From contig SHZF01000032.1 of NCBI GenBank assembly GCA_009692425.1, forward strand, positions 1-48,620: a DNA stretch of 48,620 nt. The letters are read 5' to 3'. Below, in pieces: positions 1 to 48,620 of the stretch. The position numbers were made by a program, and so were the translations under genes. Below the pieces are notes generated by a model. It worked only from the letters and a program-made list of their open reading frames with translations, searched no databases and was not told the origin of the DNA. Source of the DNA: Myxococcales bacterium. Its GTDB lineage: Bacteria; Myxococcota_A; UBA9042. Position 1 is the stretch's first letter; each line of letters opens with the position of its first letter.

Positions 1-213
1 ACCCTGGCGCTGGCGCAGCAACAGGCGAATGCGGTCGCGAAGTGGGCTGCGGCGAGCAGTTTCATCGATGACAAGACCACCGCCACGTGGCCTGCGGCGA
101 CGTACGCGCACGGCTTGCTATTCAAGTTGTCGGGCTTGTCGCACCATGGCGTGACGCAGTACTACTTCGGCCAGTTGGTCGCGACGAGCGCCCTGCCGCC
201 GCGGACACCCTGA
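1..213 (+). CDS. Unknown protein, C-terminal 70 residues (cut by window edge)
   Basis: The frame is open from the first base of the window to a TGA at 211-213, so only the end of this protein is visible. The visible part is hydrophilic, with an Ala-rich helix-like start and a Tyr/His-rich tail that includes Y-Y-F-G-Q. I see no recognisable motif, membrane segment or sorting signal. A hairpin follows at 237-255, which suggests that transcription ends here and that the dioxygenase gene downstream has its own promoter. No function is proposed. Confidence 0.6.
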   Translation, partial: TLALAQQQANAVAKWAAASSFIDDKTTATWPAATYAHGLLFKLSGLSHHGVTQYYFGQLVATSALPPRTP

Positions 214-236
214 AAGGCCGTCCGAGGCCCGGAATC

Positions 237-255
237 AACCCGGCAGAACCGGGTT
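237..255 (+). terminator. Hairpin, possible terminator without a U-tract
   Basis: AACCCGG and CCGGGTT form a perfect 7-bp stem around a CAGAA loop, 23 nt after the stop codon at 213. No run of T follows, so it may be a weak or Rho-assisted terminator, or only a hairpin in the leader of the next gene. Confidence 0.35.
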
Positions 256-293
256 CCATCTGAGCGGCCCGTTTGCCGCTGCCGAGCGTTGCC

Positions 294-1289
294 ATGGCTG
301 CTTCCGCGCATGACCCCGCCGAGCCGCCTCGGCATTTGGACACGCTGCACCCGCTCGAACTGCCGTCGCGCCGCGATGCCCTGCGGGCGGGCCTGCTTGC
401 GACGGCAGCCGGCGCCACAGCGGCCCCCCTGCTCGCTCCGCACGTCGCCGACGCTGCGACCGGGCCCACGCCGCCGCGGCCTGCCCCTGCGGCGGCGCGC
501 ATGCCCGTCGTCTTCCTGCCCCACGGCGGCGGCCCGTGGCCGTTTGTCGAGATGGGGCTCGACCGTACCGAAATGGCGTCGATGGCCACCTACCTGCGTG
601 CGCTGCGCACACTGCCGAAGAGCGCGCCCAAGGCCGTACTCGTGGTGTCCGCACATTGGGAGGAAGCGGTGCCGACCGTGCAGAGCAGCGCGCAGCCGCC
701 GATGCTCTACGATTACTATGGGTTTCCGCCGGCGTCGTACGAGATTCAGTGGCCGGCACCTGGGGCGCCCGCGGTTGCCGCCCGCGTCCAGGCCTTGCTT
801 GCTGCGGCGGGCATCGCGTCGGCGGCCCACGCCACGCGCGGCTTCGACCACGGTACGTTCGTGCCGCTCAAGCTGACCTGGCCCGACGCGACCGTGCCGA
901 CGCTGCAGTTGTCGTTGCAGCGTGGCCTCGATCCGGCGGCACACCTCGCCCTGGGTCGGGCGTTGCAGCCGTTGCGCGACGAAGGCGTGTTCATCGTGGG
1001 CAGTGGCATGACGTACCACAACATGCGGGGCTTCGGCGACGCGCGTGCCCGGCCCGTGTCGGAGGCGTTCGACGCATGGCTGCGCGAGGCCGCGGCGCAA
1101 GAGCCGGTCGAGCGCGATCGGCGGCTGGCGCAATGGGCCCAGGCGCCGTCGGCCCGCGCCGCCCACCCGCGCGAAGAACACCTGCTCCCGCTGATGGTCA
1201 TCGCCGGAGCGGCCGGAGCGGACAAGGGCGTGCTGGCGTGGAACGGCACGATGATGGGGCTGCGCCTGTCGGCATACCACTTCGGCTGA
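294..1289 (+). CDS. LigB/DODA-type extradiol dioxygenase with Tat-like signal
   Basis: 331 residues from ATG 294; a TTG at 273 would add seven. The body matches the class III extradiol dioxygenase family (4,5-DOPA dioxygenase/YgiD), which uses one metal ion to open catechol-type rings. Expected His positions are visible: H77 in HGGGP, H121 in SAHWE, H186 in FDHGTF and H242 in TYHNM. Unusually, the catalytic domain begins only near residue 70. Before it lies S-R-R-D-A-L-R-A-G, then an Ala/Leu hydrophobic run and A-D-A, which looks like a twin-arginine export signal. YgiD-type relatives are normally about 260-280 residues and cytoplasmic. Substrate is unknown. The start context has no strong ribosome site. 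The dioxygenase call is firm; export is inferred. Confidence 0.85.
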   Translation: MAASAHDPAEPPRHLDTLHPLELPSRRDALRAGLLATAAGATAAPLLAPHVADAATGPTPPRPAPAAARMPVVFLPHGGGPWPFVEMGLDRTEMASMATYLRALRTLPKSAPKAVLVVSAHWEEAVPTVQSSAQPPMLYDYYGFPPASYEIQWPAPGAPAVAARVQALLAAAGIASAAHATRGFDHGTFVPLKLTWPDATVPTLQLSLQRGLDPAAHLALGRALQPLRDEGVFIVGSGMTYHNMRGFGDARARPVSEAFDAWLREAAAQEPVERDRRLAQWAQAPSARAAHPREEHLLPLMVIAGAAGADKGVLAWNGTMMGLRLSAYHFG

Positions 1290-1300
1290 TCCGGGCTGTG

Positions 1301-1335
1301 TGATACCAAATCCCTTGAATTCGGCTCGGTGCTCG
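1301..1335 (+). repeat. 35-bp dispersed repeat, copy 1
   Basis: This 35-base segment begins TGATACCAAATCCC and ends GGCTCGGTGCTCG. It is identical to the minus strand of 17969-18003. It lies 11 nt after the dioxygenase stop codon, in the gap between convergent genes. It contains GAATTC but no long internal palindrome. Confidence 0.85.
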
Positions 1336-1355
1336 GGCGCTGCAACGGGTGCTGA

Positions 1356-2891
1356 TCAACTGGCCGGCAGCATCCGCCGCACGAACTCGCGCAAGCGCTT
1401 GGGGCCGACCGGCTTCTGCAAGAGGCGAGCCCCCATGCGTGTCGCGAACCCAGCGTCCTCTTCGCCGAGCGTGGCGCCCGACACGAACGCGAACCGCATT
1501 GCCACCTCCGGCAATTCGCGCTCCACGGCGGCAAAAACGGCGGCGCCGGACAAGTCGGGCATCATCAGATCGCACAGCACGAGGTCGAACGCCTCGCCGC
1601 GCCGCAGTCGCTCCAGCGCCTCGACGCCGCCGCCGGCCTCCGTCACGTCGTGATCGACCGCGAGGGCGCGCGCCAAAGCTTCCCGCACAGGGCGGTCGTC
1701 ATCGATCACGAGCACACGGCGGCGCGCGGGCTCCGCTACGGCGGCGGCCCCGGTCGCACCCGCCGCGTTCTCCAGGGCAGGCAACATCACGCGGAACAGG
1801 CTGCCGCGCCCCGGTTGGCTCTGCACGGCGATCTCGCCACCCATCGACGTCACGATGCCGTGGCACACCGCCAGGCCGAGGCCCGCGCTGGTGCCGAGCG
1901 GCCGCGTCGTGAAAAAGGGCTCGAACAGGCGCCGCACGACGTGGCCCGGCATGCCTACGCCATTGTCGTGTACTTCGATGACCACGCGGCCCTCGTCGAG
2001 GCGGGTAAGAACGCGAATCTCGTTGAAGTCGGGGTCCCGCTCCGGCGGCATCGACTGGGCGGCATTGACGACCAGGTTGACGAGCACCTGCGCCACCTTC
2101 GACCCGTTGCCCAACACCGGCGGCACCGGCGTACGCGCGTCGGCCAGGCGCGCCCGGTGTCGGATCACCGACCACGTCAGGCGCAGCGCGACGTCGAGGG
2201 CTGCATAGACATCCACCGGCCCCGGCTCGCTGGCATCGTTGCGCGAAAACGTGCGCAGGTCGGCGACGATCTTGCGAATGCGTTCAGCGGCCTGTGCCGC
2301 ATCGCGCAGCGCCTGATCGAGTTCGAGCCATGCCGGGTCGCGCGTCGGGATGCGTTCAATCGCCTCCTGCGCGAGGCCCAGATTGCCGATGACTGCGGTC
2401 AGCGGATTGTTGATCTCGTGGGCGGCGCCGGACGCCAACGTGTCGAGCGCCGTGGTGCGCGCCGCCAGTGCCATGCGGGCTTCGAACTGCTTGCGGGCCG
2501 TCATGTCGCGGGCAAACGCGATGTGCTGGTCGCGGCCGTCGACGCGCACGAACGAGGCGTGCACCTCGACGGGGAAGACTTCTCCAGTCTTGGTGCGGTA
2601 TTGCGACTCGAAGCACACCCGTCCGCGCCGGCGGATCGCTTCGAAATGTTGGGGGAAAATGTCGGGATCGAACGCGACGTCGATGTCCTGCATGGTCATC
2701 GCGACGAGGTCGGCTCGCGCATAGCCCAGCCGCGCGCATGTAGTCTCGTTCACGTCGAGGATGCGCGCCCGGTTGTCGACGCGGAACATCGCGTCCAGAG
2801 CCTGATCGATGGCGAACCGGGCCACGCGCAGTTCGTCGCCCGGCGGCGTCGCGACCGGGCGCTCGCTGGACACGGAGCGGCTGCGCGGCAT
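1356..2891 (-). CDS. Hybrid histidine kinase, PAS-HisKA-HATPase-REC
   Basis: 511 residues with no membrane segment, so probably cytoplasmic. A PAS domain spans about 25-135. The phosphoacceptor helix carries H158 in G-A-A-H-E-I-N-N-P-L. The ATP-binding domain shows the N box (N-L-V-V-N-A-A-Q-S, about 272-280), D-N-G-V-G and a G-L-G-L box near 337-340. A C-terminal receiver (about 392-511) has the acidic pair D-D-D, phosphoacceptor D441 and K493. All key residues are present. The gene starts 3 nt after the Pit permease stop, so it is co-transcribed with the phosphate uptake genes upstream and could sense phosphate or energy state. No separate response regulator is nearby. Confidence 0.92.
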   Translation of the reverse strand: MPRSRSVSSERPVATPPGDELRVARFAIDQALDAMFRVDNRARILDVNETTCARLGYARADLVAMTMQDIDVAFDPDIFPQHFEAIRRRGRVCFESQYRTKTGEVFPVEVHASFVRVDGRDQHIAFARDMTARKQFEARMALAARTTALDTLASGAAHEINNPLTAVIGNLGLAQEAIERIPTRDPAWLELDQALRDAAQAAERIRKIVADLRTFSRNDASEPGPVDVYAALDVALRLTWSVIRHRARLADARTPVPPVLGNGSKVAQVLVNLVVNAAQSMPPERDPDFNEIRVLTRLDEGRVVIEVHDNGVGMPGHVVRRLFEPFFTTRPLGTSAGLGLAVCHGIVTSMGGEIAVQSQPGRGSLFRVMLPALENAAGATGAAAVAEPARRRVLVIDDDRPVREALARALAVDHDVTEAGGGVEALERLRRGEAFDLVLCDLMMPDLSGAAVFAAVERELPEVAMRFAFVSGATLGEEDAGFATRMGARLLQKPVGPKRLREFVRRMLPAS

Positions 2892-2894
2892 CGC

Positions 2895-3980
2895 TCATGC
2901 CCCGAAGATGGGCCGCAGCCCAAGGTAACAGGCCGCACCCAGGGCAGCCGACACCGGCATGGTCAGCACCCACGCAAACACGATGTTGCCGGCCACGCCC
3001 CAGCGCACCGCCGAGAGCCGCCGCGATGCGCCGACGCCCATGATCGACGAACTGATGACGTGCGTCGTCGAAACGGGCGCCCTTAACTGCGCCGCGCCGA
3101 ACAGCACGATGGCGCCCGCCGTCTCGGCACAAAAGCCGTGGATGGGCTTGAGTCGGATGATGCGCGTCCCCATCGTCTTCATGATGCGCCAGCCGCCCGC
3201 CGCGGTGCCCAGCGCCATCGCCGCCGCGCAGGCCGCGATGACCCACGCCGGTACGACGAGTTCGTGCGTGGTCTGCCACGCGTGCAGGTCGAGCCACGTC
3301 GGGCCGTCTGCCGGCGCCATGTGCCCGTAGTAGGCGAACAACGACATCGTAACGATGCCCATGACTTTTTGTGCGTCGTTGGTGCCGTGCGACAGTGCCA
3401 TCAGGCTCGCCGACACGAGTTGGAGCCGCTTGAAGACGCGGTTGACCCGTGCGGGCGGATGGCGCGCGACGACACGGGTAACGAGCACCATCAGCACAAA
3501 GCCGATCGCGAACCCGGCCAGTGGCGACAGCACGAGGCCCTTGAGCACCTTCACGACACCGCCCGCGTTGAGCAGGGTGTCTGCCGCCGCGCCCGCCGCC
3601 ACGCCTTCTTCGAACACGCGGCGCGCGAACACGGCGCCCACGATGCCGCCCACGAGCGTGTGCGACGAACTCGACGGCAGGCCGAACCACCACGTCAGCA
3701 GGTTCCAACTGATCGCGGCGAGCAGCGCGCACAAAACGACGGTCTGCGTGACCGACGCCGGGCTTGCGATGTCGCCGCCGATCGTCTTGGCGACGCCCGT
3801 GCCGAGGAACGCGCCGATGAAGTTGAAGACTGCCGCCAGCATCACCGCCTTGCGCGCGCTCAGCACGTTGGTCGAGACGACCGTGGCGATCGCATTGGCC
3901 GTATCGTGAAAACCGTTGATGTAGTCGAACACCAGCGCGAACACGACGACGATGACCATGAGCCAGAACGGGTCGAACAT
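2895..3980 (-). CDS. pitA: Low-affinity inorganic phosphate transporter, PiT family
   Basis: A multi-spanning membrane protein of 361 residues. It carries the two signature repeats of PiT/Pho-4 transporters: G-F-H-D-T-A-N-A-I-A near the N-terminus and S-H-G-T-N-D-A-Q-K-V-M-G near the middle. These mark the inverted halves that carry metal-phosphate with protons (or sodium in other members). ATG 3980 is preferred over ATG 3986 because an AGGA lies 6 nt upstream of 3980. It lies between a DUF47/PhoU-like gene (34 nt upstream) and a histidine kinase (3 nt downstream), a common pairing for Pit plus regulator. Pit as phosphate rather than sulfate carrier is inferred from the DUF47 neighbour. Confidence 0.92.
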   Translation of the reverse strand: MFDPFWLMVIVVVFALVFDYINGFHDTANAIATVVSTNVLSARKAVMLAAVFNFIGAFLGTGVAKTIGGDIASPASVTQTVVLCALLAAISWNLLTWWFGLPSSSSHTLVGGIVGAVFARRVFEEGVAAGAAADTLLNAGGVVKVLKGLVLSPLAGFAIGFVLMVLVTRVVARHPPARVNRVFKRLQLVSASLMALSHGTNDAQKVMGIVTMSLFAYYGHMAPADGPTWLDLHAWQTTHELVVPAWVIAACAAAMALGTAAGGWRIMKTMGTRIIRLKPIHGFCAETAGAIVLFGAAQLRAPVSTTHVISSSIMGVGASRRLSAVRWGVAGNIVFAWVLTMPVSAALGAACYLGLRPIFGA

Positions 3981-4014
3981 CGTCATTCCTCGGGCGGCGC
4001 TGCGGGCGTGCGGG

Positions 4015-4662
4015 TCAGCCGTGCTTCATCACCAGTGAACGAATCAGGTCGCCGACGTCGTCGCTCGCGTCGATCGTCGCCTCCAGGGCTTCGAGGATGT
4101 CCTTTTGCCGCACCAGCTCGATCGCGTCCGTCAGTTGCATGAACAAGTCGCCGAGCGCCGTACGAAAGACGCCGTCGCCCTCGTTTTCGAGCGCGTGCAC
4201 GTGGATGAGGTGCACCTGCAATGCCGCGTATTTCTTGCTGTCGTCGAGCATCGCCACCGTGACCGCAACTTCGGCGGCGGCGGCTTGCGCGATGCGTACG
4301 AGTTCGCGCATGGGCGGCGACAGCGTTTCGAGCCGGTAGTTGACGATGAAGCCCGCGCACTCTTCCATCAGGTCGAGCATCGTGTCGAGCGCCGAGCAGA
4401 GGTCGTGCAGGTCTTCGCGGTCGATCGGCGTCACGAACGTCTTGTCGAGTTCGTTGTAGAGCAGGTGCGCCATCGAGTCGCCCTCGTGCTCGATCTGGCG
4501 CAGTTCGTCGGCGATGCGCGCGAAGTCTGCGCGGCTCTGCGCGTCGCGAAACTGGGCAAAGCAGTCAGCGCCGCGTGCGACGTTGCGCGCGATCGCGTTC
4601 AGCAATTCGAAGAACTTGTTCTCGCGCGGCATGAACCACTGGAACACGCGATCCGCAGACAT
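4015..4662 (-). CDS. DUF47/PhoU-like Pit accessory protein
   Basis: 215 residues, all-helical and soluble, of the DUF47 (COG1392) family. It opens with R-V-F-Q-W-F-M-P-R-E-N-K-F-F-E-L-L, the typical start of this family. It continues with E-H-E-G-D (an E-x-x-x-D metal-binding-like motif), T-P-I-D-R-E-D and a second E-N-E-G-D-G-V-F motif about 100 residues later, matching the two PhoU-like three-helix bundles. ATG 4662 is chosen because GGAGG sits 5 nt upstream; an ATG 48 nt further up lacks one. In other bacteria DUF47 genes precede pit and are thought to modulate the transporter, which fits here. Confidence 0.88.
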   Translation of the reverse strand: MSADRVFQWFMPRENKFFELLNAIARNVARGADCFAQFRDAQSRADFARIADELRQIEHEGDSMAHLLYNELDKTFVTPIDREDLHDLCSALDTMLDLMEECAGFIVNYRLETLSPPMRELVRIAQAAAAEVAVTVAMLDDSKKYAALQVHLIHVHALENEGDGVFRTALGDLFMQLTDAIELVRQKDILEALEATIDASDDVGDLIRSLVMKHG

Positions 4663-4766
4663 CGGGACCTCCGCCGGCCACTGGCGACCGTGGGGCACCC
4701 AGTCTGGCATGAATCGCGGCGCGCGTCAGGGGGCGGAGCCGTGCAGATGCCGTGCAGATCAGGAGA

Positions 4767-7700
4767 TCAACAGCCCGGCAGCGCCACATGCAGGCACTGG
4801 CCCGTGTACGTGTTGCAGAAATCCTGCGTGCACTGGTTCTTGTCGTCGCAGTCGGCCGTCACCTTGCACTGCGGCGGCTTCGGCGTGCAGCCGGGTACCT
4901 TGAAGTGGCCGCACTGGCCCTTCGTCAAGTCACAGTAGTCGACGGTGCAGTTGTTGGCGTCGTCGCACTCGGTCTGCAGCTTGCACTGGGGGTTCGGCAC
5001 GCACTGGGGAATCTTCGTGTACAGGCACTGGCCGTTGACGAAATTGCAGGCGTCGAACGTGCACACGTCCTTGTCGTCGCAGTCGGGGTTCGCCTTGCAG
5101 CCCGTGCCGCACCCCGGGATCTTCTGGAACGCGCACGCCCCCGCCTTCTTGTCGCAGGCATCGACTGTGCACGCGTCCTTGTCGTCGCACAGCTTTGGCA
5201 GACCGCCGCACAGCCCGGCCAAGCACTTGTCGGCGGTCGTGCAGCCGTTGCCGTCGTCGCAGGTCTGGCCGTCGAGCGGCTTGGGCGCGCAGAAGCCCGC
5301 GACACAGTCGCCGCCCAGGCAGGCGCCGCCACCGGTCTGCTTGCAATCCGCATCGGCCTTGCACTTCTTGCCGCAGCCGCCGACGTCCTTGAACGCGCAC
5401 TTGCCGTCCTTCGGGTTGCAGGTGTCGAGTGTGCACGGGTCATTGTCGTTGCAGACAGCGGCCTTGCCGCCCACGCAGGCGCCGCCCTTGCAGCCGTCGC
5501 CCGTCGTGCACAGGGTGCCGTCTTCGCACGCCGCAGCGTCGGCCAACGCCACCGATGCGCACTTGCCCACTTTCGCGTCGCACGCGTCTTTCGTGCACGG
5601 ATTCTTGTCGTCACAGCCAAGCACCGTGCCGCCCTGGCACGCGCTCGCCTTGCACGTGGTGCCGACCGTGCACGCATTGCCGTCGTCGCAGCCGCCACCC
5701 TCGATGGCCGTCGCCGCACACTTGCCCAGGACACATTTGTCGGCGGTGCATGCGTTGCCGTCGTTGCAGTCCTTGTCGGCCGTACACGCCGCGCCGCAGC
5801 CGGGCACCTTCGTGTTCGTGCACTTGCCCGTTGCCTTGTCGCACGCATCCAACGTGCACGCATCCTTGTCGTCGCAAGCTGTCGCACTGCCGACGCACAG
5901 GCCGGTCTTGCACACGTCGCCGCTCGTGCACGCATTCGCGTCGTTGCATGGCGTGCCGCTGGGGCCGATGCCGGCCACGCACTTGCCATTGCCGGGGTCG
6001 CACGCGTCTTTCGAGCACGGGTTCTTGTCGTCGCACGTCACGGCCGCGCCCTGGCACAGGCCGCCCGCGCATTGGTCGCTGCTCGTACACGGGTTCGCGT
6101 CGTTGCAGGGCGTGCCCGACAGCACCTTCGCCGTACACGTGTTGGTGACGCAGGTCGCGGCAATGCACTGGACCTTCGACGCACAGTCCGCGTCCACCTC
6201 ACAATCCTTGCCGCATTTCGGGATGGGCACGAACTCACACTTGCCGCTCGCCGGGTTGCACAGATCGGCCGTGCAAGCGTTGTTGTCGTTGCACAGCGCA
6301 GGCGCGCCCAAGCACGCCCCGCCCTTGCACGCATCGCCCGTCGTGCACGCCTTGCCGTCGCTGCACGTCGCGCCATCGGCGCCTGCCGGGGCCAGGCACT
6401 TGCCGGTGGCCTTGTCGCAGGCGTCCTTCGTGCAGGGGTTCTTGTCGTCGCACGCGACCGCGCCGCCGGGCTGGCACGCGCCACCCTTGCACACGTCGCC
6501 CTGCGTGCAGCCGTTCGCATCGTCGCAGGCGGCGCCGTCGAGGGCCGCAGTGGTGCACTTGCCGGCCGCACACACGTCTTTCGTGCATGCATTCTTGTCG
6601 TTGCAGTCGCCGTCGGCCTTGCACTCAGCGCCGCACCCGGTGATGGGTCCATGCGTACACACGCCGCCCGCTGCACACGCGTCGAGCGTGCATACGTTGG
6701 TGTCGTCGCACGGCTTGGCCGCGCCGCCACACTTGCCGGCCTTGCAGGCGTCTTGCAAGGTGCACGCGTTGCCGTCGTCGCACGGGACAGCGTCGGTGCC
6801 CGCGGCCGCCACGCAGCCACCGCTCGCCGGGTTGCAGGCGTCTTGCGTGCACGGATTCTTGTCGTCGCACAGCGCCGGCTTGCCCGCGCACGTGGCGTTG
6901 CCCTGGCACGCGTCGCCCTGGGTGCACGCATTGCCGTCGTTGCAGGCTTGACCGGCCGCGATCGCGAACACACACGTCCCGCCGACGCACGCATCGACCG
7001 TGCACGGGTTCTTGTCGTCGCACTTGTCCTTGCACGCCCCGCAGTTCTTGAGCGGCTCGAACTTGCACACGCCCGACGGAGGGCACGCATCTGCCGTACA
7101 CTTGTCGCCGTCGTCGCACACCTTGGCGCTGCCGCTGGCGCAGGCTCCCGCCTTGCACGTGTCTTTTTCCGTGCACGCGTTCAGATCGCTGCACGGCGCG
7201 CCATCCTGCGGTGTCGTTCCGCATTTGCCGGTCTTCGGGTCGCAGGCGTCGGCGGTGCACGGGTTGCTGTCGTCGCACACGGCCACCTTGCCTGCCGCGC
7301 ACGCGCCCGCCTTGCACGCATCGCCGACCGTACACGCGTTGCCGTCGTCGCAGCCCTGACCATTGGCCACCGCCGGCGCCGCACACTTGCCCGTCGCCGC
7401 CTCGCACGCGTCTGCCGTGCAGGGGTTCTTGTCGTCGCACGCGACCGCCTTGCCGCCCGCGCACTTGCCCTGCAGGCACGCCTCGCCGGTCGAGCACTTG
7501 TCCCCGTCGTCGCACGCCTTGCCGTCGTCGGGCTTGAACGCGCACTTGCCGACCCCGCACGCGTTCGTCGAGCACGGGTTGCCGTCGTCGCAGTTGCCGT
7601 CGGTCTGGCATTCGGTGCCGCAGTCAGCGATCGGCGCGGTCGCGCATAGGCCCGTCTTGGCGTCGCAGGTGTCCTGCGTGCAAGCGTTCTTGTCGTCGCA

Positions 7701-9182
7701 CGCCAGCGCCGCTCCCGCGCACGCCCCCTTGGCGTCGCAGGCATCCTGCTGGGTGCACGCATTGCCGTCGTCGCACGCGCCGCCCGCTGGCGCCGTACTC
7801 GCCTCGCACAGGCCCGTCTTGGAGTTGCAGGCGTCCGCCGTACACGGGTTCTTGTCATCGCACGCCAAACTGACGCCGCCACACTTGCCCGCGGCACACG
7901 TGTCGCCCGTCGTGCACGCGGCGCCGTCGTCGCAGGGCTTGCCGTCTTGCAACGCGCTCGCACACTTGCCGGTCGCCGCGTCGCAGGCATCCTTTGTGCA
8001 GCTATTCTTGTCGTCGCAATCGGCGGCCTTGCCGACGCACGAACCCGCCGCGCACGCATCGCCAGCCGTGCAGGCATTGCCATCGTCGCACGCAGCCCCG
8101 TCCTGCGGTGCAACGGCGCAGATGCCGGCTGTGCACGCGTTCTTCGTGCACGCGTTCTTGTCGTCGCAGTCCGCGTCGGCTTTGCACGCCGCGCCACACC
8201 CGGCGATCGTGTCGAACGCGCACGCCCCCTGCTTGCAACTGTCCTGCGTGCACGGGTTCTTGTCGTCGCACGCCACGGCCACGCCGGCACACTTCTTGGC
8301 GGCGCACAGGTCGGGCCCGGTGCACGCGCTGCCATCGTCGCACGCAGCGCCGTCAGCGCTGGCCGTCGCCGTGCAGTCGCCCGTCTTGGGGTCACACGCG
8401 TCCTGGGTGCACGCGTCGCCATCGCTGCACGCCTTCTGGGCACCGAAGCATTGGCTGCCCTTGCACGCGCCGTCCTGGGTGCACGGGTTGCCGTCATCGC
8501 AGGGAGCGCCGGCCGCGACCGGAATCGACACGCACGTGCCCGTCGAGGGTTCGCAACTGTCTTCGCTGCACGGGTTCGCGTCGTCGCAATCCGCCGCTTC
8601 CTTGCAGCCGGTCTGCGCGCAGCCTTCTTGCGGCTTGTGCACGCAAGCGCCCGACGCCGGGTCACAGCTGTCGTCGGTGCACGCGTCGCTGTCGGCGCAG
8701 GCCTTGGCCTTGCCCAGGCACTGGCCACCGGCACACGCCGCCGCTTCGGCGCACGGGTCGGCGGGCTCGCAAACACCCCCGTCGGGAACTGCCTGCACGA
8801 CGCAGGCGCCCTCCACACACGCGGCGAATTGACAGGCGCCTTTCGGCAACTTGTCCGCGCAGTCCGCATCCGCCGCGCACTCCGAGGCGACGTCCGCGCC
8901 CACGCCGAGGTCCGCCCCTGCCTCGGGGCCCACGCCAGCTTCCAACGCGCTGTCCGGGATCGCGTCGAGACCGCTCGAGCTGTCTGTGGGTTTGGCCACC
9001 GAATCCAGCGCCGGACCATCGACCTTGGCGGCGAGCGTCCCATCCGTGCTGCCGCCGGCTCCGGTGCTGCCCGCATCGACCATCGATGAGCCGACCACGG
9101 GCGCGTCTTCGCTGCACGCGGTCACTGCGAATGCGAACGCGAGCGTCGCAGCGCATCCGGACGGGAAGAATCGAGCGTTCAT
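4767..9182 (-). CDS. Giant Cys-rich repeat lipoprotein, about 44 C-D-D-x-N-x-C-T modules
   Basis: 1471 residues from ATG 9182, which has GGAGG at the right distance. The signal peptide ends in the lipobox A-V-T-A-C (Cys23), then a Gly/Ser/Ala linker to about residue 120. The rest is Cys-rich modules of about 20-25 residues. I count about 44 copies of C-(D/N/S)-D-x-x-x-C-(T/S). Two types alternate: one reads C-D-D-G-N-A-C-T-x-G-D-x-C, the other C-D-D-K-N-P-C-T-x-D-A-C-D. At intervals a linker such as I-P-G-C-G-x-x-C-K-A-D-x-D-C resets the pattern, giving longer superrepeats. The Asp/Asn clusters between cysteines could bind calcium. It ends in a cysteine with no anchor or enzyme domain. Likely a long, disulfide-stiffened surface stalk; this is inference. 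Confidence 0.85.
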   Translation of the reverse strand: MNARFFPSGCAATLAFAFAVTACSEDAPVVGSSMVDAGSTGAGGSTDGTLAAKVDGPALDSVAKPTDSSSGLDAIPDSALEAGVGPEAGADLGVGADVASECAADADCADKLPKGACQFAACVEGACVVQAVPDGGVCEPADPCAEAAACAGGQCLGKAKACADSDACTDDSCDPASGACVHKPQEGCAQTGCKEAADCDDANPCSEDSCEPSTGTCVSIPVAAGAPCDDGNPCTQDGACKGSQCFGAQKACSDGDACTQDACDPKTGDCTATASADGAACDDGSACTGPDLCAAKKCAGVAVACDDKNPCTQDSCKQGACAFDTIAGCGAACKADADCDDKNACTKNACTAGICAVAPQDGAACDDGNACTAGDACAAGSCVGKAADCDDKNSCTKDACDAATGKCASALQDGKPCDDGAACTTGDTCAAGKCGGVSLACDDKNPCTADACNSKTGLCEASTAPAGGACDDGNACTQQDACDAKGACAGAALACDDKNACTQDTCDAKTGLCATAPIADCGTECQTDGNCDDGNPCSTNACGVGKCAFKPDDGKACDDGDKCSTGEACLQGKCAGGKAVACDDKNPCTADACEAATGKCAAPAVANGQGCDDGNACTVGDACKAGACAAGKVAVCDDSNPCTADACDPKTGKCGTTPQDGAPCSDLNACTEKDTCKAGACASGSAKVCDDGDKCTADACPPSGVCKFEPLKNCGACKDKCDDKNPCTVDACVGGTCVFAIAAGQACNDGNACTQGDACQGNATCAGKPALCDDKNPCTQDACNPASGGCVAAAGTDAVPCDDGNACTLQDACKAGKCGGAAKPCDDTNVCTLDACAAGGVCTHGPITGCGAECKADGDCNDKNACTKDVCAAGKCTTAALDGAACDDANGCTQGDVCKGGACQPGGAVACDDKNPCTKDACDKATGKCLAPAGADGATCSDGKACTTGDACKGGACLGAPALCNDNNACTADLCNPASGKCEFVPIPKCGKDCEVDADCASKVQCIAATCVTNTCTAKVLSGTPCNDANPCTSSDQCAGGLCQGAAVTCDDKNPCSKDACDPGNGKCVAGIGPSGTPCNDANACTSGDVCKTGLCVGSATACDDKDACTLDACDKATGKCTNTKVPGCGAACTADKDCNDGNACTADKCVLGKCAATAIEGGGCDDGNACTVGTTCKASACQGGTVLGCDDKNPCTKDACDAKVGKCASVALADAAACEDGTLCTTGDGCKGGACVGGKAAVCNDNDPCTLDTCNPKDGKCAFKDVGGCGKKCKADADCKQTGGGACLGGDCVAGFCAPKPLDGQTCDDGNGCTTADKCLAGLCGGLPKLCDDKDACTVDACDKKAGACAFQKIPGCGTGCKANPDCDDKDVCTFDACNFVNGQCLYTKIPQCVPNPQCKLQTECDDANNCTVDYCDLTKGQCGHFKVPGCTPKPPQCKVTADCDDKNQCTQDFCNTYTGQCLHVALPGC

Positions 9183-9277
9183 GTGGGCCTCCATTGCCTC
9201 AGGGTCGGGTTCCGGCCGCCGCGCAACACGATGCACGCGGCGTCGCTCCGGAGCAAGCGACGGCAACGCTGATTCAG

Positions 9278-10801
9278 TCAGCGCGCCCCAGTCAGCGTCC
9301 ACAAGCCGTGCCGCTGGGCCGCCCGCGGCGCCGCCCGTTCGCCGTCCGGAACGGTTCCGTCGAGCGCGGCGAACGCCTTCTGCCAGGCACCCAGCGACTG
9401 CCCTCCGCCAACCGCGGCAAGCACGGCATCGGCCGCTTCGAGCCCCCCTTGCGACAGCCGGTATTCGATCCAAGCCTGGCGCGGCGAATCGAAGCGCACC
9501 TCGACCCGGCCTTTCAGGCCGCGCTGCACGCGTTGGATCTTGGCCATCGTCTCGGCGATCGGGGCAAACGGCGCCTCGGCCAGCGGCGTGTGGAGCTTGG
9601 GCACGAACGGCGACAGCGCCATGACAGTGTTCATCTCGTCGGCGCAGCGGTGCCCGAACGCGATCAGTTCGTCGATGTCGGCGGCGTTTTCATCCGGCAG
9701 CCCGAGGATCACGTAGACCTTCAACTGGCGCATGCCGACCGCTCGAGCCAGACGCGCCGCTTCGAGCAGGTGGCGCTCGCGCAGGCCCTTCATCATCTTG
9801 CCTCGCATGCGCTGGCTCGGCGCATCGCTGGCCACCGTCAGCGTGCGGTAGCCGCCCTTGTGGAGCAGTCCGACGAACTCTTCATCCAGCCGGTCGGCTC
9901 GCAGCGAACTGATGCCCACGCCCTTGCCGCGCTCGATGGCTGCCCGCAGTGCGCCCTTGATCGGCCCCCAGTCGCTGACCGCAGCGCCGACGAAGCCCAC
10001 GCGCGGGGCGGCCACGAAAAGCTCCGTGTCGAGCACGGCGACGACCCGATCGAGTTCGGGCTCGCGCATCGGGGCCACCGGAGCGCGCACCACGCAGAAC
10101 TTGCAATAGCGGGGACAGCCACGGCTCGCCTCCAGCAGCGCCATGTCGCGGAACTCGGCGTCCGGGCTGAACCACGCGCCGCGCGCCGGCAGGCAGTCCG
10201 CGCCCACCGACAGCAGGTCTGGCACCGCGTCGCCGTGCTCGGACGGAATCCAGCAGCCCGGCGTGTCGCGCGCGGCCTTGACGACGGCGGCGCGGTCGAG
10301 GCCATCGGCAACCCATGCGGCCACCGTGTGGATCACGTGATCCGCCTCGCCCATCACGACCACGTCCGCGAACGGGCCGAGTGGCAGGACGTTGGACTGG
10401 GTGAGAGGCCCCCCGGCAATCACGGGCGGGTCCGCCGCCGTGCGATCGCGTGCAAGCGGCGCCAGCCCGCCAAGTCGCAACAGGTCCACCAGGTTCGCAA
10501 GGTCGAGTTCGTAGGCGATGCTGACCAGCACGGCGTCGTGGTCGCACAGACGCGCACCGCTCTCGAGCGCGGTTCCCGTGCGACCGGGTCCGCCAGCAAA
10601 CTGCGGGTCGACGACGGCGCGGTGGCAGGCGAGTCCGGGCTGTCCATCGAGGGCCGCCCACACGACCTGGAAGCCGAGCGAACTCGACGCGACCCGATAC
10701 GTGTTCGGGTAGCACAAGACCGCCGTGCGTCCGGCGTGGCGCAGCGACGTACCGCTTTCGCGGGCGAGCAGGGTCTCGGCGGGGTGGAGCGGGCGGGGCA
10801 T
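9278..10801 (-). CDS. B12-binding-domain radical SAM protein
   Basis: 507 residues from ATG 10801. The N-terminal half resembles the cobalamin-binding-like Rossmann domain of COG1032 proteins, with G-G-P-L-T and V-V-M-G-E-A-D. The radical SAM core follows: S-R-G-C-P-R-Y-C-K-F-C supplies the C-x3-C-x2-C iron-sulfur site. S-L-R-A-D-R-L and V-I-L-G-L-P-D-E also fit a TIM-barrel radical SAM enzyme. I do not see the base-off B12 motif D-x-H-x-x-G, so cobalamin use is uncertain. The reaction is unknown. It is transcribed away from the amidohydrolase across a 207-nt gap; the Cys-rich lipoprotein starts 95 nt downstream on the same strand. Confidence 0.85.
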   Translation of the reverse strand: MPRPLHPAETLLARESGTSLRHAGRTAVLCYPNTYRVASSSLGFQVVWAALDGQPGLACHRAVVDPQFAGGPGRTGTALESGARLCDHDAVLVSIAYELDLANLVDLLRLGGLAPLARDRTAADPPVIAGGPLTQSNVLPLGPFADVVVMGEADHVIHTVAAWVADGLDRAAVVKAARDTPGCWIPSEHGDAVPDLLSVGADCLPARGAWFSPDAEFRDMALLEASRGCPRYCKFCVVRAPVAPMREPELDRVVAVLDTELFVAAPRVGFVGAAVSDWGPIKGALRAAIERGKGVGISSLRADRLDEEFVGLLHKGGYRTLTVASDAPSQRMRGKMMKGLRERHLLEAARLARAVGMRQLKVYVILGLPDENAADIDELIAFGHRCADEMNTVMALSPFVPKLHTPLAEAPFAPIAETMAKIQRVQRGLKGRVEVRFDSPRQAWIEYRLSQGGLEAADAVLAAVGGGQSLGAWQKAFAALDGTVPDGERAAPRAAQRHGLWTLTGAR

Positions 10802-11008
10802 GCGAAGGCCGAGTCCCAGCAAGGCGCGGGGTGCGACATTGTACGGGCGGCGCGCCAAGCTGTCGCGCAAAACCGCTCGCGGCAAGGCTCCCGTTGCGGC
10901 TTGCACGCGGCAGCGACACGGTGCGAGGCTGTACCGCGCGCCACCCGTGGCCACGCGCGCAGCCCTGCCTTCTGCGTGCCCGAGCCACCGTGCGACCCGG
11001 AGTCTGCG
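10802..11008. other. Divergent intergenic region
   Basis: These 207 bases separate the radical SAM gene (-) from the amidohydrolase gene (+) and must hold both promoters. I see no clear -35/-10 pair, operator palindrome or RNA gene in it. Confidence 0.4.
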
Positions 11009-12208
11009 ATGTTGACCCTGCCCAACTGGACCGGCCCGCTCGACGCCACCGAACAGGCCCGCATGATCGTGTGGCGGCGCCACCTGCACGCGGAACCGGA
11101 ACTGAGCTTTCACGAGGCCGACACCGCAGCCTACGTCGAACAGACCCTCGGAGAACTCGGCATCGGCCCCGTCTACCGGCTCGGCGGCCACGGCCGCGTC
11201 GCATGGCTGGGTGGTGGCAGCGGTCCGGCCGTGATGCTGCGGGCCGACATGGATGCACTGCCGATCCAGGAGCAGAGCGGGCTGCCGTTCGCGTCGCGGC
11301 GGCCGGGCGCCATGCACGCATGCGGCCACGACACCCATACCGCCGTGCTGCTCGCCGTTGCGGCCCGGCTGAAAGCCCACGAGGCTGCGCTGGCCCGGCG
11401 CGTCGTCCTGTGCTTCCAGCCCGCCGAGGAGGTGGGCCAGGGGGCGGCGGCGATGATCGCGGACGGATTGCTCGACGGCACCTATGCCCCCGGTGCGCCC
11501 GCCGTGGACCGCGCGCTCGGGCTGCACGTCTGGAGCCGCGACCGCACGGGCCACATCGTCGCTACGCCGGGGGCGTTCATGGGCACGGTCGACGACTTCA
11601 CCGTGCGCGTCCACGGCCGCGGCGGCCACGGTGCCCTGCCGCACGAAGCGCGCGACGCGATCGTGGCGGCGGCAGCGATCGTCCTGGCGCTCCAGACGGT
11701 GGCATCGCGGCGCGTGGACCCACTCGACCCGGTAGTGGTGACGGTCGGCGCCATGCACGGCGGGTCGGCGTTCAACATCATCGCCGAAGAGGTGACGCTG
11801 CGTGGCACGGTGCGGTCGTATTCGGACCAGGTGGGCGCTGCGAGCCCGGGGCTGGTGCGCGAGGTGGCCGAGGCGACGGCGCTGGCGCACGGCTGCACCG
11901 CAGAGGTCGACTACCAACGCCATGCCGTCGCCCTGCACAATGACGCCGAGACGGCGGCCTGGGTGCGCGAGGCGGCTGCGGGCGCCCACGGCGTGACCGG
12001 CATCGATGGGACGTTTCGCCTGCTCGCCGGAGAAGACTTCGCATGGTACTTGCGGCGCGTGCCGGGCTGCTTCTTTTTCGTCGGATGTGGGGGGCCGGAT
12101 GGCCCGTCGGAGCCGCATCACTCGCCGCGGTTCCGGGTCGACGAGGCCGCGCTGCCGGTGGCGGCCGAAGTGATGCTGAGGTCAGCCGCCCGTTGCCTCG
12201 CCACCTGA
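11009..12208 (+). CDS. M20D-family amidohydrolase (hippurate hydrolase-like)
   Basis: 399 residues, the usual length for the hippurate hydrolase/N-acyl-amino-acid amidohydrolase group of M20 peptidases. These cytoplasmic di-metal enzymes cleave N-acyl amino acids. Metal and catalytic motifs are visible: M-H-A-C-G-H-D-T-H-T, then F-Q-P-A-E-E-V-G-Q-G-A with the catalytic Glu pair. H-G-R-G-G-H-G-A-L-P-H follows in the dimerisation lid, and A-G-E-D-F-A-W-Y near the end. The acyl group and amino acid cannot be told from sequence. The last 27 bases overlap the convergent gene on the other strand, inside an 18-bp tandem repeat that contains this gene's TGA. Confidence 0.92.
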   Translation: MLTLPNWTGPLDATEQARMIVWRRHLHAEPELSFHEADTAAYVEQTLGELGIGPVYRLGGHGRVAWLGGGSGPAVMLRADMDALPIQEQSGLPFASRRPGAMHACGHDTHTAVLLAVAARLKAHEAALARRVVLCFQPAEEVGQGAAAMIADGLLDGTYAPGAPAVDRALGLHVWSRDRTGHIVATPGAFMGTVDDFTVRVHGRGGHGALPHEARDAIVAAAAIVLALQTVASRRVDPLDPVVVTVGAMHGGSAFNIIAEEVTLRGTVRSYSDQVGAASPGLVREVAEATALAHGCTAEVDYQRHAVALHNDAETAAWVREAAAGAHGVTGIDGTFRLLAGEDFAWYLRRVPGCFFFVGCGGPDGPSEPHHSPRFRVDEAALPVAAEVMLRSAARCLAT

Positions 12209-14581
12209 ACCTGCCGTACCGCCTGAACCTGCCGTACCGCCTGAACCTGCCAAAGTGGCTTCGGCCTGGGCTTGCAGGCGCTCGATGATCTTGCGAACGA
12301 GGTGCTGCTCCGGCAGTCCGTGTTGGACCGTGACGACCAGCGCTTCGCCCAACAACTGGCCGCATGCCGTGCCGTTGCCGCGCGCGCCCTCGACCTGGCC
12401 GGCCAGCAACAGGGCCGCCCCCAACGCCACCGGTGCGCGGGCTGCGCGCAGGTCGGCGACCGCTGCACGCAGCGCTTTCGCTGCCGGCTCCCACGTCCTC
12501 GCCTGGGCATGCAGGTGCCCGACCAGCGTGGCAGCTTCGCCGCGGACCCGTGGTGGCAAGGAGACGTCGTCCGACAACAGCCCGCGTGCCGTCGCCATGG
12601 CACCGGCAACGTCTCCTGCATCAGCCTGCAGCCACGCGGCATCGACCGCACAGGCCGCTTGGAGGTGTGTGGAGCCAAGCCGACGGGCGCCCGCATGGGC
12701 TCGGGTCAGCGCAACCCCCGCGCGCTCGCGCTCGCCCTCGTGGCGCCAGCACAGTGCTTCGCCGCGGGCGCAGCGCACGGCGAGTCCGCCCAAGCCCGCC
12801 GCCGTCGCCTGCCCTTCGGCATCGACGAAGGCTGCGCGCGCGCCGGAGAAGTCGTGGGAGCGGGCCAGCAGGTCGGCGCGTTCGGCAACGGCCTCGGCCG
12901 CGATGTCGGGGCGCCCGACCGTGCGTGCCCCCGCTTCGGCCTGGCTCAGTGCCTGCCCTGCTTCGTCGGGGCGGCCGGCGAGACCGAGCGCTACCCCCGC
13001 CGCGAACAGGGCTCGGGCCGTGGCCTCGCCATCGCCGGCTTCGGTGCCGATGCGGGCCGCGTCGGCCGCGTCGGCGAGCGCTCGCTGGGCGCGGCCGGCG
13101 ACGGCATCGACTGCGGCGCGCCGTGCGAGCGCCCGCGCCGTCCAGCGCGCCTGCGCCTGCGTGGCGACGGCTGCCTGCAGTCGGTCGGCGGCGGCTTCGG
13201 CTGCTGTGATCTCACCCGCCGCCAGGTGAACTGCAACGGCCAAGTCGAGCGCGGCGAGGATCTGTGGAACGCCGCCGCAGCGATCGGCCGCCGCGAGCAC
13301 CGCCGCGGCCTCGGCGCCGACGCCCTCCCCAGCCTGGGCCAGCCGAACCTGGACCACGACGAGCCCGGCATCAACCGCGATGTCGTCGCGGCCCAGCGCC
13401 CGGGCTGCTTCGGCGGCCGCTTCCGCTGCGCGCAGGGCTGCCGCACCATCGCCTGCCCGCCACAACGTCGCCGCACGGGCCGCCGCTGTGCGCGCCGCGC
13501 CGACCCGGTCGCCCGCTTCGTGGCGCAGTGCGGTCGCGTCGCGCAGGGCTGCTGCGGCAACGCCCGGCTGGCCTCCGGCCAGCGCGAGCACGGCGAACCC
13601 TTCGAGTCGGGCGGCGTGCACCGCGGGCAGCGCCGCGATCTCGGGCGGAGGTTCCGTTTCGTGGCACTGCACGGCCTCAGCGAGCCGGCCGGCATCGACG
13701 AGGGCGGGCACCAGTTCGGCCTGCAGCAGTGCGAGCATGCGGTGGTCGCCGAGGCGCTGGGCGGCTTCGAACGCCAAGCCGAGCGCTTCGGCCGCCGCCG
13801 TGGGATTGCCCAGCCGCCGGGCAAGCACGGCGTCCAGGCGCAACGCGTCCATAAACAACGCGGGCTCCTGCAGGCGGCGGGCCGCGTCTGCCGTCACCGC
13901 GACGAGCAGTCGCGCTTCGGACCAGTGGTGCTGCGCCAAGGCTTGCCGCGCCCGCACCAGCGCTAGGCTCGCCCGAATTGCATCGCTGTGGCGCCGCGCC
14001 GCCGCCCGCCCGCCGGTGTCGGTCGGGTCGAGCGCATCGACCAGGTCATGCGTCGCCCGCTCCGCCGCGGCGTCGAGCCGGGCAGCGGCCACGTCCGGGT
14101 CGCCCCCGCCCAACTCCTGGAGCGCGAGACCCAGCAGCGCGCGGGCCGCCATCGGCGTGGCCCCGACGCTGTCGGCCAGGCTGCGCGCTTGCGCCCACCA
14201 CGACGCGGCCAGATCGGCGCGACCGGCCTGGGCATCCAGGTCGCCGAGTTGCAGGCAGGCCGCCGCCATGCCCGCCGGCTCCGCGCCGCGCTCGAACAGG
14301 CGCAGGGCGGTCTGGGCGTGGCCGTCGGCGGCGCGCAAGTTGCCTGCGGACGCGTCGAGGTCCGCGCGCTCCAGTTGGAGCCAGCCGGTCTGGGCCGACA
14401 ACTCGGTGGTGGCGGGCTCGGCCAACGTCGGTTGTCCGAGGGCCGCGTCGAGCACCGCCTCGGCCGTGGCCACGTCGCCTCGGGCGCGCAAGCTGCGCAC
14501 GAAGGCGAGGACTTCGTAGGTTTGAGTGACCGCCGGTGCTTCAGCGGGACCGGGCAGAGGGGCGGGCGGGTCGTCGGTCAT
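12182..14581 (-). CDS. Large Ala-rich TPR-like helical-repeat protein
   Basis: 799 residues with no signal peptide or membrane span. Almost the whole length is short Ala/Leu/Arg helices with TPR-like spacing (for example A-D-G-H-A-Q-T-A-L-R-L-F-E-R-G and A-A-A-L-R-D-A-T-A-L). It reads as a long solenoid of degenerate TPRs, a protein-binding scaffold. The final 25 residues are a low-complexity G-S-G-G-T-A repeat encoded by the 18-bp tandem repeat at 12204-12251. That tail overlaps the end of the convergent amidohydrolase gene by 27 nt. The next upstream gene on the same strand ends 60 nt away. No enzymatic motif is seen. Confidence 0.8.
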   Translation of the reverse strand: MTDDPPAPLPGPAEAPAVTQTYEVLAFVRSLRARGDVATAEAVLDAALGQPTLAEPATTELSAQTGWLQLERADLDASAGNLRAADGHAQTALRLFERGAEPAGMAAACLQLGDLDAQAGRADLAASWWAQARSLADSVGATPMAARALLGLALQELGGGDPDVAAARLDAAAERATHDLVDALDPTDTGGRAAARRHSDAIRASLALVRARQALAQHHWSEARLLVAVTADAARRLQEPALFMDALRLDAVLARRLGNPTAAAEALGLAFEAAQRLGDHRMLALLQAELVPALVDAGRLAEAVQCHETEPPPEIAALPAVHAARLEGFAVLALAGGQPGVAAAALRDATALRHEAGDRVGAARTAAARAATLWRAGDGAAALRAAEAAAEAARALGRDDIAVDAGLVVVQVRLAQAGEGVGAEAAAVLAAADRCGGVPQILAALDLAVAVHLAAGEITAAEAAADRLQAAVATQAQARWTARALARRAAVDAVAGRAQRALADAADAARIGTEAGDGEATARALFAAGVALGLAGRPDEAGQALSQAEAGARTVGRPDIAAEAVAERADLLARSHDFSGARAAFVDAEGQATAAGLGGLAVRCARGEALCWRHEGERERAGVALTRAHAGARRLGSTHLQAACAVDAAWLQADAGDVAGAMATARGLLSDDVSLPPRVRGEAATLVGHLHAQARTWEPAAKALRAAVADLRAARAPVALGAALLLAGQVEGARGNGTACGQLLGEALVVTVQHGLPEQHLVRKIIERLQAQAEATLAGSGGTAGSGGTAGSGGEATGG
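12204..12251 (+). repeat. 18-bp tandem repeat (2.7 copies) at a convergent overlap
   Basis: The unit CCTGAACCTGCCGTACCG occurs twice exactly (12204-12221, 12222-12239), followed by 12 bases of a third copy. The first copy holds the amidohydrolase stop codon. On the minus strand the array encodes the Gly-Ser-Gly-Gly-Thr-Ala tail of the TPR-like protein. Confidence 0.9.
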
Positions 14582-14641
14582 GGGGCCTCGGGGGCAGCGT
14601 AGCTGCCCATGGGCCGGCGGCGCAACGCTTGCTGTAGCAGC

Positions 14642-16111
14642 TCAAGGCGCCACTTCGACGTCCACGCGCCACCCCCCAGGCTCGAACACCACCCGCCCCC
14701 GCACCGGCCGCCAGCGCGCCGCCGACCACCTCGCGCCCGGCTCGGGCGGCAGTGTCCACGCGCCCGCCGCCCACACCCACGCGTGGGCGCGCAGCGCCCA
14801 GTGGCCCGCCATCCACACCGCGCGGGGGCACGGCGGCTGCTGGGGTGGCTCGGCGCGGGGAAGCGGAGGCGGGCTCGGCGCCACCATGGCCACCTCGATA
14901 CGCCGATCAATGTCGGGGACCCGCCACCAGCCGGACAGCCACACCCACGCGCCCGCCTGCCAGTGCCACCAGCCGCCGACCCAATTGGCGTTCGGCGATG
15001 GGCGTGGCGGCAACGGTTCGGCTTGCGCGGCCGGCGGCGGACCTGCAGGGCGCGGCGGTGGTGCCGGCGGTGGCGGACGCGAGGGCGACGTCGACAACTG
15101 GGGCGGACCCTGCACCGTGACCACCGGGGAGACAGGCCGCGCTGTCCGGGCCGTCTGGTGGGCCGCTTCCGCACGTCGCTGGGCACCCGCGTAGCCGCCC
15201 GGCCCCCAGCACTCCTCGTCGGCGTGGTCGGCCTTGCAGTGTGCGGTGCGCCGGGCCTGTTCAGCCTGCCACGCCGCCGTCCGCTCGCGCGCCTCGGCCT
15301 CTTCGGTGGCCTTGCGGATGCGCAGGTGCGCGACCCACTCCGCCTCCGGCACGTCGGGCTCGCCACGCTGGTGTTCCGCCGTGAATATGGCGCCCTCCCA
15401 GTCGTTGGGCTCGTCCGACCACACGACGAGACGCAGCAGCGTGCCCTTCGCGACCGGCGCCGGCGCGTCGGGGTCCGCGTTGTGCGTCGACCAACTCGCC
15501 AGGATCGCGACGTGGGCACCGTCGCTGGGACCCGGCACGGATTCCAGGCGGGGCGGGAGCGTGTCCGGCAGCGGCGCTTCGATGACGGGCGGCAGGAGCA
15601 CACCGATCGATGGCGGGGCCGTGGGGGGCAGCGGTTCGTCGGGCATCGTTTCCCAGCGCAGTGCGAGTTCGCCGCGCGGGGCTGTCGGCTTGGGGGTTGG
15701 CGCCGCGACCGTAACCGGCGGCGACGGCACCGGCGGCGGCGGATCGCGCACCACCACGATGGGCACCGGTCGCGCCAGGCAGTGGGCGTTCTCCGGCCCG
15801 GGGAAAGCCTGCCACGCGCTGCCTGGCGGTCGCGGCACCTGCGTGTGCCACGGGCCGCTCGCGACCCTGCGGCCGCCGACGTCAAACGCGAGGTGTCCCG
15901 CCAGCCGGCGCGGCGCTACGACCGTCACGTTCCAGCGCTCGCCCCAGCGCGAGCCCAGCGCGGGCATTTCGATGAAGAACGGCCCTTGCGCACAACGGGA
16001 CGAGACGCCCCACGTCTGCCCCGCTGCGCCACGGAAGGCGAGCGAAGGTCCGCAGCCGCCGCACAACGCCAGAATCACCACAGCACCCCACCCGAGCCTC
16101 GTCGTTCCCAT
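14642..16111 (-). CDS. Lipoprotein with W-x-x-G-x-W repeats
   Basis: 489 residues. The signal peptide ends in the lipobox L-C-G-G-C (Cys20). A Pro-rich stretch spans about 105-190, a charged helix (E-E-A-E-A-R-E-R-T-A-A-W-Q-A-E-Q-A-R) lies near 290, and another Pro-rich linker follows. The C-terminal 120 residues hold the aromatic pattern known as YXWGXW or WXXGXW repeats: N-W-V-G-G-W-W-H-W, A-W-V-W-L-S-G-W-W and W-M-A-G-H-W. These occur in envelope proteins of Proteobacteria and Myxococcota, with no settled function. It is probably co-transcribed with the TPR-like gene 60 nt downstream. Confidence 0.8.
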   Translation of the reverse strand: MGTTRLGWGAVVILALCGGCGPSLAFRGAAGQTWGVSSRCAQGPFFIEMPALGSRWGERWNVTVVAPRRLAGHLAFDVGGRRVASGPWHTQVPRPPGSAWQAFPGPENAHCLARPVPIVVVRDPPPPVPSPPVTVAAPTPKPTAPRGELALRWETMPDEPLPPTAPPSIGVLLPPVIEAPLPDTLPPRLESVPGPSDGAHVAILASWSTHNADPDAPAPVAKGTLLRLVVWSDEPNDWEGAIFTAEHQRGEPDVPEAEWVAHLRIRKATEEAEARERTAAWQAEQARRTAHCKADHADEECWGPGGYAGAQRRAEAAHQTARTARPVSPVVTVQGPPQLSTSPSRPPPPAPPPRPAGPPPAAQAEPLPPRPSPNANWVGGWWHWQAGAWVWLSGWWRVPDIDRRIEVAMVAPSPPPLPRAEPPQQPPCPRAVWMAGHWALRAHAWVWAAGAWTLPPEPGARWSAARWRPVRGRVVFEPGGWRVDVEVAP

Positions 16112-16251
16112 CCTAACCTCCGCCGCCTGTGGCGCGCTCCCAGAGAACGGCGGCAGCGTGTGGGGGATTCAAGTCCGCGTGCGCCGACCCCGACCGACTG
16201 CTACACTGCCCGCCCCGCAGCAACCTCCGCTGCCGGGGCCGGAGCCCTCCC
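16112..16251. other. Divergent promoter region between two lipoprotein genes
   Basis: 140 bases between genes transcribed in opposite directions. GGAG at 16241-16244 serves as ribosome site for the rightward gene. No clear operator is seen. Confidence 0.35.
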
Positions 16252-17418
16252 ATGTCCATCCTCATCTTGGGCGCGACGTCGATTGCCGCGTGCCTGCTCG
16301 CCTCCTGTGACTCGCCCGCGCCCGCAACGCCGGCCGGGACCGGCTCGAACGACACCGCCGCCGGCACGATCGGCGACACCGCCGCCAGCCCGGACGCCGC
16401 AGCGGACGCGCCGACGGCAAAGGATGCGACGGCTCTGAACGACGCCAGCGCAACGCCGGACACGCCCGCACCGCAAGACGCCACCCCACCCAAGGACACG
16501 CCTGCGCCGCTCGCCGACGCGTCGCCGGCCGACACCACGCCCTCGCCCGACACGGCGCTGCCACCGGACGCCGCGCCCGCCCCGGACACGGGGCCCGCCC
16601 TGGACACCCCGCCCGCTGCCGATGCCGCGCCGGCTGGCTGCAAACCTGGCGAGTTCAAGCCCTTGCAGTCCGACACATGCCAGTCAGCCACGTGCCCGAA
16701 CCTCAAGCAGTCCGCGCACTCCCTCGTGCAGGACGCCGCGAAGCAGTTCGCCGAGGTTCCCCCGTGCAAGGCCGACGCCGAGTGCGTCCCGGTGTCGCAG
16801 GATACGGCGTGTTCCGGCGAGTGCCCGGCCATCGTAAATGCAGCGAGCAAGGGCGAATTCGCCAAGGCCGTCAAACAAGCGGATGCGTTCTGCAAGCTCC
16901 ACGGCGTGGCGGCGAAGTGTGGCTTTCCCATTCCGTCGTGCATCGCGCCGACGCCCGCGTGCGTGGCCGGCAAGTGCGTGTACACGAAGCCGCCCACGTC
17001 GAAGTGCGGTGACGTCCAGCCGGCCAATACCGTATGCGAAGGCACGGTCTGGGCGTGCAAGCCTGGGCACTTCAAGGGCTACGGCGGTGGCGAGTGCCAC
17101 GAAGCAACGTGCGAGAACCTCGCCAAGGCCAATAACGAAGCGATCGGTGCCGCCATCGCCAAGGCCCAGGTCTGCAAGGTGGGCGCCGACGACGAGTGCA
17201 TCCACATCGCGACGGCGACGGCGTGCCAGGGCACCTGCGGGGCCGCGGTCAACGCCGGGATGCAAAACGACGTCCTCAAGGTCGTCGGCTGGGTCGACGA
17301 CAACCTGTGCAAGGCGTTCGGCTATGCGGCCAAGTGCGGGTACTCCGGGCCGAAGTGCACGGCGCCGAAGCCAGGGTGCGCGGCGGGGAAGTGCGAGTAC
17401 AGTGGGGTGGCGCCGTAG
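16252..17418 (+). CDS. Lipoprotein with Asp/Pro linker and duplicated Cys-rich domain
   Basis: 388 residues from ATG 16252, with GGAG 7 nt upstream. The signal peptide ends L-L-A-S-C (Cys19). Residues 20-129 are a low-complexity linker of Ala, Pro, Asp and Thr, probably an extended spacer. Two homologous domains follow (about 130-245 and 265-388). Each has A-T-C-x-N-L-(K/A), a helix, E-C-(V/I) plus T-A-C-x-G-x-C, another helix, F-(C/G)-(K/Y)-x-x-x-x-A-A-K-C-G, and ends A-(G/A)-K-C-x-Y. The repeats have diverged but keep their cysteines, so each is probably a disulfide-locked helical module. I do not recognise the family. The stop codon lies in a 23-bp tandem repeat. Confidence 0.8.
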   Translation: MSILILGATSIAACLLASCDSPAPATPAGTGSNDTAAGTIGDTAASPDAAADAPTAKDATALNDASATPDTPAPQDATPPKDTPAPLADASPADTTPSPDTALPPDAAPAPDTGPALDTPPAADAAPAGCKPGEFKPLQSDTCQSATCPNLKQSAHSLVQDAAKQFAEVPPCKADAECVPVSQDTACSGECPAIVNAASKGEFAKAVKQADAFCKLHGVAAKCGFPIPSCIAPTPACVAGKCVYTKPPTSKCGDVQPANTVCEGTVWACKPGHFKGYGGGECHEATCENLAKANNEAIGAAIAKAQVCKVGADDECIHIATATACQGTCGAAVNAGMQNDVLKVVGWVDDNLCKAFGYAAKCGYSGPKCTAPKPGCAAGKCEYSGVAP

Positions 17419-17468
17419 CGCGCCGCGAGCCGATGCCGTAGCGCGCCGCGAGCCGATGCCGTAGCGCG
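17415..17468 (+). repeat. 23-bp tandem repeat (2.3 copies)
   Basis: A 23-base unit starting GTAGCGCGCCGCGAGCC occurs exactly at 17415-17437 and 17438-17460, and its first 8 bases recur at 17461-17468. The first copy contains the TAG stop of the lipoprotein gene. The array fills most of the gap before the ArsC-like gene. Confidence 0.9.
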
Positions 17469-17500
17469 ACCCTGGCACCTGTGCAATGATTCCCGCTTGC

Positions 17501-17507
17501 GAGGAGG
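17501..17507 (+). promoter_or_regulatory. Strong ribosome binding site that fixes the selenoprotein start
   Basis: GAGGAGG stands 7 nt before ATG 17515. It is one of the best Shine-Dalgarno sequences in the window. It supports translation from an ATG whose frame meets TGA after ten codons, which would be pointless unless that TGA is read through. Confidence 0.8.
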
Positions 17508-17514
17508 CCTCACC

Positions 17515-17844
17515 ATGCCCACAACCCTGTACTGGAAGCCCGGTTGAACCGGCTGCGTCAACGCGCGGGGGTTCCTCGCGCACCGCGGCGACGACATCGA
17601 ACTGCGCAACGTCATCAAGCAACCGCTCACGGCGGACGAACTGCGGGCGCTTGCGGCGCGCGTCGGCGACGTGAAGCTCTTGGTTGCGCCCAAACGCCGG
17701 GCTGAAGCCGAAGGGCTCGACGGCGAGCCGCTCATCCAGTGGCTGGCCGCCGACGCGATGCGGCTGCGCAAGCCATTGATCGACGTCGGCAGCCACGTCG
17801 TGCTCGGCTTTGACGCCAAGGCCAAGGCCGCCTTGGGCGGCTGA
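17515..17844 (+). CDS. Probable ArsC/Spx-family selenoprotein (TGA = Sec11)
   Basis: Reading from ATG 17515, the frame meets TGA at 17545-17547 and then stays open for 98 more codons to TGA 17842-17844, giving 109 residues. Translated with selenocysteine, the start is L-Y-W-K-P-G-U-T-G-C, placing U11 and C14 as a U-x-x-C redox pair. ArsC, Spx and YffB proteins have their catalytic Cys at this place, after a first beta strand. The rest also fits: a helix V-N-A-R-G-F-L, then R-N-V-I-K-Q-P-L-T-A-D-E-L, K-L-L-V and a terminal R-K-P-L-I-D-V-G-S-H-V-V-L-G-F-D, the family's conserved end. A hairpin with a GU-containing loop sits 15 nt after the UGA. Likely a thiol/selenol reductase; substrate unknown. 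The alternative is a Cys-to-stop mutation, but the intact downstream frame argues against it. Confidence 0.82.
17545..17581 (+). promoter_or_regulatory. Selenocysteine UGA and bacterial SECIS-like hairpin
   Basis: The UGA is at 17545-17547. At 17563-17581 GCGCGGGG pairs with CCUCGCGC (8 bp, one G-U) around a GUU loop. The loop G lies 24 nt after the A of the UGA. In bacterial SECIS elements a short stem-loop starts just after the UGA and shows an unpaired G, often GU, at its tip at about this distance, where SelB binds. Pairing was found by eye; no folding energy was computed. Confidence 0.65.
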
Positions 17845-17968
17845 CGGCGGCCTGCCGACACGCGTGGGAAGCGAAACCGACGGCCAGAAGGTCAGCGAAC
17901 TGTTCGCGCTGGCGCCGGCGGGCGCTGGCGGCCTGTACGGCCTGAGCAACGCTTCCGTCGCGGGCGAG
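17845..17968. other. Intergenic region between convergent genes
   Basis: These 124 bases lie between the ArsC-like gene and the repeat that overlaps the serA stop. Several short GC-rich inverted segments are present (for example around GCGCTGGCGCC), but no clear terminator with a U-tract. Confidence 0.35.
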
Positions 17969-18003
17969 CGAGCACCGAGCCGAATTCAAGGGATTTGGTA
18001 TCA
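17969..18003 (-). repeat. 35-bp dispersed repeat, copy 2, supplying the serA stop codon
   Basis: The minus strand here is identical to 1301-1335 on the plus strand. The first three bases of the repeat (TGA) are the stop codon of serA. Both copies lie at the 3' end of the upstream gene in the same relative orientation, so they are inverted with respect to each other across 16.7 kb. Confidence 0.85.
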
Positions 18004-19230
18004 GTACAGGATGCGCGTGCGGATGTTCGTCTCCAGTGCCGCCACCCGCCGCTTGACCTCGTCCGACACGTCCTGGTCCAAGTCCATGACCAGGTAGCCG
18101 ATGGTGGCGTCGGTGGCCAGCATCTGCGCGTGGATGTTCGCGTTCAGGTCCGACACGATACGGTTCACGTCGCGCAGCACGCCCGGCACGTTGCGGTGCA
18201 CGTTCAGCACGCGGTGGGTCCCGGCGATTGGCGGCGCCTCGATTTGCGGGAAGTTCACCGCACCCGTCGTCGCGCCCGTGTTCACGAACTTCGTCAGCGC
18301 CACCGCCACTTCGCGCCCGATCGCCGCCTGCGCTTCCATGGTCGAGCCACCGACGTGGGGCGTCAACACGACGTTGTCCAGGCCGCGCAACGGCGACAGG
18401 AAGGCGTCGCTGTTGCCCTCGGGCTCCACGGGGAACACGTCGATCGCCGCACCGCCAAGGTGCCCTGACCGCAATGCCGCCGCCAGCGCCTCGATGTCGA
18501 CGACGTGGCCGCGGCTCGCGTTGATCAGGTAGCTGCCGGGCCGCATCGCCGCGAGTTCGAGCGCGCCGATCAGGTTCGTTGTCTGCGGTGTCTCGGGAAC
18601 GTGCAGCGTGACGAAATCTGCCAGTCCTAACAGTTCGTGCAGGGTCGCACACGGCCGTGAGCTGCCGATCGCCAGCGTGGACCGGATGTCGTGGGTCAGC
18701 ACCCGCATGCCCAGCGCCTCGGCCAGCACGCCGACCTGGCTGCCGATGTGGCCATAGCCGACGATGCCCAGCGTCTTGCCGCGCACTTCGTACGAGCCGT
18801 CGGCTGCCTTGCGCCAACGCCCAGCGTGAACAGCGCTGCTGCGGTCGAAAAGCTTGCGCGCCAGCACGATGACCTCAGCCAGGACCATCTCGGCCACGCT
18901 GCGGGTGTTCGAGAACGGCGCGTTGAACACCGGCACACCCTTGCGGTTGGCGGCGCCGAGGTCGATCTGGTTCGTGCCGATGCAGAAGGCGCCGATCGCC
19001 AACAGACGCCTGGCCTCGGCCAGCGAGCGCTCGGTGATGCGGGTCTTGCTGCGAATGCCCAGCAGGTGCACGTCGCGCAGGGCGGCCGCGAGTTCGGCCT
19101 CCGGCATGGCAGCAGGCGCGGCGGTGACGTGAAAACCCTCGCCGCGGAACACCTCGTGTGCCGTGGCGTGAATGTTCTCAAGCAGCAGGATTTCGATGTC
19201 CTGTTTGGGGAATGACGTGCGTGCCGTCAT
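18001..19230 (-). CDS. serA: D-3-phosphoglycerate dehydrogenase
   Basis: 409 residues, nearly the length of E. coli SerA (410). It oxidises 3-phosphoglycerate to 3-phosphohydroxypyruvate with NAD, the first step of serine synthesis. Visible parts are the substrate domain (L-L-G-I-R-S-K-T), the Rossmann motif G-I-V-G-Y-G-H-I-G-S, the catalytic Arg/Glu/His region (N-A-S-R-G-H-V-V-D, then L-T-P-H-V-G-G-S-T), and a C-terminal ACT domain with N-V-P-G-V-L and N-I-x-A-Q, where serine feedback usually acts. It begins 2 nt after the stop of the preceding membrane-protein gene, so it is the last gene of the epimerase/ABC operon. Its stop codon is part of a dispersed repeat. Confidence 0.95.
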   Translation of the reverse strand: MTARTSFPKQDIEILLLENIHATAHEVFRGEGFHVTAAPAAMPEAELAAALRDVHLLGIRSKTRITERSLAEARRLLAIGAFCIGTNQIDLGAANRKGVPVFNAPFSNTRSVAEMVLAEVIVLARKLFDRSSAVHAGRWRKAADGSYEVRGKTLGIVGYGHIGSQVGVLAEALGMRVLTHDIRSTLAIGSSRPCATLHELLGLADFVTLHVPETPQTTNLIGALELAAMRPGSYLINASRGHVVDIEALAAALRSGHLGGAAIDVFPVEPEGNSDAFLSPLRGLDNVVLTPHVGGSTMEAQAAIGREVAVALTKFVNTGATTGAVNFPQIEAPPIAGTHRVLNVHRNVPGVLRDVNRIVSDLNANIHAQMLATDATIGYLVMDLDQDVSDEVKRRVAALETNIRTRILY

Positions 19231-19232
19231 GG

Positions 19233-19886
19233 TCACGCCAGCCAGAGCGCGAGCGCCCACGTGCAGAAGCCGCCCAGCGACGCGGCCAGCCACGGCAGGC
19301 CGCCGCGTGTCCAATGGCCATCGCCATCGACGCCGCGGTGGAAGGCGAGCGTGAGCCCGCCGACCCAGACGAGGAAACCGAGCGCCACGGCGAGCGAAAT
19401 GCCCGCCCCCACACCAACCGGCCTTGCGTAGTCGGCCGAGAACTGGGCGAGCAGGACACCTGGGTCGCGCTTGTCGCCGCCACGCTCGGCCACGCGCACC
19501 AGCAACGCAGGTAGGCGCTGGCCGGCCGCGAGCACGAGGTCGGCCCGCGGCTGGTAGACGGAGCGCGCCGCGATGAGTCCCGAGCGGAGCCCGTCGAGCG
19601 CGTGCACGGCCAGTTCCGGCGTGGTCTTTTCGTGGCGGCGGGCGAGGTCGAGCAGCGCATCGCACGCGGCGTCCACATCCGGGCCCCACGGCGTATGCCA
19701 GCGCAACACGTTGCGGTAGGCCTCGACGGCGTCCCATGTGGCGCCCGCGCGTTCGGCTTGGACCGCCCGCGTCCAGGCCGCACGTTGCTCCCAGGTCGCG
19801 CGCACCGCCAGAACGGCCACGACGAACGCGACGGCTGCCAACGGGGCCAGCCAACGGCGCGGACCGGGGCTCGCTCGATCGGTCAC
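19233..19886 (-). CDS. Small membrane protein of the ABC/serA operon
   Basis: 217 residues from GTG 19886, which overlaps the permease stop as GTGA. One membrane segment lies near the N-terminus (W-L-A-P-L-A-A-V-A-F-V-V-A-V-L-A-V). One or two more lie near the C-terminus (I-S-L-A-V-A-L-G-F-L-V-W-V-G-G and P-W-L-A-A-S-L-G-G-F-C-T-W). Between them is a soluble, probably extracytoplasmic helical region containing a TPR-like stretch (A-V-E-A-Y-R-N-V-L-R-W). I do not recognise the family. Its translational coupling to an ABC-2 permease suggests a partner of that exporter. Confidence 0.75.
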   Translation of the reverse strand: MTDRASPGPRRWLAPLAAVAFVVAVLAVRATWEQRAAWTRAVQAERAGATWDAVEAYRNVLRWHTPWGPDVDAACDALLDLARRHEKTTPELAVHALDGLRSGLIAARSVYQPRADLVLAAGQRLPALLVRVAERGGDKRDPGVLLAQFSADYARPVGVGAGISLAVALGFLVWVGGLTLAFHRGVDGDGHWTRGGLPWLAASLGGFCTWALALWLA

Positions 19887-20707
19887 GTCAGGTCCCGGCG
19901 TTCGAACAGGACGAGCGCCAGCGCGACGAAAAGCACCGTCCACGACAGCCCGTAGCCGAGCGCGGCGACAACGTAGTCCGTCGGCACCGGCCAGCCGAGC
20001 AGTACCTCGTCGGCCACGTTGAACGTCGACAAGTCGGGCAGCACCGCCACCAGCACCTTGCCCAGCGCACGCATCACAGGCACTTCGGCGAAGCCGCCCT
20101 TGGGGGCGGAAAGGAGGTCCTGCAGCACGTACACGACCCGCCCCACAACGAACACGCCGGCTGTCAGCACGCCGGCCAGCACGGGTCGCGTCAGCGCCGA
20201 AAAGAACAGCGCCACCGCCGTCACCAGCACGACTTCGACGTACTGCAGGCCGAGCGCGAGCGCCAGAGCCGGCGTCATCGCACCGCCGCGCAGCACGAGC
20301 ACACCCCACCAGCACGCGCCGAGCAACCCCACCTGCACGCCTAGCAACGCGCACAGGCCCGCAAACTTGCCGACGAGGAACTCCGATCGTCGAATCGGCT
20401 TCGGCAGGATCGCGTACAGCGTCTTGCGCTCCAACTCCTTGTGCAGCAACAGGGCGCCCATCAGGACCGCCGTCGCCACGGTCAGCAGCGAGATCGAGAA
20501 CAGCCCGAAATCCTGCACGAGCCGGGCCTTCTGGTCGGCCAACGCCAGTTCCGACAGCGCAACCGAGAACAGCAGGAGCAACACCGCAGCCGCCAGCATC
20601 CCGTAGAACACACGGTTGCGGCGCGCCTCACGCAGCGTGTTGGCCGCGACCGCTGCGATCCGCTGCAGCGAGCGGGCCGGGCCGGTAACGTGAACAGCGC
20701 CGGTCAT
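19883..20707 (-). CDS. ABC-2 type transporter permease
   Basis: 274 residues with about six membrane segments. The layout is that of ABC-2 permeases: an N-terminal cytoplasmic stretch (T-L-R-E-A-R-R-N-R-V-F-Y), TM1, a long loop, then R-K-T-L-Y-A-I-L-P-K-P-I-R-R-S-E-F-L-V-G-K before the core spans. That last motif is typical of NosY/YhhJ-like permeases. Its ATG overlaps the ATPase stop by 4 nt and its own stop overlaps the next start by 4 nt, so the three are translated together. The exported substrate is unknown. Confidence 0.85.
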   Translation of the reverse strand: MTGAVHVTGPARSLQRIAAVAANTLREARRNRVFYGMLAAAVLLLLFSVALSELALADQKARLVQDFGLFSISLLTVATAVLMGALLLHKELERKTLYAILPKPIRRSEFLVGKFAGLCALLGVQVGLLGACWWGVLVLRGGAMTPALALALGLQYVEVVLVTAVALFFSALTRPVLAGVLTAGVFVVGRVVYVLQDLLSAPKGGFAEVPVMRALGKVLVAVLPDLSTFNVADEVLLGWPVPTDYVVAALGYGLSWTVLFVALALVLFERRDLT

Positions 20708-21696
20708 GGCTGCCCCTTGGCCGCCGCGTCCTGCGAATCTTGCGACTCGCCGCGCGCTTCGACCCGCACGGCCTTGCGCACGAACAGTTCTTCGAGCGAA
20801 TCCCGCCGCGGCAGCAGTTGTTCCAGCTTGGCACCCGCGGCGAGGCCCGCCTGCAACAGCGCATCGACGGCGTCATGGGGCACGGCGAGCCGCAGCCGGG
20901 CGCCCGTCCGCTCGCGCTCGACTGACCCCTCGACTGCCAACAGTGCGCGGGCCGCCGCCTCACCGCCCGCGCCGAGTTCGAACAGCGCCTCGACTTCGAG
21001 CGCGCCGCGATCCAGCAAGGCGTCAAGTCGGCCGGCAGCGACGACCTTGCCCTGGTTCAGGATTGTGACGGCGTCGCACAGGGTCTCGATGTCGGTCAAC
21101 ACGTGAGAGCTGAAGAACAAAGACTTGCCCTGGGAGCGAAGTTCCGCCATCAAATCAAGAACCTCCTTGCGGCCGATCGGGTCAAGCCCCGACAGCGGTT
21201 CGTCGTAGATGACCAGTTCCGGGTCGTTGAGCAGGCTCTGCGCGATGCCGAGGCGCTGCAACATGCCCTTCGAGAAACCCCGCAGCGGCCGATCCGCGGC
21301 GTGCCCGAGGCCCAACCGCTCGAGCAGGGCGCCCGTCCGGGTCCGGCGCGTGGTGCGATCGAGCCCGAAAAGGTCACCAGCGTAGTTCATCACTTCGCGC
21401 GGCGTCAGCCAGTCGTAGAAGTAGGGGCTCTCGGGCAGGTAGCCGACACCAGCGCGCGCCTCGATGTCCCACGGGTCGCGGCCGAACAACTTCACCGACC
21501 CAGCCGTCGGCCGAATCAGTCCGAGGATGCACTTGATCGAGGTGGTCTTGCCCGACCCGTTCGGGCCGAGAAACCCCATCGACTCACCGCGTCGCAGCGA
21601 CAGGCTGACGTCGCGCACCGCCGTCACTTTGCGGGCCAGCAAGCCTACGCGAAAAACCTTTTGCAAGTTGCGAAGTTCGAGAAACACCGTCGTCAT
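20704..21696 (-). CDS. ABC transporter ATP-binding protein
   Basis: 330 residues. Walker A is G-P-N-G-S-G-K-T (44-51), the signature loop is G-F-S-K-G-M (140-145) and Walker B is L-V-I-Y-D-E-P (161-167), followed by S-H-V-L-T-D-I as the switch His. The C-terminal 100 residues form the extra domain seen in CcmA/NatA-type ATPases of ABC-2 exporters. It powers the permease encoded immediately downstream. ATG overlaps the epimerase stop (ATGA), so this operon also couples sugar-nucleotide metabolism with export. Confidence 0.92.
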   Translation of the reverse strand: MTTVFLELRNLQKVFRVGLLARKVTAVRDVSLSLRRGESMGFLGPNGSGKTTSIKCILGLIRPTAGSVKLFGRDPWDIEARAGVGYLPESPYFYDWLTPREVMNYAGDLFGLDRTTRRTRTGALLERLGLGHAADRPLRGFSKGMLQRLGIAQSLLNDPELVIYDEPLSGLDPIGRKEVLDLMAELRSQGKSLFFSSHVLTDIETLCDAVTILNQGKVVAAGRLDALLDRGALEVEALFELGAGGEAAARALLAVEGSVERERTGARLRLAVPHDAVDALLQAGLAAGAKLEQLLPRRDSLEELFVRKAVRVEARGESQDSQDAAAKGQP

Positions 21697-22769
21697 GAGG
21701 TTGCGACCGGAGGCGCGGATGCGGTCGTGGCCGGCGCCGCGTGGGTTGCGTTCGACACCCCGCCCGCCAGGCCGTGGCCACGGTACCACGCGATGGTGCG
21801 CGCCAGGCCGGCCTCCAAGTCCACGCGCGGCACAAAACCGAGCAGCGACCGGGCCTTGGAGATGTCCGGCACCCGCAGTTCCACGTCGGTGAAATTCCAG
21901 GGAACCTGCTGCAAGACGCTGGAAGACTCCGCGAGCCGGACGATCTCGCGCGCCAGTTGCCAGATCGTGACCGTCGAACGTGGGTTGCCGATGTTGAAGG
22001 AGTGGCCGAGCGCTTCGGGCCGCGTCAGCACGAGCAGCAGGCCGTCGATGATGTCGTCGATGTAGCACCACGACCGGATCTGGGAGCCGTCGTTGTGCAC
22101 GACGAGCGGTTCGCCCGCCAGCGCCCTGCGCACGAAGTGGTGGATCGCGCCCGTGCCGACCTGCCGCGGTCCGTAGATGTTGAACGGCCGGATGCTGACC
22201 GTCGGCAGGTCGTACTGTTTGTGGTAGTTGGCGCACAGGTGTTCGGTCGCCAGCTTGGCCACCGCGTAGGTCCAGCGCGCCTCACCGACCGCGCCCAGCG
22301 TCGTCGCGTCCCCCTCGGCCACGTTGAAGGCGTAGCGGCCGAACACTTCGGACGTGGAAAAATCGACCACGCGAAGCAACGGTTCCCCGCGAGCAAACCG
22401 TTCGTGCGCCACTTCGAGCACGTTCATCGTGCCAGTCAGGCTGACCTGCATCGTCAGCACCGGGTTCTTCATCACCGTGTCGACGCCCGCGATCGAGGCC
22501 ATGTGGATGATGTGGTGGGCGTCGGCCAAGGCATCCGCCAGCGCCGCCTTGTCGCGCACGTCGCCGCGCACGAGTCGCACGTTGGGCTGGCGCAGCAGAT
22601 CGGTGGTCAGCGTCGCGTCGTGGTGCAGGTTGTCGAACAGGATGACCCGGATCGACGGGTCCACGCAGAGCCGCTCCGCCAACGTCGAGCCGATGAAGCC
22701 GGCACCGCCGGTGATCGCCACGGTCTGGCCGTGCAGGGAATGGAGTGCGGCAGCAAGCAGTTCGGTCAT
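21693..22769 (-). CDS. NAD-dependent epimerase/dehydratase (UDP-glucuronate decarboxylase-like)
   Basis: 358 residues from ATG 22769. It is an extended short-chain dehydrogenase: the NAD-binding G-G-A-G-F-I-G-S is at 21-28, and the catalytic pair Y168-x-x-x-K172 lies in W-T-Y-A-V-A-K. F-N-I-Y-G-P-R-Q and D-G-S-Q-I-R-S-W-C-Y-I-D-D resemble UDP-glucuronate decarboxylase and dTDP-glucose dehydratase relatives. Exact product is uncertain. It is the first gene of a five-gene unit ending in serA. A second ATG at 22844 would extend the protein by 25 residues that look unlike the family, so it was not used. A short Ala/Thr/Pro tail follows the catalytic domain. Confidence 0.85.
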   Translation of the reverse strand: MTELLAAALHSLHGQTVAITGGAGFIGSTLAERLCVDPSIRVILFDNLHHDATLTTDLLRQPNVRLVRGDVRDKAALADALADAHHIIHMASIAGVDTVMKNPVLTMQVSLTGTMNVLEVAHERFARGEPLLRVVDFSTSEVFGRYAFNVAEGDATTLGAVGEARWTYAVAKLATEHLCANYHKQYDLPTVSIRPFNIYGPRQVGTGAIHHFVRRALAGEPLVVHNDGSQIRSWCYIDDIIDGLLLVLTRPEALGHSFNIGNPRSTVTIWQLAREIVRLAESSSVLQQVPWNFTDVELRVPDISKARSLLGFVPRVDLEAGLARTIAWYRGHGLAGGVSNATHAAPATTASAPPVATS

Positions 22770-22876
22770 GGCGCGTGAGGCAGGCCGGCAGGTGGTTAGC
22801 AGGCGCCAAGATGGTGGCATGGCGGTGCGGCATTCGTCTACCAACGCATGGAGCGGGCCCGTTCGTTGCGGAGTGT

Positions 22877-22905
22877 TTGACCCTTTGGCGCCCAGGGACT
22901 ACCCT
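22877..22905 (+). promoter_or_regulatory. Possible sigma-70-type promoter
   Basis: TTGACC at 22877-22882, a 17-nt spacer, then TACCCT at 22900-22905. The -35 matches 5 of 6, the -10 only 3 of 6. It would serve the rightward lipoprotein gene. Confidence 0.25.
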
Positions 22906-22981
22906 CGTTTGGATGAGCGCATCGGGCCGGCGCGCAATGCACTCCCCCGCAGCGGACCGGCGCCGCGCGCCGCGTGTGGGG

Positions 22982-23098
22982 GATGATCTGCGTACTGCGA
23001 TGACTCAGCGTATCACGATGACTCAGCGTATCACGATGACTCCGCGCATGACCGTGACTCCGCGCATGGCCATGATTCTGCGTATCGCTATGATATTG
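22982..23098 (+). repeat. 18-bp imperfect tandem repeat with an ATG in most units
   Basis: Six units with consensus ATGACTCNGCGTATCNC follow each other; starts are at 22983, 23000, 23018, 23036, 23054 (GTG) and 23072, with a shortened seventh at 23090. Units 2 and 3 are identical. The first is one base short, so its ATG is out of frame with the others. In frame the array encodes repeats of M-T-Q-R-I-T. It spans the probable start region of the downstream lipoprotein gene. Confidence 0.85.
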
Positions 23099-24040
23099 TT
23101 GAGCATTGTCGTGGTCGTCGGCACAGCTGCCTCGTGCGCGGAGTCGGCGATCGTGCCGCCCCCGTCCGCGGCGCTGTCTTTGCCGATGGCCGAGCGGATT
23201 CGCAAGATCCTGGACGATCCCAGTATGTTGGCGCGTGCGCCGGCGTCGTCGTCCGGCGCCAGCGTTGCGTCCGCCGGAACTGCAGCCGTGCCGGCAGGGG
23301 TGCCGGGGCCCGAAGCAGCCGTCCCCGCGGCGCTTGACGCGCGTCCGGTCGTGCCGAATGAGCCTTCTGCTGCCACCGCGCCGACCCCCACCGGACCGGC
23401 CGCATCGGTGAACGCCCCCACTGTGGTCGCGCCTGGTGTGCCCGGGCCCGCTGTGCCCGTTGCGCCGGCCGCGCAGCAACCCGCCCCTCCCGTTTCTGCA
23501 CCACCCCAGCCGTCCGCGGCAGCGGCGGAATCGAACCGGCGCGTGTTGCAGGCAGTCGCCGCCACTCCCCCGGCCGTCAAGCCGGGTGGCCCCAACGTGT
23601 CGGCGAAGGCACAAGCAGCGAAGCCCGCGCGCGCAAAGAAGCCGCCGGTCGAAAGGGCGTCCAAGGTTGAGCCCACAGCCGACGTCGTCATTCCTGAAGG
23701 CGCAGACGCCACCGACTTGCTTTACAGCGGCAAGCGCAAGCTCGAAGCCGGCGACCTGGGCGGCGCCATCGACGAACTGCGGGCAAGTCAGCAGTTGCGC
23801 CCGAGTGCGCGCACGCTGACGTTGCTGGGCCGCGCGCTGTTCGACAACGGTGACCTCGCTCAGGCGGCAAAGGTACTGCAGCAGGCGGGAGGGCTCGACG
23901 ACGCCCAACTGCTGCTCGGCACGCTGTACCAGCAGACCGGCAAACCCGACAAAGCCAGGAAGGTGTACGAGGCGTTCCTCGCCAAGCACGCCGACCACCC
24001 GAAGGCCGAGTGGGTGCGTCGACTCGTCGATACACTTTGA
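23000..24040 (+). CDS. Pro/Ala-rich lipoprotein with C-terminal TPR domain
   Basis: The start is ambiguous because in-frame ATGs recur at 23000, 23018, 23036, 23066, 23072 and 23090 in a tandem repeat. From 23066 the product has a normal lipoprotein signal (R, then I-L-L-S-I-V-V-V-V-G-T-A-A-S-C). From 23000 it is 346 residues. After the Cys, about 170 residues are a Pro/Ala/Val linker with a Lys-rich end (A-K-P-A-R-A-K-K-P-P). The last 110 residues contain three TPR units (for example D-L-G-G-A-I-D-E-L-R-A-S-Q-Q-L-R-P). Likely a periplasmic scaffold. It is followed 64 nt later by another lipoprotein gene. Confidence 0.75.
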   Translation: MTQRITMTQRITMTPRMTVTPRMAMILRIAMILLSIVVVVGTAASCAESAIVPPPSAALSLPMAERIRKILDDPSMLARAPASSSGASVASAGTAAVPAGVPGPEAAVPAALDARPVVPNEPSAATAPTPTGPAASVNAPTVVAPGVPGPAVPVAPAAQQPAPPVSAPPQPSAAAAESNRRVLQAVAATPPAVKPGGPNVSAKAQAAKPARAKKPPVERASKVEPTADVVIPEGADATDLLYSGKRKLEAGDLGGAIDELRASQQLRPSARTLTLLGRALFDNGDLAQAAKVLQQAGGLDDAQLLLGTLYQQTGKPDKARKVYEAFLAKHADHPKAEWVRRLVDTL

Positions 24041-24104
24041 ATTCGCTGGCGTTTGTCGCGAACCGCGCGACGTCGCCCGCCCTCGACCGGAAGAGTGCGC
24101 TGCC

Positions 24105-24746
24105 ATGACCGTGACCCGTCGCTTCCACCCGTCGCTTGCGACCCTCGGCCTTCTCGTCGCCCTGGCCGCCTGCAACCGGCCCCTGCCGGGCAGCGCGGCG
24201 CCGTTGCAGGCGACGCCGGCCCGACCGCTCGTGCCGCCGGCTCCATCGGTGAAGGCGACCGTCCCGGCCGCGCCGTTGCAACCCAGCGAGTACGTTGCGA
24301 CGAACAAGCCGGACCCGAACTGCCCCAGCTGCCGTCGCGGCGACGTCGTCAGCGGCCCGACCTACCACGGCAAGCCCGACATGCCGCTCGACACGAAGAC
24401 CCTCGATGACGTCCGCATCACGCTGGACGAGACCACCGAAATCCTGGAACAGGGCGTCGCGATTCTGGAGAAACGCGCGAAGTCTCCCGACAAGGCGCTG
24501 GCCGACCTCGAGGCGTACCGGCGCCACGACGCCGCTCGCATCGAACGGGCGTTTGCCAAGGCTCGGGAGGTGAAGGCCCGGCTGCGCGCTGCCGGCTATG
24601 ACCAGGACATTCCAGCCGAAGTCCGCCCGTACGCCGAAGAGAAGATGCGCAAGGTGCTCGAGCGACTCGACGCGGTGCGCGACATCTATCGGGGCCGCCC
24701 GGCTGTGCTCGAATCGTTCGGCGCGCTTTTCCCGCGCGGCTTCTGA
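24105..24746 (+). CDS. Lipoprotein of unknown function, helical
   Basis: 213 residues. The signal peptide has R-R in its n-region and ends L-A-A-C (Cys23). A Pro/Ala linker runs to about residue 60, then C-P-S-C-R-R-G-D, a C-x-x-C pair that could bind a metal or form a disulfide. From residue 85 on the protein is charged helices, such as L-D-E-T-T-E-I-L-E-Q-G-V-A-I-L-E-K-R and A-E-E-K-M-R-K-V-L-E-R-L, which look like a coiled coil. No known family is recognised. The rhomboid protease gene starts 12 nt after its stop, so the two are probably one transcript. Confidence 0.75.
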   Translation: MTVTRRFHPSLATLGLLVALAACNRPLPGSAAPLQATPARPLVPPAPSVKATVPAAPLQPSEYVATNKPDPNCPSCRRGDVVSGPTYHGKPDMPLDTKTLDDVRITLDETTEILEQGVAILEKRAKSPDKALADLEAYRRHDAARIERAFAKAREVKARLRAAGYDQDIPAEVRPYAEEKMRKVLERLDAVRDIYRGRPAVLESFGALFPRGF

Positions 24747-24758
24747 AGTCTGCCGCCC

Positions 24759-26024
24759 ATGCCCGAATCGCCGCCCCCGCTGCGCCAGCAGGACCTCGAG
24801 CAGGCGGCGACACGCGTGCTGCTCGCCGCCGCGTTGCAGCGCAAGCTCGTGCTCGTGCCCCTGACGATCCTGCTGTTGTTGGTGCTTGGCGCGTTGCAGT
24901 TCAGCGCGGACGACTGGTTGGGCCCGCACGGCTCCGAACAGGTGCTGCTGGCCGGCGCCCAGATGCCGATCCGCGTGCTGCGCGGCGAATGGTGGCGCCT
25001 GTTCACGGCGCCTTGGCTGCACGGCGACTGGTCGCACCTGATGCTCAACGCGCTCAGCCTTTTCGTCGTCGGTCGGCCGGTCGAGGCGACGTACGGGCCG
25101 GCGCGATTCTGGATCATCTTTTCGGGTGCCGCGCTGGCCGGCACGCTGGCCTCGCTCGGCCAAGGGGCGCCGATGTCGGTAGGCGCCTCGGGCGCGGTGT
25201 TCGGCATGCTGGGCGCCATGCTCGGGCTCGGCCTCAAACTGCTGCCGCGCCTGTCGAGTGAGCTGCGCTGGACGCTCGTGCTGGTCCCGGCCGGGCTGCT
25301 GGTTGGCACGCTCGTCCTCGGCCTGCTCCTCGACGCGACGCCGGGCGCCATCGACCACCACGCACACTGGGGCGGCGGCTTTGGCGGGCTGTGCCTGGGG
25401 CTCGTGCTGCAGCCGCGCCTCGACCTCGGCGAGGCCGTCGCCGTACGCGGACCTGCGGTGATTCGTGCGGTCGCCTGGACCTCGGCCTGCGTCGTCGGTC
25501 TCGCGCTCGCGCTGGCCTCGCAGCGCATCGGCACGCCGATCGAACTGCCGCCCGTGGCGCGCGCGACCTTTCGCTTTGACGCGTTGGCGGTGCCCTACCC
25601 CCGCGATGCACGGCGCGGCGTGTTGCGTGGCGGCCGCTGCGACGGCACCCAGGTCGACCCAGCGTGGGCGCTGCGCACGGGGCGCGTGACGTGCTTCGTG
25701 TTGCCGTTGGGTGCCATCCTCGAACTCGGACGCCGTGCCGATCTGCTCACCCTGGACGACAAGGACTTCGCCGTCTTGCGGCGCGCCAACGACAGCGGTG
25801 CGTTCGTGCAGCGCCAGCCCAACGTGATGCTGTTCCCGCTCGGCACGGACTTGCTCTACGCCTTGATCGCGCCCGAGCCCCTGCTGGCGAGCCATGCCGA
25901 TGCCCTGCGCGGCATGCTGCCCGGGCGCGGCCAAGCCTACGTCGGCGTGCCTTCCGCCGCACTGCGGCAACTGGATGCAGCCGGCCCGCCATGGCTGCGC
26001 TGGCAGGCGGAGAATGATGGCTGA
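24759..26024 (+). CDS. Rhomboid-family intramembrane serine protease with C-terminal extension
   Basis: 421 residues. The six-helix rhomboid core occupies about 30-260. Visible signature parts are R-G-E-W-W-R-L-F-T-A-P-W-L-H-G-D-W-S-H-L-M-L-N (H93 and N97), the catalytic Ser144 in G-A-S-G-A-V-F-G, and His203 in H-A-H-W-G-G-G-F-G-G. The catalytic dyad is therefore intact. Residues from about 265 to the end are a non-membrane domain of 150 residues that I do not recognise. It contains two cysteines (R-C-D and T-C-F). The gene overlaps the thioredoxin-like gene by 11 nt, so protease and redox protein are made together. Confidence 0.9.
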   Translation: MPESPPPLRQQDLEQAATRVLLAAALQRKLVLVPLTILLLLVLGALQFSADDWLGPHGSEQVLLAGAQMPIRVLRGEWWRLFTAPWLHGDWSHLMLNALSLFVVGRPVEATYGPARFWIIFSGAALAGTLASLGQGAPMSVGASGAVFGMLGAMLGLGLKLLPRLSSELRWTLVLVPAGLLVGTLVLGLLLDATPGAIDHHAHWGGGFGGLCLGLVLQPRLDLGEAVAVRGPAVIRAVAWTSACVVGLALALASQRIGTPIELPPVARATFRFDALAVPYPRDARRGVLRGGRCDGTQVDPAWALRTGRVTCFVLPLGAILELGRRADLLTLDDKDFAVLRRANDSGAFVQRQPNVMLFPLGTDLLYALIAPEPLLASHADALRGMLPGRGQAYVGVPSAALRQLDAAGPPWLRWQAENDG

Positions 26025-26640
26025 TCCGATGCGGCGAGCTGTGCTGACTACGGCGGCCGTCGGCATCGGCGGTGTGTTGCTGGCGCGCCTGCTGCGCACC
26101 GCCGGGGCGGACCGTGTCACGGAAGCGCTGATGAGTGCCGGTGCTGACGTGCTGGACCGGACGCTGTCGGTGCGAGAGCGCGAGGTGAAGCTCGAACTTG
26201 CGCCTGTCGGCGACCGGCCGGCCGCCCCGATCTTGCTGCCCGAGGCCATCGCCGGGGCCCCGGTCTCGCTGGTGCACCTGTGGGCGTCGTGGTGCCCGCC
26301 GTGTCTCGACGAATTGCCCGCGCTCGTCGCATTGGCGCAGCACCCCGTGGGCCGGCGCTTTCGCATCCTCGCGGTGACGTACGACGACGACTGGGCCGCC
26401 GCGACGGCGGTCTTGCAGCGGGTCGTCGGCAGCCCAGCACCCGCCGGCATCGTCTGGCTGCGCGATCCGGCCGGCCAGGTTGGCGACCCTGAGGCGATGC
26501 TGCGTGTGCGGATGGGCACCGACCAGTTGCCTGAGACGTACGCAATCACGGCCGACCGCCTGCGCGCCCGCTTCGTTGCCGCTCAGCACTGGACCGAGCC
26601 GGGCACGCTGCGCGCCCTCGAAGCGCTAGCGCCCGGATGA
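26014..26640 (+). CDS. TlpA/ResA-like membrane-anchored thioredoxin
   Basis: 208 residues. An uncleaved hydrophobic segment (A-V-L-T-T-A-A-V-G-I-G-G-V-L-L-A, about 9-24) should anchor it, with the thioredoxin fold outside. The redox site is W-A-S-W-C-P-P-C (C94, C97), followed by L-D-E-L-P as in TlpA-type proteins. P-E-T-Y-A-I is the cis-Pro-like loop region. ATG 26014 or 26017 both lie within the end of the rhomboid gene behind GGCGGAG. Its stop overlaps the next ATG (ATGA). It may handle disulfides of the Cys-rich secreted proteins, which is inference. Confidence 0.88.
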   Translation: MMADPMRRAVLTTAAVGIGGVLLARLLRTAGADRVTEALMSAGADVLDRTLSVREREVKLELAPVGDRPAAPILLPEAIAGAPVSLVHLWASWCPPCLDELPALVALAQHPVGRRFRILAVTYDDDWAAATAVLQRVVGSPAPAGIVWLRDPAGQVGDPEAMLRVRMGTDQLPETYAITADRLRARFVAAQHWTEPGTLRALEALAPG

Positions 26641-27737
26641 ACGCCGCCCTCGACGTGGTGGGGATCGGCATCAGCCCGATCGCGCCGGAGTCAGCGCCCG
26701 CGCCGGAGTCGCTGCCCGCGCCGGCGTCGCTGCCTTCTGCGGAAGCGGGCGCCGACGCCGCACCTGACGCCCTGGAGCCCGTGCTCCTGCCGCCGCGCGG
26801 CCTCGTGGCGTGCGTCCTGGCCGCGCTCGCGGTGATTGCAGCCAGCGCGATCGTGTGGGCCCCGGCCGTGCGGCCGGCGCTTCAGCCAGACTTGGTGCTG
26901 TCGACGTGGCGTGAATCGATCGACGTCGCGGAGGCGCGTCGGCGCGACGACGCGACCGCCGCCGCCGCGCATCCCGTTGCGGCCCGCGGCGGCCCCCGGG
27001 TCGCCGAAGCGCAACTTCGCTCTGCGCTGCAGGATTGGCTCGCCCGCGAGGCCGAACTGGGTGCCGAAGACGTCGCCGCGGACCCCACGGCCCGCGCCAT
27101 GCTGGGGCGTGCGGAAGAGGCTGCCCGCACCCTCGCGCTCGCCCACGGCAACGACAGCCTGCGCGCCGCCGCGGTACACTACGGTCGCGCGGTGCGCGCC
27201 GCGACGGAAGCCGCACTCGTGCTGGCACGCCAGCGCCACACGCAACTGCACGGACTGCTCGCTGCGGCGCCTGCCGACCCGGAGGTCCAGACCCTGACCC
27301 GGCTGGCCGGTGGCCTCGCTCTCGCGCTCGTGCCGGCCGGACTCGAAGCGTGGCTCGGACCTGGCGGTGGCCTCGACCCGGTCGTCGGGAGGGTCGTCGA
27401 AGCATTGGCGCAAGGGCGGGTGCTCGCGTTGGGGGTGCGGCTGCCGACGGGTGCGCCCCCGCTCGCCTCCGACGACGTGCTGCTGCTGCTGCGCTTTCGC
27501 GCCGAAGCCCACCCTGGCCTGACGCTCGACCGCCGCCTGCGCCGCATCGAAGAACTGGCGCACGCCGACCCGGCCTACCCCGCGCAATTCGCCCGCGGCG
27601 TGTGGTTTGCACGCGAGGAACTCTGGACGGAGGCCGCAGCGGCTTTCGTGGCTGCAGCACGCGCCGGCGAGGAGCCCGAGCGCGCCCACCGGAACGCCCG
27701 TTGGTGCGCGCGCCGGGCCGCAGCGCAGGTGCAGTAG
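26637..27737 (+). CDS. Single-span membrane protein with helical-repeat domain
   Basis: 366 residues. The N-terminal 55 residues are Pro/Ala/Glu-rich and include a threefold 18-bp DNA repeat (A-P-E-S-x-P). One membrane helix follows (L-V-A-C-V-L-A-A-L-A-V-I-A-A-S-A-I-V-W, about 56-74). The remainder is Ala/Leu/Arg helices ending in a TPR-like pair (F-A-R-G-V-W-F-A-R-E-E-L-W-T-E-A-A-A-A-F-V-A-A-A). No known family is recognised. The ATGA overlap with the thioredoxin gene makes it the third member of a coupled rhomboid/thioredoxin set. Confidence 0.75.
   Translation: MNAALDVVGIGISPIAPESAPAPESLPAPASLPSAEAGADAAPDALEPVLLPPRGLVACVLAALAVIAASAIVWAPAVRPALQPDLVLSTWRESIDVAEARRRDDATAAAAHPVAARGGPRVAEAQLRSALQDWLAREAELGAEDVAADPTARAMLGRAEEAARTLALAHGNDSLRAAAVHYGRAVRAATEAALVLARQRHTQLHGLLAAAPADPEVQTLTRLAGGLALALVPAGLEAWLGPGGGLDPVVGRVVEALAQGRVLALGVRLPTGAPPLASDDVLLLLRFRAEAHPGLTLDRRLRRIEELAHADPAYPAQFARGVWFAREELWTEAAAAFVAAARAGEEPERAHRNARWCARRAAAQVQ
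26682..26735 (+). repeat. 18-bp tandem repeat, three imperfect copies
   Basis: Three units of the type GCGCCGGAGTCGCTGCCC follow each other in frame and encode the Ala-Pro-Glu-Ser-Leu-Pro pattern near the N-terminus of the membrane protein. Confidence 0.8.
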
Positions 27738-27773
27738 CGGTTTGCCCGACCCCATGCCCGTGGATTGGACCCG

Positions 27774-29195
27774 ATGCCCGACCTGTTGCCCACGCCATTC
27801 CTGGCTGCCGTGGCCCGCGAATTCCCACCCGATTTTGCGAGCACGGATCCCGCGGAACTGCACGAATATGGCCGCGACTGGACCCGCGTGTACCCGCCTG
27901 CACCGTCGCTGGTCACGTTCCCGCGCACGACGGCAGAAGTGGCCCGCCTCCTCGCGTTGGCCCATGACCTGCATGTCCCGATCGTCCCCTCGGGCGGTCG
28001 CACGGGCCTGGCGGGAGGCGCCATGGCGGCGTGCGGCGAAGTCGTGTTGTCGCTGGCCCGCATGCGGCGCATGGACCCTGTCGACGTCATCGGCGCCACC
28101 GTCCGCGTGCAGGCCGGCGCCGTCACCGAAACCGTCCACCAGCACGCCGCGGCCCACGGCCTGACGTGGCCGGTCGACTTCGCCTCGAAGGGCTCCAGCC
28201 AGGTCGGCGGCAACCTCGCGACGAATGCCGGCGGCATCAACGTGATCCGCTACGGCCTGACGCGCCAGTGGGTGCTGGGCTTGCAGGTCGTGTTGGCTGG
28301 GGGCCGCGTGCTCGAACTCGGCGGCGCGCTGGAAAAGGACAACACCGGCTTGGACCTGCGCCAGTTGTTCATCGGCAGCGAAGGCACCCTCGGCGTGATC
28401 ACCGAGGCCACGCTCAAGCTGACACGGCGACCGGGGCGGCTCGACGTCGTGCTGTGTGCGGTCGACAGTCTCGCCGGCGTTCTACAGTTATTTCAAGCAG
28501 TGCGACAGAATCCGTCGCAGCTGATGGCCTACGAATTCTTTACAGACGTCTGCCTGCGACGCCTTCTGTCGCATAGACCCTTGCGGCCTCCATTTGCGCG
28601 GCCGTCAAGCCACTACGTGCTGATCGAGCTCGAGCGCGCCGAGGGACTCGAAGACTGGGTGGTGGGCCTGGCCGACCGAGGACTCGTCGCCGATGCCGTG
28701 CTGGCCCAGGGGCCCGTCGAGGCCGCCGCGTTGTGGGCGCTGCGCGAAGGCATCAGCGAAAGCCTCGCGGCCACCGGCGTGCCGCACAAGAACGACATCG
28801 CGGTGCCGATCGCGGCGCTCGAGGCGTTCACCCATGAATTGATGGCCGTATTTCCCGCCCGCTATCCGGGGTGGGAGATCGCGTTGTTCGGCCACGTCGG
28901 CGACGGCAACCTGCACCTCAATGTGATGAAGCCCGCCGACCTCGACGTCGCCGCGTTCAAGGCGCGCACTGCCGAGGCCGATCGCGACGTCTTCGAACTC
29001 GTCGCGCGCCACGGCGGCAGCGTCTCGGCCGAGCACGGCATCGGCCTGTTGAAGAGGGCGGCCTTGCCGTACACCCGACCACCGGAGCAGATCGCGCTGA
29101 TGCGATCGATCAAGGCCGTCTTCGACCCGCACGGCATCCTCAACCCGGGCAAGGCGTTTGCGGCCGATGTCAAAAGGAGCCCGGGCGCGCCGTGA
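27774..29195 (+). CDS. FAD-linked D-2-hydroxyacid dehydrogenase (GlcD/D2HGDH family)
   Basis: 473 residues. The FAD-binding PCMH domain shows P-S-G-G-R-T-G-L-A-G-G, K-G-S-S-Q-V-G-G-N-L-A-T-N-A-G-G and G-S-E-G-T-L-G-V-I-T-E-A. The C-terminal substrate domain has the metal-binding G-H-V-G-D-G-N-L-H-L-N and S-A-E-H-G-I-G, ending in N-P-G-K, all typical of D-2-hydroxyglutarate, glycolate and D-lactate dehydrogenases. Human-type D2HGDH is the closest pattern; the exact substrate is not certain. SerA makes D-2-hydroxyglutarate as a side product in other bacteria, so a link with serA 9 kb away is possible. Two copies of a 19-bp palindrome lie inside the gene at 28501 and 28555. ATG 27774 is used; no good ribosome site is visible. 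Confidence 0.88.
   Translation: MPDLLPTPFLAAVAREFPPDFASTDPAELHEYGRDWTRVYPPAPSLVTFPRTTAEVARLLALAHDLHVPIVPSGGRTGLAGGAMAACGEVVLSLARMRRMDPVDVIGATVRVQAGAVTETVHQHAAAHGLTWPVDFASKGSSQVGGNLATNAGGINVIRYGLTRQWVLGLQVVLAGGRVLELGGALEKDNTGLDLRQLFIGSEGTLGVITEATLKLTRRPGRLDVVLCAVDSLAGVLQLFQAVRQNPSQLMAYEFFTDVCLRRLLSHRPLRPPFARPSSHYVLIELERAEGLEDWVVGLADRGLVADAVLAQGPVEAAALWALREGISESLAATGVPHKNDIAVPIAALEAFTHELMAVFPARYPGWEIALFGHVGDGNLHLNVMKPADLDVAAFKARTAEADRDVFELVARHGGSVSAEHGIGLLKRAALPYTRPPEQIALMRSIKAVFDPHGILNPGKAFAADVKRSPGAP
28501..28573. repeat. Pair of inverted 19-bp palindromes inside a coding region
   Basis: 28501-28519 read on the minus strand and 28555-28573 read on the plus strand both match TGCGAC-N3-TTCTGTCGCA. 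Centres are 54 bp apart. The DNA around them (from about 28480) is less GC-rich than the rest of the gene. A third copy lies at 44443-44461. Confidence 0.8.
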
Positions 29196-29315
29196 AGAAT
29201 CGGACAAGTTCGCGGTCCCCGACGATTCCGGGGAAGATCGCGGCGATCCGGCGGGTTCGTTTGACAGCCGTGGCGCACTCCGCACACTGCGGCCACCCCG
29301 CTCCCTGAGGCCCCG

Positions 29316-30215
29316 ATGTACGCGCTGCGCCCTTCCTGGTTCGAGACTCCGGTCGCCGCGACCACGATGCTGCTGCTCGCCCAGACCAGCCTCGCCGCAG
29401 ACACGAAGTCGGCGGAAGACTGGTTTCGCGACGGTGTCGAGTTGCTCGGCCAGGGCAAGCTTGAAGACGCGACGAACGCGTTCCAATTGTGCGTGACCTT
29501 CAAGCCGGACCAGAAGGAGTGCTGGTTCAATCTGGGCGTCGCGTGGGGGCGCCGCCGCGACTTTGCCAAGGAAGCCAAGGCGTACGAAGAAGCGCTCAAG
29601 CTCGACCCGAAGTACGCGCGGGCCCACTTCAACGTCGCCGTGGCGCTCGAGGACCTGGGCCGCCAGCGCGACGCCCTGCAGCACTACGACGACGCAATCG
29701 CACTCGATCCGACCGCGCAGGATGCCCTGCTGAACCGCGCGATGCTGCTGTTGAGCCTCGACCGCTACGACGAGGCCATCCTCGGGTTCCGGCGGGCGCT
29801 CGAGGTCGCGCCGGACAACGCGGAGGCCTGGTACGATCTCGGCGAGGCGCTGCAAGTAAAGGGGTCGAAGTCCGAGGAGCCGCGGCGATCGCTGCTGTTG
29901 CGCGAGGCGATCGGCTCGTTCCAGCAATGCCTCGGCAAGGACCCCGGCCACCACCGTGCGCTGTACAACATCGGCGTCGTGCACCACAAATTGAAGGAAC
30001 TCGACGCCGAAATTGGCGCGTACCAGAAGGCGCTGGCGCTGAAGCCGCGCTACACGGCGGCGCTCTACAACCTCTCGTTCGCGTTGCGTGACAAGGGCGA
30101 CCGCGACGGCGCGAAGGTGGCTCTTGCCAGGTATCTCGACGTGGCGGCGAAGCTGAAGGCCGAAGAGCGTTTCGTCGAGCAGGCCCGCAAGGAACTCGCG
30201 AAGTACGGGCCTTAG
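29316..30215 (+). CDS. Secreted TPR protein
   Basis: 299 residues. A cleavable signal peptide is likely (hydrophobic T-T-M-L-L-L-A-Q-T-S-L-A, cut near residue 27). About six tandem TPR units follow with good consensus positions, such as C-W-F-N-L-G-V-A-W-G-R-R-R-D-F-A-K-E-A and A-W-Y-D-L-G-E-A-L. There is no other domain, so it is probably a periplasmic or outer-membrane-associated protein-binding scaffold. It lies 120 nt after the dehydrogenase gene with a TTGACA at 29261 but no matching -10, so co-transcription with its neighbours is uncertain. Confidence 0.85.
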   Translation: MYALRPSWFETPVAATTMLLLAQTSLAADTKSAEDWFRDGVELLGQGKLEDATNAFQLCVTFKPDQKECWFNLGVAWGRRRDFAKEAKAYEEALKLDPKYARAHFNVAVALEDLGRQRDALQHYDDAIALDPTAQDALLNRAMLLLSLDRYDEAILGFRRALEVAPDNAEAWYDLGEALQVKGSKSEEPRRSLLLREAIGSFQQCLGKDPGHHRALYNIGVVHHKLKELDAEIGAYQKALALKPRYTAALYNLSFALRDKGDRDGAKVALARYLDVAAKLKAEERFVEQARKELAKYGP

Positions 30216-30305
30216 CCTCGCTGCATCCGCTCGCAACCACTGAAAAATACGTGGGCGACTTGCCGCCGGCGCGCGGGAACCCTAGTCTGCGCGCAGGAGG
30301 CTTTC

Positions 30306-32063
30306 ATGCCGTTTTCGCTCCCTGGCCGCACGCAGTCCGTTTTCGTCCGCGCCGCCGTCGCCCTTGCCATGATCGGGGCCGTCGCCACGATCGGCCTGCT
30401 GCTCGGCTCTGCCGCGGCCCACGCCGCCACGCTGCCCGTCACCGGCCTGTTGCGCAATGATGCGGGCGGTCCCGTTGCCGATGGCAAGTACGTGTTCATC
30501 GTCGCGCTGTACGAGGCCGCCGACGCCACGAAGCCAGCGTGGGAAGAGACCCAGAAAAGCGTCGACGTGAACAAAGGCCTGTTTGCGATGACGATCGGGG
30601 AGAACGTGGCGATTCCGGTCGGGCTCGTCTCGACCGACAAGCCGCTGTGGTTCGGCGTGCAGGTCGGGGCCGAACCCGAACTGCCGCGCTCGCCGGTGCA
30701 GTGGTCTGCGCGCGCATGGTACGCCCATGCGGCCGGCGCGGGTACGTTCGCCTATGCGGCTTCGACTTCGCCGGGCGGCAAGGCGACGGGACTCGAGTGT
30801 TCGGGCTGCGTGACGGCCGCCATGCTCGGCAACGGCGCCGTCCAGGCCGCGCACGTCGGCTTCTCGTATGCCGGTTCGGAGTCGAAAGGTGGGCCGGCGA
30901 CCAGCGCGCTGCATGCCACCACGGCAGACAGCGCCAAACAGGCGGAGAATGCGAGCAAGGCCGACGTGGCGAAGCTGGCCGATGTCGCAAAGAATGCCGA
31001 CAGCGCCGCCAAGGCCGACGAACTGGCGTGTTTGGGCTGCGTCGGCGCGAAACAACTCGCTCCCGATGTGGCGGCGAGCTACCTGTCGGTCAAGGGCGGC
31101 ACGATTTCCGGCAAGGTGAACGCGACGCAGGGCATCGACCTCGCCGGGTCGGAACTGGCCGGCGCCAAGCTGGCCGCCGTCGATGTCGGCAAGGCCACCT
31201 GCGACGCTGGGGCGGCGGGACGGATCGCCGCCGACGGCGCAGGCGGGCTGTTGTTCTGCACAGGCAAGGCTTGGAAGAAGGTCAAGCTGTGCTCGGGTGC
31301 CTGCCAGGCGGCGACCGCCATCGTGTGTGGCCAGCCGGTCGTCGACGACTGCGGCGACCTCAGCAGTTGCAGCGGCAAGGGGTCGGCCTGCGCGGCAAAC
31401 GAGGAGTGCAAGGGCGACAAGTGCCACAACACGCTCGGCACGTCGACCAACCCGGCCGCGTCGTGCGCCGACATGCTCGCGAAGAACCCCGGCGCCGCCG
31501 ACGCGCTCTACTGGATCGACCCGACCGGCGGTGACGCCGCCGACAAGTTCGAGGTGTGGTGCCGCATGGCAGGTGACTACCCCGGTGCGGCACTGGTCAT
31601 CAAGCGGCCCGGCAGCGTGGCGGGCCAGGAAAACGTCGCGGGCGCCCTCAATGGACCGTGCACGCCGACCTCGAGCGGGTACTGCAAGCTCAGCGACACC
31701 CAGATCAACGCCATTCGCCAGACGTCGATCCATGTCGATGCGTTCGTGTCGCTGGCCTACAAGGATGGCGGCGCGATGCCGTATTGCCGCAGCTTTGCGT
31801 CCAAGACCTGCAAGTGGATCAGCGACGCGGCCGCCGGTGGCGATTGCTCGAACAGCGTGAAGCGCGACTCGGGCCAGTATTGCGCTCGCGGCCAGACGAC
31901 CGCCGCCTACCGCGGCATGGACGGCCACTCCTGCGGCAACCTCAGCTACTCTGGCATCGCCAACCCGGGGAACCCCTTCGTCATCTTTGAGCATTCAGGC
32001 GGAACGCACTACTGCGGCGGCTGGGACACGACGTGGAACCGTATTGAATTGCTAGTGAATTGA
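30306..32063 (+). CDS. Secreted protein with C-terminal fibrinogen-like domain
   Basis: 585 residues behind an AGGAGG ribosome site. A long signal peptide ends A-A-A-H-A (residue 40). An N-terminal beta domain (about 41-130) follows, then a degenerate Ala/Asp/Lys-rich coiled stretch near 200-235 (A-E-N-A-S-K-A-D-V-A-K-L). A Cys pair-rich spacer comes next (E-C-S-G-C-V, A-C-L-G-C-V, C-S-G-A-C). From about 375 the sequence resembles eukaryote-like fibrinogen C domains: S-C-A-D-M-L, Y-W-I-D-P-T-G-G, F-E-V-W-C-R-M, and late H-Y-C-G-G-W-D-T-T-W-N. Such domains in bacteria are thought to bind glycans or surfaces with calcium. The role here is inferred. Confidence 0.78.
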   Translation: MPFSLPGRTQSVFVRAAVALAMIGAVATIGLLLGSAAAHAATLPVTGLLRNDAGGPVADGKYVFIVALYEAADATKPAWEETQKSVDVNKGLFAMTIGENVAIPVGLVSTDKPLWFGVQVGAEPELPRSPVQWSARAWYAHAAGAGTFAYAASTSPGGKATGLECSGCVTAAMLGNGAVQAAHVGFSYAGSESKGGPATSALHATTADSAKQAENASKADVAKLADVAKNADSAAKADELACLGCVGAKQLAPDVAASYLSVKGGTISGKVNATQGIDLAGSELAGAKLAAVDVGKATCDAGAAGRIAADGAGGLLFCTGKAWKKVKLCSGACQAATAIVCGQPVVDDCGDLSSCSGKGSACAANEECKGDKCHNTLGTSTNPAASCADMLAKNPGAADALYWIDPTGGDAADKFEVWCRMAGDYPGAALVIKRPGSVAGQENVAGALNGPCTPTSSGYCKLSDTQINAIRQTSIHVDAFVSLAYKDGGAMPYCRSFASKTCKWISDAAAGGDCSNSVKRDSGQYCARGQTTAAYRGMDGHSCGNLSYSGIANPGNPFVIFEHSGGTHYCGGWDTTWNRIELLVN

Positions 32064-32076
32064 CCAGTTTCTGCGC

Positions 32077-32145
32077 CCGAACGTAACAAAGCGTCCGAAC
32101 GAACACAGGGGCCGAACGAACAGATCGCCCGAACGAACAACGCGG
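32077..32145 (+). repeat. 17-18 bp direct repeats upstream of a lipoprotein gene
   Basis: CCGAACG recurs at 32077, 32095, 32112 and 32129. The last three copies extend to CCGAACGAACA. Spacing is 18, 17 and 17 bp. They lie in the gap before the gene at 32219 and do not continue any open frame. Confidence 0.85.
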
Positions 32146-32218
32146 CGCCGGAGCGCTCCCGCTCGGCCCTGGCGGCCTTCACGACAACACTGCCGACGGA
32201 CTGGACGAGGGTGCGGAC

Positions 32219-32959
32219 ATGATGCAAGTGACGCGACAGAGGCTGTTGGACCGGAGCGAGGTGCGGCGGCGCGCACTGCGGGCGGCCATGGCCGTCGCCT
32301 TTGGTCTGGGCGGCGGCTGCTCGGCCCAGCCCGCCCAGGCGCCCCCCGGGTCCGCGGCAAAGGCCGACACGGGTGCCGCGGCGGCTTCGCTCGACACCGC
32401 ATCCGGTGCCAAAGTGGGCGCGACCGACACCACAGGCCGCGCCTCACTCGACGTCGCCGGCGTAGACAGCCCGCCCGCCGCCGGAACAGCCGACGCGTCC
32501 GCAGGTGAAGTCGTCGCATCCGACGCGTCCGCAGGTGAAGTCGTCGCATCCGACGCGTCCGCAGGAGAAGTCGTCGCATCCGACGCGTCCGCAGGAGAAG
32601 TCGTCGCATCCGACGCGTCCGCAGGAGAAGTCGTCGCATCCGACGCGTCCGCAGGTGAAGTCGCCGCTGCCGATGCGTCCGCAGGTGAAGTCGCCGCTGC
32701 CGATGCGTCCGCGGGTGAAGTCGCCGTTGCTGACGCGTCTGTCGGCGAAGTCGCCGCTGCCGATGCGGCGGACGTCGCCGATGCGGGCCCCAAGTGCGAC
32801 ATCCAGGCCATGACCCCGGACGACTACACGAAGTGCTGTGAAAGCGTGCAGTGGGACTTCAAGCAGGGCTGCACCGCGTGGGGTCCGCCCGTGCCGCCGC
32901 AGTGGGCTGCGCGCGGCTCGGCAAACGCCGTCGTCGCAGGGGCCGGGGTCGTCGCATGA
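32219..32959 (+). CDS. Lipoprotein with nine tandem decapeptide repeats
   Basis: 246 residues. The signal peptide (with R-R-R in the n-region) ends G-G-G-C at Cys34, a plausible lipobox. After an Ala/Asp linker, residues 92-181 are nine copies of a ten-residue unit D-A-S-A-G-E-V-V-A-S, encoded by near-identical 30-bp repeats; later copies drift to A-A-A. The last 50 residues contain C-D, C-C and C-T, with W-D-F-K-Q-G-C. The repeat is likely an extended spacer; no function is assigned to the Cys-rich end. Its stop overlaps the ATG of the ferritin-like gene, so the two are co-translated. Confidence 0.78.
   Translation: MMQVTRQRLLDRSEVRRRALRAAMAVAFGLGGGCSAQPAQAPPGSAAKADTGAAAASLDTASGAKVGATDTTGRASLDVAGVDSPPAAGTADASAGEVVASDASAGEVVASDASAGEVVASDASAGEVVASDASAGEVVASDASAGEVAAADASAGEVAAADASAGEVAVADASVGEVAAADAADVADAGPKCDIQAMTPDDYTKCCESVQWDFKQGCTAWGPPVPPQWAARGSANAVVAGAGVVA
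32492..32761 (+). repeat. 30-bp coding tandem repeat, nine copies
   Basis: The unit starts GACGCGTCCGCAGG. Copies 1-5 are almost identical, 6-9 are more diverged. No unique spacers separate them, so this is not CRISPR. Copy number is a multiple of 30 bp and therefore length changes would keep the frame. Confidence 0.9.
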
Positions 32960-33726
32960 TGCTCGACCTTCGCGCAGAGGCTGCGGCGCACCCGATCGAT
33001 ACGAGCACCTGGCCGGTGCTCGACGCCAACACCCTGGCCCAGACCCGGGCGACGTGGCGCGGGCGCATGGTCAACGAACACGCGTCGGCCCAGGTGTTCG
33101 CCGCGCTGTTGCCACAGTTGATGCGCGCGGGCGTTCCCGCCGCCGTGCTGGCCGATGCCGCAGCGATGCCGGGAGAAGAACTGCACCACGGGCGGCTGTG
33201 TGCCGCCGTACTTTGGGCGTTGGGAGAAGCACCGCTGGCGCCCCTGCCCGCCATGCCGCTAATGCCCGAACACGCCGACTGCGGCCCGATCGAGGCCGCA
33301 TTGCGCAATGTGATCGCGGTGTCGTGCTTGAGCGAGACGGTGGCCGTCGCCCTCATCCAGGCCGAGCGCCAGGAGGCCGACCTGCCCGGCGTGGCCGAAG
33401 TGCTGCGATCGATTTTCGCCGACGAAGTACAGCACGCGCGGCTGGGCTGGGTCGTACTCGATGCGCTCGCGCCCGCCATCGACGGCCCCATGCGCGAGCG
33501 GCTGGATCGATGGCTCGCCGTCGCCTTCGCACACCTGGAAGCGCACGAGGTCGCTCACCTGGGCGGAGCCTGCCCGACGCCAGATGCGGCGCGCTACGGT
33601 GTGTGCGATGGAGCCGAGGCCACCGCGCTGTTCTACGAAACCGTGGCGAGCGTCATCGTGCCGCAACTGGAAGCCCGCGGGCTTGCGGCCGGGGCGGCGT
33701 GGCGCCTGCGTCACGCGGTTGCGTAG
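32956..33726 (+). CDS. Ferritin-like domain protein, probable di-iron site
   Basis: 256 residues, mostly four long helices. The pattern of di-iron carboxylate proteins is visible: E41 in N-E-H-A-S-A, E-E-L-H-H (E-x-x-H at 74-78), E127 in L-S-E-T-V and D-E-V-Q-H (E157-x-x-H160). This gives two E-x-x-H motifs plus two single Glu, as in rubrerythrin, MiaE and related oxidases. No extra iron-sulfur domain is present. Substrate is unknown. ATG 32956 overlaps the lipoprotein stop (ATGA). Two membrane spans are not seen, so it should be cytoplasmic despite its lipoprotein neighbour. Confidence 0.75.
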   Translation: MMLDLRAEAAAHPIDTSTWPVLDANTLAQTRATWRGRMVNEHASAQVFAALLPQLMRAGVPAAVLADAAAMPGEELHHGRLCAAVLWALGEAPLAPLPAMPLMPEHADCGPIEAALRNVIAVSCLSETVAVALIQAERQEADLPGVAEVLRSIFADEVQHARLGWVVLDALAPAIDGPMRERLDRWLAVAFAHLEAHEVAHLGGACPTPDAARYGVCDGAEATALFYETVASVIVPQLEARGLAAGAAWRLRHAVA

Positions 33727-33795
33727 GATTCATACAAAAGCCGGCGCCAGCCGCCCCGCCCGATCAGTGGAGGCGGGACGGCAGGCGCGCGGGCG

Positions 33796-34140
33796 TCAGT
33801 CGCCCGACGGACTCACGTCGGCTGCCGCGCTGATGTCGCCGGGCAGCGTCACGTCGAGCGCGGGGCCGATGTCGGCGACCGGAGCGACGTCGATTCCGAC
33901 TGCCGCATCGCCGGGAGCAGCGGCATCTGCGGGAGCGGCCCCGTCCAGCGCAGCGGCCCCGTCCTGCGGAGTCGCCGCGTCGGCCGCAGCGATCGCGTCT
34001 CCCGCCTTGCCGTCACCGGAGGAATCGGCACCCACCGCCGTGTCGGCCGCTGCGGCGGGTGGAGACTTTTCGCTGCCGCACGCTGCGGCAGACAGGGAGA
34101 ACACGGACGCGGAGAGGAGGAGGAATCGGACACGGAACAT
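33796..34140 (-). CDS. Small Ala/Asp-rich lipoprotein
   Basis: 114 residues. A signal peptide ends S-A-A-A-C (Cys21). Everything after it is low-complexity Ala, Asp, Pro and Gly with no aromatic residues, so it is probably an unstructured tail exposed at the surface. The composition is like the linkers of the other lipoproteins in this window but without a folded domain after it. A GGGGGACCCCC and an inverted repeat lie just upstream. Confidence 0.65.
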   Translation of the reverse strand: MFRVRFLLLSASVFSLSAAACGSEKSPPAAAADTAVGADSSGDGKAGDAIAAADAATPQDGAAALDGAAPADAAAPGDAAVGIDVAPVADIGPALDVTLPGDISAAADVSPSGD

Positions 34141-34156
34141 CGGGGGACCCCCTAGG

Positions 34157-34175
34157 CTGCCCGACAGCCGGGCAG
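34157..34175. promoter_or_regulatory. Inverted repeat upstream of a small lipoprotein gene
   Basis: CTGCCCG and CGGGCAG form a perfect 7-bp inverted repeat around ACAGC, 17 nt upstream of the start at 34140. It could be an operator, or a leader hairpin in the mRNA. Confidence 0.35.
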
Positions 34176-34261
34176 TGAGGTCACGCTACGCACCGGCGCC
34201 GACCCGAGTCGAATGACCGCCCCGCAGCGTGACATCCGTGTCAGTGGGGTTCATTCACCGG

Positions 34262-34573
34262 TCACGCGGCCGAGCCCTCATCAGGCTTCGCCCACAGACG
34301 CACCGGTGCCAGCTGAACCGTCGTCCGATCGACATCGACGGGGTCTTCGTGCACCGCGCGCTGCGCTGCCAGAGCGCCGATGGCAGCGAGGTCGAACCGT
34401 GTCTCCAGCAGGGTCGCCGGCAGCGCCCCGTCCGGCCGCACGTCTGTAGCGCTCACCCTCACCATGCGCACGCGAGACGTTCTCATGGCGCTTCCAGATC
34501 GTCGCTGCTGCTTGGCGACACCGCCGTTGGCGCTGGGTCCGTCTTGGTCTGCGGGGCCGCGTGGATCGGGCAT
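34262..34573 (-). CDS. Small protein of unknown function
   Basis: 103 residues from ATG 34573, which has GGAGG 5 nt upstream. The N-terminal 40 residues are Gly/Ser/Arg-rich and probably disordered. The rest has alternating strand and helix tendency (V-R-M-V-R-V-S-A-T-D-V, then L-E-T-R-F-D-L-A-A-I-G-A-L-A-A-Q). No family is recognised. It lies 52 nt downstream of the M10 protease gene on the same strand. A longer frame on the opposite strand is rejected because it has no ribosome site and a basic, Cys/His-rich product typical of shadow frames. Confidence 0.5.
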   Translation of the reverse strand: MPDPRGPADQDGPSANGGVAKQQRRSGSAMRTSRVRMVRVSATDVRPDGALPATLLETRFDLAAIGALAAQRAVHEDPVDVDRTTVQLAPVRLWAKPDEGSAA

Positions 34574-34625
34574 TGTCGCCTCCGTCGGCGCTGGGGGGAC
34601 GCCGTGGCGTCCGTCGGTGCCTACG

Positions 34626-37349
34626 CTAGCGCGACCTTCGGCGCCGCGCCAGCCCTGCCCAGGCCGCCGCGATGGCCAGGCACGCCACGCCGGTGGCGCT
34701 GCCGGGGGGCGAAGCAGGCACCGACGAGCATCCTGACACTGCGGCGGCCGGCGCGGCGACCCCGGCAACTGCGGCGCTCGCGACCGCGGGAGTTGGACCC
34801 GGAACGGGGGCGTCGGTCAGTCCGTCCCCCGCCGCCGGGCCGCCCGCTTCTGCGGCGCCACCGTCCGCCGGGCTCGCCGTGTCGGCGTTGACGGCTGCGT
34901 CGGCGCTACCCGTCTCCTCAGCCCCAGTCGCATCCGCTGCCGCCGGCGCTGGCGCCGCCGTGCACGCGCCGACCGCTCCGACGGCGACAACGCACTGTAG
35001 ACCGAACGCGCACTTCGAAGGACCGAACGGATTGCACGCCAGCCCACATTTGCCGGCGTGGCAGAAGCCGGTCGCGCAGTCGGCGTCCTTCATGCAAGGT
35101 GCGTTCAGACCTTTGGTGCCGACGGAACCGCACTGCCCTTCCGGGCTCGCCGGGTCTTGGCGCAGGCACTTCTTGCCGGCCGGGCAGCCGACGGTCTGGA
35201 AGATCGTGCACAGTTCGCCGCAAATGCCGTTCGAGCACGCCCCGCTTGTGCATTCCGCCGCCTCCTTGCACGCGGCGCCGTTGGGCACGCACCCCACCTT
35301 CTTGCCCTTGGCGCACAGCTTGCCACCCGTCACGTCGGCGCACGCCATGCCACAAGGGCAGTCCGCCGCGACCGCACACGCCAGCGTGCAGTAGCTGTCG
35401 GCGCCATCGACGATGCAGTGCCCGCTCTGGCAGTCGAGCGCGGCCGCACACTTGTCGCCCACCTGCGCCGGGCCGAGCGCGAAGCACGCCGACTTCGTGC
35501 CCTGCAACTTCTGGCATTGGTGGCTGGCCGGGCAGATCCCGGTCGCCGTGCAGTCGTCCATGCATGTTCCGGTCGTCGGGCTCGTCGCGATGCACAAGGC
35601 GCTTTTGCAGTCCGTGCCGCCCTTGCACGGTTGGCCCGCAGCCTTCTTGTCGGCCGCCTTCAAGCACGCGCCGCCGCCGCCTTGCAGGCCGAAACAGTCG
35701 AAGCCGCCGCTACACGGCTTGCTGGCCGAACACGCGGCCGCGCACACCGCGCCGGTGCTGCCGCCGACGCAGAGGTTGGACACGCACTCGGCCGCCGCGT
35801 CACACGGTTCGGCGTCCGCCTTCTTCTTGGGGGGCACGACGCACGCCCCGCCGCCACCTCCCGCCAGTGCCGTGCACGCCTGGCCGGCCGGGCATTGGCT
35901 TGCGGTGGTGCACGGCGTCGCGCACGCGGTGCCCGCACCCAGGTCCGCGCACAGCCCCGTCTTGCATTCCGATGAAGCGGCGCACTTCGAGCCGGAGGCC
36001 TTGTCACCGAGCGCCACGCACGAGCCCACGCCGCCCGCGACCTTCTGGCAGCCCTGGCCCGGCGGACAGTCGGCGCTCGTCACGCAACTCCCCGCGCACT
36101 TGCCGCCTTGGCACAGGCCGCTGTCGCACTGGTCCGCACTCGTGCACGCCTCGCCGATCGCCTTCTTGCCTTCGACGCACGCGCCGTACGACTTGCCGGG
36201 CAGCGACGCGCATTGCTTGCCGGCGGGGCAGGGCTTGGCCGATGTGCAGGGCGTGCGGCACACGGCGCCGCCGTCCTCGATCAGGCACAGGCCTGACGCA
36301 CACTCCTTGCCCGACCCGCACCCCTCGCCCTCGCCCTTGGTGCCCGCCGCCTGGCCCGCGATGCAGACGCCGTTGCCCGGTTCGCCCGCGAACGGCGTGC
36401 ACACGAAGCCGGCCGGGCACGCCCCCGAGGTGTTCGGCTTGCAGCCCTGCGCGCACACGCCGTTGCCCGACTGCATCGGCTGGCAGAACAACGGCTCGGC
36501 GCAATCGAGGTCGGCCACGCACGTCGCGCCCAGCTTGCCGGTGCCCTTGGGCGGGTTGGGGTCGAAACCGCCGCACTTGCCGGCCTCGCACGCCAACTGC
36601 CCTGCGTAGAATTCGCCCTTGGCGCCATCTGCGACGACGAGCGGACAATCCTTGTTGGACTGACAGCCGACGGGCGTCTTCGGATACAGGAAACACAGCC
36701 CGGCGATGTCTTCGGGCTCCGGCGTCTGGCTCTTCATGAACGGGTCGGCGGTCGGCGCCATCGTCGGCGGGTTGTCGGGGTCGTAGCCGCCCAGCATGTG
36801 CTGCAACCCGAACGAGTGGCCGATCTCGTGCACCGCGACGTTGCGCACGTCCGTCGAGTTCACCTTGCCCGCCGTCGACCACGTCTGCAGGTAGCCGTTC
36901 ATCGCGATGTCGGCCTCGATGATGCTGCCGTCGTCGTAGAACACGGGGGCCGTCACGCCGAGCACGTACTTGCCCATGTCCCAGGCGGAGTTCTCGATCC
37001 AGGCGATCTGGTTCTTGCCGTCGGTGTTGAAGCCTACGGCCGTCAGCTTCAGCGAATCCGACAGGCCCGCCTCCGTGAATGTGGCCGACGTGCACGGCGC
37101 CGTCCCCCAGGCCTGGTAGCTCTTGCGGACTTCGTCGAGGCAGGTCGCGGTCGGCAGGTCGGCCGAGCACGCCGGGTGGAGCCAGAAGGTCAGCGCGGGC
37201 TTCTTCCAGCGCACCACGCTGCCGGTCGTGTCCTTCGACAGCGACACCGAGAACGCATGGGCAGAACCGGCCCAACCCGCGGCCCACGCACAGCCCAGGA
37301 CAGCGAGTCCCAGCGCGAGGCCACGGCGGAGGCAGGCACGGTACGGCAT
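34626..37349 (-). CDS. Secreted M10-type metalloprotease with Cys-rich repeats and MYXO-CTERM
   Basis: 907 residues. A signal peptide ends S-A-H-A (residue 32). The catalytic domain (about 33-225) carries the metzincin zinc site V-H-E-I-G-H-S-F-G-L-Q-H (H174, H178, H184, with Glu175) and a following Met in T-M-A-P, so it is probably active. No clear matrixin pro-peptide cysteine switch is visible. Residues about 230-810 are Cys-rich modules of some 45 residues (for example C-x-S-G-L-C-x-x-G-x-C, then C-P-A-G-x-x-C). An Ala/Pro/Asp linker leads to the end: S-G-C-S-S-V-P, a 15-residue hydrophobic run and R-R-R-R-S-R. That is the MYXO-CTERM tripartite signal, used to sort proteins to the surface. 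Confidence 0.88.
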   Translation of the reverse strand: MPYRACLRRGLALGLAVLGCAWAAGWAGSAHAFSVSLSKDTTGSVVRWKKPALTFWLHPACSADLPTATCLDEVRKSYQAWGTAPCTSATFTEAGLSDSLKLTAVGFNTDGKNQIAWIENSAWDMGKYVLGVTAPVFYDDGSIIEADIAMNGYLQTWSTAGKVNSTDVRNVAVHEIGHSFGLQHMLGGYDPDNPPTMAPTADPFMKSQTPEPEDIAGLCFLYPKTPVGCQSNKDCPLVVADGAKGEFYAGQLACEAGKCGGFDPNPPKGTGKLGATCVADLDCAEPLFCQPMQSGNGVCAQGCKPNTSGACPAGFVCTPFAGEPGNGVCIAGQAAGTKGEGEGCGSGKECASGLCLIEDGGAVCRTPCTSAKPCPAGKQCASLPGKSYGACVEGKKAIGEACTSADQCDSGLCQGGKCAGSCVTSADCPPGQGCQKVAGGVGSCVALGDKASGSKCAASSECKTGLCADLGAGTACATPCTTASQCPAGQACTALAGGGGGACVVPPKKKADAEPCDAAAECVSNLCVGGSTGAVCAAACSASKPCSGGFDCFGLQGGGGACLKAADKKAAGQPCKGGTDCKSALCIATSPTTGTCMDDCTATGICPASHQCQKLQGTKSACFALGPAQVGDKCAAALDCQSGHCIVDGADSYCTLACAVAADCPCGMACADVTGGKLCAKGKKVGCVPNGAACKEAAECTSGACSNGICGELCTIFQTVGCPAGKKCLRQDPASPEGQCGSVGTKGLNAPCMKDADCATGFCHAGKCGLACNPFGPSKCAFGLQCVVAVGAVGACTAAPAPAAADATGAEETGSADAAVNADTASPADGGAAEAGGPAAGDGLTDAPVPGPTPAVASAAVAGVAAPAAAVSGCSSVPASPPGSATGVACLAIAAAWAGLARRRRSR

Positions 37350-37465
37350 GGTCGGTTCACCTCGGCAGCGGCTGGCGTGCCGCGCCGGACCGGCGACTGT
37401 AGGGTTGCTGCCCATGTCGGGCAAGCGAAATCGCGTTGACAAGTGCCAGACCGCGGGGCCACCCG

Positions 37466-38569
37466 TCAGCCGTTGCCGAGCCTGGGCAGCGCCACCTTGC
37501 CGAACACCGCGGCGACCGCCGTGCCCACATCGTCGGGCCAGCCGATCTCGAACCGGAGCCGTTCTCCCGTCGTCGGGTGCTCGAAACCCAACGCGTAGGC
37601 GTGCAGCGCGTGGCGTGGCAGGCCCTCGAGCAACGTTGCCTCGCGCGCCGTGCGCCCCGTTCGCGAGAATTTGCGCCGCCCGCCGTACAGTTCGTCGCCC
37701 GCGATCGGATGGCCGCGTTCGGCGAGGTGCACGCGAATCTGGTGGGTGCGGCCGGTCTCGAGCCGGCACACCAGCAGGCAGCTCAGGACTCCGCGCGCCA
37801 GCACGCGCACATGCGTGATCGCTTCCTTGCCGTCCGGCACCTTGCCCGAGAACTTCTTGCGTTCGGTCGGGTGCCGCCCGTGCAGCGTGCGAATCGTGAA
37901 CTGATCCTCGGGAAACGTGCCGAGCGCCACCGCCGCGTAGCGCCGCTCGACCGTGTGGCGCATGAATTGGCCGCCGAGCCGCCGCAGCGCGCGCTCGTTC
38001 TTGGCCACGACGAGCAGCCCGGATGTGTCCTTGTCGATGCGGTGCACGAGCCCGGGGCGCAGGTCGTCGCCCACGCCCGCCACTTCGGGCAGGTGGTGCA
38101 GCAGCGCATTGACCAGCGTGCCGGTCTCGTGGCCCGCCGCGGGATGCACGACGAGGCCGGCGGGCTTGTTCACCACGATCACGTCGGCGTCTTCGTACAA
38201 GATGTCGAGCGGGATCGACTCGGGTGTCGCGGACAGGGCCGGCCGCGGCTGAACGTCGATCTCGACTCGGGTACCGCGCGGCAACTGCAGCCCCGCCTTG
38301 AGCCGCGACCCTCCCAGCCCCGGCGGCCACAAGATCCGCACGTGGCCTTGGTGGATGTGCTCAGACGCGCGCGCCCGCGACAACCCCGCGACGCCGCCCG
38401 CCAACACCGCGTCGAGGCGCCGGCCGATCCACGGCACCTGGACTTCAAGGGCGTAGACACCGGGTTCCGCTGCCGGCTCCGGCGCCCGATCGACGGACTC
38501 CGCAGCACCCTCGGCGACCAGGATGTCGTCGCCGTCGGGGTCCGACTCGGGAGCGCCGGGGGTGCCCAC
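37466..38569 (-). CDS. rluD: Ribosomal large subunit pseudouridine synthase, RluD family
   Basis: 367 residues from GTG 38569. An S4 RNA-binding domain (about 48-105, G-R-R-L-D-A-V-L) precedes the pseudouridine synthase core. The catalytic motif H-R-I-D-K-D-T-S-G-L-L (Asp179) is intact, followed by R-Y-A-A-V and T-G-R-T-H-Q-I-R-V-H-L. RluD modifies U1911, U1915 and U1917 of helix 69 in 23S rRNA in E. coli. A 40-residue acidic N-terminal extension is unusual but has no motif. The GTG overlaps the TAG of the upstream ligase-like gene by one base, so they are likely translated together. Confidence 0.9.
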   Translation of the reverse strand: MGTPGAPESDPDGDDILVAEGAAESVDRAPEPAAEPGVYALEVQVPWIGRRLDAVLAGGVAGLSRARASEHIHQGHVRILWPPGLGGSRLKAGLQLPRGTRVEIDVQPRPALSATPESIPLDILYEDADVIVVNKPAGLVVHPAAGHETGTLVNALLHHLPEVAGVGDDLRPGLVHRIDKDTSGLLVVAKNERALRRLGGQFMRHTVERRYAAVALGTFPEDQFTIRTLHGRHPTERKKFSGKVPDGKEAITHVRVLARGVLSCLLVCRLETGRTHQIRVHLAERGHPIAGDELYGGRRKFSRTGRTAREATLLEGLPRHALHAYALGFEHPTTGERLRFEIGWPDDVGTAVAAVFGKVALPRLGNG

Positions 38570-41310
38570 TACATTGCGCCGACGCGGGCCAGAATCTGGT
38601 CGATGGCGGCGGCGCGATCCGGGTAATCTGCTTTAACTTTAACGAGTGCATCCGAAAGCGCGGCCTTCTCGGTGCTGTCGATCCGCACGGCGTTCGCAGC
38701 CTCGTGGCTGGCGCCATCGACATCGCCGGTGCGGGCCAGGGCCACCGCATAGCGCCGCTTGGGCGCGCCCCGCTCTGCCTGGGCCAGTTCCGCCGCCACC
38801 TTGAAATGAGGCAGCGCGTCCTGCCAGCGGCCCAGGTTCGCCAGCGCCTCGGCGAGATCGGTGTGGCGGTCCATCCACTCGAAGCGCTTGCGCGGCTCGG
38901 GCCGGCCGTCATTGGGCAGCGGCTCGCGGATCAGGGCCTCGAGCATTCCGGCCGCCTCCTGCCACTTCTTCAGTTCGCGTGCGATGCGAATCGCGGCCTT
39001 CAGCGTGCGCACGTACTGCGTCAGCATCTGGTTGTCGTCGGGTGGGAATCCGCCCGCCATGCGGTACTCGACGTAGCTCATCTTGTGCGCGGGCTTGGCC
39101 GGGTCGAGCTTGCCGCCGGGCGGAGGCGCGACATGGGGCGCGAGCACCTTCCATGCCGCGTCGAACTTCTCCTGCTCGACCAGGGCGTCGGCCCGCACGT
39201 TGAGCGCCACGAGTTCGTCGGGCTTGAGCTTGAGCGCGGCGTCGATCGCGACGTGCATCGCCTTGTCGTTGCCGATGCGCGCGTTGAACATGGCAAGATT
39301 CACCCACGCATTCAATAGATTCGGATACAACCGCAGCGACGCTTCGATGCTGGCGATCGCGGCCTTCGACTGCCCCAGCGAATTGAGGTTCAGGCCTTCG
39401 ATGAAGTGGTTCTGGAAGTCGTCGGGATTCATCTCGATCGCGCGCCGGATCTCGACCAGACCATCGGACGCCCGGCCCTGCTTCTGCAGTGAGCGGCCGC
39501 TCGTGAAGCCGTATTCGGCGACCATCCAGCGCGGGTGCAGGCCCGGCCACGAGCCGAAGCCATAGAGGAACGCCAGCCCGAATGCCGCCAGTCCGGTCAG
39601 CCCCCACGCGACGCCCGCCGGCAGGGGGCCTGCGCGCAGGGCCGGCGGTTTGCTCTTGTCGTCTCCTACGCCGGGGCGGCCGACCAGCCACGCTTCGGCC
39701 GCACCGATCACGCCAAGGTGCAGCGCGAACAGGAAGGTCGGCACCGGGAGCTGCAACGGAAACGAGAACAACGCATCGCCACAGATGCCGAAGATGCCCG
39801 CCAGCGACGCCGCCGCACCGTACGCGAGCAGCGCGGCCCCGCCCGGGTCGCGTTGGCCCGCGTCGGCGGCGGCGGCAGACGCGCGCACGGTCATCCACAC
39901 CGCCATCCCGATCAGCACAAGCAGCGCGCCGAGCCCTTGGAAGCCGAACTCCGACCCCATCTGCAAGAAATCCTGGTGCGCGCGGATCGGCTGCTTGCCG
40001 ATCGTGAACATCTCGTTCTTCTCGCGCTGCGTCACAAACTGCGGGTACAGCACGCGCCAATTGCCGGCGCCGCGGCCGAACGGGTTGGCCTTCATCGCTT
40101 CCCACGTCGATTCCCACATGCCGAATCGCCACTGTGCGGCGTTCTGGTTCGTGTCGAACGTCGAGGTGAGCAGTTCCGAGGTCGAGGCGCCGCGCTTGGA
40201 GTCACCTTCGTCGATCGGCGTGTTGAAGCCTGTACGCACCAGCACATACGACGTGCCCGCGACGAGCACACCCGCCACGGCCAGGGCCACCAGCAGCGGG
40301 GCCAGCTTGGAACGGCGCGGCGGCCGGCTGTCGACGGCGTTGGGGTCCGCGCTCTGCAGTTCGTCGGCACGCGCCTCGTCTTCGGCCTGGCGGCGTTCGC
40401 GGCGCCGCTCGGCGAGCACCCGGCCCGTCAAGAAGGCGGTGACGGCGACCATGACGCCCAGCACGAGGCCGATCCAGGCCGACCGCGTCACGGTCAGCTT
40501 GAGGTAGTAGAGGTTGATCAGCAGCGCGAAGCCGGTCGGTCCCGCGACGATCGCCGCCAGGGCGGTCCGATGCTCCGTGTACCAGCGCATGCATTGGGCC
40601 AGCACGGCGTAGCACGCGGGCACGGCGGCGACGATCGCCTCGGCGGCCATGTTGCGGTTGCCGAAGGTCGAGCCGGGCTTCGAGATCACGTTCCAGTGCT
40701 CGGCCGGCAGCAGGCGGCGGATGTCGTGATGCTCGCCGATGCCGATGAGCGACACCCAGAAGCCGCCGACGATCAGGCCGCCCAAGACGGGCCACAGGCG
40801 GCGCGGCTGGCGCAGCGCGAGCAGCGTCACGAAAAACAGCACGCCGGCTGCGGCCCAGCGGTGCGCATCGTAGCGCGCGAAGATCGACAGGATGCCGCCC
40901 GTCTCGTCCGGCGCGATCGCCACCCCCAACGTGACTGCGCCGGCGAACACCACGACCGGCCACAGCAACGGCGTGCGCGGCAGATGCAGCGGCACGCGCA
41001 ACCACGCCAGACCGGCCACCAGTGCCAGCAGGAGTGCAGCGCCTTCAGCCATGTAGAGCTGCTTGGGCAACTGGAACAGGTCGCGAATGCCCGGCTGCAC
41101 CACGCGCATCAGCACGATGGCGAGGATGCCGAGCCCGACTGCGATCGACCAGTCGAGTCCGGCCGTGACCCCGCCCGCTGGCAATGCGGCGGGCGGCGCG
41201 ACGGGTTGCACGCGCTTGGGGCCGGCTGTGGCGGCCGCGCCCGGGCCCGCGGCGGTGCCGGCCGAGGTGACTGGATTGGCTGTGGAATCCTTGCGAGTTT
41301 TCTTTGCCAC
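38569..41310 (-). CDS. O-antigen ligase-like membrane protein with TPR domain
   Basis: 913 residues from GTG 41310 with GGAG upstream. About twelve membrane segments occupy residues 50-620. The periplasmic loop contains N-P-F-G-R-G-A-G-N-W-R and A-H-Q-D-F-L-Q-M-G-S-E-F-G-F-Q-G, the pattern of the Wzy_C/O-antigen ligase superfamily, which transfers polysaccharide from lipid carriers to lipid A or protein. The last 290 residues are about six TPR units (for example A-S-D-G-L-V-E-I-R-R-A-I-E-M-N-P). Acceptor and glycan are unknown; no other glycan genes lie beside it. The N-terminal 45 residues are a basic, disordered stretch. Confidence 0.85.
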   Translation of the reverse strand: MAKKTRKDSTANPVTSAGTAAGPGAAATAGPKRVQPVAPPAALPAGGVTAGLDWSIAVGLGILAIVLMRVVQPGIRDLFQLPKQLYMAEGAALLLALVAGLAWLRVPLHLPRTPLLWPVVVFAGAVTLGVAIAPDETGGILSIFARYDAHRWAAAGVLFFVTLLALRQPRRLWPVLGGLIVGGFWVSLIGIGEHHDIRRLLPAEHWNVISKPGSTFGNRNMAAEAIVAAVPACYAVLAQCMRWYTEHRTALAAIVAGPTGFALLINLYYLKLTVTRSAWIGLVLGVMVAVTAFLTGRVLAERRRERRQAEDEARADELQSADPNAVDSRPPRRSKLAPLLVALAVAGVLVAGTSYVLVRTGFNTPIDEGDSKRGASTSELLTSTFDTNQNAAQWRFGMWESTWEAMKANPFGRGAGNWRVLYPQFVTQREKNEMFTIGKQPIRAHQDFLQMGSEFGFQGLGALLVLIGMAVWMTVRASAAAADAGQRDPGGAALLAYGAAASLAGIFGICGDALFSFPLQLPVPTFLFALHLGVIGAAEAWLVGRPGVGDDKSKPPALRAGPLPAGVAWGLTGLAAFGLAFLYGFGSWPGLHPRWMVAEYGFTSGRSLQKQGRASDGLVEIRRAIEMNPDDFQNHFIEGLNLNSLGQSKAAIASIEASLRLYPNLLNAWVNLAMFNARIGNDKAMHVAIDAALKLKPDELVALNVRADALVEQEKFDAAWKVLAPHVAPPPGGKLDPAKPAHKMSYVEYRMAGGFPPDDNQMLTQYVRTLKAAIRIARELKKWQEAAGMLEALIREPLPNDGRPEPRKRFEWMDRHTDLAEALANLGRWQDALPHFKVAAELAQAERGAPKRRYAVALARTGDVDGASHEAANAVRIDSTEKAALSDALVKVKADYPDRAAAIDQILARVGAM

Positions 41311-41354
41311 GAGCGGGACTCCAGAGGACCTAGTGAGAGCGAGGGGGCGAAATC

Positions 41355-42642
41355 TTACGTCAGCTGTCCCGCGCCCGCGAGTCCCGCATCGAGCCCCAAC
41401 CAGGCCCGTGGCGGCGCGCCGAGTTCGTAGAACAGTCGATCCGGGCCATCGACGTCGAGAACCGTGGCCCAGAACGGCGCGCCGGGCTCCAGCCGGCCGG
41501 TCCAGCCCCGCGGCTCCCCGAGCGCCGCCGCCCCGCCGCGGGTGACGGCCCGCACCGCCTCCGGCGCGCTCAGCCGCCCACCCAGCACGGCAAGCTGCAG
41601 CGCCAACGCCAGGTTGCAGGACATCGCCGAGCCTGGATTGCAGTCGGTGCCCAACGCGACCATGGCCCCGGCATCGGTCAGGGCTCGCAGCGGCGCAAAC
41701 GGCTCGCGCAGGAACACCGAAGTCAGCGGCAAGCCGACCGCAACCGTTGCCGAACTGGCCAAGGCAGCGACCGCAGCCGGGCCACTCACCAGCAGATGCT
41801 CGACGCTCGTGGCGCCCGCCTCGATCGCCCACTGCACGCCGCCGAGATCGGCAAACTCGTCGACGTGGGCCTTCAGGCCGAGCCCCAACGCCCGGGCCAC
41901 CGCCGCGATGCGCGTCGCCTGGCTCACATCGAACCAGCCGCGCTCCACGAACACATCGACGAACGCCGGCGGGTCGGCCGCGGCAGCCATGGCGGGTAGG
42001 ATGTCGTCGCAGACGAGCGCGACGTAGCCGTCAGGGTCGTGCTTCCACTCGGGAGGCACAGCGTGGGCCGGCATCGCGGTCGCCACGATCTGGAGGCGCC
42101 CGGCGAACTGGCGCCGGAGGTTGCCGATCGCGGCAAGCAACTTCATTTCGGTGGCGCGGTCGAGGCCGTAGCCTGTCTTGATCTCGACGACGCGCGCACC
42201 CCAGCCGGCGAGTTCTGCGAGGCGTTTTGCTCCACTTGCCACGAGGGCGTCGAGCGAGGCTGCGCGGGTCTGCCGTACCGTATGCAGGATGCCGCCGCCC
42301 GCTGCGGCAATCTCGGCGTAGCTCGCGCCGGCCATGCGCTGCGTGAACTCGGCGGCGCGGTCGCCGGCAAAGACGAGGTGCGTGTGTGCGTCCGTCCAGC
42401 CGGGGGTCAGGAGGCGGCCGCCCAGATCGATGCGGGCGTCGCAAGCCGGCCGATCCGGCGCGTCTGGTGCGCCGAGCCAGGCCACGCGCCAGCCCGAGGC
42501 GGTGCCCTTGTCTGCGGCCAGCACGACCTGACAGCCCGCGTGCAATCCGACTTCGTCCCAGCGCGCCAGGGGGCCTCGCTCAGCGCCGACGCCGCTCAGC
42601 ACCGCGCCCGCCCCGTGCAGCAAGACGTGGACCGGCGTGGTG

Positions 42643-42650
<8 letters not shown>
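41355..42650 (-). CDS. hutI: Imidazolonepropionase
   Basis: 431 residues from GTG 42650; GTG 42659 is also possible. The enzyme opens 4-imidazolone-5-propionate to N-formimino-glutamate in histidine breakdown. The amidohydrolase metal motif [10 protein letters not shown], the later A-H-V-D-E-F-A-D and the G-T-D-C-N-P-G motif with the metal Asp are all present. E-I-K-T-G-Y-G-L is the conserved substrate loop of HutI. The start overlaps the end of hutU by 8 nt, a typical coupled pair. The hutH and formiminoglutamate genes are not in this window. Confidence 0.93.
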
Positions 42651-44364
<1,714 letters not shown>

Positions 44365-44441
44365 GGCGCTCCGACGGGGTGCGGTCGCCGCGCGTTGTGG
44401 CAGAAAGTCTCCGGCATGGGAAGCGCTCCGGGCCGGCCACC

Positions 44442-44462
44442 ATGCGACACATTCTGTCGCAT
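44442..44462. promoter_or_regulatory. 21-bp perfect-arm palindrome in the hutU-recA gap
   Basis: ATGCGACA and TGTCGCAT are exact inverted arms around CATTC. It lies 79 bp before hutU and about 190 bp before recA. The core matches the two sites in the dehydrogenase gene at 28501-28573, so it is a recurring motif of this genome. The cognate protein is unknown; it is not a LexA-type or standard HutC half-site that I recognise. Confidence 0.6.
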
Positions 44463-44477
44463 GAAATCGACCTGGAC

Positions 44478-44506
44478 TTGCAATCGCCGCCGATCTACCT
44501 GAACAT
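44478..44506 (+). promoter_or_regulatory. Putative recA promoter
   Basis: TTGCAA at 44478-44483, a 17-nt spacer, and GAACAT at 44501-44506. The -10 is weak, but it lies inside the LexA-type box, which would explain repression by steric block. Confidence 0.4.
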
Positions 44507-44514
44507 CTGTTCAG
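44499..44514 (+). promoter_or_regulatory. LexA-type SOS box of recA
   Basis: CTGAACATCTGTTCAG is a perfect inverted repeat of CTGAAC around ATCT. It matches the Gram-positive GAAC-N4-GTTC core and, from memory, the Myxococcus xanthus LexA motif that ends in YGTTCAG. Its position about 140 bp before recA and over the putative -10 element fits SOS control. Confidence 0.75.
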
Positions 44515-44650
44515 ACCCGGGGCATGTCCGAGCGCATGTTTCGCTTCCCCGGATTCGTGTCGGCGCTCGTGCCGCCGCCCCTCCGTTTCCCGCCGCCCCC
44601 TTCACAACCCCGTCAACCGACGCCACCCCGTCTAGCAAACAGAGGCTGCC

Positions 44651-45748
<1,098 letters not shown>

Positions 45749-45759
45749 GCGCCGGCCTG

Positions 45760-47595
45760 CTACTTGCTGACTTGGCCCGGCGCAACGAGGGCCTGGAACG
45801 CGCCCGCCGCATTCGACACGCAACTTGCCAGCAGGTGGCTCTCGCGAACGACGCCGGGCGTGCCGCGATCGCCGGGCGCCTTGCTGGCCGCCCCGTTGCC
45901 CTCAGAAGCCGGCTTGCGCCCGCCGCGTTGCTTGTCTCGTTCCCGTTGGGCCGCCTGCAGCGCCGCGGCGGGCTTCTCCGCGAGCACGTCAATGACGACC
46001 GCAGCGACCGGTACTCCGCCCGGCCCAAGCACGCGACCCGCCAGTGCGACGGGCGGCAGCAACTGCACATTGACCTTGGTCAACGCGGTGCCCGTTTTTA
46101 CGTCTATCACCTTGGTCAGCATCCGGGCCAAGCCCGCACCGCTCGGCGGCAGGACCCACACTGCGTACTGGCCGGGATCCGCAGGCACGAAGAAGGTGCC
46201 CGCCGCAGTCGTGACCGCCTCGATGGGCTCGTCCGCTCCGAGGTCGCCCGAGCCCGGCACGGGGCTGTCCGTCTCGGGAGGACCTACCCGGCGCAGCGAA
46301 ACCCGCGCGTTGCCGACCACCCGCCCCGCGTAGTCGGCGACGTCGCCCGCGACGACCGGCCGTTGCGGACAGGTGGCGAGCGTTTCGCCGGCCTTCAGGG
46401 ACCCCTTCCAGGTCCAGCGGCCAACGTCGGACTTGGGCCCCGGGACGACGACAATCGTGGCTTGCCCGGCCGGCACCTGCGCCGTAAACCGCCCGTTGGC
46501 GTCGCTGAGGCCATGCTGCTCCACGTACAATGCTCCGAGCTGGCGGTCGGCCTGTACCGCAACGGGGGCCGCCAGGGCACGCTGCACCCGCACCAATGCA
46601 CCCGCCACGGCCTTGCCCTTGGCGTCCTGGACCACGATCGTCACGCCGAGGTCGGCGGGCAGCGCGCCGAGATGGAGCACGCCAAGTTCGATCGGCTGCG
46701 GCCCCGCCACCGGAGGCAATTGCATCGGCTTGTACAGCCGACCGCGCGGCAGGTGGGCGTTGCCCGGCGCCGGCTCGAAGCGCAGCGACGCTTCCGGCGT
46801 GGTTGGGTCGACCTTGAGTTCGAATGCGCCGCCGGAATCGGTGTCCGCGTGCGTCGAACACTGGCGCCCGTGCGTGTCTTCGAACCAGACGCGCAGGTCA
46901 GCGATCGGTCCGCCCGCGTGTTCGATGCGGCCGCGCACTCGGTGCAGTTGGCCTTCGGCGGGCAGCCCGATCTTCCACCCGTCGAGCGAGCCGCCGATCG
47001 TGATCGAGGCATAATGCGGCGGAATCGCGTCGGACTGCGGCCAGAACGCGAGATCGTAGGCGTGGCCGGGTTGGGTGCGCAGCTCAAAGCCGTAGGGCTC
47101 ACCTTTCGCGTTGTGCTTGGGCAGGGCCAGCGAGTCGGCGCTGAACGCGAGTTCCTGACCGGCCGCACCACCCGGCACCGTCGCAATCAACGTGCCGGGG
47201 ATGAGCGTGAGGGGATCGTTGGCACGCGTCACGATGCCGCGGACGACGGCCGGCGCTGTCAGCACAAGCTTGAATGGCTCGCGCAACGTCGCGTCGCTCA
47301 GTGTCACCCGGAACGGTTCGGCGAGCAGGCCCGACGTAGCGGGCGGCTGCAAGCGCAGCACGACATCGGTCGTCGGCACCGTGGCCGCGACGCAGACCTG
47401 CTGCTCCCAGCACACGAGGCCTTGAGCGATCGCCGTGCAGTCGGCGTCCTGCCGGCACGCGCCCTCGAACAGATCGTCCGCCGCCGCTGCACAGCCGAAC
47501 GCCGCCAATCCCGCCAGCAAGGGCAGGGCAAGGAAGGTTCGGGCGCGGGCGGTAGAGCGGATCACGGGCGTGCCCCTTGCGCGGAGTAGCAGCAT
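45760..47595 (-). CDS. Lipoprotein with carboxypeptidase-regulatory-like beta domains
   Basis: 611 residues from ATG 47595, with AGGA seven nt upstream; a GTG at 47565 is an alternative that shortens the signal. The lipobox is A-A-F-G-C. Just after it, C-R-Q-D-A-D-C-x8-C-x5-C is a small disulfide module. The rest is a series of beta-sandwich domains of the carboxypeptidase regulatory-like or Ig-like kind (for example V-R-G-R-I-E-H-A-G-G-P-I-A-D-L-R-V and A-G-R-V-V-G-N-A-R-V-S-L). A Lys/Arg/Gln-rich insert lies near residue 550. No catalytic residues are seen. Probably an envelope-anchored binding or structural protein. Confidence 0.8.
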   Translation of the reverse strand: MLLLRARGTPVIRSTARARTFLALPLLAGLAAFGCAAAADDLFEGACRQDADCTAIAQGLVCWEQQVCVAATVPTTDVVLRLQPPATSGLLAEPFRVTLSDATLREPFKLVLTAPAVVRGIVTRANDPLTLIPGTLIATVPGGAAGQELAFSADSLALPKHNAKGEPYGFELRTQPGHAYDLAFWPQSDAIPPHYASITIGGSLDGWKIGLPAEGQLHRVRGRIEHAGGPIADLRVWFEDTHGRQCSTHADTDSGGAFELKVDPTTPEASLRFEPAPGNAHLPRGRLYKPMQLPPVAGPQPIELGVLHLGALPADLGVTIVVQDAKGKAVAGALVRVQRALAAPVAVQADRQLGALYVEQHGLSDANGRFTAQVPAGQATIVVVPGPKSDVGRWTWKGSLKAGETLATCPQRPVVAGDVADYAGRVVGNARVSLRRVGPPETDSPVPGSGDLGADEPIEAVTTAAGTFFVPADPGQYAVWVLPPSGAGLARMLTKVIDVKTGTALTKVNVQLLPPVALAGRVLGPGGVPVAAVVIDVLAEKPAAALQAAQRERDKQRGGRKPASEGNGAASKAPGDRGTPGVVRESHLLASCVSNAAGAFQALVAPGQVSK

Positions 47596-47665
47596 ACGAC
47601 TTTCCTGCGCCGCACCAAGTTCCCGCTCGACACGTGGTCTTCCCGCGTCGAAGGCAGGCGCACGA

Positions 47666-48124
47666 TTACTGGCAGGCCCCCTTCCGCCGAATCTGCCACT
47701 CCACCGCATCGAACGCCGTGCCGGCGGGAAATTCCAAGGGCCCCTTCGGTTGCTCGACCAGGGGCCCATCGCTCACCACGACCAGCAAGCGATGATCTAC
47801 CGCGCCCTTGTTCGTCTTTTCGCACAGGAACACCAAGCAGTGCTCGTCGGAGCACGACTGCGTGAACAAGACGAGCGGCTGGCCAGACAACGAGTCGTAG
47901 TCCCAGTACCACGTGTATCGCAACGGTCGAGAAATATTGCGCTTGTCGATCGAGTCGAGAGAAAACACCTTGCCGAGATTCGCCACGGGGTCCCAGTCGA
48001 AGGTGCCCGGCAAGCGCGGGTCGGTCTTGGCCTTGTTGATCAGCAACATCGGACCGCCGGCCGCCGACACGTCGCCCACCGGCGCCGGCACGATGCACGA
48101 GCACGCCAGCACACTTACGCTCAT
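47666..48124 (-). CDS. Small probable lipoprotein, unknown function
   Basis: 152 residues from ATG 48124, giving M-S-V-S-V-L-A-C-S-C, a short signal with a lipobox-like L-A-C. The frame is open further upstream to 48379, with ATGs at 48316 and 48322, but that part is Arg/Pro-rich and unlikely to be translated. The mature part has beta tendency and several aromatics (Y-T-W-Y-W-D-Y-D) and the pair C-S-D-E-H-C-L-V-F-L-C. No family recognised. The start is uncertain. Confidence 0.55.
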   Translation of the reverse strand: MSVSVLACSCIVPAPVGDVSAAGGPMLLINKAKTDPRLPGTFDWDPVANLGKVFSLDSIDKRNISRPLRYTWYWDYDSLSGQPLVLFTQSCSDEHCLVFLCEKTNKGAVDHRLLVVVSDGPLVEQPKGPLEFPAGTAFDAVEWQIRRKGACQ

Positions 48125-48401
48125 TGCGATAGCGGTCTTCCACGGTCGTCCTGGCGGGGCGCGCGGGGGATCGAAGTGCGCGCTCCGTCGTGGCGCGGGC
48201 ACCGTCCGAGGATCCTCCGACGGCGCACTGCGCCCATCCGAACAAGCTGCGAGAACCGTGCCAACCCCGCGTGGATTGTGCAGGAATCGACAGTTGCCGA
48301 GTCGTTCCAGAGACATCGACATCACACCCCGACTGTTCCTGATCCGCCGGCTGGGACCTGAACCTGACATCGGGATCACCCGCCGTCCGCCATTGCCACT
48401 G
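48125..48401. other. Intergenic region before the small lipoprotein gene
   Basis: 277 bases between two minus-strand genes. The upper part can be read as an extension of the small lipoprotein frame. I see no clear promoter, hairpin or RNA gene here. Confidence 0.3.
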
Positions 48402-48620
48402 CTACTGCTGGCTCTCGGCGGCGAGTTCGGCCTCGGCGATTTTCAGCAGGTTCTTGTACGTTGGGTTGCCAGGGTCGAGGTTCACGGCCTTCTTCAGGTA
48501 CAGCACCTTCAGTTTCGCCTTGTTCGCCTTCTGGGCCAGTGCCGCCATCTTCGACGCTTCCAGTTGATCGCCGGAACCACCGCCGTCTGCGGGGGCGGCG
48601 ACCGGTCGGGCTGGCGGCGT
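48402..48620 (-). CDS. TPR-like protein, C-terminal 72 residues (cut by window edge)
   Basis: The frame is open from the window edge to a TAG at 48404-48402. The visible end is a charged helix (L-E-A-S-K-M-A-A-L-A-Q-K-A-N-K-A-K) followed by L-K-K-A-V-N-L-D-P-G-N-P-T-Y, which is a TPR second helix and turn. Nothing more can be said of its function. Confidence 0.65.
   Translation of the reverse strand, partial: TPPARPVAAPADGGGSGDQLEASKMAALAQKANKAKLKVLYLKKAVNLDPGNPTYKNLLKIAEAELAAESQQ

Follow-up and report, generated by a model that had tools for sequence, protein, structure and literature searches.

The window analysed here, a stretch of 48,620 nucleotides from a Myxococcales bacterium, carries on its forward strand a reading frame that is preceded by a GAGGAGG ribosome-binding site and interrupted at codon 11 by a TGA, its sole in-frame interruption (Table 1). 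The frame had been described in this form in the first-pass annotation, and both sequence and translation confirm the description. The read-through product begins MPTTLYWKPG-U-TGC. Downstream of the internal TGA the G+C content at the three codon positions is 0.77, 0.45 and 0.89, a composition of the coding type, while the length of the open frame itself counts little as evidence because the G+C content is 70%. The open frame upstream of this gene had been called a duplicated-domain lipoprotein; the lipoprotein-like start and the repeated Cys-rich halves are indeed seen, and a Pfam search with this frame returned no match. Between the two genes lie two head-to-tail copies of a sequence of about 23 bases, TAGCGCGCCGCGAGCCGATGCCG, followed by the start of a third; the upstream gene terminates at the TAG within the first copy.

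Table 1. Features of the locus (window positions) and further probable selenoprotein genes of the same genome (G000, contig positions)
Feature	Position	Strand	Evidence or remark
Upstream open frame	16129-17418	+	Lipoprotein-like start
TAGCGCGCCGCGAGCCGATGCCG repeats	17416-17465		Two copies and start of a third
Ribosome-binding site GAGGAGG	17501-17507	+	7-nt spacer to ATG 17515; read from sequence
Predicted selenoprotein gene, ArsC/Spx-like thioredoxin-fold, U11-T-G-C14	17515-17844	+	109 codons plus stop (TGA 17842-17844); sequence matches, family alignment, AlphaFold2 model, structure matches
UGA at codon 11, predicted to encode the catalytic selenocysteine	17545-17547	+	Cys/TGA aligned in homologues; Sec machinery in genome
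Cys14 codon, putative resolving cysteine of UxxC	17554-17556	+	Present in 90% or more of the aligned family members
Candidate bSECIS hairpin GCGCGGGG / GUU / CCUCGCGC	17563-17581	+	Folding, comparison with relatives, bSECIS criteria of PMC13188914
Peroxiredoxin-like, HTFG-U-TLEC	C21:61479-61841 (L075)		Hairpin after UGA
Peroxiredoxin-like, QTSG-U-TAEG	C20:13065-13406 (L076)		Hairpin after UGA
Thioredoxin-like UxxC, ASW-U-GFC	C78:31682-31951 (L080)		Hairpin after UGA

With the TGA read as Cys, the protein matches the Pfam Glutaredoxin family (PF00462) at 25.8 bits, above the gathering score of 22.9. The best single sequence model is TIGR01616 of NCBIfam, which stands for NifO-like nitrogenase-associated proteins and covers residues 5-106 (1.3e-10), yet the 41.3 bits obtained lie under its cut-off of 109. 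The scores are likewise below the cut-offs of NF041106, the model of ArsC-related UxxC selenoproteins (22.7 bits vs. a curated cut-off of 85), of TIGR00014, the arsenate reductase ArsC (13.6 vs. 106 bits), and of the Spx models (27.3 vs. 123 bits). Sequence matches to Spx chains in the PDB were found at about 5e-5, with their Cys aligned to the TGA. The AlphaFold2 model, in which the TGA was again treated as Cys, has a mean pLDDT of 93.9, and its best structure matches in the PDB are ArsC-related or ArsC-family proteins, Spx and YffB (E 5e-8 to 1e-5), with query TM-scores of about 0.7-0.85 at sequence identities of about 14-23%. According to this model the fold is that of the ArsC/Spx-like thioredoxin-fold superfamily, and the family proposed in the first-pass annotation is thus supported by Pfam, TIGR01616, the Spx chains and the matches of the modelled fold. 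Among plasmid records the best match is a 33% identical “ArsC/Spx/MgsR family protein” of Methylocella tundrae and nothing else was found there, and viral structures gave distant matches only.

Relatives of the protein are widespread in the phylum. An alignment-based phylum search gave matches in 185 of 379 genomes, whereas a scan of named genomes found five relatives only, the hits including Myxococcales metagenome-assembled genomes. Of the loci that were read closely, the TGA falls exactly on the catalytic Cys column in the window gene and in 11 relatives, such as LYWKST-U-TTCR in L043 and LYLKST-U-TSCR in L048, and 13 aligned relatives carry Cys on this column; the suggestion that the TGA replaces the catalytic Cys of ArsC/Spx-type proteins is therefore borne out by the homologues. 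One TGA relative with an uncertain start codon (L055) was read and left out of the alignment. Of 27 genomes compared, every one of the 13 with the TGA form carries selA, as do 8 of the 14 with the Cys form (Fisher P = 0.016). Three Sec/Cys changes are required on a small tree, a count that is not firm given the low support and the very long branch of the window protein. This protein is the most divergent member of the family, with at most 38% identity to the others and an end branch of 3.21 changes per column, and it lacks R15 and R86, which are both near-invariant. A different arrangement is seen in L003 (G010:C82:7496-7840), where Cys occupies the catalytic column and a TGA replaces a conserved Trp four codons before it. 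The same genome holds a second, intact copy of this gene on contig C81, and L003 is possibly a broken copy.

We then compared the sequence 3' of the UGA with published bSECIS criteria, namely a loop of 3-9 nt, a stem of 4-16 bp, a distance of 16-37 nt from the UGA, a G at loop position 1 or 2 and an MFE of at most -7.5 kcal/mol (PMC13188914). The window hairpin has 8 bp, a distance of 23 nt between the UGA and its apical loop, and an energy of about -15 kcal/mol; the same bases can also fold into 7 bp with the loop GGUUC, 22 nt after the UGA, and either fold lies within all of these limits. A hairpin with a stem of at least 6 bp and a GU-containing loop of 3-6 nt is found in 12 of 12 TGA genes (6-8 bp, 17-23 nt from the UGA) and in none of 14 Cys genes, L003 being joined to the latter. 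For this contrast P = 1e-7 with related rows counted, and the hairpin P values are approximate because the GU-loop rule was partly guided by the same sequences and the rows are related. Among the seven distinct stems the base pairs differ at each stem position, and the arms of each gene are 96% paired with one another compared to 43% when one arm is taken from another gene. In dinucleotide shuffles the stability of the window hairpin is not unusual (z = -0.4, range -0.4 to -0.6), which is expected because of the G+C content. Since the shuffles were not significant, we used synonymous recoding with the codon usage of the window instead, which holds the protein fixed; here 0.7% of trials produced a GU-loop stem at least as long (P = 0.007). 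The Rfam model SECIS_1 (RF00031) had no match in the genome and also matched none of the controls, and an Rfam scan of the region gave nothing relevant.

These results bear on the possibility that the gene is a Cys-type ArsC-like copy in decay, its TGA being a plain nonsense mutation. The window copy is indeed highly divergent and some near-invariant residues are missing, as decay would have it, but a chance hit would not be expected to fall on the very codon that is also TGA in 11 other genes. Moreover, the hairpin surpasses what synonymous codons provide, and the 98 codons after the TGA have been left open with a GC3 of 0.89. We consider a nonsense mutation very improbable.

If the UGA is decoded as selenocysteine, the genome should encode the machinery to do so. 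The genome assembly (4.94 Mb in 137 contigs, 96% complete, 1.9% contaminated) contains selA (456.8 bits) and a selB that scores over its cut-off, a full-length frame of 806 codons with GTPase and SelB winged-helix domains, among them SelB-wing, the SECIS-binding domain. It also contains two selD genes (366.7 and 226.3 bits; C50:34849-35790, L034, and C84:922-1839, L035) and two distinct tRNA-Sec genes (C68:6545-6637, L022, and C7:4466-4558, L023), which score 74.1 and 71.7 bits with the covariance model and are both called by ARAGORN with the anticodon TCA. The second selD encodes a fusion with a pyridine-nucleotide-disulphide oxidoreductase domain. With selA, selB, selC and selD all found, the objection that the pathway might be absent falls away. 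The sel genes lie on contigs other than that of the selenoprotein gene, the assembly being fragmented; the tetranucleotide composition of their contig stretches correlates with that of the window at 0.91-0.99, and mis-binning of all sel contigs is therefore unlikely.

A search of this genome for AhpC-TSA proteins revealed three genes, each broken by one in-frame TGA that lies at the redox site (Table 1). In the C20 gene the UGA is followed by a 9-bp hairpin, GGGUUGCGG/GUU/CCGCGACCU, with a loop identical to that of the window gene, while the loop of the C21 hairpin has no GU and fits the GU-loop rule less well. From their sequences, the three are probable further selenoprotein genes, and real use of selenocysteine in the organism is supported because three more redox genes carry TGA at the catalytic Cys. 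The SelW-like Rdx family had no match in the genome.

Could the TGA simply be a sequencing or assembly error for TGC or TGT? The assembly is of metagenome type, in which such errors may be suspected, but the same TGA occurs in 11 genes from other assemblies, and a SECIS hairpin and the Sec machinery are both present. Because the same TGA recurs in many separate assemblies, a base-call error is very unlikely, and we give it next to no weight. We therefore have little doubt that the TGA at 17545-17547 is the selenocysteine codon of a predicted 109-residue selenoprotein of the ArsC/Spx-like superfamily.

For the function of this selenoprotein we propose the following sequence of events. SelB together with Sec-tRNA(Sec) would bind the hairpin just 3' of the UGA, and selenocysteine would be inserted at position 11. 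The Sec11 selenolate could then attack an oxidised substrate, Cys14 would resolve the product by forming a selenenylsulfide within the protein, and regeneration would fall to glutathione or thioredoxin. On the strength of the UxxC motif and the fold, from which these redox steps are deduced, we favour with some reserve a Sec-dependent oxidoreductase of the thiol/disulfide type, which is also the most economical mechanism. Arsenate use or Spx-like regulation appears less likely.

In the family alignment Lys86 is found where the relatives have a near-invariant Arg, before Pro-87 in “..RRP..”, and the residue after Gly98, an Arg in some relatives, is Phe. We take these two positions to be two of the three anion-binding arginines of E. 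coli R773 ArsC, and since Lys86 and the Phe occupy these arsenate-site positions, classical arsenate reduction becomes less likely. A Sec-containing arsenate reductase proper, with ArsC function, is also difficult to reconcile with the low TIGR00014 score of the window protein. On the other hand, the fold is that of the ArsC family, the TGA relatives L067 and L007 reach 83-88 bits on TIGR00014, near its cut-off, and arsenate-reductase-like UxxS selenoproteins of the TIGR00014 type are known, which belong to the ArsC family and have Sec at the catalytic Cys, as here (PMC13188914). In comparison to these, the window protein is UxxC and has part of the arginine triad replaced. Overall, we regard the arsenate reductase as unlikely. 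A further alternative is an Spx-like redox switch that uses Sec and acts by binding to RNA polymerase. Spx structures are among the best fold and sequence matches and C/UxxC lies at the Spx redox site, but the Spx models score far under their cut-offs, and such a switch seems distinctly unlikely to us. The preferred reading remains a thiol/disulfide-type oxidoreductase.

The first-pass annotation mentioned Sec-containing ArsC-like proteins predicted in marine metagenomes and supposed that one in a Myxococcota-like genome beside a duplicated-domain lipoprotein would be new. Ocean metagenomes contain arsenate-reductase-like selenoproteins of the UxxS and UxxC types, the GOS “Arsenate reductase 2” being UxxC (PMC2398784), and an “Arsenate reductase-like protein” is listed in current selenoprotein catalogues (PMC9312934, PMC13188914). 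The class is therefore not new, since UxxC selenoproteins have been described in this superfamily before. The proteins of NF041106 resemble the window protein in fold family, in having Sec first in UxxC and in being small single domains. However, the scanned relatives, like the window protein, stay far below the NF041106 cut-off (23.7-31.5 bits, or below reporting), and for this reason the window protein and its relatives, as judged from their sequences, form a separate, unmodelled branch that is seen in the window's own phylum. With Spx, YffB (PA3664) and the Cys-containing ArsC-family reductases the window protein shares the fold and the position of the redox residue, but it has Sec instead of Cys and the identity is low. 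We suggest tentatively that this may be a distinct Myxococcota-wide branch whose role differs from both arsenate reduction and Spx-type regulation, and with repeated exchange of Sec and Cys.

A search of full-text literature gave no paper on Myxococcota selenoproteins by title, and selenoproteins in this phylum are little described. Gene finders would split the window gene at its internal TGA, and because standard gene calling truncates such genes the annotation of this branch is probably incomplete throughout the phylum. The aligned TGA relatives are enough for a new annotation model. Moreover, the family offers matched natural Sec and Cys variants, which would allow a direct test of what selenocysteine adds.
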